A stretch of 50,543 bases of DNA from an uncultured Coriobacteriia bacterium (GTDB taxonomy: Bacteria; Actinomycetota; Coriobacteriia; Coriobacteriales; QAMH01). Below the pieces are notes generated by a model, which was not told where the DNA came from, did not search any database, and worked only from the letters and a program-made list of their open reading frames with translations. Location: positions 1 to 50,543 of the forward strand of contig CAOKAE010000011.1 in assembly GCA_948466335.1 (NCBI GenBank), written 5' to 3'. Below, one piece after another: positions 1-50,543 of the stretch (position 1 is the stretch's first letter; each line of letters begins with the position of its first letter). Both the position numbers and the translations under genes were made by a program.

Positions 1-318
<318 letters not shown>

Positions 319-407
319 TTATTGATTATTCATTCGCTGCATCGATTGAGATACCATCGATCTACGCGCTATGCGACCTTCAGGGTGCTCCATCAGGAAG
401 CCCCTGG

Positions 408-530
408 TGAGCTCAGTGTTTATGGAGGAGGGGGTACACCCGGTCCCATTCCGAACCCGGCAGTTAAGCCCTCCATCGCCGAAGGTACTACGGCGGAAGG
501 CCGTGGGAGATTAGGACGATGCTGAGCTCT
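408..530 (+). rRNA. rrf: 5S ribosomal RNA
   Basis: The core 'acacccggtcccattccgaa' and 'agttaagccctcc' are diagnostic of 5S rRNA. Helix I is GAGCTCAG (409-416) pairing with CTGAGCTC (522-529). The pairing continues outward: AGGAAGCCCCTGG (395-407) is the exact complement of CCAGGGGCTTCCT (531-543), forming a processing stem around the mature 5S. The ~90-base gap from the 23S end has no tRNA, so the operon order is 23S-5S. Confidence 0.96.
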
Positions 531-574
531 CCAGGGGCTTCCTGCGTTTCTGGGCACGCAATCTTGGCATTCAC

Positions 575-613
575 CGCGACACTCACGTAGCGTTTAGTAC
601 GCTACGTGTCGCG
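575..613 (+). terminator. Hairpin downstream of the rRNA operon (possible terminator)
   Basis: CGCGACAC...GTAGCG (575-592) pairs with CGCTACGTGTCGCG (600-613), with a 4-nt TCAC bulge on the left arm. It is the strongest hairpin after the 5S stem. There is no clear T-run after it, so a terminator role is inferred from position. The rest of 544-800 holds no gene I can support. Confidence 0.4.
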
Positions 614-800
614 CTTCGCGCCAATCTCATCCGTCTAAACACGCAGGGGCGTTTCTGCACCTGTAAGTCTTGGCGCTCGTCAGCGCCGCACTCCTAAGTT
701 TCATTTCGCTAACGTAACTCAGCCGTTATCGCCATCCTCGGTTGTGAGTGGTAGTCTTTCGCAAGCAGATGATTTGACGCGCACGTGAAAGGTCGCTTCG

Positions 801-1157
801 ATGATCGATAGAGGCATGCTCGAATACGTTATGAATCGCATCAGGCCGCAAATTCAGGCCGACGGTGGCGATATTGACATTACGGAAGTCGACGACGAGA
901 ACGGCATCGTCTACGTTGCCCTGCGCGGTGCATGCGTCGATTGCCCGCTTTCCGCGCTTACGTTGTCCGAAGGCGTCGAGCGCGTGCTGGTCGAGCACGT
1001 TCCCGGTGTCACCAAGGTTCTTCCCGACATGCAAAAGACGGTCATTCACAACAACGAGACCGGTGAGGACAGGAGCCTCGAGAATTCTGTGCATGTCATC
1101 CGCCTCGACGATGATGGCAACGTCATCGAGGAAAGCTCGATGCCCGCCGGGCAATAG
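801..1157 (+). CDS. NifU-like C-terminal domain protein (Fe-S cluster scaffold/carrier)
   Basis: This 118-residue protein consists mainly of the NifU C-terminal domain. It opens with a helix (YVMNRIRPQIQADGGDI), then beta strands and the cluster-binding motif C-V-D-C-P near residues 46-49. In this family the CxxC pair from two subunits holds a labile 4Fe-4S cluster for transfer to apo-enzymes. The ~40 residues after the domain are acidic and unremarkable. The start at 801 has GAAAGG about 10 nt upstream. An anaerobe rich in Fe-S proteins, such as gltBD, lutABC, nrdG and the HdrD-like gene here, would need such a carrier. It is monocistronic. Confidence 0.88.
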   Translation: MIDRGMLEYVMNRIRPQIQADGGDIDITEVDDENGIVYVALRGACVDCPLSALTLSEGVERVLVEHVPGVTKVLPDMQKTVIHNNETGEDRSLENSVHVIRLDDDGNVIEESSMPAGQ

Positions 1158-1215
1158 CAAAACGCAACACGCAAACCGAGGGGAGTCGCATGTCGGCTCC
1201 CCTTTCTCGTTGGAC

Positions 1216-1248
1216 AATGAGACAAATATCCTGTGCATTTGTCTCATT
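1216..1248. repeat. TGAGACA palindromic repeat, copy 1
   Basis: Arms AATGAGACAAAT (1216-1227) and ATTTGTCTCATT (1237-1248) are perfect complements around the loop ATCCTGTGC. It is 33 bp and lies between the NifU-like gene and pta. Copies 2 and 5 share both the arms and the CCTGT loop core. Confidence 0.85.
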
Positions 1249-1343
1249 GGCACCATCCGCGAGTGCTTTCTAGTGCATGCGATCCATATCCGATAAGCTA
1301 TTGGGAACTGTGTTTGCCGTAGTCACCTGAGAGGATGTGTGAG

Positions 1344-2345
1344 ATGAGCAAGTTTCTGGATACCGTCATCGAACGAGCCAAGGCCGACAAGCAGAAGATC
1401 GTCCTGCCCGAGGGAAGCGATATCCGTACCGTGCAGGCCGCGCGTGCCATCCTGGACGCCGGCATCGCCGACGTCATCATCCTCGGTTCCGAGAGCGAAG
1501 TCGCTGCCCACGGCATCGACGTGAGCGACGCGACCGTAATCGATCCGCGCACGAGCGATTTGCTCGAGCCCTATGCCCAGCAGTTCGCCGAGCTGCGCAA
1601 GAAGAAGGGCGTCACCATCAACGAGGCCCGCGAGCAGATGAAGGACGAGAGCTACTTCGGCGTGATGATGGTCTACATGGACGACGCGGACGGCATGGTC
1701 TCGGGAGCGTGCCATTCCACGGCCGACACGCTGCGCCCCGCCCTCCAGATTCTCAAGACCGCTCCGGGCACCGAGCTCGTGAGCTCCTTCTTCGTCGAGG
1801 ACGTGCCCAACTGCGCCTATGGCGATGACGGCCTGCTCGTCTTTGCCGATTGCGCGCTCAATATCTATCCCACGGCCGAAGAGCTTGCCGAGATCGCCAT
1901 TGCGTCGGCCGCGAGTTTCGAGCAGCTCTGCGGCGGCACGCCGCGCGTGGCCATGCTGTCGTATTCGAGCTACGGTTCGGGCAAGGGCGAGAGCGTCGAC
2001 AAGATGGCCGAGGCCACCCGCATCGCCAAGGAGCGCGCCCCGCAGCTCGACCTCGATGGTGAGCTGCAGGTTGACGCCGCCATCGTCGAGAGCGTCGCTG
2101 CGCTCAAGGCGCCGGATTCCCCGGTGGCGGGTAAGGCCAACGTGCTCATCTTCCCCAACATCGACGCCGGCAACATCGCCTACAAGCTCGTGCAGCGCCT
2201 GGCCAAGGCCGATGCCTTCGGCCCCATCCTGCAGGGCGTCGCCAAGCCCGTGAACGACCTGTCGCGCGGCTGCTCGGCGCAAGACATCGTGGGTACCGTC
2301 GCGGTGACCTGCGTCCAGTCCCAGGCACGCAAAGCACAGCTCTAG
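1344..2345 (+). CDS. pta: Phosphate acetyltransferase
   Basis: The product converts acetyl-CoA and phosphate to acetyl phosphate and CoA in the cytosol, the first step of acetate fermentation with substrate-level ATP gain. The 333-residue protein starts MSKFLDTVIERAK and has the family signature regions KIVLPEGSDIRT, MVSGACHSTADTLRPALQ, SSFFVEDV and the C-terminal FPNIDAGNIAYKLVQR. An in-frame ATG at 1335 abuts the GAGAGG at 1329-1334, so the ATG at 1344, about 9 nt away, is the better start. Acetate kinase (ackA) usually follows pta but is absent here; a glycosyltransferase gene comes next. Some pta-like proteins act on other acyl groups, but the sequence fits acetyl well. Confidence 0.93.
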   Translation: MSKFLDTVIERAKADKQKIVLPEGSDIRTVQAARAILDAGIADVIILGSESEVAAHGIDVSDATVIDPRTSDLLEPYAQQFAELRKKKGVTINEAREQMKDESYFGVMMVYMDDADGMVSGACHSTADTLRPALQILKTAPGTELVSSFFVEDVPNCAYGDDGLLVFADCALNIYPTAEELAEIAIASAASFEQLCGGTPRVAMLSYSSYGSGKGESVDKMAEATRIAKERAPQLDLDGELQVDAAIVESVAALKAPDSPVAGKANVLIFPNIDAGNIAYKLVQRLAKADAFGPILQGVAKPVNDLSRGCSAQDIVGTVAVTCVQSQARKAQL

Positions 2346-2357
2346 GGCACTTGCTGG

Positions 2358-2363
2358 TACAAT
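2358..2363 (+). promoter_or_regulatory. -10 box TACAAT of a leaderless promoter
   Basis: TACAAT, preceded by TGG (an extended -10, TGn), ends 8 nt before the ATG at 2372. A transcript from it would start at or within 1-2 nt of the start codon. No Shine-Dalgarno sequence precedes that ATG. Confidence 0.6.
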
Positions 2364-2371
2364 AGGCGGCT

Positions 2372-3397
2372 ATGGACACGAAGCTCATCACATACGCGAT
2401 TCCCTGCTATAACTCGGCAGACTACACGGATGCGTGCATCGAGTCGATTCTCGCGTGCAACCGTCCGGATGACATCGAGATCATCGTCGTCGACGATGGG
2501 TCGACCAAGGACAACACCCTCGAGAAGGCACGGATCTGGGAGTCCACCAATCCGGGGGTCGTGCGTGCCATCCACCAGGAGAACGGCGGTCATGGCGCCG
2601 CCGTCATGACGGGGCTCGAGCATGCCCGGGGCACTTATTTCAAGGTCGTCGACAGCGATGACTGGCTCGACAACGAGGCAAATGTCGCGATGCTCGACAA
2701 GCTCGCGTCATTTGACGAGCCACTCGACCTCATGCTCGTCAACTACGTCTACGAGCACACGGCCGACAACACGAGCGAGGTCATGAGCTATCGCCGCATG
2801 CTGCCGGAAGGCCAGCTCTTCACGTGGGACGATTGCGGCCACTTTGGCCTGACCAAGTACATCCTCATGCATTCGGTCGTCTATCGCACGCAGATGCTGC
2901 GCGATTGCGGCCTCACGCTGCCGCGTCACACCTTCTACGTCGACAACATCTTCGTGTACGTGCCGCTGCCCCAATGCGAGCGCATCTACTACATGGACAT
3001 CGACCTGTACCGCTACTTCATCGGACGCGAGGACCAGAGCGTCAACGAGTCCGTGATGATCGGCCGCATCGACCAGCAGCTACGCGTGACGCGCATCATG
3101 ATCGATTCGTTCCTGCTCGAGCGTGACGTGAAAAGCCCGCGTCTGCGTTCCTACATGCGCAACTACCTCACCATGATGATGGTGATTTGCACGGTCTTCT
3201 CGATGATGAGCGATCGCGAGGACAAGGAACAGCTCAGGGCCGATATCTGGAAGTACCTGCGCGACCATGATTACCAGACCTATCTCAAGATCAGGCGATC
3301 GGTCATGGGCGTGGGTACGCACCTGCCCGGCAAGGCGGGCGACAAGGTGCTGCTCAGCGCCTATCATATTGCTCAGAAGGTATTCAAGTTCAACTAG
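2372..3397 (+). CDS. Family 2 (GT-A) glycosyltransferase
   Basis: The N-terminal GT-A fold shows YAIPCYNSADYTDACIESIL and the nucleotide-binding strand EIIVVDDGS. The metal-binding DxD-type motif VDSDDW lies near residue 90. Such enzymes transfer a sugar from a nucleotide-sugar to surface polysaccharide, teichoic acid or lipid acceptors. The C-terminal ~130 residues are helical and lack clear membrane spans, so the enzyme is likely cytosolic or peripheral. The substrate cannot be told. The gene sits alone between pta and prfA and appears to have its own leaderless promoter. Confidence 0.85.
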   Translation: MDTKLITYAIPCYNSADYTDACIESILACNRPDDIEIIVVDDGSTKDNTLEKARIWESTNPGVVRAIHQENGGHGAAVMTGLEHARGTYFKVVDSDDWLDNEANVAMLDKLASFDEPLDLMLVNYVYEHTADNTSEVMSYRRMLPEGQLFTWDDCGHFGLTKYILMHSVVYRTQMLRDCGLTLPRHTFYVDNIFVYVPLPQCERIYYMDIDLYRYFIGREDQSVNESVMIGRIDQQLRVTRIMIDSFLLERDVKSPRLRSYMRNYLTMMMVICTVFSMMSDREDKEQLRADIWKYLRDHDYQTYLKIRRSVMGVGTHLPGKAGDKVLLSAYHIAQKVFKFN

Positions 3398-3412
3398 GCG
3401 AAAGACGAAGAG

Positions 3413-4495
3413 ATGTACGACAAGCTGACAAAGATCATCGCGGCCTACGAGGAGCTCGAGGTTAAGCTCGGCGACCCGGCCGTGCTCGCCGACCAGAAGG
3501 AGTACACGCGCCTTGCCAAGGAGCATGCGCGCCAGGGCGAGCTCGCGTCCGCCGCGCGCGAGTACATCTCGCTTTCCGACCAGCTGGCGTCTGCCAAGGA
3601 CGAGCTCAAGAGCGAGAGCGACCCGGAGCTCAAGGAACTCGCGCAGGAGGAGATCGCCGATATCGAGGGCAAGCTGCCGCAGCTCGAGGAGAGCATCAAG
3701 TTCATGCTCCTGCCCGCCGACCCCAACGACGAGAAGGACATCATCGTCGAGATTCGCGGTGGTGCCGGTGGCGACGAGGCCAACATCTTCGCAGGTGACC
3801 TCTTCCGCATGTACGAACGCTATGCCGAGGGCAAGAAGTGGAAGGTCGAGGTCATCGACGCGTCCCCGTCCGACATGGGCGGTTTCAAGGAAATCTCGTT
3901 CAAGATGCTCGGCGACAAGGTCTACAGCTCCATGAAGTTCGAGAGCGGCGTGCACCGCGTGCAGCGCGTTCCCAAGACCGAGAGCCAAGGCCGCATCCAT
4001 ACCTCGACGGCGACGGTTGCCGTACTGCCCGAGGCAGACGAGGTTGAGGTCGACATCAAGCCCGAGGACCTGCGCATCGACGTGTACCGCGCCGGTGGTC
4101 CCGGTGGCCAGTGCGTCAACACGACCGACTCGGCCGTGCGCATCACGCACCTTCCCACGGGCCTGGTCGTGCAATCGCAGGACCAGAAGTCCCAGATACA
4201 GAACCGCGAGGCCGCATTGCAGGTCCTGCGTGCCCGTCTCTACGACAAGATGCTCCAGGAGCAGCAGGAGGCCTTGGGCGCCGAGCGACGCGGCCAGATC
4301 GGCCACGGTGATCGCGCCGAGAAGATTCGCACCTACAACGGTCCACAGGACCGCGTGACCGACCATCGCATCGGGTACAACGGTAGCTACGCGGGCATAC
4401 TCGAGGGCGACGGCCTGTCCGCGCTCATCGAGAACCTTGCCGCGGCCGATCGTGCCGAACGTCTCGAGCAGGCGACCGCGTCCGCATCCGAATAG
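3413..4495 (+). CDS. prfA: Peptide chain release factor 1
   Basis: RF1 reads UAA and UAG stop codons and triggers peptide release. The 360-residue length is standard. Visible are the P-x-T recognition motif (PKT, in the segment [13 protein letters not shown]) that separates RF1 from RF2 (SPF), and the catalytic GGQ loop ([16 protein letters not shown], near residues 229-245). The GGQ glutamine is the residue methylated by PrmC, whose gene starts 3 nt after this stop. The short gap and shared direction indicate a prfA-prmC operon. Confidence 0.97.
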
Positions 4496-4498
4496 CCC

Positions 4499-5371
4499 AT
4501 GTCCCGACAGGTCTGGACCATCGGCGACACGCTCGCGTGGTGTCGCGAATACCTCGCGCATCGCGATGACGAGAACCCCAAGCTTTCGGCCGAATGGCTG
4601 CTCGCCGCCGCGACCGGACTCACGCGCATCGAGCTCTACATGCACTTCGACCGGCCGCTCACCATGGACGAGCGTGATGTGCTGCGCGAAAGTCTCAAGC
4701 GTCGGGGCGCGGGCGAACCGCTCCAGTACATTTCCGGCGAGGCCGCCTTTCGCCATATCGTCGTGAAGACGAGTCGCGGCGTGCTCATTCCGCGTCCAGA
4801 GACCGAAGTGCTTGTCGATGTCGTGCTCGAGAGGCTGGCGGACATGGAGACGCCCCGTGTGCTCGAGGTGGGTTGCGGGACGGGTTGCATCGCGTGCTCG
4901 CTTGCCAAGGAAACGGGCGCGCACGTGCTCGCGACCGACATTTCGCCCGAGGCCGTTGATTGCGCTCGGGGAAACGTCGAGATGCTCGGCTTGGAAGAAC
5001 TCGTCGAGGTCGTGGAATGTGATTGCGCCCATGGAATCGAGGAAAGCTTCGATTGCCTCGTGAGCAATCCCCCCTACATTCCCACGGCCGAGCTTACCGA
5101 GCTTCCGCGCGAGGTCGTCGGCTTCGAGCCCGCGCTCGCACTCGACGGGGGCGAAGACGGGCTTGTGTTCTTCGACCGTCTGATTGCCGAGGCGTTGCCC
5201 CTCGTGAAGCCCGGCGGCATCTTCGCCTGCGAGTTGCACGAGACCTGCCTGGACGAAGCGGCGCGTCGTTTGCGCGATGCCGGTTGCGGCGAGGTGACGG
5301 TAACGAGGGACCTCGCGGGGCGCGATCGCATCGTGAGCGCCGTTTGCAATAATATGCTCCATGGGGAATAA
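4499..5371 (+). CDS. prmC: Release factor glutamine methyltransferase
   Basis: This SAM-dependent enzyme N5-methylates the GGQ glutamine of RF1 and RF2. The 290-residue protein has an N-terminal helical recognition domain (about 1-85), then the motif I SAM loop LEVGCGTGCIACSLA. The catalytic SNPPYIP (NPPY), shared by amino-methylating enzymes, lies near residues 189-195. It follows prfA by 3 nt, the usual pairing, and is probably translated from the same mRNA. Confidence 0.95.
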   Translation: MSRQVWTIGDTLAWCREYLAHRDDENPKLSAEWLLAAATGLTRIELYMHFDRPLTMDERDVLRESLKRRGAGEPLQYISGEAAFRHIVVKTSRGVLIPRPETEVLVDVVLERLADMETPRVLEVGCGTGCIACSLAKETGAHVLATDISPEAVDCARGNVEMLGLEELVEVVECDCAHGIEESFDCLVSNPPYIPTAELTELPREVVGFEPALALDGGEDGLVFFDRLIAEALPLVKPGGIFACELHETCLDEAARRLRDAGCGEVTVTRDLAGRDRIVSAVCNNMLHGE

Positions 5372-5410
5372 TATAGTCATCAAGAGATAATCGAGGTGAG
5401 GGGGTTCGCC

Positions 5411-5914
5411 ATGGATTCGTTTCGCGGTATGGGCCTGGGCTCGGGCATCATTCTTGCCATCATCGGCATCATTCTCTTCGTGTTTCCCACGCTCTCCATG
5501 TCGGTCTTCGCCATGCTCGTCGGTTTCGGCATCCTCGTCGTGGGCATCAACGCAACCTATGTCTGGTTCAGGACGATGCGTGGCACCGGCGCGGGCGGGG
5601 GTGTTCTGTTCGCCGGCGTGCTCAGCATCATCTTCGGCATGCTCTGCCTACTGTATCCGTTGGTGTTCGCCGAGGTGCTCACCTGGTTCGTCGCCATCGC
5701 CGTCATCGTCTTCGGCATCGCCCAGATCTGGAGTCTCATCGTGACGCCGCACCTTGACGGGCGCTTCATCGGCATCTGCGGCAGCATCGTCGTCGTGCTC
5801 TGCGGCATCCTCGCGCTCATCTGGCCGCCGTTCATCATGCAGTTCATCGGGGCATCGCTGCTCATCGAGGGCATCACCGTCATCGTCATGTCCATGGTCG
5901 CGCCCCGGGTGTGA
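5411..5914 (+). CDS. DUF308/HdeD-like integral membrane protein
   Basis: The 167-residue protein is almost entirely hydrophobic, with about six membrane segments in pairs (for example GIILAIIGIILFVFPTLSM and GSIVVVLCGILALIWP). This repeated two-helix pattern, with a Phe/Trp-Pro at the end of each pair, is typical of the HdeD/DUF308 family. HdeD has been linked to acid resistance in Escherichia coli, but most members have no known role. A GTG at 5396 is in frame, but GAGGGGG at 5398-5404 is placed for the ATG at 5411. It follows prmC by 39 nt and may be cotranscribed. Confidence 0.75.
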   Translation: MDSFRGMGLGSGIILAIIGIILFVFPTLSMSVFAMLVGFGILVVGINATYVWFRTMRGTGAGGGVLFAGVLSIIFGMLCLLYPLVFAEVLTWFVAIAVIVFGIAQIWSLIVTPHLDGRFIGICGSIVVVLCGILALIWPPFIMQFIGASLLIEGITVIVMSMVAPRV

Positions 5915-5947
5915 AATGAGACAAATACCCTGTGTGTTTGTCTCATT
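5915..5947. repeat. TGAGACA palindromic repeat, copy 2
   Basis: AATGAGACAAA and TTTGTCTCATT arms surround TACCCTGTGTG. The inner bases ATAC/GTGT can pair with one G-T. It begins 1 nt after the stop codon of the DUF308 gene. It shares the CCTGT loop core with copies 1 and 5. Confidence 0.85.
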
Positions 5948-6081
5948 CGATGGTCGCGTTATCGTGCCGTAACCTTCGTCACCAAGCTGCAATGTGGGCG
6001 AAACCCCATTGCCACGGGCACGTCTGTATTATGGGAGACGTCAAGGACACTCCATCCTTCTCCTCTCCCTCCCTTGTAGCA

Positions 6082-6113
6082 AGGGGCCGGTCGCCAAAAG
6101 CGCCGGCCCTTTG
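6082..6113 (+). terminator. Intrinsic-terminator-like hairpin
   Basis: AAGGGGCCGG-t-CGC pairs with GCG-CCGGCCCTTT around CAAAA, with one mismatch, and is followed by a short T/G-rich tract. It lies between the DUF308 and DUF2064 genes, just before the latter's -10 box. The remaining part of 5948-6129 shows no supported gene. Confidence 0.5.
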
Positions 6114-6129
6114 CGTTTGCGCGGTCGGT

Positions 6130-6135
6130 TACAAT
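6130..6135 (+). promoter_or_regulatory. -10 box TACAAT of a leaderless promoter
   Basis: TACAAT is separated by exactly 7 nt from the ATG at 6143. There is no Shine-Dalgarno sequence in the gap, so the mRNA probably begins at the start codon. Confidence 0.6.
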
Positions 6136-6142
6136 ACGCGCT

Positions 6143-7021
6143 ATGGATACGAGAAAAAACGCACTGCTGCTGTTCAGCAAAGTCCCCGAAGCGGGAAAGG
6201 TCAAGACGCGCCTCACGCCGATCAAGGACGGGTTCTTCGACCCGGAGGTCGCAAGCGCCCTGTATCACTGCATGCTCTTCGACGTGACCGAGTGCTGCTG
6301 CGACGCCCTGCGCGACTTGGAGCGGGCAGACGTCGAGCGCCATGCGCTCGAGAGCACCTGCGAGCACCAGCCCGTGCATGACACCTATACGCTGTTCATC
6401 TCGTCGCCTGGCGTCGAGCAGGAGGAGAAGATGCGCACGCTGTTCGAGGAAAGCGGCGCCTGGCCCCGTAACATCGTCTTCATCCACGATGATGGCGATA
6501 GCTTCGATGCACACTACAACGACTCGTTCAACCAGGTCTGGGATATGGGCTATGACACCATCTTGTCCATGGGCTGTGACATGCCGGGCTTGCGCCGCAG
6601 CATCATCGTCGAGGGTTTTGAGCGCCTGCATGAGCTGTGCGAGCGCCCGAAAGGCGGCATCGTGCTCGCACCTGACCAGGAGATGGGCGTGTCTGTCGTG
6701 GGCTGGACGCGGGACACGGACTTCGACCACACGGGCGTCTTCTACAATGCCGACGGGTTGACCGTGCTGCCCGCCTATATACAAAAGGCCGACCGTCTTG
6801 GTCTGCCCGCGCTCTACCTTCCCGATGTGCCCGACGTGGACACCATCGCCGACCTCAACCATAACGTGACGCTCGTCCAGGCCCTCGAGTACTGTGCGCG
6901 CTTCCAGGACGACATCACGCCGCCCTATCGCACGGCGCAGGCCCTGCGCGACATGGGCTACACCGACATTCGCATCATGCCCAACGAGCTACGAGACGAC
7001 CGTAGTGAAATCGACGGGTAG
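6143..7021 (+). CDS. DUF2064 / TIGR04282-type glycosyltransferase-like protein
   Basis: The N-terminus LLLFSKVPEAGKVKTRLTPIKDG is the signature of the DUF2064 family, a GT-A/nucleotidyltransferase-like fold. One subfamily (TIGR04282) is named for arsenosugar biosynthesis because it co-occurs with the radical SAM protein ArsS. At about residues 145-152 MGCDMPG resembles the metal-binding GxDxP motif of these proteins. The 292-residue length exceeds the ~200 typical of the family; residues 60-110 contain an extra Cys-rich, acidic segment. Activity is not established for most members. An ArsS fusion gene lies 15 kb downstream, so a shared pathway is possible but unproven. Confidence 0.72.
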   Translation: MDTRKNALLLFSKVPEAGKVKTRLTPIKDGFFDPEVASALYHCMLFDVTECCCDALRDLERADVERHALESTCEHQPVHDTYTLFISSPGVEQEEKMRTLFEESGAWPRNIVFIHDDGDSFDAHYNDSFNQVWDMGYDTILSMGCDMPGLRRSIIVEGFERLHELCERPKGGIVLAPDQEMGVSVVGWTRDTDFDHTGVFYNADGLTVLPAYIQKADRLGLPALYLPDVPDVDTIADLNHNVTLVQALEYCARFQDDITPPYRTAQALRDMGYTDIRIMPNELRDDRSEIDG

Positions 7022-7029
7022 CTGAGGAT

Positions 7030-7064
7030 AATGAGACAGATTGGTCAGACCAATCTGTCTCATT
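7030..7064 (+). terminator. TGAGACA palindromic repeat, copy 3, acting as an intrinsic terminator
   Basis: AATGAGACAGATTGG pairs with CCAATCTGTCTCATT around TCAGA and is followed directly by a T-run. It lies 9 nt after the DUF2064 gene stop and so is a good terminator. The stem foot matches the other copies, while the apex is different but still fully paired. Confidence 0.8.
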
Positions 7065-7071
7065 TTTGCGC

Positions 7072-7077
7072 TACCAT
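7072..7077 (+). promoter_or_regulatory. -10 box TACCAT of the murJ leaderless promoter
   Basis: TACCAT followed by 7 nt and the ATG at 7085 repeats the arrangement at 6130 and 47176. It decides the murJ start, as the in-frame ATG at 7031 falls inside the terminator hairpin. Confidence 0.55.
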
Positions 7078-7084
7078 GCATTCC

Positions 7085-8707
7085 ATGGAGAACACGCACG
7101 AGGATAACGACAAGCCCAAGTCAATCGCCCGCTCGACGGCCATGATGTCCGGTCTCACGCTCGTCTCGCGCGTGACCGGGTTCATCCGCACCTGGGCCAT
7201 GGCCTTTGCCCTGGGCAACACCATTCTCGCCGCGTCGTTCTCGCTGGCAAACAACCTGCCCAACATGATCTACGAACTCGTTGCCGGTGGCGTGCTCTCC
7301 ACGGCGTTCCTTCCCATATACCTGCAGCAGCGCAATGCGCGCTCGCGCGAGGATGCCAACCGCTATGCCTCGAACCTGCTTTCGCTCGCCATCGTCTTCC
7401 TGGGCGTCATCGCATTGCTCGCCTCGATCTTCTCGCCCCAGGTCATGGTCACGCAGAGCCTGTTCAGCTCGGCTTCCAGCGAGACCGTGGAAAACGCCGT
7501 CTGGTTCTTCCGCTTCTTCTCCTTCCAGATCGTCTTCTACGGCATGAGCGCCATCTTCGGCGGCCTGCTCAACGCCGAGCGCGAGTACTTCTGGCCGGCC
7601 ATCAGCTCGGTGTTCATGAACCTCATCATCATCGTAACCTTCTTCGCCTATCCCTTCGTGAGCGGTGTGAGCGGCCAGGCCGGCATGTTCGTGCTCGCCG
7701 TGGGCACGACGCTGTCCATCGCCGTCATGGCCTGCGTGCAGATTCCCGCTCTCGTGCGGGCGGGCTTTCGCTTCCGGTTTCTCATCGATCTGCACGGCGA
7801 GGGCCTGCGCGAGACGGTCAAGCTCGCCCTCCCCGCCATCCTGTGCACGGCCATCAACCTCGTGTCATTGTCGTTCATGAATTCCTGCGCCCTGCACGTG
7901 GCGGCCAACGGCCCGGCGTCCGTGAGCTATGCATGGATGTGGTACCAGTTCCCCTACGGCGTGCTGGGCGTGGCGCTTTCCACGGCGTTGTTCACCGAGA
8001 TGAGCGATTGCATGTCCCAGGGGAACGTGGAGGGCTTCAAGCGTCATCTGCGGTTGGGCTTGCGCACCACCTGCCTGCTCATCATCCCCATGGCTGCCAT
8101 GCTCTTTGTATGCGCCGACGAGCTTATCGGTCTGTACACGGCCGGCAAGTTCACGGCCGACGACATCGCTCCTATCGCCGACCTTCTGCGTGGCTGGGCC
8201 TTCGCGCTGCCGCTTTACGCCTGCTACATGTTCCTTTACCGCGCCTACTCGTCTCTCAAGGACCTCAAGACCGTCGCCATCTGCAACCTCGTGCTCACCT
8301 GCGTGCAGGTGTTGCTCTACATGGTCTTCACCGGTGTCATCGCCGTGCCCGGGTTTGGTTCGCTGGGGCTCGTGGGCATCGCCTGCGGCGACATCGTCTT
8401 CTACGGCCTCATGCTCGTCGTGTTGCTGGCCGTCTTGGTGAGGCGCAGGGGAGGCTTCAGGCTCGGACAGCTTGCCGTCGCCTGCCTCAAGGTCATCTTC
8501 GCGAGCCTCGTCGGCGCCGTCGTGGCCGAGTTCGTCTCTCGGGGCATTGCGAGCGTCATCGACATCTCGAATATCCTCGGCAGCTTCATCGCTCTCGTGA
8601 TTACGGGCGTCATTGGGTTGGCCGTCATCTTCGTCGTCTGTCGCATCTTGGGCGTGACCGAGGTGACGAGCCTCGTGAAGAAGGTCGCGGGGCGCTTCAG
8701 GCGATAA
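7085..8707 (+). CDS. murJ: Lipid II flippase MurJ (MviN family)
   Basis: MurJ moves the peptidoglycan precursor lipid II across the cytoplasmic membrane. The 540-residue protein shows the MviN opening ARSTAMMSGLTLVSRVTGFIRTWAMAFALG, then FSLANNLPNMIYELVAGGVLSTAFLPIY with the conserved Arg and acidic residues of the central cavity. About 14 hydrophobic spans follow and a short basic tail ends the protein (KKVAGRFRR). The start at 7085 (MENTHEDND) is chosen because a -10 box lies 7 nt upstream; 7076 is the alternative. It stands alone between the terminator repeat and the pyrG promoter. Confidence 0.92.
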   Translation: MENTHEDNDKPKSIARSTAMMSGLTLVSRVTGFIRTWAMAFALGNTILAASFSLANNLPNMIYELVAGGVLSTAFLPIYLQQRNARSREDANRYASNLLSLAIVFLGVIALLASIFSPQVMVTQSLFSSASSETVENAVWFFRFFSFQIVFYGMSAIFGGLLNAEREYFWPAISSVFMNLIIIVTFFAYPFVSGVSGQAGMFVLAVGTTLSIAVMACVQIPALVRAGFRFRFLIDLHGEGLRETVKLALPAILCTAINLVSLSFMNSCALHVAANGPASVSYAWMWYQFPYGVLGVALSTALFTEMSDCMSQGNVEGFKRHLRLGLRTTCLLIIPMAAMLFVCADELIGLYTAGKFTADDIAPIADLLRGWAFALPLYACYMFLYRAYSSLKDLKTVAICNLVLTCVQVLLYMVFTGVIAVPGFGSLGLVGIACGDIVFYGLMLVVLLAVLVRRRGGFRLGQLAVACLKVIFASLVGAVVAEFVSRGIASVIDISNILGSFIALVITGVIGLAVIFVVCRILGVTEVTSLVKKVAGRFRR

Positions 8708-8774
8708 TCCCCTCCCCACATTTCGAGTCCGTTAAATCACGCAGGTTACGGGAACTTGTGTCACGGGGCTGCCG

Positions 8775-8780
8775 TACAAT
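8775..8780 (+). promoter_or_regulatory. Probable -10 box TACAAT of pyrG
   Basis: TACAAT lies 43 nt before the pyrG start at 8824 and is the only good -10 match in the gap after murJ. No convincing -35 is placed at 16-18 nt. Confidence 0.45.
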
Positions 8781-8823
8781 GGGCCACAGATAGGGTTCGA
8801 GTCGCCAAGGGGGCATGCAGCAG

Positions 8824-10431
8824 ATGGCAAAGTTCGTCTTCGTAACCGGTGGAGTCGTCTCGTCATTGGGCAAGGGCATCACCGCCGCATCGCTTGGCAC
8901 GCTGCTCAAGGCCCGTGGCTACAAGGTCACCATGCAGAAGATGGACCCGTACCTCAACGTCGATCCCGGTACCATGAGCCCCTTCCAGCACGGCGAGGTC
9001 TTCGTCACCGATGACGGGCTCGAAAGTGACCTTGACCTTGGCCATTACGAGCGCTTCATCGACGAGAACCTCACGCACGATTCCAACGTCACGCAAGGCT
9101 CCATCTACCAGAGCCTCATTGCCAAGGAACGTAAGGGCGACTTTCTCGGCGGTACCGTGCAGGTCATTCCGCACGTCACCAACGCCATCAAGGACCGCAT
9201 CCGCAGCCTGGCAGACAGCACCCAGGCAGACATCGTCATCACCGAGATCGGTGGCACGGTCGGCGACATCGAGTCCCAGCCCTTCATCGAGGCCGTGCGC
9301 CAGTGGCGTGGCGAGCAGGGCGCCAAGAACGTGTGCTTCGTCCACGTGACCCTCGTTCCCTACATCGCCGCGGCTCACGAGCTCAAGACCAAGCCCACCC
9401 AGCATTCGGTCAAGGAGCTCCAGTCTCTCGGCATCCAGCCGGACTTCCTCGTGCTCAGAAGCGACCGCGAGATCAACGCCAAGCTGCGCGAGAAGATCGC
9501 GATGTTCTGCGACGTCGAGTTCGACCACGTGTTCGCATGCGAGGACGCCCCGAGCATCTACGATATCCCGCGCTCGCTCTTCGACCAGGGCTTCGACGTC
9601 GAGGTCCTCGACCGCCTGGGCCTCAAGCAATGCAATGCCGACATGAGCGGCTGGGACGAGTACCTTGCCAAGAAGGACGCCGCGCAGGGGGAGTGCGATA
9701 TCGCCATCGTCGGCAAGTACACCGATCTTCCCGATGCCTACCTCTCCGTCATCGAGGCGCTGCACCACGCGGGTGTCGCGCTCGAGCGCAACGTCAACGT
9801 GCATCTCGTTGACGGCGAGGAGCTGAGCGATGCCACTGCCGAGAGCACGCTCGGCTCCATGGACGGCATACTCGTGCCAGGCGGCTTTGGCGTGCGCGCC
9901 TTCGAGGGCAAGATCGCCGCGGCACGCTATGCCCGCACGCATCAGGTGCCGTATCTGGGCATCTGCCTGGGCCTGCAGGCGGCCGTATGCGAGTTCGCGC
10001 GCGACGTCGCCGGCATGGCCAAGGCCTCCTCGGCGGAATTCGACGCCGAGCTCGAATATCCCGTCATCGACCTCATGCCCGACCAGGCAAACGTCGATGC
10101 CAAGGGCGGCACGCAGCGTCTGGGCTCGTACCCTTGCAAGGTCGAACCGGGCACGCTCGCCTCCCGGGTATACGGCGAGTCCCTCATCAGCGAGCGTCAC
10201 AGGCATCGCTACGAGGTGAACAACGACTTTCGCCCGCAGCTCGTTGATGCCGGTCTCGTCATAAGCGGCACGTCCCCGGATGGACGTCTCGTCGAGATGA
10301 TCGAGCTTCCCGACCATCCCTACTTCATCGCAAGCCAGGGACACCCCGAGTTCAAGTCGCGTCCCACGCGCCCCCATCCGCTCTTCGTGGGGCTCGTGCG
10401 TGCCGCGATGACGCAAGCCGACGCCCGCTAG
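8824..10431 (+). CDS. pyrG: CTP synthase (glutamine-hydrolysing)
   Basis: The enzyme makes CTP from UTP, ATP and glutamine. The N-terminal amidoligase domain opens with the canonical [21 protein letters not shown]-loop and contains [21 protein letters not shown] and [12 protein letters not shown]. The C-terminal class I glutaminase has the nucleophile elbow LGICLGLQ (Cys near residue 381) and the late GHPEFKSRP catalytic His-Glu. The 535-residue length is usual. An ATG at 8815 is also in frame, but AAGGGGG lies directly against it and is well spaced for 8824, where homologues begin. Confidence 0.97.
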
Positions 10432-10459
10432 ACGCCCCCCGACGCGCAAGGAGCCTCCC

Positions 10460-11590
10460 GTGAACGAACAGCGACTGCTCGACACCTTCCTCGGCCTCGT
10501 TCGCCTGCCATGCCCCTCGGGGCATGAGGCGCAGGCCGCCGCCTATTGCCGCGAGGCCCTGGAGGCGTGCGGCTGTGCGGTGACGGTCGATGATGCGGGC
10601 GAAAGAATCGGCTCCGACACCGGCAACCTCTACGCCGAGCTTGCGGGTACGGCTCCCGGCTCCATCATCCTCACGGCCCACCTCGATTGCGTGCAACCCT
10701 GCGAGGGCGTCGAGCCGCGCATCGTCGACGGCGTGATCTACAGCGATGGCACCACTGTCTTGGGCGGCGATGACAAGGTGGGCGTCGCCTCCATCATCGA
10801 GACCATCCGCACGCTCGTCGAGGAGGGCGGCGCGTATCCCACCGTCAAGATCATCTTCAGCGTGCAGGAGGAAACCGGCTGCCGTGGTGCCGCGAACTTC
10901 GCCGCGGCCACCTTCGAGCCGGGTGAGCCCTGTTTCGTCTTCGACGATGCCGGTGACGTGGGCGGCGCCTGCGTTGCCGCCCCCTTCCACTACACCTTCG
11001 ACGCGCAGTTCACCGGCAAGGCAAGCCATGCCGGCGTGGCCCCCGAGCAGGGCATCAGCGCAATCGAGGTCGCGAGCCTCGCCGTCGACCTCATGCGCCA
11101 GGCGGGCATCCTGGGGGCGGTGGGCCCGTACTGCGCGTCCAACATCGGGACCATCAGCGGCGGCAGCGCCAACAACGTCGTCGCGCCTTCCTGCAAGCTC
11201 ACCGGCGAATGCCGCGCCGTCAGCGAGGACGATGTCGAGCGGGTACGTGCGGGCATGGACGAAGCCATGCGCAGCGCGGCAGCCCAGCTCGGTGCACGGG
11301 TGGATGTGGACTGGGAACTCGAATACCCCGGTTTCAGGATTGCCGAAGACGCGCCCATCGTCCAGATGTTCTGCCGTGCCGCGCAAGGTGCGGGTTTCGC
11401 GCCGCGCACCTTCATGTCGACGGGCGGCACCGATGCCAACCAATATGTGAAGCTCGGGGTCGACCCGCTCGTGGTCTCCACCGGCATGACCAAGTTCCAC
11501 TCGGTCGACGAATGCCTCAAGGTGACAGACCTCGAAGATACGGCGCGCTTGGCCATCGCCCTCGTGCGCGAGAGGGCGCGCTGCTCGTGA
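10460..11590 (+). CDS. PepT-like M20 family metallopeptidase
   Basis: The 376-residue protein has the two-zinc M20 hallmarks: TAHLDCV (metal His and Asp), LGGDDKVGVAS (bridging Asp), and SVQEETGCRGA (catalytic Glu and metal Glu). The dimerisation domain lies between, and FMSTGGTDANQY is near the C-terminus. The order and wording fit the peptidase T-like subgroup, which cleaves small peptides in the cytosol, rather than DapE or ArgE. It starts at a GTG preceded by AAGGAG. Its TGA stop overlaps the ATG of the next gene by one base, suggesting translational coupling to the recombinase gene. Confidence 0.85.
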   Translation: MNEQRLLDTFLGLVRLPCPSGHEAQAAAYCREALEACGCAVTVDDAGERIGSDTGNLYAELAGTAPGSIILTAHLDCVQPCEGVEPRIVDGVIYSDGTTVLGGDDKVGVASIIETIRTLVEEGGAYPTVKIIFSVQEETGCRGAANFAAATFEPGEPCFVFDDAGDVGGACVAAPFHYTFDAQFTGKASHAGVAPEQGISAIEVASLAVDLMRQAGILGAVGPYCASNIGTISGGSANNVVAPSCKLTGECRAVSEDDVERVRAGMDEAMRSAAAQLGARVDVDWELEYPGFRIAEDAPIVQMFCRAAQGAGFAPRTFMSTGGTDANQYVKLGVDPLVVSTGMTKFHSVDECLKVTDLEDTARLAIALVRERARCS

Positions 11591-12561
11591 TGGGCGCACG
11601 CGTCATAAAGTCGAATGCCCATGCCAGCATCGGCGTGTTCGATGGCGCCCTTGACGAGTACCTCACCTACCTCTCCGTCGAGCGCGGACTTTCCGCGGCA
11701 AGCGTCGAGGCATACGGCCGGGACCTGCGCGATTACCTCGCCTTCATGCACGCCGCGGGCATCGACAGCCTCGACGGCATCGAGCGCGAGGACATCACCG
11801 ATTACATCGAGGACCTGCGCAAACGCGGGTACGCCTCGAGTAGCACGGAGCGCCACGTCGCCGCGCTCAAGGGCTTTCATCGCTTCTGCGTGCGCGAGGG
11901 GCTTGCCAAGACCGATTTGGCGGCATCCGTCCCCCTGCCCAAGACGGCCGACCGCCTGCCGCAGGCCATCACCATCGACCAGGTCGCCGCGCTGCTCGAC
12001 CAACCCTTTGCGAGCACGCCTGCGGGTTTGCGTGACCGCGCCATCCTCGAGATGCTCTACGGCTGCGGCCTGCGCGTGAGCGAGCTTACCTCCCTGGGCT
12101 TCGGCAACCTCCTGCTCGACGATGAGCTCGTGCGCGTACGCGGCAAGGGAGGCAAGGAACGCCTCGTCCCTCTTCTGGGATCGGCGCGCCAGGCCCTCGA
12201 CGAGTACCTACGCGATGGACGCCCGCACCTGCACGCCAAGGGCAATGCGGCCGCGCAGGATCCTGACGCCATCTTCGTCAACGCGCGCGGCGGGCGTCTT
12301 TCGCGCCGCAGCGTATGCAAGCTCGTCGAGAAGTACGGACGCAACGTGCGTATCGAGGGCCTGCATCCGCATACGCTGCGCCATAGCTTCGCGACGCACC
12401 TGCTCGAGGGCGGCGCGGATTTGCGCGTCTTGCAGGAAATGCTCGGACACAGCGACATATCGACCACGCAAATCTACACGCACGTCGACAGGAGCCACAT
12501 ACGCGAGGAATACCTCTCGACACATCCCCGGGCACGCATGCGTCCGGGCGGCCATACTTGA
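11590..12561 (+). CDS. xerD: Site-specific tyrosine recombinase, XerD type
   Basis: The 323-residue protein has an N-terminal SAM-like core-binding domain (about 20-105) and a catalytic domain with all family residues: Arg in YGCGLRVSEL, Lys in RGKGGKER, HxxR in HPHTLRHSFATHLL, His in LGHSDIS and Tyr in TTQIYTHV. XerD resolves chromosome dimers at dif with XerC. The TQIYTHV ending and absence of an adjacent integration site favour the housekeeping enzyme over a mobile-element integrase. XerC versus XerD cannot be fully settled by eye. The ATG overlaps the preceding stop (TGATG). Confidence 0.87.
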   Translation: MGARVIKSNAHASIGVFDGALDEYLTYLSVERGLSAASVEAYGRDLRDYLAFMHAAGIDSLDGIEREDITDYIEDLRKRGYASSSTERHVAALKGFHRFCVREGLAKTDLAASVPLPKTADRLPQAITIDQVAALLDQPFASTPAGLRDRAILEMLYGCGLRVSELTSLGFGNLLLDDELVRVRGKGGKERLVPLLGSARQALDEYLRDGRPHLHAKGNAAAQDPDAIFVNARGGRLSRRSVCKLVEKYGRNVRIEGLHPHTLRHSFATHLLEGGADLRVLQEMLGHSDISTTQIYTHVDRSHIREEYLSTHPRARMRPGGHT

Positions 12562-12614
12562 AACGCGCGTGTAACAAGAGGGATATGGCCATCTTATACA
12601 GTGAGGGCACCCAG

Positions 12615-15600
12615 ATGACGCGAGAGAAGGACCCCATGCAAGGCAACATGACACAGGTAGACCAGACGCATACGCTGTACCGCAGCGAGTTCGAGCATGA
12701 TGCCTGTGGCATCGGCGCCCTTGCCCACCTCAAGGGCGTGCGTTCGCATCAGATCATCGATGATGCGCTCTCGGTCCTCGTCAACCTCGAGCATCGTGGC
12801 GGCGTGGGGCTCGAACCCAATACGGGCGACGGCGCGGGCATCCTCATCCAGGTGCCCCATCGCTTCTTCCGCAAGGAGGCGCAGAAATGCGGGAGCATAC
12901 TTCCCGACGAGGGCGATTACGGCGTCGCCATGCTCTTTCTGCCCGCGGACGAGGAAGGGCTCGCGCGGGGCATGCGCGTCTTCGAGGACGGTTGCGCCGC
13001 CGAGGGCATCCCGCTCCTGTTCTGGCGCGATGTCCCCGTCGACTGTCATGACCTGGGCTCGACGGCGCTCGAATGCATGCCCGTCATCAAGCAGGCGTTC
13101 GTCGGCCGCCCCGCGCAGGTCGAGCGCGGCGAGGACTTCGAGCGCAAGCTCTACGTGTGCCGACGCGCCATCGAGAAGCAGGCGCAGCTCGCGCCCGCCC
13201 TCGCCGGCAAGGTCTTCTACGTCTGCTCGATGAGCTCGCGTACGATCGTCTACAAGGGCATGCTCGTCTCCACGCAGATGCGCGGCTTCTTCTGCGACCT
13301 CGACGACGCGATGGCCGATTCGTCCATCGCGCTCGTGCACTCGCGCTATTCGACGAACACGACGCCTTCGTGGGAACGCGCCCATCCCCAGCGCTACATG
13401 GTGCACAACGGCGAAATCAACACGCTGCGCTGCAACGTGAACTGGGCCCGCGCGCGCGAGCCCCATCTGTACTCGCCCGTCATGGGTGCGGACCTCGAGA
13501 AGGTGCTGCCCGTCTTCAACGGCGAGGGCTCGGACTCCGCCATGCTCGACAACATGCTCGAGTTCATCTCGATGAACGGCCGCTCCCTCGTGCGCGCCAT
13601 GTCGATGCTGCTGCCCGAGCCGTGGGACAAGAACGACGTGCTCACGACCAAGCGCAGCGCCTGGGACCAGTACCAGTCCATGCTCACCGAGGCGTGGGAG
13701 GGTCCGGCCGCCATCGCGTTCTCGGACGGCACCATGCTCGGCGCCGTCATCGACCGCAACGGCTTGCGCCCGGCGCGCTACTGCGTGACGAACGACGACC
13801 GCCTCATCCTGTCGAGCGAGGCCGGCGCCCTCGACATCGATCCGGCGAAGATCCTCGTCTCGGGAAGCCTCGGTCCGGGCCAGATGCTCATGGTCGATCC
13901 CGAGCAGGGGCGCGTCCTCTACGACGACGAGATCAAGAACAAGCTCGCCAACGAGAAACCGTACCGCGAGTGGATCAAGGGGGAGATGCTTGCGCTCGAT
14001 TCGCTCATCAAGGGCGCCGAAGATCCGGCCCCGCTTTCCGAGGATGCGGAGCTGTCCCTCACGGAGCGCCAGGCCGTCCACGGCTTTTGCTTCGAGGACA
14101 TCGAGGAGGCCATCATCCCCATGGCGGACGCAGGCGCCGTGCCGCTCGCGTCCATGGGCGAGGACACCCCGCTCGCCTGCCTGTCCGAGCGTCCCCGCCG
14201 CTTCTATCATTACTTCAACCAGCTCTTCTCCCAGGTGACCAACCCGCCCATCGACGCGTTGCGCGAGTCCTACATCACCTCGACGCTGCTCTATCTCGGC
14301 AATCATGGCAACCTGCTCGAGGACGCACGATCGAACTGCCGCCTCGTCAGGCTCGACACGCCGCTTCTGAGCGAGGACGAGTTCGCAGCACTGGCCGCCA
14401 TCGAGCAAAAGGGCTTCAAGGCGGCAAAGCTCGTGGCCGCCTATGCGCCCGATGCCGGTCTCCATGCACTCGCCGATGCGGTCGAGGAATTGGGCCATCG
14501 TGCCGAAGAGCTCGTGCGCAGCGGCGTGAACATCCTCGCGCTTTCCGACCGTGCGGGCCGTGGCCTCGTGCCGGTGCCCTCGCTCCTGGCCGTTGCGAGC
14601 GTGCACAACCACCTGCTGCGCTGTGGCTTGCGCACGCAGGTCGACCTCATCGTCGAGTGTGGCGATGCCGTGACGCCCCATGACTTCGCGACGCTCGTGG
14701 GCTATTCGGCATCGGGTGTCTATCCGTATCTCGCCCACGACACGATTCGCGCGCTGTGCGCTCGCGGCGTCATCGGCACCGAGGTCGATGCCGCCATCGC
14801 CAGCTACAACAAGGCCGTCGTCTCGGGCATCGTCTCGATCATGTCCAAGATGGGCATCTCCACCATGCAGGGCTACCACGCCGCCCAGGTGTTCGAGGCG
14901 GTGGGCCTGTCCTCCGAGCTCGTCGAGCGTCGCTTCACGGGCACGGTGAGTCGCATCGGCGGCCTCACCCTCGATGATTTGCAGCGCGAATGCGACGAGC
15001 GCTACACGCTGGCGCTCGCCCAGGCACATTCGCCCGCACCGGGTCAGCTTCCCAGCTCGGGCATGACCTCGTGGCGTCCCGAAGGCGAGGAACACCTCAT
15101 CACGCCACAGGTCATCAGGCTCCTGCAGCGCGCGGTGCGCGAGGAGAGCCCGGAGCTTTTCGAGCAGTACAGCCGCGCCGTGCACCAGGAGGGACGCGCC
15201 GTCGTCCTGCGTGACCTGCTCGACTTCGATGCGCAGCGCCCGGCTATCCCGCTCGAGGACGTCGAGCCGGCAAGCGAGATCGTTAAGCGCTTCAACACGG
15301 GTGCCATGAGCTACGGTTCCATCTCGCAGGAAGCACACGAATGCCTCGCCATCGCGATGAACCGCCTGGGCGGGCGCTCGAACTCCGGCGAAGGCGGAGA
15401 GGACCCGGCACGTGAGGCACTGCTTCCCAACGGCGACAGCAAGCGTTCGGCAATCAAGCAGATCGCCTCGGGCCGCTTTGGCGTGACGAGCCGCTATCTC
15501 ATGAGCGCGCGCGAGCTGCAGATCAAGATGGCCCAGGGCGCCAAGCCTGGCGAAGGCGGCCACCTGCCCGGTGGGAAGGTCTGGCCCTGGATTGCGCGCA

Positions 15601-17246
15601 CGCGTCGCTCCACGCCGGGCATCAGCCTCATCTCGCCGCCGCCCCATCACGACATCTACTCTATCGAGGATTTGGCCGAGCTCATCTTCGACCTGAAGAA
15701 CGCCAATCCCCAGGCGCGCATCTCGGTCAAGCTCGTTGCCGAGGCCGGCGTGGGCACCATCGCGACCGGCGTGGCCAAGGGCGGTGCCCATAAGATTCTG
15801 ATCTCGGGTGCCAACGGCGGCACGGGTGCCGCGCCGCGCGACTCCATCCACCATGCGGGCCTTCCCCTTGAGATGGGCCTGGCAGAGACGCAGCAGACGC
15901 TCATGCAAAACGGTCTGCGCTCGCGGGTCGTGCTCGAGTCCGACGGCAAGCTCATGGACGGCCGTGACGTCGCCATTGCCTGTCTGCTCGGCGCCGAGGA
16001 ATTCGGTTTTGCGACCATGCCCCTCATTGCCATGGGCTGCCTCATGCAGCGCGATTGCCAGAAGGACACCTGCCCCGTGGGCATCGCCACGCAGGACTGC
16101 CGCCTGCGCCATCGCTTCACGGGCAAGCCCGAATACGTGGTCAACTACATGATGTTCGTGGCCGAGCAAATGCGCCAGATCATGGCCGAGCTCGGCTTTG
16201 CCACGGTCGACGAGATGGTCGGCCACGTCGAATGCCTGCGCCAGACGCGCGCGGTGCGTTCCTGGAAGGCACGGTTGCTCGACCTGTCGGCGCTGCTCGT
16301 CAAGCCGCAGGTCGATTTTGGCCGCGCGATTCCCGATGCGCATTGTCCGCACTTCCTCGAAAGCGCCCAGGCTCCCGACACCCTGCCCGAGACGCTCGAC
16401 GCGACGTTGCTCATCCCGTACACGAGCTTCGCACGCGAAAGGCTCGAGCCCATCAACTTCCACGTCGACATCACGAACGTCAACCGTTGCGTGGGCACCA
16501 TGCTCGGCTCGGTGGTGACGGCCCATCATCCCGAAGGCCTGCCTCATGACTTCATCCGGGTCGACTGCAGCGGCTCGGGCGGCATGAGCTTCGGCGCATT
16601 TCTGCCCAAGGGCATCATGCTCACCATCGCGGGCGAGGCAAACGACTATTTCGGCAAGGGGCTTTCGGGCGGCACGGTCGCAGTCGCACCGTCGAGCAGG
16701 GCAAGCTTCAGGCCCGAGGAGAACATCATCGTGGGCAACGTCGCCTTCTATGGCGCGACGTCGGGCAGGGGATTCGTGAACGGCCTTGCCGGTCAGCGCT
16801 TCGCCGCGCGCAATTCGGGGGCGTGCCTCGTCGTCGAGGGCATCGGCGACAACGGTTGCGAGTACATGACCGGTGGCTGCGTGCTCGTTCTGGGCGAGGT
16901 GGGCATCAACTTCGCCGCGGGCATGAATGGCGGCGTCGCCTACGTCTATGACGCGGCGCACACGCTCGAGTCCCACTGCAACTGCGAGTTCGTCGACATC
17001 CTCGAGCCCGACCGCGATGAGCTCGCCAGGATTCGCGAACTCATTGAGGCGCATGTGCAGGTTACGACGAGCCCGCTCGGCGTCATGATGCTCTATCGCT
17101 TCGACGACATCGCACATAGGTTCAAGAAGGTCATTCCGGACGAGTATCGCAAGATGCTCGAGCTGACGACGCAGCTCGAAGACGAGGGCTGCGCGCACGA
17201 GGAGGCACAGGAGCGTGCCTTCGAGCTATTGAGGGCGGGGGCGTAA
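12615..17246 (+). CDS. gltB: Glutamate synthase, large (alpha) subunit
   Basis: With GltD the product converts 2-oxoglutarate and glutamine to two glutamates, using NADPH. The N-terminal class II glutaminase begins at Cys31 (ACGIGALAHLKG) after a short propeptide that is normally removed. The central domain and FMN-binding synthase domain follow (SGANGGTGAAPRDSIHHAGLP), with the 3Fe-4S ligands in CQKDTCPVG near residues 1145-1155 and the C-terminal beta-helix domain (GGMNGGVAYVYD). The 1,543 residues match the family. GAGGG lies 7 nt before 12615; a second candidate start at 12636 also has a good AGAAGG, and upstream in-frame starts are less likely. gltD begins 1 nt after the stop. Confidence 0.96.
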   Translation: MTREKDPMQGNMTQVDQTHTLYRSEFEHDACGIGALAHLKGVRSHQIIDDALSVLVNLEHRGGVGLEPNTGDGAGILIQVPHRFFRKEAQKCGSILPDEGDYGVAMLFLPADEEGLARGMRVFEDGCAAEGIPLLFWRDVPVDCHDLGSTALECMPVIKQAFVGRPAQVERGEDFERKLYVCRRAIEKQAQLAPALAGKVFYVCSMSSRTIVYKGMLVSTQMRGFFCDLDDAMADSSIALVHSRYSTNTTPSWERAHPQRYMVHNGEINTLRCNVNWARAREPHLYSPVMGADLEKVLPVFNGEGSDSAMLDNMLEFISMNGRSLVRAMSMLLPEPWDKNDVLTTKRSAWDQYQSMLTEAWEGPAAIAFSDGTMLGAVIDRNGLRPARYCVTNDDRLILSSEAGALDIDPAKILVSGSLGPGQMLMVDPEQGRVLYDDEIKNKLANEKPYREWIKGEMLALDSLIKGAEDPAPLSEDAELSLTERQAVHGFCFEDIEEAIIPMADAGAVPLASMGEDTPLACLSERPRRFYHYFNQLFSQVTNPPIDALRESYITSTLLYLGNHGNLLEDARSNCRLVRLDTPLLSEDEFAALAAIEQKGFKAAKLVAAYAPDAGLHALADAVEELGHRAEELVRSGVNILALSDRAGRGLVPVPSLLAVASVHNHLLRCGLRTQVDLIVECGDAVTPHDFATLVGYSASGVYPYLAHDTIRALCARGVIGTEVDAAIASYNKAVVSGIVSIMSKMGISTMQGYHAAQVFEAVGLSSELVERRFTGTVSRIGGLTLDDLQRECDERYTLALAQAHSPAPGQLPSSGMTSWRPEGEEHLITPQVIRLLQRAVREESPELFEQYSRAVHQEGRAVVLRDLLDFDAQRPAIPLEDVEPASEIVKRFNTGAMSYGSISQEAHECLAIAMNRLGGRSNSGEGGEDPAREALLPNGDSKRSAIKQIASGRFGVTSRYLMSARELQIKMAQGAKPGEGGHLPGGKVWPWIARTRRSTPGISLISPPPHHDIYSIEDLAELIFDLKNANPQARISVKLVAEAGVGTIATGVAKGGAHKILISGANGGTGAAPRDSIHHAGLPLEMGLAETQQTLMQNGLRSRVVLESDGKLMDGRDVAIACLLGAEEFGFATMPLIAMGCLMQRDCQKDTCPVGIATQDCRLRHRFTGKPEYVVNYMMFVAEQMRQIMAELGFATVDEMVGHVECLRQTRAVRSWKARLLDLSALLVKPQVDFGRAIPDAHCPHFLESAQAPDTLPETLDATLLIPYTSFARERLEPINFHVDITNVNRCVGTMLGSVVTAHHPEGLPHDFIRVDCSGSGGMSFGAFLPKGIMLTIAGEANDYFGKGLSGGTVAVAPSSRASFRPEENIIVGNVAFYGATSGRGFVNGLAGQRFAARNSGACLVVEGIGDNGCEYMTGGCVLVLGEVGINFAAGMNGGVAYVYDAAHTLESHCNCEFVDILEPDRDELARIRELIEAHVQVTTSPLGVMMLYRFDDIAHRFKKVIPDEYRKMLELTTQLEDEGCAHEEAQERAFELLRAGA

Positions 17247-17247
17247 C

Positions 17248-18678
17248 ATGGGACGCACGGGAGCATACCTGCAGGTCGAGCGCAGGGAGCATGACGTTCG
17301 GCCCGCGTGCGAGGCGGTGGCGGATTACGACGAGTTCGCGTTGCCGCTGTCTGCCGACGAGCAGCGCGAACAGGCGAGCCGTTGCATGAACTGCGGCGTG
17401 GCGTTTTGCCAGAGCGGCGGCATCTTCGATGACATCGCCGCGATGGTGGGCTGCCCGCTTCACAACCTCGTCCCCGAGGTCAACGACCTGCTCTATCGCG
17501 GACGATTCGACGAGGCGTACGATCGCCTCATCCTCACCAACCCCTTTCCGGAGTTCACCGGGCGCGTGTGCCCGGCTCCATGCGAGCTTGCCTGCAACCT
17601 GGGGCTGCACGACGATGCGGTCACCATCCACGACAACGAGCGCCTGCTCTCCGATTTGGCGTGGGAACGCGGCATGCAGCCGCTTGCGCCTGCACCGTCG
17701 ACCGCACCGCTCGTGAGCATCGTTGGCTCCGGGCCCGCGGGCTTGGCGCTTGCCTGGGAGCTCACGCGTCGCGGCATGCGCGTGCGCGTCTACGAGAAAG
17801 ACGAGCGTCCCGGTGGCCTGCTCGTCTACGGCATCCCGTCCATGAAGCTCTCCAAGCAGATCGTGCGGCGTCGCGTCGAGCTCATGGAGCGAAGCGGCAT
17901 CGATTTCGTCTGCAATGCGGATGCCACGCAGCTCGCAAGTCAGATCCTTGCCGAGTCCGATGCGGTCGTGCTCGCCGCCGGTGCCGGCGTGCCGCGCGAT
18001 GTCGCCATCGAGGGTCGCGAGCTCGCAGGCGTGCATTTCGCCCTCGCGTATCTGGGCGAGGTGACGCGCGCACAGCTCGAAGGACGCGAGGCCGCGATAG
18101 ATGCCGCGGGCAAGGACGTCGTGGTCATTGGCGGCGGCGACACGGGCGTCGATTGCGTCGCCTGCGCGCTGCGTCAGGGCGCCAGAAGCGTCACGCAGGT
18201 CATTCGTGCGCAGCGTCCGCCGGCAAGCTGCGACACCCATGAGCTGTGGCCCGCGCCGCGCAAGGTGTACGAGCAAGGCTATGGCCAGCGCGAGGCCGAG
18301 GAGCTTTTAGGCGACGATCCGCGTCTCTGGTCGACGGACACCATCGGCTTTGCGGGAAGCGGCCATGTCGAGGCCGTGCGCATCCAGGAGCTCTCGTACG
18401 ACGGTGAACGCCATCTGGTCGAGGGTACGCAGCGCGAGATTCCCGCGCAGCTCGTGCTCATCGCGAAGGGCTTCCTCGGTGCGGAGCCCGCGCTCTTCGA
18501 GGCCTTTGGGGTAGGGGAGGCCGAGCATGAGGCGAATGCGCACCTGCTATGCGCTGGTGACGAGGGCAGGGCCGCCGTCTATGCGGCAGGAGACGCGCGC
18601 ATGGGCGCGACGCTCGTGGCAACGGCCATCGCCGACGGTCTGGCCTGCGCCAACGAAATTGCTGCTACTCACGCATAA
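17248..18678 (+). CDS. gltD: Glutamate synthase, small (beta) subunit
   Basis: GltD is the NADPH-oxidising flavoprotein that passes electrons to GltB. The N-terminus carries the Cys motifs CMNCGVAFC, CPLHNLVPE and CPAPCELACNLG that hold 4Fe-4S clusters. The FAD motif GSGPAGLALAWELTRRG and the NADPH motif GGGDTGVDCVACALRQGA follow, and AAGDARMGA lies near the C-terminus. The 476-residue length is typical. Only one base separates it from the gltB stop. The same window encodes glutamate dehydrogenase (41553), so two routes of ammonium assimilation are present. Confidence 0.96.
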   Translation: MGRTGAYLQVERREHDVRPACEAVADYDEFALPLSADEQREQASRCMNCGVAFCQSGGIFDDIAAMVGCPLHNLVPEVNDLLYRGRFDEAYDRLILTNPFPEFTGRVCPAPCELACNLGLHDDAVTIHDNERLLSDLAWERGMQPLAPAPSTAPLVSIVGSGPAGLALAWELTRRGMRVRVYEKDERPGGLLVYGIPSMKLSKQIVRRRVELMERSGIDFVCNADATQLASQILAESDAVVLAAGAGVPRDVAIEGRELAGVHFALAYLGEVTRAQLEGREAAIDAAGKDVVVIGGGDTGVDCVACALRQGARSVTQVIRAQRPPASCDTHELWPAPRKVYEQGYGQREAEELLGDDPRLWSTDTIGFAGSGHVEAVRIQELSYDGERHLVEGTQREIPAQLVLIAKGFLGAEPALFEAFGVGEAEHEANAHLLCAGDEGRAAVYAAGDARMGATLVATAIADGLACANEIAATHA

Positions 18679-18686
18679 GCTCGTCG

Positions 18687-18839
18687 CCCCTGTCATTTCG
18701 ACTGGAGCTGCCGTCAGGTCTGTCCCTCTGTCATTTCGACTGGAGGGGCGAAGCCCCGAAATGGAGAAATCTCGTCCTTTTGCCGCAGGTTAAGGACGAG
18801 ATTTCTCGACTTCGCTCGCATCGCTCGAAATGACAGGGG
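18687..18839. repeat. Large palindromic intergenic repeat, copy A, with a doubled left end
   Basis: TGTCATTTCGAC at 18729 pairs with TCGAAATGACA ending at 18835. Inner pairs GGGGC/GCCCC and GGAGAAATCTCGTCCTT/AAGGACGAGATTTCTC make a long hairpin. A second partial left end, CCCCTGTCATTTCGA, lies at 18687-18701 and is the perfect complement of TCGAAATGACAGGGG at 18825-18839. The element fills the gap between the convergent 3' ends of gltD and padR. Copy B is at 50357-50478. Confidence 0.88.
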
Positions 18840-18840
18840 T

Positions 18841-19284
18841 TTAGACTTCGAGTTCCTTCATGCAGGTTGGCTGGTCGGGGACGGGAATGTCGAGGGCGTC
18901 GCAGGCGAGGATGCGCAGGTCCTGGATACTTGCCGCATAACATGCCAGCGCGTCGACCCAGCGGCGCAGGCACGCGCGTCCCTCGTCGGTCAGGTTATAG
19001 CAGCGCTTGGCCGGGCCGGACTCCGACGTGTCCCATTCGCTCACGACGAGCCCGTTGTTCTCCATCTGCTTGAGGATGCGGTAAATGCCCGTGGGGTCGG
19101 GTGCGTTGCCGTTGAACATCGGACCGTTGGACATTTCCTGGATGATGAGATAGCCGTGCACGGGCTTGTCCGCCTTTGCGAGCACGGAGAGTATCGAGGG
19201 TTGGGTCAGGCGGCTCAGGCTCTTACCGAGCTGACCACATTCGCTGAGTTCCTTCTCGGATTTGGGATGGCAGGCGGACCACAT
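18841..19284 (-). CDS. PadR-family transcriptional regulator, cysteine-rich
   Basis: The winged-helix domain spans about residues 22-100: LTQPSILSVLAKADKPVHGYLIIQEM, then GIYRILKQMENNGLVVSEW and KRCYNLTDEGRACLRRW. This is the PadR pattern. PadR proteins repress nearby genes and release DNA on binding a ligand. The protein has seven Cys in 147 residues, including C5 and C16 in an unusual N-terminal extension, so thiol-reactive metalloid sensing is conceivable. AAGGGAG precedes the start by about 7 nt. It is divergent from the ArsM-like methyltransferase gene at 19615, its likeliest target. The metalloid role is inference. Confidence 0.82.
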   Translation of the reverse strand: MWSACHPKSEKELSECGQLGKSLSRLTQPSILSVLAKADKPVHGYLIIQEMSNGPMFNGNAPDPTGIYRILKQMENNGLVVSEWDTSESGPAKRCYNLTDEGRACLRRWVDALACYAASIQDLRILACDALDIPVPDQPTCMKELEV

Positions 19285-19344
19285 GGAAAAGCTCCCTTAA
19301 CATGACGTGAACGGAAAGACCATGATACGCCAAAATCTGCCCGA

Positions 19345-19433
19345 GAGGCAAAGATGACGGCTTGTGGGGAGAATTGCCTCGCGAGATGCCTGGGGCCCGC
19401 CGGCCTAGAGGCGTGTCCCAGGCATCTGCTCGC
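19345..19433. other. Structured intergenic region between padR and the methyltransferase operon
   Basis: Two adjacent hairpins are visible. GAGGCAA (19345-19351) pairs with TTGCCTC (19374-19380). GCGAG-ATGCCTGGG (19381-19394) pairs with CCCAGGCAT-ctg-CTCGC (ending near 19433), with an inner CGCC/GGCG. The second is 14 paired bases with one 3-nt bulge. It could be a 5' leader, a small RNA or a relic terminator; it matches no riboswitch family I recognise. Confidence 0.5.
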
Positions 19434-19470
19434 AACAGTAGGGGAAACCACGCGCTTAGCTGCGAAGCGA

Positions 19471-19525
19471 GTTGACATGAACCAGTATAGGATATAGTCT
19501 GCTACTAGCGCAAGTGGAAATATTC
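19471..19525 (+). promoter_or_regulatory. Candidate promoter/operator of the ArsM-ArsS operon
   Basis: TTGACA (19471-19476) is a perfect -35; TATAGT 15 nt later is the best -10, a slightly short spacer. Downstream, TGGAAATATTCCA (19513-19525) has palindromic TGGAA/TTCCA arms and could be an operator. The first gene of the operon begins at 19615. Confidence 0.5.
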
Positions 19526-19614
19526 CAAAGGAAAACGACCGTTGCGGCAGATTGCGCACGCCAGAGAAAGCGAGCTCGAATCTGCTGTCTTGACCGGGCG
19601 AGGAAGGATACGTC

Positions 19615-20712
19615 ATGGATTATCAGGGTTATCGCGATTGGTATACGCTGGATGTCGACCCGGAGGAGTACTACCGGGAGATAGCGAAGCTGCAGGACGC
19701 CGATCCGCAGGCCACCGCCCGCACGCGTGACACGGACGAGACGATTCCTCCCTCGATTCGCGAGAAGCTGTTCAACATCTCGGCCGAGATCAAGAACTAC
19801 TTCCACGAATTCGGCACGCCCATGCCCCCGCTGCTGGAGGGTTGCACGGTTCTCGACCTCTGTTGCGGGTCGGGCCGCGATACCTACCTCGCCGCGCAGC
19901 TCGTGGGGCCGACCGGCAAGGTCATTGGCATCGAGCCGGATGCCGAACGCCTGGTCAAGGCGGAGAAGTACCTCGACCAGGAGATGGCCCAATTCGGATA
20001 CGACGCGTTCAACGTCGATTTCATCCATGGCGCGCCCGAGGACCTTTCCATGATTGCCGACGAGTCGATAGACGTCGTCATATCCAACTGCACCTTCAAT
20101 CTCTCCCCGAACAAGAACGCCTACGTCGAGGAGGTCAAGCGCGTCCTCAAGGAAGGCGGCGAGTGGTACTTCACCGACGTGTTCACCGACCGTCGCATTC
20201 CGCTCGAGAAGGCCCGCGACATCAAGCTGCGTGCCCTGCGTCTGGCCGGAGCCATGTACATCAACGATTTCCGCAGGCTCGTGCAGCATTTCGAGCTGCT
20301 CGACCCCCGCTACCTCATGACCTTCAAGACCGAGCTGACGGCAAGCGAGCAGGGGCTGTTTCCCGACATCGCCTTTGCGACCATCACGGTGCGCGCGATG
20401 AAGTCGAAATGGGCCGAGGACGTCTGCGAGTCCTATGGCGAGACGGTCACGTACAAGGGTAATCTTCCCGACTATCCCGACGCGTTCCTCTTCGACACCA
20501 ACATCAAGTTCCCCACGGGAAAGACCTGCCCCGTCTGCGGCAACGTTTCCGCCATCGCAGCCCACTCGCGGTATAGTTCAGCTTTCGAGTACACGGGAAA
20601 TCGCGACCAGCATATCGGCGATACCCATGGCGACCATATCATCAAGACGGCCCCCAACTACGAGGGCGTCTACGATGAGGACGACCAGCCGATCAATGCG
20701 AGCTGCTGCTAG
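19615..20712 (+). CDS. ArsM-like SAM-dependent methyltransferase with altered cysteine set
   Basis: The 365-residue protein has a class I methyltransferase domain (about 45-230): LEGCTVLDLCCGSGRDTYLAA is the SAM loop and DVVISNCTFNLSP is the ArsM-type SNC motif with Cys159. Known ArsM enzymes methylate arsenite held by Cys residues in the SNC and ECxxGA motifs. Here the second motif reads RLAGAM, so Arg209 replaces the Cys. The C-terminal ~90 residues have a CPVC pair and end in Ser-Cys-Cys, a possible alternative metalloid site. Its tail resembles residues 270-320 of the ArsM-ArsS fusion, so the two are paralogues. AGGAAGGA precedes the start. The substrate is unproven. Confidence 0.8.
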   Translation: MDYQGYRDWYTLDVDPEEYYREIAKLQDADPQATARTRDTDETIPPSIREKLFNISAEIKNYFHEFGTPMPPLLEGCTVLDLCCGSGRDTYLAAQLVGPTGKVIGIEPDAERLVKAEKYLDQEMAQFGYDAFNVDFIHGAPEDLSMIADESIDVVISNCTFNLSPNKNAYVEEVKRVLKEGGEWYFTDVFTDRRIPLEKARDIKLRALRLAGAMYINDFRRLVQHFELLDPRYLMTFKTELTASEQGLFPDIAFATITVRAMKSKWAEDVCESYGETVTYKGNLPDYPDAFLFDTNIKFPTGKTCPVCGNVSAIAAHSRYSSAFEYTGNRDQHIGDTHGDHIIKTAPNYEGVYDEDDQPINASCC

Positions 20713-20728
20713 TCAGATGGAGCGTTAG

Positions 20729-21913
20729 ATGCCATACGATACCTTCAACACCTACGGCGGCGCGTCCGCCATGCACGAGGACACGGCGACGACCAAGGCC
20801 ACCAAGAAGGATGCCGCCACCATGCCCGACAAGATTCGCTTCATGGTCATGAGCGGCTTTCTGGGCGCGGGCAAGACCACGACGATGATCGCCCTGGGCG
20901 AGTACATGAACAAGAGCTACGGCAAGGTGGGCATCATCGCCAACGACCTGGGTGCGAACCTCGTCGACACCAACCTCACCCAGACGAGCGGCTGCACGGT
21001 CGAGGAAATCGCGAGCGGCTGCATCTGCTACCAGATGGACAACACCATCGACAAGATCCGCCGCCTGCGCGACCGCGATGGTGCCGTCTTCGTGATGAGC
21101 GACATTCCCGGCCTGGGCGTCGGCGCGCTCGATCACGTCTACCATCGCCTGGTCGACGACTGCGCCGATTGGATCACGCTCTCGCCGTTCACGGTGCTCG
21201 TCGATCCCGAGCGCATCAAGTTGCTCCTTCCCGACGGCGATGACATCAACTTGCCCGAGGAGATCAAGTACCTCATGCAGCTGCAGCTCGAGGAGGCCGA
21301 CCTCATCGTGCTCAACAAGATCGACGTGATGACGTCTGAGGAAATCGAGCGCGACGTCGCTTTCCTCAGGGAGGCGTGTCCGGACATCCCGGTCATGACA
21401 ATTTCCGCCCTGCGCGGCGATGGCATTGGCGAACTTGCGGAGTATCTCGAGACACACGAGAGCCTGCTCAAGAACTTCTCGGTGCGCGACAACGAGAAGT
21501 TCCAGGAAGCCGAAAAGACCCTCACCTGGTACAACCGTCGCCTCTTCTTCAAGCAGCTCGATGACGAGAAGATCGACTGCAACGCCGTCATAGACGACCT
21601 CATCGAGGAGATTCGCATGGGTCTCATCGAGAAGAAGCGCAACGTCCCGCATCTCAAGACCTTCGCGACGGCGGGCGCGGGCGACTTCAACAAGTGCTCG
21701 CTGCTGGGCATCGACTACGACATCGAGCACACCCAGTCCTTCCTGCGTGCGCACAAGAAGATGTCGATGATCATCAACGCGCGCGCGGTATGCGAGTCGC
21801 GTCCCTTCGCGCGCATCGTCGATGACGCCGTGGACTTCGTCTGCGACAAGTACAACCTGGACGCCCAGGTGTTCTTCACCGAATGCTTCAACATGGGCGA
21901 CGAGGGAAGGTAG
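20729..21913 (+). CDS. G3E-family GTPase (CobW/HypB/UreG-like metallochaperone)
   Basis: P-loop SGFLGAGKTTTM begins near residue 42. Switch motifs follow: GCIC (98-101), close to the GCxCC metal motif of CobW-type G3E GTPases but with Tyr replacing the last Cys; SDIPGLG (Walker B/G3); and guanine-specifying NKID (G4). About 30 residues precede the core. G3E proteins insert or deliver metals such as Zn, Ni or Co, or support cobalamin and methyltransferase activation. It lies 16 nt after the ArsM-like gene and 2 nt before the ArsM-ArsS fusion gene, so it is cotranscribed and presumably serves that pathway. The client and metal are unknown. Confidence 0.8.
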   Translation: MPYDTFNTYGGASAMHEDTATTKATKKDAATMPDKIRFMVMSGFLGAGKTTTMIALGEYMNKSYGKVGIIANDLGANLVDTNLTQTSGCTVEEIASGCICYQMDNTIDKIRRLRDRDGAVFVMSDIPGLGVGALDHVYHRLVDDCADWITLSPFTVLVDPERIKLLLPDGDDINLPEEIKYLMQLQLEEADLIVLNKIDVMTSEEIERDVAFLREACPDIPVMTISALRGDGIGELAEYLETHESLLKNFSVRDNEKFQEAEKTLTWYNRRLFFKQLDDEKIDCNAVIDDLIEEIRMGLIEKKRNVPHLKTFATAGAGDFNKCSLLGIDYDIEHTQSFLRAHKKMSMIINARAVCESRPFARIVDDAVDFVCDKYNLDAQVFFTECFNMGDEGR

Positions 21914-21915
21914 CC

Positions 21916-23955
21916 ATGGCCGAGGCCGATATCCGCGCGATGGTGCGCGAGTATTACGGGGAGACGCTCGAGGACAGCGAGGACCTGCGCACCAACGCGT
22001 GCACCTGCGCGACGACGGCGCCGCCCAAGTACGTGCTCGACATCTTCCCGCTGCTGGACCCGGACATTGTCTCGCATTTTTACGGTTGCGGAAGCCCCCT
22101 GCCACCGGCGCTCGAGGGCGCCACGGTGCTCGACCTGGGCTGCGGCACGGGTCGCGACGTCTACATCGCCGCCAAGCTCGTGGGGCCGCAGGGCCACGTC
22201 ATCGGCGTGGACATGACGCCGAGCCAGCTCGAGTTCGCCCGTGCCCACGAGGCCGGGCAGATCGAGCGTCTGGGCTTGCCCAAGAGCAACGTCGAGTTCA
22301 TCGAGAGCTACATCGAGGACATGTCCGCGATTCCGAGTGACAGCGTCGACGTGGTCATCTCGAACTGCGTCATCAACCTCTCGCCCTTCAAGCAGGAGCT
22401 CTTCGACGAGATATTCCGCGTGCTCAAGCCCGGCGGCGAACTCTACTTCTCGGACATCTTCTCGGACCGCCGCGTGCCGGAAGGCTTCTACGACGACCCC
22501 ATCCTGCGCGGCGAGTGCCTGTCGGGCGCGATGTACGTCGAGGACTTCCGCCGCATGCTTACGCGCTGTGGTACGCAGGTTTGCTACGACGTCGCCCACG
22601 AGCCGCTCGAGGTGGGCGACTTCCAAATCGCCACCAAGCTCGGATCCATCGGCTTTGCCTCGCGCACCATGCGCGCCATCAAGTGCGATAAATTCGAGGA
22701 CCGCGAGGAGGACTACCAGCAAACGGCGACCTACCTCGGCACCATGCCCGAGAACAAGCGCTACTTCGACCTCGATAGCGAGGTGCGCTTCATCAAGGAC
22801 CGCCCCGTGGCCATTAGCGGCAACATGGCGACCTTCCTCGAGAACAGCCGCTATGCGCCGCACTTCAAGATCACCCCGCGTCGCGAGCACGTCGGTCCCT
22901 TCGATTTCGAGGCTGCCAACGCCGCGCTGCAGGTCATGTGCGGTAAGCGCGCGGTCGACCTTCAGTGGATCGAGGACTCCTGCGCCAAGCTCGACATCGA
23001 GCCCTTCGAAAAGCGCATCCACGACAAGGCGCTGCTCGAGACGACGACGCTGACGACGATGCAGGTCAACGTCACCTATCGCTGCAACCTCGCCTGCAAC
23101 CACTGCTACTTGAACTGCTCGCCCAAATGCGAGGAGTGCATGTCGCGCGAGACGATGGAAGCCGTGCTCGCGGCTTTTGCGACCGGCGGCTTTCGTGTCA
23201 TGGACATCACGGGCGGCTCTCCCGAGATGAATCCCGACCTCGCGTGGTTCATCGGGGAGGCATCCAAGATTGCCGAGCAGGTCATCGTGCGCTCGAACCT
23301 CTGCATTCTCGACGACCCGCAGTACGCGCACTTCAAGGACGCGTACGTTGCGAACAAGGTGAAGCTCGTCACGAGCGTGCCGTACTTCGATGCCGCGGGC
23401 GTGGACGAGCAGCGCGGCGCGGGTAGCTTCGCGAGCATCATGAAGGTGCTGCGCGACATGAACGCGCTGGGTTACGGTGTGGACCCCGAGCTACAGATCG
23501 ACATCGCCTACAACGTGGACGGTCCCTTCCTGCCACCCGACCAGGCCGACCTCGAGGATTTCTACCGCTACGAGCTCGAGCAGGCCGAGGGCGTGAAGTT
23601 CAACGGCCTGTACGCGATGAACAACTGGAACCTGGGTCGCTTTGCCGGCAAGTTGCTGGCGGCGCGTACCTACGACGAGTACAACAAGCTGCTCGCCGAC
23701 AACTACAACGGCGCGGTCGTGGCGCACATCATGTGCCGCAGCCAGCTCAACGTTGACTACGACGGTGGCCTCTACGACTGCGAGGTCAACCATGTCTTGG
23801 GCCTGCCCATTGACGAGGCGGCAAACATCCGCGACATCGTCGACGTGCCGCTGCCGGCGCGCCGCATCAAGACGAGCCCCATCTGCTATTCGTGCGCCGC
23901 GGGTTGCGGCTCGAGCTGCGGAGGCAGCCTTCTCGAGAAGTACGCGAATCTATAG
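21916..23955 (+). CDS. Fused arsenite methyltransferase-radical SAM protein (ArsM-ArsS)
   Basis: The 679-residue protein joins two domains. Residues 1-~330 are an ArsM-type methyltransferase: SAM loop VLDLGCGTGRD, and candidate As(III)-binding Cys151 (SNCVINLSP) and Cys201 (GECLSGAM), plus C29/C31. Residues ~370-679 are a radical SAM enzyme with the CNLACNHC cluster motif (C390, C394, C397), a second Cys run to C408, and the C-terminal C657-C660-C664-C668 cluster typical of ArsS (once called the rSAM/SeCys family; Cys is used here, not Sec). ArsS transfers the adenosyl group to methylated arsenic on the way to arsenosugars. AGGGAAGG fixes the start at 21916. An arsenic role is by homology. 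Confidence 0.85.
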   Translation: MAEADIRAMVREYYGETLEDSEDLRTNACTCATTAPPKYVLDIFPLLDPDIVSHFYGCGSPLPPALEGATVLDLGCGTGRDVYIAAKLVGPQGHVIGVDMTPSQLEFARAHEAGQIERLGLPKSNVEFIESYIEDMSAIPSDSVDVVISNCVINLSPFKQELFDEIFRVLKPGGELYFSDIFSDRRVPEGFYDDPILRGECLSGAMYVEDFRRMLTRCGTQVCYDVAHEPLEVGDFQIATKLGSIGFASRTMRAIKCDKFEDREEDYQQTATYLGTMPENKRYFDLDSEVRFIKDRPVAISGNMATFLENSRYAPHFKITPRREHVGPFDFEAANAALQVMCGKRAVDLQWIEDSCAKLDIEPFEKRIHDKALLETTTLTTMQVNVTYRCNLACNHCYLNCSPKCEECMSRETMEAVLAAFATGGFRVMDITGGSPEMNPDLAWFIGEASKIAEQVIVRSNLCILDDPQYAHFKDAYVANKVKLVTSVPYFDAAGVDEQRGAGSFASIMKVLRDMNALGYGVDPELQIDIAYNVDGPFLPPDQADLEDFYRYELEQAEGVKFNGLYAMNNWNLGRFAGKLLAARTYDEYNKLLADNYNGAVVAHIMCRSQLNVDYDGGLYDCEVNHVLGLPIDEAANIRDIVDVPLPARRIKTSPICYSCAAGCGSSCGGSLLEKYANL

Positions 23956-23967
23956 GTACCGGCAAAT

Positions 23968-24002
23968 AATGAGACAAATTTGACAGACACATTTGTCTCA
24001 TT
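23968..24002 (+). terminator. TGAGACA palindromic repeat, copy 4, terminator-like
   Basis: AATGAGACAAAT pairs with ATTTGTCTCATT around TTGACAGACAC, followed by TT. It lies 12 nt after the ArsM-ArsS stop and 17 nt before the deaminase start. It may lower read-through into the next gene. Confidence 0.75.
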
Positions 24003-24019
24003 TTGGAAAGGACGAGTCC

Positions 24020-25324
24020 ATGCTCTTTGCCAACATCGATATCCTCGACGAGAACCTCGAACACAAGTGCGACATGTTTGTCGGCGCCGAGGGAAGCCAT
24101 ATTACCTACGTGGGTACTGAGGAGCCCGCCGATGCCGCGCGTTTTGGTGAGCGCTACGACGGCACGGGCAAGCTGCTCATGAGCGCCTTCTACAACACGC
24201 ACGCGCACACGCCCATGACGCTACTGCGTGGCTACGCGGAGAATCAGCCCCTGCAGCAGTGGCTTAACGACACGGTCTGGCCCTTCGAGGGCAAGATGGA
24301 CGTGGAGAAGGGGCACCATTACTGGGGCTGCATGCTGAGCCAGGCCGAGATGCTGCGCTACGGCGTGGTGGGCTACACCGACATGTACTTCGCGACCATC
24401 GACCGCTGCAAGGCGACGCTCGAGGCGGGCATGAAGGCCAATCATTGCGATGGCGGCACCATGTGCTTCGTCGAGACCGACTACGACACGCTGCCCGTGG
24501 CCGAGGTGAACAGGCAGCTCTTCGCCGAGTACCAGAACGCCGGCGATGGACGCGTGAAGATCGACATGTGCGTGCATGGCGAATACACGACGCCCCAGGG
24601 CATGATCGAGCGTTGTGTGGCCGAGGCAAAGGCGCACGACACGGGCCTGCACATCCACATGTCCGAGACGAAAGCCGAGCATGACGAGTGCAAGGCGCGC
24701 CACGATGGCATGACGCCGGCTGCGTGGCTCGACCATCTGGGTGCCTTCGACGTGCCCATCACGGCAGCCCATTGCGTGTGGGTCGAGCCTTCCGACATCA
24801 AGCTGCTGGCGGACAAGGGCGTGAACGTGAGCCTGAATCCCGCAAGCAACATGAAGCTTGCCAGCGGCTTCGCGCCCGTCGATGCCATGTTGCGCGCGGG
24901 CGTGCACTGCTCGCTCGGTACCGATGGCATGGCGTCCAATAACACGCATAACATGCTGCAGAGCGCCTATCTGCTGGCCTGTGCCCAGAAGGGCAACGAG
25001 CTTGACCCGGCCATCATCACGCCCAAGCAGATTCTGCAGATGCTCACGGTCAACGGTGCGCGTGCGCAGCGCCGTGACGATTGTGGCGTGCTTGCGCAAG
25101 GTAAGCGTGCCGATCTCATCGTCATGGACATGGACACGCCGTGGATGACGCCGGTGCACGACATCGCGACCAATCTCGTCTACAGTGCCAATGGTGCCGA
25201 CGTGGTGCTTACGATGTGCGACGGCCAGGTGCTCTACGAGGATGGCGAGTACAAGACCATCGATATCGAGAAGGCCAAGGCCGAGGTGAAGCGCAGCGTC
25301 GACGAGGTGCTGAAGACGCTGTAG
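24020..25324 (+). CDS. mtaD: MTA/SAH deaminase (amidohydrolase)
   Basis: The 434-residue amidohydrolase has metal-binding HAHTPMTLLRG, GYTDMYF, HMSETKAEHDEC, the metal His in AAHCVW and SLGTDGMASNN with the catalytic Asp. This set fits the ATZ/TRZ-like 5-methylthioadenosine/S-adenosylhomocysteine deaminases. The enzyme removes SAH, a strong methyltransferase inhibitor, or MTA. It sits right after two methyltransferases and a radical SAM enzyme, which suits by-product clearance. The start at 24020 has AAAGGA upstream; an earlier in-frame TTG lies in the repeat stem. Related guanine or chlorohydrolase activities cannot be excluded by eye. Confidence 0.85.
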   Translation: MLFANIDILDENLEHKCDMFVGAEGSHITYVGTEEPADAARFGERYDGTGKLLMSAFYNTHAHTPMTLLRGYAENQPLQQWLNDTVWPFEGKMDVEKGHHYWGCMLSQAEMLRYGVVGYTDMYFATIDRCKATLEAGMKANHCDGGTMCFVETDYDTLPVAEVNRQLFAEYQNAGDGRVKIDMCVHGEYTTPQGMIERCVAEAKAHDTGLHIHMSETKAEHDECKARHDGMTPAAWLDHLGAFDVPITAAHCVWVEPSDIKLLADKGVNVSLNPASNMKLASGFAPVDAMLRAGVHCSLGTDGMASNNTHNMLQSAYLLACAQKGNELDPAIITPKQILQMLTVNGARAQRRDDCGVLAQGKRADLIVMDMDTPWMTPVHDIATNLVYSANGADVVLTMCDGQVLYEDGEYKTIDIEKAKAEVKRSVDEVLKTL

Positions 25325-25355
25325 AGACGGGTTCGCGGTAACAGCTGCTCCTAAC

Positions 25356-25394
25356 GGGACGCTTTGGCTTAGCCAGGGCGTCCCGATTTCTTTT
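25356..25394 (+). terminator. Intrinsic terminator after mtaD
   Basis: GGGACGC (25356-25362) pairs with GCGTCCC (25378-25384) and is followed by GATTTCTTTT. It closes the methyltransferase-deaminase operon. Confidence 0.85.
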
Positions 25395-25402
25395 AGATTG
25401 CG

Positions 25403-25435
25403 GTTGACCCTGACACTGTGTCGAGGTTTAGACTT
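25403..25435 (+). promoter_or_regulatory. MerR-type promoter with palindrome in an 18-nt spacer
   Basis: TTGACC and TTAGAC are 18 nt apart, longer than the usual 17. The spacer holds the perfect dyad GACAC-T-GTGTC, within a larger imperfect one. This is the classic layout of promoters twisted by MerR-family activators. It lies just upstream of the merR-like gene at 25469. Confidence 0.7.
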
Positions 25436-25468
25436 GTCGTGGTGAGATAGGCGCGAAAGGACAAGTCC

Positions 25469-26842
25469 ATGAAGAGCGAACCCGACATGCTTGAGGTCAG
25501 GCAGGTATGCGAGCTTACAGGCGCAACGGCTCGACAGCTACGCACGTGGGACGAGCGCGGCCTGCTACAGGCGCAGCGCACAGGCGAGCAGGTGGCGAAC
25601 AATCGCAAGCTCTTCACCGCAGATGACGTGGAGCGTGTCCAGGACATACTGCTCCTTCGTAAGCTCGGCCTTGGACTCGACGATATCCGTGCGATTCTGG
25701 AAGCGCCTGACGAGGAGCGCCGTGAGCATCTTGCCCGTCATGCCGAAGAGCTGCGGCTTGATTATGCACGCATTCAGAGTCTCATCAGCATCTCCAACAC
25801 GGCACAGATCCTCGGTATCGAGTGTGCAAGAGAGAGTGCGCTGACGTTAGGAAGCTATGAGATTCTCGCACGGTCTTATGGCAAGGATGAGAACCTCCAC
25901 CAGTTTTCTCGATGGCTTGCAAGCCATACGGAACGCGACATTACCCTTTTTGCCAATGACATACTCGAGGTAGCATCTTTGTTTGCTGAGGCGCGGCAAC
26001 ATTCTGAGTGGGAGCAACTCGAGATCTGCATTGCCCGGTTCTGTGACATGTGGTCGAAGCGCTTCGGTTGGCCAAGTGTCGGGCAGATGCTCGCCCTTCA
26101 TCTTGCATTTGAGGATGATAGTGATCATGTCCGGCTTATTGACGAAACCTACGGAGAGGGAACCTCGGCATTTATGGCTCAGGCGTTTCTTCTCGCATGG
26201 ATATCCAGTGCACTCGGGGTTCTCGACGATATTCTTGTTCATCTATACCGGGGGCAGCATGACGAGGATAACTATGCTGCGCTGCAAAATGCCGCTGAAG
26301 TGTTCACGGCGACGGCGTGCGAGTTTATGGGCTATCCACATCTGACAGATGCTGCTGCGAGTTCCCGGGCAACAGAGCGTCTCTCAGATATTGCCGAGAG
26401 TTTCTTTGCAGTCATAGTGGATTTTGCGCTGGACGAGGAGGTAAACAGCTTCCTTTCGCTGGAAGATTTTCCCGCTGTGGATGGACCGGCAATGGAGTTG
26501 GCCCAGGCGATTGCCGAGGCTCATATACGGGGAGAATTGGAAAAATGGGCCCAAGATGAGGGGTTCAGGACAATCCGGCACCGCATGCAGGAGTGGCTTG
26601 ATGGCGCTATGACGTTCTGGCTTTTGGGACGTGGCGAGAATCCACGCCGTCTCAAAGATGCGGCATGGCTCGAAGATCATTACGGGGAGTTTGAAGTCTG
26701 GCTTGAGGATTGGCTTGACGAACGCTACGACGACCCTCCCGAAGCCCACTGGGCTACGGAGGAGGAATCTTGCGTTCGCGAAAAGGCTAATCGTGAGTTC
26801 CTGGAGAGGCAGGAAGAGGCTGACGACGTTAAAATTCGATGA
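25469..26842 (+). CDS. MerR-family regulator with a large unrecognised C-terminal domain
   Basis: Residues ~8-75 form the MerR winged helix (LEVRQVCELTGATARQLRTWDERGLL, NNRKLFTADDVERVQDI, LGLGLDDIRAIL). A linker coil follows. The ~330 residues after it are helical, acidic and Trp-rich near the end (WLEDHYGEFEVWLEDWLDERY); I do not recognise the domain. It has no CxxC metal site, and its length (457) is about three times a normal MerR. AAAGGA precedes the start. Base use changes within the gene: the first ~380 bp look like the GC-rich flanks, the rest like the A/T-richer island. Its last 14 bp overlap the convergent XRE gene. Confidence 0.75.
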   Translation: MKSEPDMLEVRQVCELTGATARQLRTWDERGLLQAQRTGEQVANNRKLFTADDVERVQDILLLRKLGLGLDDIRAILEAPDEERREHLARHAEELRLDYARIQSLISISNTAQILGIECARESALTLGSYEILARSYGKDENLHQFSRWLASHTERDITLFANDILEVASLFAEARQHSEWEQLEICIARFCDMWSKRFGWPSVGQMLALHLAFEDDSDHVRLIDETYGEGTSAFMAQAFLLAWISSALGVLDDILVHLYRGQHDEDNYAALQNAAEVFTATACEFMGYPHLTDAAASSRATERLSDIAESFFAVIVDFALDEEVNSFLSLEDFPAVDGPAMELAQAIAEAHIRGELEKWAQDEGFRTIRHRMQEWLDGAMTFWLLGRGENPRRLKDAAWLEDHYGEFEVWLEDWLDERYDDPPEAHWATEEESCVREKANREFLERQEEADDVKIR

Positions 26843-27044
26843 GCGACGAGACCGTGCAGCCAAGCGCTTCGGCAATGCGGCTCAAGTCATCGATTCCCAC
26901 GCTCACACGCCCAGATTCTATACGCCAGATGTGCGATTTCGAGCTGCCGATCATAAGTGCAAGCCGTGCCTGGGAAAGCCCTTGACTCTCTCTGCGAGCA
27001 CGTACGGCGGTACCTAGCGCGAGCTTTTTGTTTTCAGCATCCAT
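26829..27044 (-). CDS. Small XRE-family helix-turn-helix regulator
   Basis: The 71-residue protein is a single HTH_3 domain: LGTAVRARRESQGLSQARLALMIGSSKSHIWRIESGRVSVGIDDLSRIAEALGCTVSSLIEF. This is the lambda-Cro/XRE pattern with the recognition helix SKSHIWRIE. It faces the merR-like gene, overlapping its last 14 bp, and is divergent from the lipoprotein gene at 27189. A perfect palindrome begins 2 nt upstream of the start codon and likely mediates autorepression. Confidence 0.83.
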   Translation of the reverse strand: MDAENKKLALGTAVRARRESQGLSQARLALMIGSSKSHIWRIESGRVSVGIDDLSRIAEALGCTVSSLIEF

Positions 27045-27045
27045 G

Positions 27046-27096
27046 GCACATAAGCCTATGTGCTAAGCTGTGCAAGACGGCTTCAAATATGAAGCC
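27046..27096. promoter_or_regulatory. Operator-like palindromes between xre and the lipoprotein gene
   Basis: GCACATA-agcc-TATGTGC (27046-27063) is a perfect 7+7 palindrome starting 2 nt from the xre ATG. GGCTTCA-aata-TGAAGCC (27079-27096) is a second one. Read on the minus strand, TAGGCT 8 nt before the xre ATG could be its -10, inside the first palindrome. Confidence 0.6.
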
Positions 27097-27188
27097 ATAA
27101 CGAAAGAACAGTGGGCAGAGCGGGATCCGGGGAGATTCGCGCGCTTCGCGTATGCGCATCGTCATGCTGGCCTAACGGAGGAAATGTT

Positions 27189-28010
27189 ATGGGTGCGATA
27201 AAGAAGATAGTGGTGGCTGCAGGAGTAACACTTCTTTCCATGGTGATGCTAGCCGCGCTGGCGGGATGTGACTCGGAGGAAGTAAAAAGCGCCAAGGCTG
27301 GTTTCAATGATGAGGTAACGCGTATCCAGGCAAGCTATGACGAGCTTCTTACAGAAATCTCTGCTGCTCAGGAACTTGTCATGACGGAGGAAATTCCCCT
27401 CGACGATTCTCTGAAGCCTGCTCTCGAAAATGCCATTTCCAATGCGAAGACAGTCAAGTTTGAAAAACCCGCGATGCCTTCTGATGCAGATGAGATAAAC
27501 GCGGCAACGGAAGAACTTAGAGGTGAAAGCTATGATGAGGATATTCAGGTTCTTAGGGACGCCGAGACAGCATTAAGCAACAGCATAGAACAAAGAAAGC
27601 TCGTCATGGCTCCTTCAGAGGCCTTTGTGCTTGAACGTCTCCGGGATGTTGAAGGTGTTGGCGAGATTGTGGCGTTGACAGAGGAAACTGATGTCAATGG
27701 AAAACTCGGAAAAAAGGGTACTTACTACGCAAAGATAAACTTCATGAGCCCGCTCGTCGATCAATCGCAGGTATATGGCTCTAGTGTTGCAGAGAAAGGT
27801 ACAGAAGGCGGCGGATCGGTCGAAGTCTTCGAAACCGAAGCGGATGCACAGAAACGAGATGATTATCTCGCAGTTTTTGATGGCAGCGTATTGGCTTCGG
27901 GATCGCATAAGGTTCTTGGAACGCTGCTTGTTCGCACATCAAACGAGCTGACCGCGAGTCAGCAAAAGCAGCTTGAAGCAAATATGATTGAAGCTTTAAT
28001 CAGACTATAA
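27189..28010 (+). CDS. Putative lipoprotein of unknown function
   Basis: The N-terminus MGAIKKIVVAAGVTLLSMVMLAALAGCDSEE is a lipoprotein signal: basic start, hydrophobic core, lipobox L-A-G-C with the acylated Cys at residue 27. The mature part is acidic and helical at first (about 30-150, likely coiled coil), then more strand-like. I recognise no domain. A C-terminal segment (RTSNELTASQQKQLEANM) suggests a small alpha/beta module. GGAGGA fixes the start at 27189. It has a terminator right after it (28012-28050). It belongs to the A/T-richer island. Confidence 0.7.
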   Translation: MGAIKKIVVAAGVTLLSMVMLAALAGCDSEEVKSAKAGFNDEVTRIQASYDELLTEISAAQELVMTEEIPLDDSLKPALENAISNAKTVKFEKPAMPSDADEINAATEELRGESYDEDIQVLRDAETALSNSIEQRKLVMAPSEAFVLERLRDVEGVGEIVALTEETDVNGKLGKKGTYYAKINFMSPLVDQSQVYGSSVAEKGTEGGGSVEVFETEADAQKRDDYLAVFDGSVLASGSHKVLGTLLVRTSNELTASQQKQLEANMIEALIRL

Positions 28011-28011
28011 C

Positions 28012-28050
28012 GAATTTGTGCTGGAGCCGTACCAGCATAAATTCTCTTTT
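28012..28050 (+). terminator. Intrinsic terminator after the lipoprotein gene
   Basis: GAATTTGTGCTGG (28012-28024) pairs with CCAGCATAAATTC (28032-28044) with one G-T mismatch and is followed by TCTTTT. Confidence 0.75.
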
Positions 28051-28128
28051 AATTGTCTCAAATTTGCAGGGATGAGCGAAAGAAGCGATAACTCAAGATC
28101 GCAAGATTGTTCAGGAAGGAAGACAGCC

Positions 28129-28779
28129 ATGGCAGAGCGCGAAGGCAAATCCAGAAAGAAGAGGTCGGTTTCGAAGTCATTCACCGTTAAAGTCGGGCTC
28201 ATTTGTCTGGCTGCCGGCCTTATCTTCGGGATTATCGGAACTATCTTCGTGCTGAACCATAACCCGAAGGACGAGCAGGGGCTCAGTCCCTCAGTGGTCT
28301 TTTCGCGCATCGTTTCCCAAAACGAATTAGTGACCGCATCACAGGACTACAGTATCGTTGACAAAGTTCCTAACACGATGTCGTTCTTCAGTCTTTTCGA
28401 TCTGCCCTTTACCAGCAACAGTTTCTGGTATCGCTATGTTGGAAAGATAAAGGCCGGTGTGAGTCTTGAGACCGCAGAGATAAAAACCTTTATTAACGTC
28501 ATTACGGTTACGCTTGATCAACCCTACATTATTTCGAATACGCCAAACATGGAGAAGTCCAGGGTGCTCGAAGAAAACAACAACATTTTGAATCCCATTC
28601 ACATCGAAAATGTCGATGCATTCCGTGCAAAGTGTGTCGAGGACAGCGAGAGGGAAGCCGTCGAAGGAGGCCTCATAGCTGAGGCGCGCACGAACGCCGA
28701 AAATGACATTCGTAACATTTTTATCGGCGCATTTGGTGATAGGTATACGGTTAACTTCGTTTGGAGAGACGCTTCGTAG
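28129..28779 (+). CDS. DUF4230-like single-pass membrane protein
   Basis: The 216-residue protein has a basic cytosolic tail (EGKSRKKRSVSKSF), one membrane span (KVGLICLAAGLIFGIIGTIFVL) and an extracytoplasmic domain. That domain resembles DUF4230: SELVT-type segment (VSQNELVTASQDYSIVDKV), YVGKIKAGVSLETAEI and a late helical region rich in Glu and Asn. DUF4230 has no established function. AGGAAG about 8 nt upstream supports 28129 over an upstream in-frame start. It lies between the lipoprotein and the TerB-like gene, all on the same strand but with a terminator before it. Confidence 0.65.
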   Translation: MAEREGKSRKKRSVSKSFTVKVGLICLAAGLIFGIIGTIFVLNHNPKDEQGLSPSVVFSRIVSQNELVTASQDYSIVDKVPNTMSFFSLFDLPFTSNSFWYRYVGKIKAGVSLETAEIKTFINVITVTLDQPYIISNTPNMEKSRVLEENNNILNPIHIENVDAFRAKCVEDSEREAVEGGLIAEARTNAENDIRNIFIGAFGDRYTVNFVWRDAS

Positions 28780-28894
28780 ACGAGGATAACTAAAAGCTAG
28801 GTATGCCTACAGTCGGAAATGTTGCCTTTTGGAGCAGTAGCCGATTAGGGAATTGTGAAGCGAGACAATGCAAGTCGGTTAGGAGACTTGAACT

Positions 28895-30736
28895 ATGGCC
28901 ATGCTCGGGAAGACTCTCGTAGGATTTGCGATTGCGTCCGCCTCTGCTTCTTATGTCGTCGAAATTAAAGCAAAGAATCTGATAGACAATGCATCAGAAA
29001 AACTTGGGAGCGTCGCCGAAACGATAACGGGGGCAGCCGCTGCAGCTGGGGGACAAGTTGCCAAGACTGCTATTGATGCTGTTGAGGGCGTTGCGGGTAC
29101 TACAACAAAACTTGCTGAAAACGGCAAACGTTTCATTTATGAGAGTTCAACGGAATACAAAGTAAAAGAGGCCAAAAAGGCAGGCTTCGAGGATGGAATG
29201 AACCAGGGTGCATATTTGGTTGAAAGCAACCGAAGGAATTACCTTTGCGCCTTGGCTGCTCTTGGTTTCTATGCCGCTCGTGCCGATGGCGCAATTTGTG
29301 ATGAAGAACTGAAAGAGCTTCATATCGATTTACTTTTCATTGAAAAGGACGAGCAGATTCCTTCTTCTACAAAAATCATGTTGGAAGAGCTTTGCAAAAA
29401 CGAGTCGATAACCTTTGATGACGTAGTCTATTGGCTCGACAAGCTTGATTTGATTGTCCTTCAAAATATGAAACTCGATATTGAGGAGATTCTTCAGGCC
29501 GATGAGATAATCACTCAACAAGAAGAGGAGGTTCTCCAAGAATTCGAGAGCTATCTTCATACTCGGCAAAAGCAAGATGAAGAGTCGAATAAAATGATGG
29601 ATCTTTCCTGTCAGATGAGGCAATCGCTCGAAGAGTACGAGAGCAATATGGAGAGCGTCTCTGCAGAGTTCAAAGCACAAACCAAGCTCCAAGATGCGGA
29701 TATCGCATTTCTCACACTTGCAACGATGCTGCAGGTTGGTCGTGTATTCCTTGTTGATTACCTCGACCGTGTTGTATTGGAACGCGAGCAAGCCGGGTCG
29801 GGAAATCGACTGGAGAAGAAACTCAAGAAAAAGCAGGAAGAGATATTTGAGAAGCTTGAGTCTCAGGAGGGTGCTGCCAGCCCCAGAGAACTCTATGCAC
29901 CATTGTCGCAAATTATCGGAACGTCTGGCGTACCTTATGATGCCACCAGTATGACCGAGGGTATGCCCAGGCTGTTCAAGGGGGCGAACCATCGCTTCTC
30001 TACGTTGGGGCACGATCCCTTTTTCGGCTATATCTTTGGAACGGCAAATATTCTCACGAACACGATTACCACCACCGGTTCGGCTGCCTTTGGGATAGCC
30101 GGAATCCCCTCCATCGGTACATATCATGTGCATTATGATGCGTTGGGCAGAAACCCAATAATCAGCAATCAAGTACCTACAGCTATGATGTTAGGCGCTG
30201 TGTTGGAGAGGTTCACTGACTGCGACTACAAATCCTTCATTGCTGCAATCATAAAGCAGCTTATACATATGGGAACCGACGCATTCACCAAGCTGGGCCT
30301 TTCTCTTCCGGGCGCGCAACTCGTGCTTGATAAACGCATTATCGAGAAACTGACAGAGAGAATCGATTATGGAGATGTGCTCATTTTTGGAGGGTCGGCA
30401 ACTCTCACGATTCTGATTAACTTCCTTATCGCCACTTTACATCGATGGTATCTATCAAGCATGAATACTGACGCATCAATCTCAGAAGAGCTGCTCGAGG
30501 CACGAACGAGGAAGATTCTCATGTTGTCCGATACCATCGCCACGGGGACTAGCGCAGCAAAGACGCTTCTCACGCAGGGAAGATCAAGATTCGATATTGG
30601 CGGTTTTGCCACTACAGCCTATCGCTTGTTCAAGGACACGAGATTCATTACTAAACTCAAGTATGAATATCTCAATTCGTCACTTAATAAGATATATCAG
30701 GAGCGTTATGTAGAGATTTTCGGGAAGGAGATTTGA
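28895..30736 (+). CDS. Unrecognised 613-residue protein with TerB-like domain
   Basis: Residues 1-75 are Ala/Gly-rich and amphipathic, suggesting membrane association. Residues ~115-222 look TerB-like: ALGFYAARADGAICDEEL and QADEIITQQEEEVLQEF carry the paired (A)D-x-x-x-x-x-E acidic motifs. A coiled-coil stretch follows (223-325). The region 355-520 contains GANHRFSTLGHDPFFGYIFGTANILTNT, a His-rich IGTYHVHYDALG, and a hydrophobic helix VLIFGGSATLTILINFLIATL (about 495-515). I do not recognise this second domain. TAGGAGA precedes the start. TerB-like domains occur in membrane-stress and phage-defence contexts, but no role can be assigned. It is clearly A/T-richer than the flanks. Confidence 0.6.
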   Translation: MAMLGKTLVGFAIASASASYVVEIKAKNLIDNASEKLGSVAETITGAAAAAGGQVAKTAIDAVEGVAGTTTKLAENGKRFIYESSTEYKVKEAKKAGFEDGMNQGAYLVESNRRNYLCALAALGFYAARADGAICDEELKELHIDLLFIEKDEQIPSSTKIMLEELCKNESITFDDVVYWLDKLDLIVLQNMKLDIEEILQADEIITQQEEEVLQEFESYLHTRQKQDEESNKMMDLSCQMRQSLEEYESNMESVSAEFKAQTKLQDADIAFLTLATMLQVGRVFLVDYLDRVVLEREQAGSGNRLEKKLKKKQEEIFEKLESQEGAASPRELYAPLSQIIGTSGVPYDATSMTEGMPRLFKGANHRFSTLGHDPFFGYIFGTANILTNTITTTGSAAFGIAGIPSIGTYHVHYDALGRNPIISNQVPTAMMLGAVLERFTDCDYKSFIAAIIKQLIHMGTDAFTKLGLSLPGAQLVLDKRIIEKLTERIDYGDVLIFGGSATLTILINFLIATLHRWYLSSMNTDASISEELLEARTRKILMLSDTIATGTSAAKTLLTQGRSRFDIGGFATTAYRLFKDTRFITKLKYEYLNSSLNKIYQERYVEIFGKEI

Positions 30737-30801
30737 GGCTCAAGATAGCTCATTACCAACGGGTTCGCCCCAGTCAATCTCATTGCCCCGCGTATTCCAA
30801 T

Positions 30802-30877
30802 CGGCTGGCGGTTGATACGGGCCAGTCCAGCCGGCAAACGAGCATCGATCGAAACTCTTTTCGATCGATGCTCGTTT
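30802..30877. terminator. Two hairpins after the TerB-like gene, one with a perfect 19-bp stem
   Basis: CGGCTGG (30802-30808) pairs with CCAGCCG (30827-30833). Then AAACGAGCATCGATCGAAA (30836-30854) pairs perfectly with its complement at 30859-30877 around CTCT. The arms end in A-run and T-run, so it can terminate transcription from either side. The rest of 30737-31000 shows no supported gene. Confidence 0.75.
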
Positions 30878-31000
30878 CTAATTGAATCAGCATCTTTTCC
30901 TGGATGTGATGACGCAGTATCAGCGGGCTTGCTCATCTTCTCGCGCGCTCACTGTATTCTCTCATTATCCATATGACCCCCTATCATTCTCTATGCATGC

Positions 31001-31031
31001 TATACTATGATAAACGCATGCATTATGCATG
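31001..31031 (+). promoter_or_regulatory. Promoter and operator of the vapBC-like pair
   Basis: TATACT (31001) or the overlapping TATGAT (31006) is the likely -10. CATGCAT-t-ATGCATG (31017-31031) is a perfect 7+7 palindrome between promoter and start, the kind of site bound by ribbon-helix-helix antitoxins for autorepression. A half site ATGCATG also occurs at 30993. Confidence 0.65.
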
Positions 31032-31043
31032 AAAGAGTAAAGT

Positions 31044-31448
31044 ATGCCATCACTGCAGGTAAGAGATCTTCCAGAGCCTTTGTATGAGGACTTGCGTCGT
31101 TGTGCTTCCGAGCAGGACCGCAGCATATCCCAGCAGACGGTACATCTGTTGCGTGCAAGCCTCGAAGCGTATCGCCTGCGTCAAGAGGGTCTAGGGCAAA
31201 TGTTGGCACAAGATGACAGCCTCGCTCAGATTATCCAGCTCTTAACTATGCGTCCGACACACGAAGACGAGCAGGTTGCTGCTCGCATCAGACGCCGCAA
31301 AGAGACATTTGCGCGTCTTGATGAAAACCCGCTGCCATCTATTGGCGAGTTTGCTGACCCTGCGGCGGTTATTCGTGCCATGCGTGACGAGCGCGACGCT
31401 GTTTATCCAGAGCTATTGCCGGACGCAAATCAGGGAGAAAACGCATGA
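31044..31448 (+). CDS. Type II antitoxin, ribbon-helix-helix (FitA/VapB-like)
   Basis: The N-terminus MPSLQVRDLPEPLYEDLRRCASEQDRSISQQTVHLLRASL is a FitA-like ribbon-helix-helix: a strand for operator contact, then two helices. The C-terminal part, rich in charged residues, would wrap the toxin. At 134 residues it is longer than most VapB or FitA proteins (70-90); the excess lies after residue 55. The stop overlaps the start of the PIN-domain gene (ATGA), the standard coupling for such modules. A 15-bp palindrome in the promoter fits autorepression by the complex. Confidence 0.85.
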   Translation: MPSLQVRDLPEPLYEDLRRCASEQDRSISQQTVHLLRASLEAYRLRQEGLGQMLAQDDSLAQIIQLLTMRPTHEDEQVAARIRRRKETFARLDENPLPSIGEFADPAAVIRAMRDERDAVYPELLPDANQGENA

Positions 31449-31873
31449 TTGTTCTTGATTGCTCCGCGGCTGTCGGTATTTGCCAGAACACCGAACTCGG
31501 TTTGGGCTTTCGTGGCCTCATGCTCGAAGGTGATGAAGTTCTTGCTCCCGAGTTGTTCAAAATAGAGATTCGCAACGTTCTGTGGAAGTATGTGCGGGCT
31601 GGATTGCTTGATGAGAAGGCTGCGAAATGTAAGGTTGAGGAGGGTCTATCCCTCGTTGATCGTTTCGTTGCAACAGATGAGAACATTGACGAAGCCTTTG
31701 CTGAGGCAATGCTTCGAGAGCATGCTGTGTATGACATGCTCTATGCCACGCTTGCTCGACGTCACGCATGTTGTTTGTTTACTGCTGACAGGGCATTAAG
31801 AAAAGTGTGCAGAGACATGGGCGTCGACGTAGTTGAGGAAATCGAGCTTCCTAACATAGATGCCGATATTTAA
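31445..31873 (+). CDS. Type II toxin, PIN-domain ribonuclease (VapC-like)
   Basis: PIN-domain acidic residues are in place: Asp5 in IVLDCSAAV, Glu near 41 in APELFKIEIRN, Asp near 98 in AVYDMLYATLARR, and Asp near 116 in FTADRAL. VapC toxins are Mg-dependent RNases that cut tRNA or rRNA when freed from the antitoxin. The 142-residue length is typical. It overlaps the antitoxin gene by 4 bp. It marks the right edge of the A/T-richer island. Confidence 0.88.
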   Translation: MIVLDCSAAVGICQNTELGLGFRGLMLEGDEVLAPELFKIEIRNVLWKYVRAGLLDEKAAKCKVEEGLSLVDRFVATDENIDEAFAEAMLREHAVYDMLYATLARRHACCLFTADRALRKVCRDMGVDVVEEIELPNIDADI

Positions 31874-31940
31874 AGTTCGCGCCGAGTTGACGTGAGGAGT
31901 CATTTAGCTATACCGCCAATGACGCTATAAGTCTGGCGGC

Positions 31941-31974
31941 AAAAAAAGACGCCCCGGTTTACCGGGGCGTCTCG
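31941..31974. terminator. Bidirectional terminator between vapC and sstT
   Basis: GACGCCCCGG (31948-31957) pairs with CCGGGGCGTC (31962-31971) around TTTA. A run of seven A before it forms the T-tail for the leftward sstT transcript. A weaker CCGCCA/TGGCGG hairpin lies just upstream (near 31913-31938). Confidence 0.85.
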
Positions 31975-32003
31975 CTTTCATGATGCGGGAGAGCTTGCTC
32001 CCC

Positions 32004-33338
32004 TTACCCAATCTCCTTGGCGGCCCAGGTGTCCTCGGTGCCCTCGAGCTGCGCCTCGTCGAGCTTGTCGGCTTCGACTTCCTCGATGGGCAGCGGGGCG
32101 TCCTTGCCCGGTGTGAACTCGATGCCATGCTTGCGACGGCTCATGTACTCGGCCGTGGCGGTGAACAGCGCGTCAGACGAGGAGTTGAGGGCGGTCTCGC
32201 AGGAATCCTGGATGACGCCGATGATGAGGCCGACAGCGACGACCTGCATGGCGATGTCCTGGCCGATGCCGAACAGCGAGCAGGCCAGCGGGATGAGCAG
32301 TAGCGAACCACCGGCAACGCCCGAGGCGCCGCAGGCGCCCACGGCGGACAGGATGCTCAGCACGAGCGCGGTGGGGAAGTCCACCTGGATGCCCAGCAGG
32401 TGCACGGTGGCCATGGTCATGACCGAGATGGTCACGGCGGCGCCGGCCATGTTGATGGTCGCGCCCAGCGGGATGGAAACCGAGTAGTTGTCCTTGTTCA
32501 GTCCCAGGTTCTGGCACAGCTCCATGTTGACGGGGATGTTGGCCGCCGAGCTGCGCGTGAAGAACGCGGTGATGCCCGAGTCCTTGAGGCAGCGCAGGAC
32601 GAGCGGGTAGGGGTTCTTGCGGATGCAGATGAACACGATGATGGGATTGACCACGAAGGCGATGAAGAGCATGCAACCCACCAGCAGCAGGATGATCGCG
32701 CCGTAGGACGTGAAGATCTCGAGGCCGCTCGTGGAGACGGCCGTGTAGACGAGGCCGAGGATGCCGAAGGGCGCGAGGTTGATGATCCAGCGCACGACGC
32801 GCGTGATTGCCTCGGAGACGTTCTCGAAGACGTTCTTGGTGGATTGCTTCGCGGCACGCAGGGCGATGCCCAGGACGATTGCCCATGCCAGGATGCCGAT
32901 GTAGTTGCCCTTCATGAGGGCATCGACGGGATTGGAGAAGATGTTGGTCACGAGCGTGAGGAGCACGGCCCCGATGCCCTCGGGCGAGGCGGCCACATCC
33001 TCGGGCGGGCTGGCAAGCGTGATGTCAACGGGAAACACGAAGCTCGCGAGCACCGCGATGAACGCCGAGAGCACCGTCGAGATGATGTAGAGCAGGACGA
33101 CGGTCTTCATGGAACCGGCGGTCTTGGCGTTAGCCAGGGCACTCAGGACCAGGAAGAAGACGAGGATGGGGGCGACGGCCTTCAGCGCGCTGACGAACAG
33201 GGTGCCCAGCAGGTCGATGACTATGAGCTGGTCCCACGCGAACGCCTGCGAGCAAACGCCCAGCACGGCGCCTATGACCAAGCCGATGACGATGCGCCAG
33301 ATGAGGCCGATCGAATTCCACTTCCTGATGAGCTCCAT
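32004..33338 (-). CDS. sstT: Serine/threonine:sodium symporter
   Basis: The 444-residue protein belongs to the dicarboxylate/amino-acid:cation symporter fold with about eight spans and two re-entrant loops. The signature AFFTRSSAANIPVNMELCQNLG (Ser-rich loop) and IPLGATINMAGAAVTISVMTMA fit SstT, as do the N-terminal WNSIGLIWRIVIGLVIGAVLG and ALFTATAEY near the end. SstT imports serine and threonine with Na+, feeding serine to pyruvate in anaerobes. AGGGAGA precedes the start. It is divergent from lutABC, and the shared gap could coordinate entry of three-carbon substrates. Confidence 0.92.
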   Translation of the reverse strand: MELIRKWNSIGLIWRIVIGLVIGAVLGVCSQAFAWDQLIVIDLLGTLFVSALKAVAPILVFFLVLSALANAKTAGSMKTVVLLYIISTVLSAFIAVLASFVFPVDITLASPPEDVAASPEGIGAVLLTLVTNIFSNPVDALMKGNYIGILAWAIVLGIALRAAKQSTKNVFENVSEAITRVVRWIINLAPFGILGLVYTAVSTSGLEIFTSYGAIILLLVGCMLFIAFVVNPIIVFICIRKNPYPLVLRCLKDSGITAFFTRSSAANIPVNMELCQNLGLNKDNYSVSIPLGATINMAGAAVTISVMTMATVHLLGIQVDFPTALVLSILSAVGACGASGVAGGSLLLIPLACSLFGIGQDIAMQVVAVGLIIGVIQDSCETALNSSSDALFTATAEYMSRRKHGIEFTPGKDAPLPIEEVEADKLDEAQLEGTEDTWAAKEIG

Positions 33339-33446
33339 GATTTCTCCCTACCTTGCACACATAGCTGTTTTCGCATGATACCGCAAATTAGCAGGTGCTA
33401 TCGGGTATTCCTGCACGACAATTGTGCTTGCAGTGTGCATAATGCA

Positions 33447-33475
33447 TGCCAATCCTTCTTCAAAACGAATACAAT
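33447..33475 (+). promoter_or_regulatory. Candidate lutABC promoter
   Basis: TACAAT (33470-33475) is a good -10. TGCCAA, 17 nt upstream, is a weak -35. The Shine-Dalgarno GGAGGGA and the ATG at 33521 follow. Confidence 0.45.
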
Positions 33476-33520
33476 GAAGCACAACGCTTCAGGACAATCC
33501 TCGGAGGGAGAGCCAATCGC

Positions 33521-34264
33521 ATGAAAGTCGCGTTTTTCCCCGGCTGCATGGTCGACATGTTCTATCCCGAAATCGGCATCGCCGCAGTCAACGTGCTCGA
33601 ACGTCTGGGCTGCTCGGTCGAGATGCCCGAAGAGCAGGTCTGCTGCGGGCAGGGCCTTCTCAACTCGGGATATGCCAAGGAGACGATACCCGTCGCCAAG
33701 AACATCCTCGATGCCTACGACCTCGACCAGTACGAGACGATCGTCTCGCTCACCGGCTCGTGCATGAACACCATCATCAACGACTACCCCACGGTGCTCG
33801 ATGATGTGGAGTACCTGCACAAGGTAGAGCGCATCCGCCCGCGCATGTTCGAGTTCACCGACTTCATCGTCAACCAGCTGCACACGACCGACGTGGGTGC
33901 GAGCTTCCATCACAAGGTCACTTATCACAAGAGCTGCCACGTCACGCGCTTCCTTGGCATCGAGGAGGCGCCCCTGCAGCTGCTCAAGGCCGTCGAGGGA
34001 CTCGAATACATCGAGATGGTGCATGCCGAGCGCTGCTGCGGCTTTGGCGGCACCTTCTCGTTCAAGGAACCCGAGATTTCGGCGGAGATCGTCAAGGAGA
34101 AGTGCGAGACCATCATCGAGACGGGTGCCGACGTCGTGTGCGGCGCCGATGTGCCCTGCCTCATGAACATCAAGGGCGCCCTCGCGCGCCTGCGCACGCA
34201 GGGCGTGATTGACCGTGACATACGCGTCATGCATATCGCCCAGATTCTGGATGCGAGGGAGTAG
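33521..34264 (+). CDS. lutA: Lactate utilization protein A (Fe-S, CCG domains)
   Basis: The 247-residue protein has two CCG-type Cys-rich domains: FFPGCMVDMFYPE...VCCGQGLLNSGY and YHKSCHVTRFLG...RCCGFGGTFSFKEPEIS. This matches LutA/YkgE. LutABC oxidises L-lactate to pyruvate without a soluble cofactor, passing electrons onward. The start at 33521 (MKVAFFPGC) has GGAGGGA upstream; the 25 in-frame residues before it are not family-like. lutB begins 2 nt after the stop. The two domains resemble those in the HdrD-like gene at 40131. Confidence 0.9.
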   Translation: MKVAFFPGCMVDMFYPEIGIAAVNVLERLGCSVEMPEEQVCCGQGLLNSGYAKETIPVAKNILDAYDLDQYETIVSLTGSCMNTIINDYPTVLDDVEYLHKVERIRPRMFEFTDFIVNQLHTTDVGASFHHKVTYHKSCHVTRFLGIEEAPLQLLKAVEGLEYIEMVHAERCCGFGGTFSFKEPEISAEIVKEKCETIIETGADVVCGADVPCLMNIKGALARLRTQGVIDRDIRVMHIAQILDARE

Positions 34265-34266
34265 CC

Positions 34267-35754
34267 ATGGCCATTCTGTACGATACCGAACAGTCCCTGC
34301 GGCAGCGCGCTGCCAAGTGCATCGAGGACGATTTCAAGCACCAGGCGATCCAGACGGCCCAGGAGACCTTCTACCAGAAGCGCAAGGCGCTGGTTGAGGA
34401 GGAGCCGGACTGGCAGGGGTTGCGCACGACGGCGATGGACATTCGCGACCACGTCGCCAAGAACCTCGACTACTACGTGAAGCAGTTTGCCGAGAACGCG
34501 AGCAATCATGGCGTGAACGTGCACTTCGCGTCCACCGGTACCCAAGCGCTCTGGGAGGCGCTCGACATCTTCGAGAATTATGGCGCCTTCAAGGCCGTCA
34601 AGTCAAAGTCCATGATGACCGAGGAAATCGGCCTCAATCACGTGCTCGAGGAGGCTGGCGTCGAGGTCATCGAGACCGACTGCGCCGAGAACATCCTGCA
34701 GACGGCCGGTGACATGCCCTCGCACATCGTCGTTCCCGCGTTGCATCACACGCGCGATGACATCGCCGAGCTGTATCGCAAGAAGTGCGGCTATGACGGC
34801 GACAACGTCCCCGAGCATATCACGCACTTCCTGCGCGAGATGTTGCGTCCGGAATTCCTGAGCGCGCAGGTCGGCATACGCGGCTGCAACCTCGCCGTGG
34901 CCGAGACCGGTTCGGTGACGCTGGTCACCAACGAGGGCAACGGCCGCATGGTCGACACCTATCCGCCCGTGCAGGTTGTCTTCGTCGGCATCGATCGCAT
35001 CGTGCCCACGCTCGAGTCCCTCGACATCTTCATGGCGCTGCTGCCCAAGAGCGCGGTGGGTTCCAAGATGACGGCGTACTTCAGCGTGGACACCGGCGCG
35101 CGTCGCGATGGCGAGCTGGACGGTCCTGCCGAGGTGCACTACATCATCATGGACAACGGCCGCCACAAGCTGCTCGACACGGAGTTCGAGCCCATGATGC
35201 GCTGCGTGCGTTGCGGCGCCTGCCTTAACATTTGCCCCGTGTACCGCCATATCAGCGGTCACGGTTATGGGTCCATCTATCCTGGCCCCATGGGCATCGT
35301 GCTCACGCCCGAGCTCGTGGGCTATGGCGACGCCAACGCCAAGGCGATGACCTTCGCCTGCACGCTGTGCGGTGCTTGCAGCGAGCATTGCCCAGTGCGC
35401 ATACCCATCCATGACCTCGTGCGCGACCATCGCATCGAGATCGTCGACACGGGCAAGAACAACAAGGTTGAGGTTCCCATCTTCAAGGCCATGCAGGCCA
35501 TGTGGTCGAGCAGTCCGCTGTACATGGCGCTCATGCGTCTCGGACGCCCCGTCATGAACATCCTCACGCGCGGCGGCTCGTCGCTTGACGAGCGCAGCGC
35601 CTGGATCCCGGTGCTCGGCAGCTGGACCTCATCACGCGACTTCGACGTCATCGCGCCCTATCGTTTCCGCACCTGGTTGGCCGAGCACAACGCCGCCCGT
35701 GCCGAGGAGCGCAAACGCGAGGATGACGGTCAGGACCAGAAGGGCGGTGCATGA
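34267..35754 (+). CDS. lutB: Lactate utilization protein B (ferredoxin-type Fe-S)
   Basis: The 495-residue protein has an N-terminal LUD domain (about 70-300) and two 4Fe-4S motifs, CVRCGACLNICPVYR and CTLCGACSEHCPVR, each of the CxxCxxCxxxCP type. The C-terminal ~90 residues form the DUF3390-like tail (TSSRDFDVIAPYRFRTWLAEH). This is the LutB order. It lies 2 nt after lutA; its stop overlaps the lutC start by 4 bp, so the three are one translation-coupled unit. The complex presumably donates electrons to an anaerobic acceptor. Confidence 0.93.
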   Translation: MAILYDTEQSLRQRAAKCIEDDFKHQAIQTAQETFYQKRKALVEEEPDWQGLRTTAMDIRDHVAKNLDYYVKQFAENASNHGVNVHFASTGTQALWEALDIFENYGAFKAVKSKSMMTEEIGLNHVLEEAGVEVIETDCAENILQTAGDMPSHIVVPALHHTRDDIAELYRKKCGYDGDNVPEHITHFLREMLRPEFLSAQVGIRGCNLAVAETGSVTLVTNEGNGRMVDTYPPVQVVFVGIDRIVPTLESLDIFMALLPKSAVGSKMTAYFSVDTGARRDGELDGPAEVHYIIMDNGRHKLLDTEFEPMMRCVRCGACLNICPVYRHISGHGYGSIYPGPMGIVLTPELVGYGDANAKAMTFACTLCGACSEHCPVRIPIHDLVRDHRIEIVDTGKNNKVEVPIFKAMQAMWSSSPLYMALMRLGRPVMNILTRGGSSLDERSAWIPVLGSWTSSRDFDVIAPYRFRTWLAEHNAARAEERKREDDGQDQKGGA

Positions 35755-36488
35755 TGGAGCGCGCGACACTCGAGAGCTTCCTCGCTCCCATCTCCAAGCA
35801 GCTGGGACATGATTCGGTCCCGCAGGACGTCGAGCCGTTCGACTACGCGAAGAACGCGCCCGCGCGTCGCACCGACGGGCTGGCTCACGCGCGACTCGTG
35901 GACATGTTCGCTGACGAGGCGGAAAAGGTGCGCGTGGGCGTGCATCGCTGCAAGTCGGCGGATGCCGCCCAGGTCATCGCCGACATCATCACGACGGATG
36001 GCGAACCGGGGTCGGTCGTCTACGCCGATGATCATCGCATCGAGAAGATGCACGTCCCCGCCGCGCTCGAGAAGTGCCCGGCGGTTACCGAGGCCACGCG
36101 CTGGGATGCGAAAGCCGGGCGTGATGCCATGATCGACGCGTGCAACGTGGCGCGCTACGGCATCACCTATGCCCAGGGCGGCATCGCCGAGACCGGCACC
36201 ATCGTGCAGTTGTGCGACGAGAGCTGCGGCCGCTCCATTAGCCTGCTGCCGACCGTGCACATCGCGATTGTCAACGCCGCCGACGTGAAGGCGACCATGG
36301 GCGATTGGCTCGCCGAGCTTGACAGGCAAGGTGCTCCAAATGGCGACAAGCTGCCCTCACAGATCTGCTTCATCAGCGGTCCGTCAGCGACGGCCGACAT
36401 CGAGCTCGTGCGCGTCGAGGGCGTGCATGGTCCCATGGCCGTGCACTACGTCATCATCGAGGGCAGGGGGCTGCACAGCCTGACTTAG
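35751..36488 (+). CDS. lutC: Lactate utilization protein C (LUD domain)
   Basis: The 245-residue protein is a LutC/YkgG LUD-domain protein, with YGITYAQGGIAETGTIVQL, SLLPTVHIAIV and the closing GPSATADIELVRVEGVHGP. It completes the lactate oxidation complex encoded with lutA and lutB. The first ~60 residues are longer than needed for the domain. The ATG at 35751 overlaps the lutB TGA; an ATG at 35754 is also possible. Its 3' end overlaps the convergent hydrolase gene by 4 bp. Confidence 0.9.
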   Translation: MMERATLESFLAPISKQLGHDSVPQDVEPFDYAKNAPARRTDGLAHARLVDMFADEAEKVRVGVHRCKSADAAQVIADIITTDGEPGSVVYADDHRIEKMHVPAALEKCPAVTEATRWDAKAGRDAMIDACNVARYGITYAQGGIAETGTIVQLCDESCGRSISLLPTVHIAIVNAADVKATMGDWLAELDRQGAPNGDKLPSQICFISGPSATADIELVRVEGVHGPMAVHYVIIEGRGLHSLT

Positions 36489-37315
36489 CCGAACATCCCC
36501 ATGCCGCCGGAGAAGTTCAGGTCTCCGTCGAGTCCGGATTCGTCCGGCAGGTCGGCTTCCTCGTCGAGGAAGCCGACAATCTTTTTGACGGCGTACTTGA
36601 ACGCACCGCCGGTAAAGCCATGGCCGACCTCGCCGATGAGCTCGAGATTCGCATGGGGGTAGATGTTGACGGCGCGCACGGAGTAGCCCGAGGCGACGAT
36701 GTCGTCGCTCATGCCGTGCAAGATGAGCACGGGGCCGGCGTACTTGCCGATGACCTCGTAGAAGTCGAAGTCGTAGATGGCCTCGATGAACGCGCGCCCG
36801 ACCTCGGCGTTGAAGATGCCGAAGCTCTCGGGGAACTCATCGCGGTTGGGCCACGCGCGGCGAATGTCGCCGGGGATGCTGAAGGCGGGGTAGAGCAGGA
36901 TGAGGCCCTTGACGCGACTACCGATCTTTTCTGCCGCGACGAGCGCGGCAACGGCCCCGCCCATGGACATACCGAGCAGGAACACGTTGTTGAGGTCGAC
37001 GTAGGATAGCTTCGCAAGCTCCTCGTAGGCATCTTCCATGTCCTGCTGCTCGGTGAAGATGGTCATCTCGTGCACTGTGCCGCTCGACTTCGAGTTAGTG
37101 GCGCCGCAGAAGTCGAGGCAGTAGGCCGCATAGCCGCGTCTCGCGAACTCTCGCGCATAGGCCTCGCACGACTCGTTGTTGCCCCCGAAGCCGTGGGCGC
37201 AGATCACGAGCGGCACGCGCTTGCCCTCCGCGGCCTCGTCGGGCAGGTAGATGCGCCCGAAGATGCGCTTGTCGCCGTGCTCGAGCGTCAGGTCGCTCGC
37301 CTCGTAGTTGCTCAT
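36485..37315 (-). CDS. Alpha/beta hydrolase (serine esterase-like)
   Basis: The 276-residue protein has the alpha/beta hydrolase fold: oxyanion segment ICAHGFGGNNE, nucleophile elbow GMSMGG (Ser near residue 116), acidic residue in LHGMSDDIV and the catalytic His in VGHGFTGG. No signal peptide is seen, so it is cytosolic. The closest themes are feruloyl/carboxyl esterases and BAAT-like hydrolases, but the substrate cannot be told. The C-terminal ~20 residues are Gly/Asp-rich. AAGGAGGAG precedes the start. It lies downstream of the symporter gene on the same strand, with TGAGACA repeat 5 in the gap. Confidence 0.82.
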   Translation of the reverse strand: MSNYEASDLTLEHGDKRIFGRIYLPDEAAEGKRVPLVICAHGFGGNNESCEAYAREFARRGYAAYCLDFCGATNSKSSGTVHEMTIFTEQQDMEDAYEELAKLSYVDLNNVFLLGMSMGGAVAALVAAEKIGSRVKGLILLYPAFSIPGDIRRAWPNRDEFPESFGIFNAEVGRAFIEAIYDFDFYEVIGKYAGPVLILHGMSDDIVASGYSVRAVNIYPHANLELIGEVGHGFTGGAFKYAVKKIVGFLDEEADLPDESGLDGDLNFSGGMGMFG

Positions 37316-37330
37316 CTACTCCTCCTTCTC

Positions 37331-37362
37331 ATGAGACAAATACACAGGGTGTTTGTCTCATT
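37331..37362 (-). repeat. TGAGACA palindromic repeat, copy 5
   Basis: On the minus strand AATGAGACAAACACC is followed by CTGT and GTATTTGTCTCAT. The symporter's TGA stop codon is the TGA of the repeat foot. The loop core CCTGT is shared with copies 1 and 2. Confidence 0.85.
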
Positions 37363-38788
37363 CCTCCTTCTTGCTGACAGGCGGGTAAATCATGTCCTTG
37401 AAGCGGTCGGGATCGCCCTGCTCGCCGACCTCGACGGGATCGCCCTGCTCGGTGAACTCGTCGTAATCGACGGGGTCGGTCGGCGCGTCCAGGTCGCGTT
37501 CGTCGATGGCCCCGTAATCCCTGTTCCTGAAGACGTCCTTGTCGAGCATGCCGACGAGGTTGGCCATGACGGTCGTGACCACGGCGTCTCCGGTGATGTT
37601 GATAGCGGTGCGGCCCATGTCGAGCAGGCGGTCGATGCCCATGATCATCGCGACGCCCTCGGCGGGAAGGCCGATGGAATCGAAGACCATGGCGAGCATG
37701 ATGGTGCCCACGCCGGGTACGCCTGCCGTGCCGATGGAGGCCGTGACGGCCGTGAGCACGACGGTGACGAGCGCGGCAATCGAGAGGTCGATGCCAAAGG
37801 CCTGGGCGATGAAGACGACGGCCGCACCCTGCATGATGGCGGTGCCGTCCATGTTGATGGTCGCGCCGAGCGGGATGGTGAACGACGCGACGCGGTTGTC
37901 GACGCCGACCTTCTTCTCGAGCGTCTCCATGTTGAGCGGGATGGTCGCGTTGCTCGAGCTCGTGGAAAACGCGAACGCCATGACCGGCCAGAACTTATGC
38001 AGGAAGTGGAAGGGATTGAGGCGCGTGCCGATGAAGAGGATGAGCATGTAGACGACGAGGAGCTGCACGGCCAGGCCCAGGTACACCGTGCCGATGAACT
38101 TGACCATGGGCAGCACACCCTCGATGCCGAGGTTGCAGAAGGTGCGCGTGATGAGACAGAAGATGCCGATGGGGGCGACGCGCAGGATGACGCCGATCAT
38201 CTTCATCATGATGGCGTTGAACTGCGTGAAGAAGCGGTTGACCGTGGCGACCTTCTTGCCCAGGCGGCCCAGGATGAAGCCGAGCATGAGCGCGAAGAAG
38301 ATGATGGGGAGCATGTCGCCATTGTTCATCGCGGCAACGACGTTTTTCGGGATGATGTTGATGAGCATGTCGGCGAAGGTCTGCTCGGTCGTCGTCACGG
38401 ATGGGTCGACGGCGACGATCGCCGCCATGTCAAGGCCCACACCCGGCTTGCATAGCTCGGCGAGCATGATGGCAATGATGACGGCAAGCGCGGTGGTGAG
38501 CAGATAGATGGCGATGGTGCCGATGCCGACCTTGCCGAGCATCTTCGGGTCGCTCATGGAGGCTGCGCCGCAGACGATGGAGCAGAAGACGAGCGGCACG
38601 ACGAGCATTTGCATGAGACGCACGAACCACTGTCCGAAGACGTAGCAAATGCCCTCGATGAAGACGTCGTCGACAACCGAACCCGCGGGAATGAGATAGC
38701 TGCATACGAGCCCGACGACGATGCCTGCGACGAGCGATATGAGTATCCAGGTGGTCAGGTTGAAGCGGCGCTCTTTCTTCTCGGTCAT
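37358..38788 (-). CDS. Dicarboxylate/amino acid:cation symporter
   Basis: The 476-residue protein is a DAACS-family carrier related to GltP and DctA: about eight spans, the Ser-rich re-entrant loop AFSTSSSNATIPLNMETLEK, IPLGATINMDGTAIMQG (NMDG/NMAG motif) and IPGVGTIML-like hairpin 2, then DRLLDMGRTAINITGDAV with conserved Asp and Asn residues that bind substrate and cation. Glutamate, aspartate or C4-dicarboxylates are likely. The acidic tail (about 435-476) is unconserved. AAGGAGG precedes the ATG at 38788; further upstream in-frame sequence lacks family similarity. Confidence 0.88.
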   Translation of the reverse strand: MTEKKERRFNLTTWILISLVAGIVVGLVCSYLIPAGSVVDDVFIEGICYVFGQWFVRLMQMLVVPLVFCSIVCGAASMSDPKMLGKVGIGTIAIYLLTTALAVIIAIMLAELCKPGVGLDMAAIVAVDPSVTTTEQTFADMLINIIPKNVVAAMNNGDMLPIIFFALMLGFILGRLGKKVATVNRFFTQFNAIMMKMIGVILRVAPIGIFCLITRTFCNLGIEGVLPMVKFIGTVYLGLAVQLLVVYMLILFIGTRLNPFHFLHKFWPVMAFAFSTSSSNATIPLNMETLEKKVGVDNRVASFTIPLGATINMDGTAIMQGAAVVFIAQAFGIDLSIAALVTVVLTAVTASIGTAGVPGVGTIMLAMVFDSIGLPAEGVAMIMGIDRLLDMGRTAINITGDAVVTTVMANLVGMLDKDVFRNRDYGAIDERDLDAPTDPVDYDEFTEQGDPVEVGEQGDPDRFKDMIYPPVSKKEE

Positions 38789-38852
38789 CTCATCCTCCTT
38801 CTCGATGTGCCACGGTGCCTGACCCCCTGACACATCGCCGACCCCCATTCCC

Positions 38853-40115
38853 TCAGCTGCAATCCTCGCATAGGCGCATGGTGAGCATGGCGCCCAGGTC
38901 ATAGGCATCGCCACCCGGCTCGTCGACATCGCAGGTGATGTTGAAGCCAACGAGACGCCGCGTGTCGCCCTCGCCCTCGAAGATGCGTACGACGGTCATG
39001 GTATCGCCGTCTTCCACCTCGACGTGGCTGTTGTCGGTGAGCTGGATGGTGCCGGCCGAGATGAAGAGCGTGTCGCGCACGGAGATGGTGTTCATCGCGA
39101 GTGACTCGGCACATGGGCGCGTGGGCTCCATGCCCGCGAGCTCGGCGGCAATCGTTCGGCCTGCGCAGGCTCCCTGTGCGGCGGCGTTCTTCCAGATGCC
39201 GACGATGCGCTTGTCGCCGCTGATGAGTTCGGTGCCCTGCACGACGTCGCCGGCGGCGTACACGTCCGGGTCGCTTGAGCGCATGAACCCGTCGACGATG
39301 ACGCCGCGGTCGACGACGATGGAGTCCTCTTCGACGAACTCGAGATTGTTGCGCATGCCGTGCGCGACGAAGATCTCGTCGTAGCTCTCGACATCGCCGT
39401 TGGCGAAGGTGACCTCGAGGCGACGCCCGAGTGGATGGGCGGCGTCCTCGATGACCTCGACGCCCTTGATGGGATTGGCGAGCTTGAGCGCGACGTCCTG
39501 GGCCGCAAGGCCCTTCTCGAAGCGTGCGGCTGCCTCGGGCAGCGCGTTCATGTCGAGGACGTGGTCCATGATGCCGACAAGCGTGACTTCGAAGTTGCGA
39601 TTGAGGCAGGCCTCGACGGTCTTGAGCGAGACCATCGAGGTGCCGCTCACGAGCATGCGCGTGCAGCCCGGGTTGGCGATGGCGTCCTTCAGGCGCTCGG
39701 CATCGTCCATCGTGCGCAGCATGAGCGGGTCGTAGCCGCAGTCGCGCGGAAAGCCGACGGGCGTGGGGACGGAGCCTGAGGCGATGACGCACTTGGAGTA
39801 CGGATAGCCGCCCTTCTCCGTGTGGATGAGATGGGCGTCCGTGTCGAGCCTGGTGACGGGACCCTCATGCACGATGTCGAGATCGAGTTCGTCGACCTCG
39901 GCCTGGCTCCATGGGAAGCATTCCTCGTAGCTCAGCTCGCCGCCGGCGTAGTAGGAGGTGAGGATGGGGCTGTAGGGAAGCGTGTCGATGTTCGAGAACA
40001 CGCGTATGGGGCCGGTGTATCCGTTTGTGCGCAGGCCGATGGCCGCGTTGAAGCCCGCTGCGCCAAAGCCGATGATGGCAACGGGCGCGTCGTTCGTCAT
40101 CTCGTGAACGTTCAT
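38853..40115 (-). CDS. FAD-dependent pyridine-nucleotide oxidoreductase
   Basis: The 420-residue protein begins with the FAD motif VAIIGFGAAGFNAAIGLR and has LPYSPILTSYYAGG, typical of the rubredoxin/ferredoxin reductase and nitrite reductase-type disulfide oxidoreductases. A degenerate NAD motif follows (MLVSGTSMVSLKTVEACL) where GxGxxG should be, so NAD(P)H binding may be weak or lost. The second FAD contact is SDPDVYAAGDVV. The C-terminal ~80 residues form a small domain ending in Cys-Glu-Asp-Cys. GGAAAGG is spaced for the ATG at 40115, not the GTG at 40124. It follows the Fe-S protein gene by 15 nt, so the two likely form a complex. Confidence 0.8.
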   Translation of the reverse strand: MNVHEMTNDAPVAIIGFGAAGFNAAIGLRTNGYTGPIRVFSNIDTLPYSPILTSYYAGGELSYEECFPWSQAEVDELDLDIVHEGPVTRLDTDAHLIHTEKGGYPYSKCVIASGSVPTPVGFPRDCGYDPLMLRTMDDAERLKDAIANPGCTRMLVSGTSMVSLKTVEACLNRNFEVTLVGIMDHVLDMNALPEAAARFEKGLAAQDVALKLANPIKGVEVIEDAAHPLGRRLEVTFANGDVESYDEIFVAHGMRNNLEFVEEDSIVVDRGVIVDGFMRSSDPDVYAAGDVVQGTELISGDKRIVGIWKNAAAQGACAGRTIAAELAGMEPTRPCAESLAMNTISVRDTLFISAGTIQLTDNSHVEVEDGDTMTVVRIFEGEGDTRRLVGFNITCDVDEPGGDAYDLGAMLTMRLCEDCS

Positions 40116-40130
40116 GTTCGTCACCTTTCC

Positions 40131-41330
40131 CTACGCGAAGACCTGCGAGAGCCACGGACCGTACTCGCCCGTCCACATGCCCTGAAGTTGCGCGAAGACG
40201 AGGTCCCAGTCGATCTGGGTATCGAAGAGCAGCTCGGCATAGTGCTTGTTGCCGAGCTCGCGCGGGCGTCCCATGAGATAGAAGGCGTAGGTATAGGTGC
40301 ACGTGGGGCACATGGTCACGACGGTCGAGCCGTCCGGGGCAAACGAGAGCTTGGTCTCGGTCTGCGCGTCCACGCGGTCAGGTTCAAACGAGTTGACCGC
40401 ACCGCCGGCACCGCAGCAGCCGTGGAAGATTTCGACGGTGTCCTCGTCCAGGCCAAGGACCTCCAAGGTGGCCGCAAGGCAGCTGCCGTCGCGGTCCTGG
40501 CATGCCTTTGACATGCAGTAGCTGCCCTCGGGCAGCGGGTGCTTGGGCGTGAAGCCATGTTCGAGGAGAAATGCCGACAGACTTATGGCGCGTACGTCCA
40601 TGCCGTTGCTGTCGAGCGCGGCCTGCATGGCGTTCTTGCAGCCCGGGCACACGCAGACGAGCGTGTGGGCACCCGAGGAGGCGATTTCGTCGCAGCAACG
40701 GTCACACAGCGCCTCGGCGCGGTCGAAGAAGCCGGCGCTCTTGAGCGGCGAGCCGCAGCAGTGGTCGATCATCGTCGCCTTGCCGCCCAGTTCGTCGAGG
40801 GTCTCGAAGATCTCGCGCGTGAGTTCGGGTGCGTAGGCCGCGAGCGAACAGCCGGGGAAGAACGCGACTTCGCAGTCAGTGGCGGCATCATGGGCCTCGG
40901 TCTTGATATGACGCGTGAGGTCGGTGAGGTCGATACCCCAGATGGCGCGGTAGGCCGTGAAGATGTCCCACTCCTTGTCGACCTCGACGCTCGCGTACGT
41001 GTCGCGGGGGATGAGCCCGAGCTTCTGGTAATCGTCGCGTGCGTGATAAATGAGGTCGGAGACGTCGTTGTGGGCGAAGCAGGTGTTCTTGCAGCTCGTG
41101 CAGAAGAAACAGCCGCGCACCGCCTGGGTGAGCTGCGGGTCGCTCGCAAGCTCGACGGCGAGCTCCTCGGCCGACGAGGCGTTGCGTTGCGCGTCGAGCA
41201 ATCTCTTGGCGATGCCACCGAGCGTCATATCTGCTGCGGTAAGCGATTCGCAGGCTGGGGTGCAGTGTCCGCATTGCGTGCATTGCCCCAGGAAGTTCCA
41301 GTACACGTCCGAAGATTCAAGCAGACTCAC
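40131..41330 (-). CDS. GlpC/HdrD-like Fe-S protein with two CCG domains
   Basis: The 399-residue protein has two 4Fe-4S motifs at the N-terminus (CTQCGHCTPAC and CFFCTSCKNTC) and two CCG domains (FFPGCSLAAY...DHCCGSPLKSAG and CMSKACQDRDGSC...HGCCGAGGAVNSF). This is the layout of GlpC and HdrD, which pass electrons from a flavin dehydrogenase to the membrane quinone pool or to a disulfide. No membrane span is present. It starts at GTG with AGGAGGA upstream. The gene order, Fe-S subunit then FAD subunit (38853), suggests an anaerobic dehydrogenase of unknown substrate. Confidence 0.83.
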   Translation of the reverse strand: MSLLESSDVYWNFLGQCTQCGHCTPACESLTAADMTLGGIAKRLLDAQRNASSAEELAVELASDPQLTQAVRGCFFCTSCKNTCFAHNDVSDLIYHARDDYQKLGLIPRDTYASVEVDKEWDIFTAYRAIWGIDLTDLTRHIKTEAHDAATDCEVAFFPGCSLAAYAPELTREIFETLDELGGKATMIDHCCGSPLKSAGFFDRAEALCDRCCDEIASSGAHTLVCVCPGCKNAMQAALDSNGMDVRAISLSAFLLEHGFTPKHPLPEGSYCMSKACQDRDGSCLAATLEVLGLDEDTVEIFHGCCGAGGAVNSFEPDRVDAQTETKLSFAPDGSTVVTMCPTCTYTYAFYLMGRPRELGNKHYAELLFDTQIDWDLVFAQLQGMWTGEYGPWLSQVFA

Positions 41331-41400
41331 GGTTCCTCCTCCAAACGGCGTTGCCGCTAGCTTACCACGTAGGGAGTTCGCAGGACCCTTTAACCTGTAC

Positions 41401-41475
41401 GGGAGGCGTCGATTGCGGGTATCTCGAGCAGATCCGGCATCCCTGCAATCGGCGCCTCCCGCCCCCTTTGTTTCG
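41401..41475. other. Long hairpin in the divergent gap before gdhA
   Basis: CGGGAGGCG-t-CGATTGCGGG pairs with CCCTGCAATCG-g-CGCCTCCCG (two mismatches), around a ~20-nt loop, and is followed by CCCCCTTTGTTTCGATTT. It looks like a terminator, but no recognised gene on the plus strand ends before it. Confidence 0.55.
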
Positions 41476-41490
41476 ATTTCATTAATTCGG

Positions 41491-42890
<1,400 letters not shown>

Positions 42891-42912
42891 TCGGATACTC
42901 CCTTCCTCAAAG

Positions 42913-42955
42913 GCGGGGCAGGCCGGCTGAACCGGTTTGCCCCGCTTTCTTTTTG
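42913..42955 (+). terminator. Intrinsic terminator after gdhA
   Basis: GCGGGGCA pairs with TGCCCCGC around a loop of about 17 nt that contains GCCGG/CCGGT, followed by TTTCTTTTT. Confidence 0.88.
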
Positions 42956-43120
42956 CCCGTATCCCATGGGGTGGTTCGATTCGACCGGCCTATTCCATTT
43001 GGCAGATAAGTTCGACATATGACCAAGATGCTTTCCACCCTCGGATTTCTCCGTTTTCGCGCTACCTGCAGCACTGCCAGAATGCTCTATCTACGACAGA
43101 TAGCAAGATTCTCAGAAACC

Positions 43121-43180
43121 GAAAATAACTTGGTCATTTTGGGAACTTATATTTTCGTCCGAAAATGACCAAGTTATTCG
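43121..43180. repeat. Perfect 17-bp inverted repeat between gdhA and nrdD
   Basis: AATAACTTGGTCATTTT (43124-43140) is the exact complement of AAAATGACCAAGTTATT (43162-43178), 21 nt apart. A partial third unit, ATGACCAAG, is at 43019-43027. No T-run follows, so it is not a simple terminator. The rest of 42956-43260 shows no supported gene. Confidence 0.75.
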
Positions 43181-43265
43181 CCGAACCGCTGGGAGAATTC
43201 TTCGTGAATATTTTCCGGTGTTACGGGTTGCCTATCTGAATCCCCGATATATTTTACCGGTGAAA

Positions 43266-43346
43266 ACACCAAATCTTGTGATGTCAAGCCGATTTATCCA
43301 CAAGATATTGTGGATTTTCAGCCTCCCAAAACACAAGATATGGTCT
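43266..43346 (+). promoter_or_regulatory. Three tandem NrdR-box-like sites upstream of nrdD
   Basis: ACACCAAATCTTGTGA (43266-43281), CCACAAGATATTGTGG (43298-43313) and ACACAAGATATGGTCT (43331-43346) resemble the NrdR consensus acaCwAtATaTwGtgt. Their centres are 32 and 33 nt apart, three helical turns, as expected for cooperative NrdR binding. They end 80 nt before the nrdD start. NrdR represses ribonucleotide reductase genes when dATP is high. Confidence 0.75.
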
Positions 43347-43425
43347 ATTCTGAATCGGCAATCACAACTGCATACGCATAAAAACGTTGCATGAAAATCT
43401 CGAACACGAGGGACATGAGGGAAAC

Positions 43426-45648
43426 ATGAAGATCATCAAACGAAACGGCTCGGAGGCAGTTTTCGACCTTTCGAAAATCGCCAACGCAATCGAAGCAGCG
43501 AACAGGGAAGTTCCCGAAGACGAGCGTCTGACGGCGCGTCAGATCGAGTACGCGGCCCTCAACGTCGAGGACGCCTGCAAGGCGGCCGGCCATACGGTCT
43601 CCGTCGAGGAAATCCAGGATATGGTCGAGGACGAGATCATGGCGCTCGACAAGTTCGAGGTCGCGCGCAAGTACATCATCTATCGCTATCTCCAGAACCT
43701 CAAGCGCCAGAGCAACACCACCGACGACAAGATTCTCACCCTTATCGAGTGCAATAACGAGGAAGTCAAGCAGGAGAACTCCAACAAGAACCCTGCCGTC
43801 AATTCCGTGCAGCGCGACTACATGGCCGGTGAGGTCTCCAAGGACCTCACCATGCGCATGCTCCTGCCCCGCGAGGTCGTCGAGGCCCATAACGACGGCA
43901 TCATCCACTTCCACGATTCCGACTACTTTGCGCAGCACATGCACAACTGCGATTTGGTCAACCTCGAGGACATGCTGCAAAACGGCACGGTCATCTCGGG
44001 CACGCTCATCGAGCGCCCCCACATGTTCTCCACCGCCTGCAACATCGCCACGCAAATCATCGCCCAGGTGGCAAGTTGCCAGTACGGCGGCCAGTCCATC
44101 TCGCTCACGCACCTCGCGCCCTTCGTCGACGTCTCCCGCAAGAAGATTCGCCGCGAGACCTATGCCGAGTTCGAGATGCTGGGCATCGAGGCCAACAAGG
44201 AGCAGATTGAGCAGGTCGTCGAGCGCCGCCTGCGCGAAGAGATCAAACGCGGCGTCCAGACCATTCAATACCAGGTCGTCACGCTCATGACCACCAACGG
44301 CCAGGCACCCTTCATCACCGTGTTCATGTATCTCAACGAGGCGCGCAACGAGGACGAGAAGCGCGATCTGGCCATGATCATCGAAGAGACCCTGCGCCAG
44401 CGCTACCAGGGCGTCAAGAACGAGGAGGGCGTCTGGATCACCCCGGCGTTCCCCAAGCTCATCTACGTGCTCGAGGAAGACAACATCTCCGATGATTCCC
44501 CGTACTTCTACCTCACGCAGCTTGCCGCCAAGTGCACGGCCAAGCGCATGGTTCCCGACTACATCTCCGAGAAGAAGATGCAGGAGTACAAGCTCTCCAA
44601 GGGCCAGAAGGAGGGCGAGGGCAACTGCTACACGTGCATGGGTTGCCGCAGCTTCCTCACGCCGGACCGCAGCGGCAACGGCTATGACAACGTGGCCAAC
44701 GCCGGTAACTACGACCCGACGCAACCCAAGTTCTACGGCCGTTTCAACCAGGGCGTCGTGACCATCAACCTGGTCGATGTGGCGCTGTCCAGCGGCGGTG
44801 ACGAGGAGAAGTTCTGGAACATCTTCGAGGAGCGCCTCGAGCTCTGCCATCGTGCGCTGCGTTGCCGTCACGACCGCCTCAAGGGCACGCTGTCCGACGC
44901 CGCGCCCATCCTGTGGCAGTACGGTGCGCTCGCGCGTCTCAAGAAGGGTGAGACCATCGACAAGCTGCTCTACGGCGGGTATTCCACCATCTCGCTCGGC
45001 TACGCCGGCCTGTACGAGTGCGTGAAGTACATGACGGGCCATAGCCACACCGATGCCGAGGCCACGCCGTTCGCGCTTTCCGTCATGCAGCGCATGAACG
45101 ACAAGTGCGCCGAGTGGAAGGCGGCCGAGAACATCGACTACTCGCTGTATGGCACGCCGCTCGAGTCCACCACCTACAAGTTCTCCAAGATGCTGCAGAA
45201 GCGCTTCGGCATCATCAAGGGCATCACGGACAAGGGCTACATCACCAACAGCTACCACGTCCATGTTTCCGAGGAAATCGACGCCTACACCAAGCTCAAG
45301 TTCGAGAGCGAGTTCCAGCGCCTGAGCCCCGGCGGTGCCATCTCCTACGTCGAGGTGCCCAACATGCAGGACAACCTCGAGGCCGTCATCGACGTCATGC
45401 GCTACATCTACGACAACATCATGTACGCGGAGCTCAACACCAAGAGCGACTTCTGCCAGGTGTGCGGCTACGACGGAGAGATCCAGATTGTCGAGGAGGA
45501 CGGCAAGCTCGAGTGGGAGTGCCCCAACTGCGGCAATCGCGACCAGGCCACCATGAACGTCGCCCGTCGCACCTGCGGTTACATCGGTACGCAGTACTGG
45601 AATCAGGGCCGCACCGAGGAGATTCGCGATAGGGTCATGCACCTGTAG
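43426..45648 (+). CDS. nrdD: Anaerobic ribonucleoside-triphosphate reductase
   Basis: NrdD makes dNTPs from NTPs without oxygen using a glycyl radical. The 740-residue protein starts with an ATP-cone (MKIIKRNGSEAVFDLSKIANAIEAAN), which senses dATP/ATP. The active-site region includes FHDSDYFAQHMHNC. The C-terminus has the zinc Cys pairs CQVCGYDG and CPNCGNRD and the glycyl-radical loop RRTCGYIGTQYWNQGR. The start at 43426 has GAGGGA upstream and gives the family N-terminus. Its activase gene nrdG follows 72 nt later, across a terminator-like hairpin. Confidence 0.96.
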   Translation: MKIIKRNGSEAVFDLSKIANAIEAANREVPEDERLTARQIEYAALNVEDACKAAGHTVSVEEIQDMVEDEIMALDKFEVARKYIIYRYLQNLKRQSNTTDDKILTLIECNNEEVKQENSNKNPAVNSVQRDYMAGEVSKDLTMRMLLPREVVEAHNDGIIHFHDSDYFAQHMHNCDLVNLEDMLQNGTVISGTLIERPHMFSTACNIATQIIAQVASCQYGGQSISLTHLAPFVDVSRKKIRRETYAEFEMLGIEANKEQIEQVVERRLREEIKRGVQTIQYQVVTLMTTNGQAPFITVFMYLNEARNEDEKRDLAMIIEETLRQRYQGVKNEEGVWITPAFPKLIYVLEEDNISDDSPYFYLTQLAAKCTAKRMVPDYISEKKMQEYKLSKGQKEGEGNCYTCMGCRSFLTPDRSGNGYDNVANAGNYDPTQPKFYGRFNQGVVTINLVDVALSSGGDEEKFWNIFEERLELCHRALRCRHDRLKGTLSDAAPILWQYGALARLKKGETIDKLLYGGYSTISLGYAGLYECVKYMTGHSHTDAEATPFALSVMQRMNDKCAEWKAAENIDYSLYGTPLESTTYKFSKMLQKRFGIIKGITDKGYITNSYHVHVSEEIDAYTKLKFESEFQRLSPGGAISYVEVPNMQDNLEAVIDVMRYIYDNIMYAELNTKSDFCQVCGYDGEIQIVEEDGKLEWECPNCGNRDQATMNVARRTCGYIGTQYWNQGRTEEIRDRVMHL

Positions 45649-45667
45649 AACCGTGTCGCATCGATAT

Positions 45668-45704
45668 GGGACACTTGCCTTGCGCAAGTGTCCCGTTTTC
45701 GTCT
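45668..45704 (+). terminator. Terminator-like hairpin between nrdD and nrdG
   Basis: GGGACACTTGC (45668-45678) is the perfect complement of GCAAGTGTCCC (45684-45694), with loop CTTGC and tail GTTTTCGTCTT. It could reduce nrdG expression relative to nrdD. Confidence 0.75.
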
Positions 45705-45720
45705 TGAGGTACGCACACCG

Positions 45721-46269
45721 ATGAATTACGCCGAGATCAAATACTGTGACATCGCCAATGGGTCGGGCACGCGCACGACGCTGTTCGTGAGCGGCTGCAC
45801 GCATCATTGCGCGGAGTGCTTCCAGCCCCAGACCTGGAATTTCGATTTTGGCGAGCCCTTCACGGACGAAGTCGCCGACGAGATCATCGAAAGCATGCGC
45901 CCCTCGTATATCCGCGGCCTCACGCTCCTGGGCGGCGAGCCCATGGAGCCGGGCAACCAGCGCGACCTCGTGGACTTTCTGGAGCGCGTGAAGGCAGAGC
46001 TTCCGAACAAGACCATCTGGTGCTTCACGGGCGATTTGCTCGAGGACCTGCTCGACGAGGCGAGCGTGCGCCGCACCGAGGTCACCGACCGTCTTCTCGC
46101 CTGCATCGACGTGCTCGTGGACGGCCCCTACGTCAAGGAGCTCCACGATATCTCGCTGCGCTTTCGCGGCTCGTCCAACCAGCGCATCATCGACATGCCC
46201 GCGACACGCGCCACCAGTAGCATCGTCATGTGGTCAGACGATCCCGTCTACGCCACGCACACGATGTAG
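45721..46269 (+). CDS. nrdG: Anaerobic ribonucleotide reductase-activating protein
   Basis: NrdG is the radical SAM enzyme that makes the glycyl radical on NrdD. The 182-residue protein has the cluster motif CTHHCAEC (C-x3-C-x2-C), the GGEPM SAM-binding segment (LTLLGGEPMEPGNQ) and IDVLVDGPYVKELHD, all NrdG hallmarks. ATG 45721 (MNYAEIKYCDIANG) gives the family start; GAGGT lies about 12 nt upstream, rather far. Only a catalytic amount of NrdG is needed, consistent with the hairpin before it. It ends 2 nt from the convergent patatin-like gene. Confidence 0.94.
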   Translation: MNYAEIKYCDIANGSGTRTTLFVSGCTHHCAECFQPQTWNFDFGEPFTDEVADEIIESMRPSYIRGLTLLGGEPMEPGNQRDLVDFLERVKAELPNKTIWCFTGDLLEDLLDEASVRRTEVTDRLLACIDVLVDGPYVKELHDISLRFRGSSNQRIIDMPATRATSSIVMWSDDPVYATHTM

Positions 46270-46271
46270 GG

Positions 46272-47168
46272 CTAGAGTCCTAGGAATTCCTTGATGGCGG
46301 GCAGTTCGCGCATTGCCTGGGCATAGCCGGCATCGTAGTTCGCCTGCAGCTTGTCGATGTTTGTCTCGCCGCTCGAGACGGCCATATCCTGTGCGTAGAA
46401 GACGTATGCGTCGCCGGCGGCCTCGAGCCGTTCGATTTCGTCGCACATATGGTTGTACTTCCACCAGCGATTTTCCAATGCGTTGACCACATGGGGACGT
46501 CCCCAGAGCATGGCATGGGTGAGCTTGTCGCCAAGCCCGATGGGCGGGGTCTTGCGGTATGCGCGTGGCCGGGTGCGCACGATGAGAAAGCGCGTGAATC
46601 CGTCGCGTTGTGCGCGGGGCAGCAGGAATCCCGACCCCTCGCCCAGGCCACCGTCGTAGTAGCGGGCGCCGTCGATTTTGGGTGATGGCATGATGAGGGG
46701 AAGCGTCGAGGAGGCGCGCACGCGTACCATGAGGTCGGCGATGGTGGGCATGTCGTCTTTCGTCCAGTACACGCTTTCGCCGGTGTCGCGGCTGAACGCC
46801 TCGATGGTGATCTTGGCGGGGTTGCCGCAAAAGGCCGCGAAGTCGAAGGGGAGGAAGCCGTCTGGCAATCCCGCCTCCTCGTAGATGTGCTCGGCGGAGA
46901 AATACCCCTTGTGCTGCAAGAAGGTGCCCACGCCGCCGAATTCGGGGTCCTCGACTAGGTCGACGAAGGAGCGACGCACGCGGTCGGTGTCGCGCGAGAC
47001 GTAGTTGACCGTGTTGCTCGCGCCCGCGGACAGCCCGTAGACGTTGTCGAAGAAGATGCCGTTTTCGAGCAGCACGTTGGCCAGCGCGCACGTGTAGCTC
47101 ACGCGCATGCCTCCGCCCTCGAAGATGAGGGCGGTGTCGAAGACGTTGCTTGTCATGTCCTGATGCAT
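46272..47168 (-). CDS. Patatin-like phospholipase
   Basis: The protein has the patatin Ser-Asp dyad: oxyanion loop FEGGGMRVSYTCALANVLLE, nucleophile elbow GLSAGAS and the active-site Asp in YYDGGLGEGSGF. This matches bacterial patatin-like acyl hydrolases of the YjjU/RssA group, which act on lipids; the substrate is unknown. No signal peptide is seen. The start at 47168 (MHQDMTSNVFD) has a -10 box 7 nt upstream and no Shine-Dalgarno sequence; 47156 is the alternative. It is divergent from the YgjP-like gene. Confidence 0.85.
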   Translation of the reverse strand: MHQDMTSNVFDTALIFEGGGMRVSYTCALANVLLENGIFFDNVYGLSAGASNTVNYVSRDTDRVRRSFVDLVEDPEFGGVGTFLQHKGYFSAEHIYEEAGLPDGFLPFDFAAFCGNPAKITIEAFSRDTGESVYWTKDDMPTIADLMVRVRASSTLPLIMPSPKIDGARYYDGGLGEGSGFLLPRAQRDGFTRFLIVRTRPRAYRKTPPIGLGDKLTHAMLWGRPHVVNALENRWWKYNHMCDEIERLEAAGDAYVFYAQDMAVSSGETNIDKLQANYDAGYAQAMRELPAIKEFLGL

Positions 47169-47175
47169 GGATGGC

Positions 47176-47225
47176 ATTGTACCGCTCGCCGCAGCACTGT
47201 TTTGCGTCAATTCGTGACGTATGAT
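47176..47225. promoter_or_regulatory. Back-to-back leaderless promoters
   Basis: On the minus strand TACAAT (47181-47176) lies 7 nt before the patatin-like ATG at 47168. On the plus strand TATGAT (47220-47225) lies 7 nt before the ATG at 47233. The 38 bp between the boxes must hold both -35 regions, so the promoters may compete or be coregulated. Confidence 0.6.
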
Positions 47226-47232
47226 AGGGCTT

Positions 47233-47784
47233 ATGAATGAGCGAATTACTGAGTTGGCGGGTCACGAGGTACGCATCGTGCGTCGCAAGGGCATGCGCAA
47301 CATTCGCCTGCGCGTCCAAGGCGACGGCTCCCTCGTCGTTTCCGCCCCGCCCTCGGCCACCCTTGCCGAGATGCGCGATGCCGTGATGCGCCATGAGGCG
47401 TGGATCGAACGGCAACGCGAGCGCCTTGCGGCCTCTCCCATGGCGCAGGCCACGTATGCGAGCGAGGAGGACAAGCGCGCCTGGCGCGTGATCGTCGAGG
47501 CCGCCGTCCCGACGTTGCTCGAGATATGGGAGCCCGTCATCGGTGTACGTGTGAGGAAGCTCGCCTTTCGCAATATGAAGAGCCGTTGGGGCTCGTGCCA
47601 ACCCCTGACGGGGCGCGTCTGCATCAACACGCGCCTGGCCCTGTATCCGCCCCGTTGCCTGGAGTACGTGGTGGTGCACGAGCTCGTGCACATGCTCGAA
47701 CCGAGCCACAACACCCGCTTCCACGAGCTCATGGACGGCTTTCTGCCCGATTGGCGCGAGCGTCGGGCATTGCTGCGTTTGTGA
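47233..47784 (+). CDS. YgjP-like (DUF45) metallopeptidase-domain protein
   Basis: The 183-residue protein is the YgjP/WLM-like family: an N-terminal beta domain (EVRIVRRKGMRNIRLRVQGDGSLVVSAP), the NMKSRWGSC segment and the zinc motif VVHELVHMLEPSHNTRFHELMD (HExxH plus a distal His). It is distantly SprT-like; the cellular role is not established. An upstream in-frame ATG (47221) lies inside the -10 box, so 47233 is preferred. The stop lies in a TGTGACAAA/TTTGTCACA hairpin (47780-47810) that may end the transcript. Confidence 0.85.
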   Translation: MNERITELAGHEVRIVRRKGMRNIRLRVQGDGSLVVSAPPSATLAEMRDAVMRHEAWIERQRERLAASPMAQATYASEEDKRAWRVIVEAAVPTLLEIWEPVIGVRVRKLAFRNMKSRWGSCQPLTGRVCINTRLALYPPRCLEYVVVHELVHMLEPSHNTRFHELMDGFLPDWRERRALLRL

Positions 47785-47810
47785 CAAATTTCCCCGGACA
47801 TTTTGTCACA
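47780..47810 (+). terminator. Hairpin at the end of the YgjP-like gene
   Basis: TGTGACAAA (47780-47788) is complementary to TTTGTCACA (47802-47810). Only scattered T residues follow, so termination may be weak. It is similar in style to the TGAGACA repeats but differs in sequence. Confidence 0.5.
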
Positions 47811-47841
47811 CATTTTCCGAAAAAAGTTAGCCCCTGCTGCT

Positions 47842-47847
47842 ATCATG
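47842..47847 (+). promoter_or_regulatory. Probable feoAB -10 box
   Basis: TATCAT lies about 27 nt before the TTG start of feoAB, in an A/T-richer gap. No Fur box is obvious. Confidence 0.4.
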
Positions 47848-47873
47848 GACTTGATAGCAAACGGAGATAAACA

Positions 47874-50351
47874 TTGTCTGACGAACGAACGGCATACACG
47901 ATAATCGACCTCGATGCCTCTGATGTCCCACGCACGCTCGACGAGCTGCCGGTGGGCACCTCGGCCATCATCACCAGCATCGACTGTGACTCGAGCCAGT
48001 TGCGCCAGCATATCTTCGACATGGGCCTGACGCCGGGCGTGCGCGTCACGATGCAGAAGGAGGCTCCGCTCGGCGATCCCCTTCAGCTCTGCCTGCGTGG
48101 CTACGAGCTCACGATTCGCAAGGCCGATGCCGCGCAGATCTCGATTGACGGCATCGACGAGAGCTCCGGGGATGGCGAGAGGCCCATCTCCAAGGAGAAC
48201 ACGTCCGATCCCGTCTTGGCCTCGGAGACGTTGCATCCTTCTTTTGGCGAGGCGGATGTTGGCGGTGCCCTCAAGGATGGCGCCAACGAACGATACCGTC
48301 CCCGTCCCACGGGGCGTGTGATACCGGCCGACGAGCCCATCAACTTCGCGCTCGTCGGCAACCAGAACGCGGGAAAGACGACTCTCTTCAATGCCCTGAC
48401 AGGATCGAACCAGCATGTCGGTAACTTTCCGGGCGTGACGGTCGACCGCAAGGACGGTGCCATACGCAACCACTCCAAGGTCACGGTGACCGATCTGCCG
48501 GGCATCTACTCGTTGTCCCCCTACACGAGCGAGGAAATCGTCTCGCGCCAGTTCGTGCTCGACGAGAAGCCCAATGCCATCATCGACATCGTCGACGGCA
48601 CGAACATCGAGCGCAACCTCTATCTGAGTCTGCAGCTCATGGAGCTCGACGTGCCGCTCGTCATCGCGCTCAACATGGTGGACGAGGTCATCGCGAGTGG
48701 TGGAAGCATTGACGTCAACGTGCTCGAGGCCGAGCTCGGCGTTCCCGTTGTTCCGATTTCCGCCGCCAACGACCAGGGCATCGACGAGCTCGTCGAACAC
48801 GCCCTCGTCGTCGCGCGCAAGCAGTTGCGTCCCGGTCGCGTCGACTTCTGCGATGCGGATGGTCGCGGTAACGGCGCGGTGCACCGCTGCATACATGGCG
48901 TCATGCATCTCATCGAAGACCACGCCCGTCGCGCCGACCTGCCGTTGCGCTTTGCCGCCACCAAGCTCATCGAGGGAGACCCGCTCGTCACCGCAGCGCT
49001 CGACCTTGACGCCAACGAGCTCGACGCGGTCGAGCACATCGTGGCCCAGATGGAGAGCGAGGCCGGGGTCGACCGCATGGCCGCCATCAGCGACATGCGT
49101 TTCGCCTTCATCGAGAAGACGTGCGCCAAATGCGTCTGGCGTCCGCGCGAGTCGCGCGAGCACAGGCGCTCGATTGCGGCGGACAAGATTCTGACCGGCA
49201 AGTACACGGCCATTCCGATGTTCATCCTCATCATGGCCGCCGTCTTCTGGATCACCTTCAACGTGGTGGGGCAACCGCTCTCGGATTTGCTGGGGGAGGG
49301 CATCGAATGGCTTACGCAGGTCGTGCGTGACGGTCTCGAATCGCTTGAGGTCAATCCGCTCGTCGTCTCGCTCGTGTGCGATGGCGTGTTTCCCGGCGTG
49401 GGCACGGTGCTTTCGTTTCTGCCCATCATCGTCGTTTTGTTCTTGCTGCTCTCCGCGCTCGAGGATACCGGCTACATGGCGCGCGTGGCGTTCTTCATGG
49501 ACAAGCTCCTGCGCAAGCTCGGCCTGTCGGGGCGTAGTTTCGTCCCGCTGATCATGGGGTTTGGCTGCAGCGTACCGGCCATCATGGCCACCCGAACCCT
49601 GCCTTCCGAGCACGACCGCCGCATGACGATCATGCTCGTGCCGTTCATGAGCTGTTCGGCCAAGCTGCCCGTCTACGCGCTGCTCTGCGGGTTCTTCTTC
49701 GCCCGATGGGCGGCCGTCGCCATGCTCTCGCTGTATCTTCTCGGCATCGTCGTCGGCATCCTGGCGGCCCTCGTGCTCAGTCGCACGGCGTTTCGCGGCG
49801 ACCCCGTCCCCTTCGTCATGGAACTCCCCAACTATCGCCTGCCGAGTCTAGGCACGGTGTGCCGTCTTGCCTGGGGCAAGGCCAAGGAGTTCGCCAAGAA
49901 GGCGTTCACGGTCGTCTTCGCCGCGACGATTCTCATCTGGTTCCTGCAGACCTTCGACGTGCGTTTCAACGTGGTCGCCGACCAATCGCAATCCATGCTC
50001 GCCGCCATTGGCGCGGTCTTCGCGCCCATCTTCGCACCGCTCGGTTTTGGCGATTGGCGTGCGGCGACGGCCGTGCTCACGGGTTTCATGGCCAAGGAGA
50101 ACGTCATCTCCACCATCACCCAGCTCGTGGGCGGCAATCTCGCCCTGCTCACGACCATCTTCACGCCGCTTGCGGCCTATAGCTTCCTCGTGTTCGTGCT
50201 GCTCTACACGCCCTGCGTCATGTCGATCATCACCGTGCGCTCCGAGCTCGGCGGCAAGTACGCGGCGGCTATCGTGGTGGTGCAGTGCATCATCGCGTGG
50301 ATTGTCGCATTCGTCGTACACGGCATCGGGCTGTTGCTGGGATTGGGCTAG
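47874..50351 (+). CDS. feoAB: Fused ferrous iron transport protein FeoA-FeoB
   Basis: The 825-residue protein has a FeoA SH3-like domain (about 18-90: LDELPVGTSAIITSIDCDSSQLRQHIFDMGLTPGVRV). A ~60-residue acidic linker follows, then the FeoB G domain: GNQNAGKTTLFNALTG (G1), DLPGIYSLSPYTSEE (G3), NMVDE (G4) and SAAN (G5). The membrane part has Gate domains with GFGCSVPAIMATRTL and PFMSCSAKLPVYALL. It imports Fe2+ across the cytoplasmic membrane with nucleotide hydrolysis. It starts at TTG with a GGAGA Shine-Dalgarno. FeoAB fusions are known in several anaerobes. No feoC is seen after it; a large repeat follows. Confidence 0.94.
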   Translation: MSDERTAYTIIDLDASDVPRTLDELPVGTSAIITSIDCDSSQLRQHIFDMGLTPGVRVTMQKEAPLGDPLQLCLRGYELTIRKADAAQISIDGIDESSGDGERPISKENTSDPVLASETLHPSFGEADVGGALKDGANERYRPRPTGRVIPADEPINFALVGNQNAGKTTLFNALTGSNQHVGNFPGVTVDRKDGAIRNHSKVTVTDLPGIYSLSPYTSEEIVSRQFVLDEKPNAIIDIVDGTNIERNLYLSLQLMELDVPLVIALNMVDEVIASGGSIDVNVLEAELGVPVVPISAANDQGIDELVEHALVVARKQLRPGRVDFCDADGRGNGAVHRCIHGVMHLIEDHARRADLPLRFAATKLIEGDPLVTAALDLDANELDAVEHIVAQMESEAGVDRMAAISDMRFAFIEKTCAKCVWRPRESREHRRSIAADKILTGKYTAIPMFILIMAAVFWITFNVVGQPLSDLLGEGIEWLTQVVRDGLESLEVNPLVVSLVCDGVFPGVGTVLSFLPIIVVLFLLLSALEDTGYMARVAFFMDKLLRKLGLSGRSFVPLIMGFGCSVPAIMATRTLPSEHDRRMTIMLVPFMSCSAKLPVYALLCGFFFARWAAVAMLSLYLLGIVVGILAALVLSRTAFRGDPVPFVMELPNYRLPSLGTVCRLAWGKAKEFAKKAFTVVFAATILIWFLQTFDVRFNVVADQSQSMLAAIGAVFAPIFAPLGFGDWRAATAVLTGFMAKENVISTITQLVGGNLALLTTIFTPLAAYSFLVFVLLYTPCVMSIITVRSELGGKYAAAIVVVQCIIAWIVAFVVHGIGLLLGLG

Positions 50352-50356
50352 CTTGT

Positions 50357-50478
50357 TGTCATTTCGACCGAAGGGGCGAAGCCCCGGAGTGGAGAAATCT
50401 TCACCATCACTGTAAGTTGAACGTTAAGACCGAGATTTCTCGGCCCTTCTCACTACGTTCGCTTCGCTCGAAATGACA
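50357..50478. repeat. Large palindromic intergenic repeat, copy B
   Basis: TGTCATTTCGACC... closes with ...TCGAAATGACA; inner pairs include GGGGC/GCCCC and GGAGAAATCT/AGATTTCTC. It is homologous to copy A at 18729-18835. It also lies exactly between convergent gene ends (feoAB and the partial gene at 50483). Confidence 0.88.
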
Positions 50479-50482
50479 GAAC

Positions 50483-50543
50483 CTACTCCAGGCGCGCGTA
50501 TTTGCGCTTGCTTCCGGTGACGTGTATGCCCTTGATGCTGTCG
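50483..50543 (-). CDS. C-terminal end of an unidentified protein (partial)
   Basis: On the minus strand an open frame enters the window and ends DSIKGIHVTGSKRKYARLE at a TAG (50483-50485). Only 19-20 residues are visible, too few to name a family. It is convergent with feoAB, with repeat copy B between them. Confidence 0.5.
   Translation of the reverse strand, partial: DSIKGIHVTGSKRKYARLE

Follow-up and report, generated by a model that had tools for sequence, protein, structure and literature searches.

Organization of the locus

We have analysed a window of 50,543 nucleotides from an uncultured Coriobacteriia bacterium, to which, of its named relatives, a rumen-type 'uncultured Coriobacteriaceae' assembly and assemblies of Eggerthellaceae stand closest. 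Within it a PadR-family regulator diverges from four genes that run together on the forward strand. The coordinates, strands and intergenic gaps of all five genes are as an earlier note on this DNA had claimed, and the last of the run is, as it also said, an amidohydrolase of the MTA/SAH deaminase type (MtaD). The features are:

18841-19284, (-) strand: Cys-rich regulator of the PadR family, oriented divergently to the operon (PF03551, 60.2 bits)
19384-19427, strand not given: 18-nt inverted repeat between PadR and MT1, a possible operator or leader hairpin
19615-20712, (+) strand: MT1, an ArsM-fold SAM methyltransferase paralogue, assigned by fold comparison and cysteine columns
20729-21913, (+) strand: G3E/CobW-type GTPase with CxCY (PF02492, 69.5 bits), after a 16-nt gap from MT1
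21916-23955, (+) strand: ArsM-ArsS fusion (TIGR04167 and DUF3641), after a 2-nt gap from G3E
about 23035-23931, (+) strand: C-terminal portion of the fusion, radical-SAM ArsS
24020-25324, (+) strand: MtaD-type amidohydrolase of the SAH/MTA/5'-deoxyadenosine deaminase family
25355-25385, (+) strand: terminator-like hairpin 3' of MtaD, with 14 pairs of which 10 are G-C, and a T-rich tail

The hairpin that follows MtaD fits a single transcript terminating there. It is the longest found in a scan in which the total count of hairpins was about equal to that of shuffled sequences. No Rfam match to an RNA element was found at the locus. The arm of the 18-nt repeat is not found again, letter for letter, elsewhere in the window; the intergenic stretch that bears it has nothing similar in locus L039, and no conservation of it was found. 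Directly downstream of the operon's terminator lies a MerR-type regulator (25469-26842; PF13411, with a weak TipAS match). At 33446-36488 there are LutABC-like lactate-utilization genes between two dicarboxylate symporters, an ordinary arrangement.

The earlier note saw neither arsB nor acr3 in the window, and did not take the locus for ordinary efflux. This extends to the host, since there is no match to an Acr3, ArsB or ArsP permease in its assembly (1.89 Mb, 97.3% complete), and an ordinary ars efflux operon was rejected on these grounds.

The ArsM-ArsS fusion

Judged by its sequence, the fusion is a complete ArsM and a complete ArsS within one chain, as had been claimed. Residues 375-673 score 328.8 bits against the ArsS model TIGR04167 (cut-off 300; 331.5 bits in the genome search), and DUF3641 is also present. 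The cysteines of the radical-SAM CxxxCxxC motif (C391, C395 and C398) are conserved, and the C-terminal Sec/Cys site of ArsS (GxxU/C) is GSSC. With Cys occupying this site, a selenoprotein reading of the window genes was rejected.

The N-terminal half matches the solved ArsM structures in the PDB with E values of 1e-89 to 1e-83. By a published criterion (PMC5552862) an ArsM has three or more of the As(III) cysteines C44, C72, C174 and C224, together with the SAM motif. Alignment with CmArsM places all four in the fusion, so its N-terminal half passes as ArsM. C72, C174 and C224 are present in 41 of the 42 ArsM sequences of ArsM-ArsS loci; the C44 column is unclear in 15 of the 42, where the alignment is loose. 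The arsinothricin ArsM model NF040538, with a cut-off of 500 bits, is reached neither by the fusion (143) nor by MT1 (83).

MT1 has the fold of ArsM without most of its arsenic ligands

MT1 is ~40% identical to the ArsM half of the fusion, and the best PDB matches of its AlphaFold model (mean pLDDT 84.7) are all ArsM or AS3MT, with TM scores of 0.91-0.92 normalised to CrArsM. It thus has the ArsM fold. In the family-model search MT1 lies below every ArsM cut-off. At the sites of C44, C72 and C224 it has T, F and R respectively, leaving C174 as the sole As(III) ligand. This is general among 24 sequences of the MT1 kind, where C44, C72 or C224 is kept in none and C174 in all. MT1 therefore falls short of the As(III)-cysteine criterion (PMC5552862), and the earlier note's count of two ArsM proteins has to be reduced to one. 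The note's other family assignments, of the fusion to ArsM-ArsS and of the GTPase to the G3E family, stand. Since MT1 retains a single As(III) ligand, arsenite methyltransferase is an unsuitable name for it.

The SAM-binding region LCCGSGRD and many other positions of MT1 are invariant or nearly so in 18 homologues. The invariant cysteines are C271, C308 and those of a terminal Cys-Cys-COOH, found in 18/18; a further sequence besides these (L124) has another C-terminus in its called frame. The final ~30 residues have low prediction confidence in the AlphaFold model, and the Cys-Cys-COOH tail is probably flexible. Mercuric reductase is a metal-handling protein with a C-terminal Cys-Cys. A Cys-Cys-COOH C-terminus occurs in metal-handling proteins such as SaoC (PMC13188914).

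The G3E GTPase

The GTPase contains the CobW/HypB/UreG nucleotide-binding domain (PF02492, 69.5 bits over a cut-off of 20.7). The GTPase fold and P-loop are common to it and to the COG0523/CobW and MeaB G3E GTPases, yet it differs from these in several ways. The CxCC metal-binding motif is replaced by CxCY, in which C98 and C100 are invariant and Y101 nearly so. It lies outside the curated subfamilies, with no NCBIfam model near its cut-off. The C-terminal domain is unassigned, and no CobW C-terminal domain was detected. The resemblance of the predicted structure (mean pLDDT 87.2) to YjiA, HypB, UreG and MeaB is confined to the GTPase domain, and none of the solved structures covers the full chain well (query-normalised TM ≤0.39). 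The earlier note considered the GTPase the most novel part of the locus, and we concur.

Recurrence of the gene order in Coriobacteriia

How general is this arrangement? Among 85 distinct G3E loci excluding that of the window, 21 have MT1, G3E and ArsM-ArsS in this order on one strand, distributed over many Coriobacteriia genera. In a few further loci the trio is permuted, or is broken by contig ends. The flanks mostly vary between genomes, so that what recurs is the trio as a unit and not a long stretch of inherited synteny. The 42 ArsM-ArsS-linked loci have MT1 within 6 kb in 23 cases, a DUF5714 gene in 10, MtaD in 9 and PadR in 1. From these counts conservation holds for the three-gene core and does not extend to all five genes, so that the order highlighted in the earlier note recurs in its core and not as a five-gene unit. 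The refuting condition that the note set, an order peculiar to this one genome, thus does not apply to the core.

The association of G3E with ArsS is strong. Analysis of 398 genomes of the class finds G3E in 35 (E ≤1e-40) and ArsS in 80. ArsS is present in 34 of the 35 genomes with G3E, compared with 46 of the 363 without (Fisher P 7e-26, calculated over related genomes that are not independent). The named gut carriers are Gordonibacter, Ellagibacter, Adlercreutzia and Raoultibacter, with Gordonibacter pamelaeae and Ellagibacter isourolithinifaciens as cultured examples.

G3E relatives beyond Coriobacteriia

The G3E alignment was scanned across the genomes of 84,980 species, giving 80 loci. 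Their hosts are Coriobacteriia, Bacillota and Synergistota, together with a Syntrophus assembly and a single distant actinomycete. Of the neighbours that could be recognised in Bacillota, a TrsS-like radical-SAM protein is the most frequent; that of Clostridium ragsdalei scores 654.9 bits over a cut-off of 490. TrsS is nearest by sequence to tetraether lipid synthase, and we know of no product assigned to it. A DVU_1553-type ligase and a DVU_1556-type methyltransferase are often near the Bacillota G3E-TrsS pairs. These neighbourhoods, known as radical-SAM selenoprotein clusters, share with our locus the same G3E subfamily but are without the ArsM-ArsS fusion and MT1. Since G3E is found beside both ArsM-ArsS and TrsS, its radical-SAM association spans at least two enzyme families.

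A tree of 85 G3E sequences has two supported clades, of 31 and 17 rows, that are mostly linked to ArsM-ArsS. Between them lie Bacillota lineages that have either TrsS or no recognised partner. No radical-SAM neighbour is found within 6 kb in 23 of the 85 loci, some of which are at contig ends. In six loci the gene adjoining G3E is a regulator of the ArsR/SmtB type that contains CxC, and in Bacillota ArsR-type metalloregulators (81.6 bits over 55) sometimes lie ahead of G3E-TrsS. A further addition at some G3E loci is an ABC transporter with a conserved Cys-Cys in its binding protein. In Clostridium ragsdalei (L104:6986-9513) a G3E that is 57% identical to that of the window is followed directly by TrsS; no methyltransferase was recognised beside it. 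The one TGA flagged in a G3E match (L027) was not taken for Sec, because that G3E has its own intact 362-aa frame.

MtaD and PadR are accessory

PadR and MtaD lie outside the conserved core, as accessory genes. The superfamily membership of MtaD is clear (structure match to TM0936, E 1e-61). It scores below the equivalog cut-offs, with 362 of 609 for PRK06038 and 257 of 522 for 5'-deoxyadenosine deaminase, and is the sole close copy in the host genome. Nine of the 42 ArsM-ArsS loci have MtaD no more than 6 kb from G3E, for which the probability is ~4e-12 if a single-copy gene is placed at random. MtaD adjoins a standalone ArsS in L200, and in L109 and L110 a purine-nucleoside phosphorylase (323 bits over 218) lies between ArsM-ArsS and MtaD. 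Radical-SAM enzymes are described as forming 5'-deoxyadenosine as a toxic by-product (PMC6079011). Members of the MtaD family are often general SAH/MTA deaminases, and so a link of MtaD to arsenic products is one that we infer.

Among the 42 ArsM-ArsS loci PadR occurs within 6 kb in one only. In L103, from another genus of the same family, a PadR of 79% identity is found upstream of the G3E locus and in divergent orientation. MT1 is absent there, G3E and the fusion are separated by a symporter-like gene, and a Nudix-like gene is upstream (both named by eye).

An apparent second metal-related cluster in the host

On another contig the host genome has an apparent second metal-related cluster (C1:253662-260239, L188), comprising a CitMHS-type permease, a DUF5714/MbdU-like protein, an NMT1-like ABC transporter and a radical-SAM protein. 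It is similar to the SAO (Sec-assisted organometallic) system in that the transporter ATPase and permease resemble SaoA and SaoP, the binding protein has a Cys-Cys (within YPCCRQ), and the DUF5714/MbdU-like gene lies ahead. The scores are 217 of 360 bits for SaoA and 66 of 295 for SaoP; with no Sao model over its cut-off the cluster is not filed as SAO.

Discussion

Few radical-SAM pathways that create C-As bonds are known, being those to the cyanobacterial arsenosugars and to Burkholderia arsinothricin (PMC12159101). Our locus shares with the cyanobacterial (oxo-)arsenosugar pathway both an As(III) methyltransferase and a radical-SAM ArsS (PMC12159101), each with its signature. It differs in that the two are fused into one chain, that the host belongs to the anaerobe-type Coriobacteriia, and that G3E and MT1, and sometimes MtaD, are added. 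The arsQML genes of Burkholderia gladioli (PMC8552651) likewise provide ArsM and a radical-SAM enzyme that forms a C-As bond. However, the arsinothricin radical-SAM protein transfers a 3-amino-3-carboxypropyl group (PMC12159101), whereas the locus has ArsS with DUF3641; given the missed model cut-offs and the absence of ArsL, an arsinothricin-type pathway was rejected. We take the locus for a new form of the ArsM/ArsS organoarsenic pathway, to which two conserved partners are added. As neither of these, G3E or MT1, has a known role in arsenic chemistry, the gene set provides a testable new variant of organoarsenic biosynthesis. Our literature search found nothing on DUF5714, or on Eggerthella together with arsM; the primary SAO and TrsS/MbdU papers, which fall outside that search, may mention G3E. 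The mlp gene-cluster preprint (PMC10418091) mentions neither arsenic nor the genes of the locus.

On the sequence evidence we read the locus as a metalloid-alkylation operon, most probably for arsenic, in which the fusion would methylate and adenosylate, the GTPase would be a chaperone or gatekeeper, MT1 a paralogue, and MtaD would deaminate nucleosides; we give this a probability of about 0.6. Metalloid SAM chemistry at the locus is likely; that its substrate is arsenic, and what G3E and MT1 do, are points that we infer. The ArsM half of the fusion would methylate As(III). The methylated arsenic would then move along the one polypeptide to the ArsS half, predicted to add a 5'-deoxyadenosyl group in arsenosugar-type chemistry. 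G3E may deliver or guard a metal or metalloid thiolate for the radical-SAM/methyltransferase chemistry, a role set beside the finding that its relatives accompany two radical-SAM partners, ArsM-ArsS and TrsS. MT1 would have given up the known mode of As(III) binding; the metalloid may be ferried from partner to partner on its Cys-Cys-COOH tail, or alternatively MT1 might alkylate a later intermediate. The use of SAM would generate SAH and possibly 5'-deoxyadenosine, and MtaD could deaminate either of these or the arsenonucleoside itself. The purine-nucleoside phosphorylase of L109 and L110 would make a sensible following step. A methyl- and adenosyltransferase conserved as one chain in named gut bacteria would mean that gut microbes may make complex organoarsenicals, with a bearing on arsenic toxicity and speciation, and a COG0523-type GTPase would gain a concrete partner and a test of why a GTPase accompanies radical-SAM chemistry.

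Could the same enzymes act upon another element, such as antimony, selenium, tellurium or mercury, with arsenic incidental? The lack of arsenic ligands in MT1 is consistent with this, as is the resemblance of the neighbouring DUF5714/MbdU-like proteins, TrsS and Cys-Cys ABC binding proteins to families of general metal(loid) handling, mercury included (reviewed in PMC13188914). Yet the fusion retains precisely the As(III) ligands, it matches ArsS, which is known to adenosylate arsenic (PMC12159101), and the regulator beside some G3E relatives is of the ArsR/SmtB type with CxC; we consider another element unlikely. We find it equally improbable that G3E is an ordinary housekeeping metallochaperone for Zn, Co or Ni, simply carried along beside the pair. 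Its CobW/COG0523 type belongs to a family that are generally metal chaperones, and 23 of the 85 loci lack a radical-SAM neighbour within 6 kb, but G3E tightly adjoins ArsM-ArsS in two separate supported clades and TrsS in others, it co-occurs strongly with ArsS, and its CxCC is altered.

The remaining alternatives concern the individual partners. MT1, ~40% identical to the fusion's ArsM domain but without its arsenic site, might be inactive, a pseudo-enzyme serving the fusion as scaffold or regulator. This deserves to be kept in mind, although it is doubtful, because the conservation of LCCGSGRD and of many other positions among the 18 homologues is above that expected of a dead enzyme. MtaD might be unrelated housekeeping salvage, and PadR unrelated to the operon, neither being conserved across most core loci. 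We regard this as a little less credible than an inactive MT1, in view of the clustering of MtaD with the ArsM-ArsS loci and with the standalone ArsS of L200, and of the divergent PadR that recurs in a second genus.

Beyond the arsenic operon itself, we tentatively suggest, with the odds against it, that this G3E subfamily could be a dedicated GTP-driven partner of SAM-methyltransferase/radical-SAM organometalloid pairs, common to the otherwise unrelated ArsM-ArsS and TrsS. MT1 would then be a new ArsM-derived protein handing metalloid to the fusion via its Cys-Cys-COOH tail, the whole making up an organoarsenical assembly line in gut and rumen anaerobes.

Variants of ArsS elsewhere in the class

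Genomes that lack G3E contain five ArsS proteins with long frames (L190-L194), each with an N-terminal domain of ~360 aa that has no Pfam match; by eye the domain resembles a metallophosphoesterase. We rejected these as examples of ArsM-ArsS without G3E, since the N-terminal halves do not match ArsM. In the standalone ArsS of several Coriobacteriia the GSSU site coincides exactly with an in-frame TGA, which is likely to be selenocysteine, and other standalone relatives have GSSC. The loci of the GSSU type are L165, L168, L170, L172, L173, L178, L179, L182, L184 and L186.
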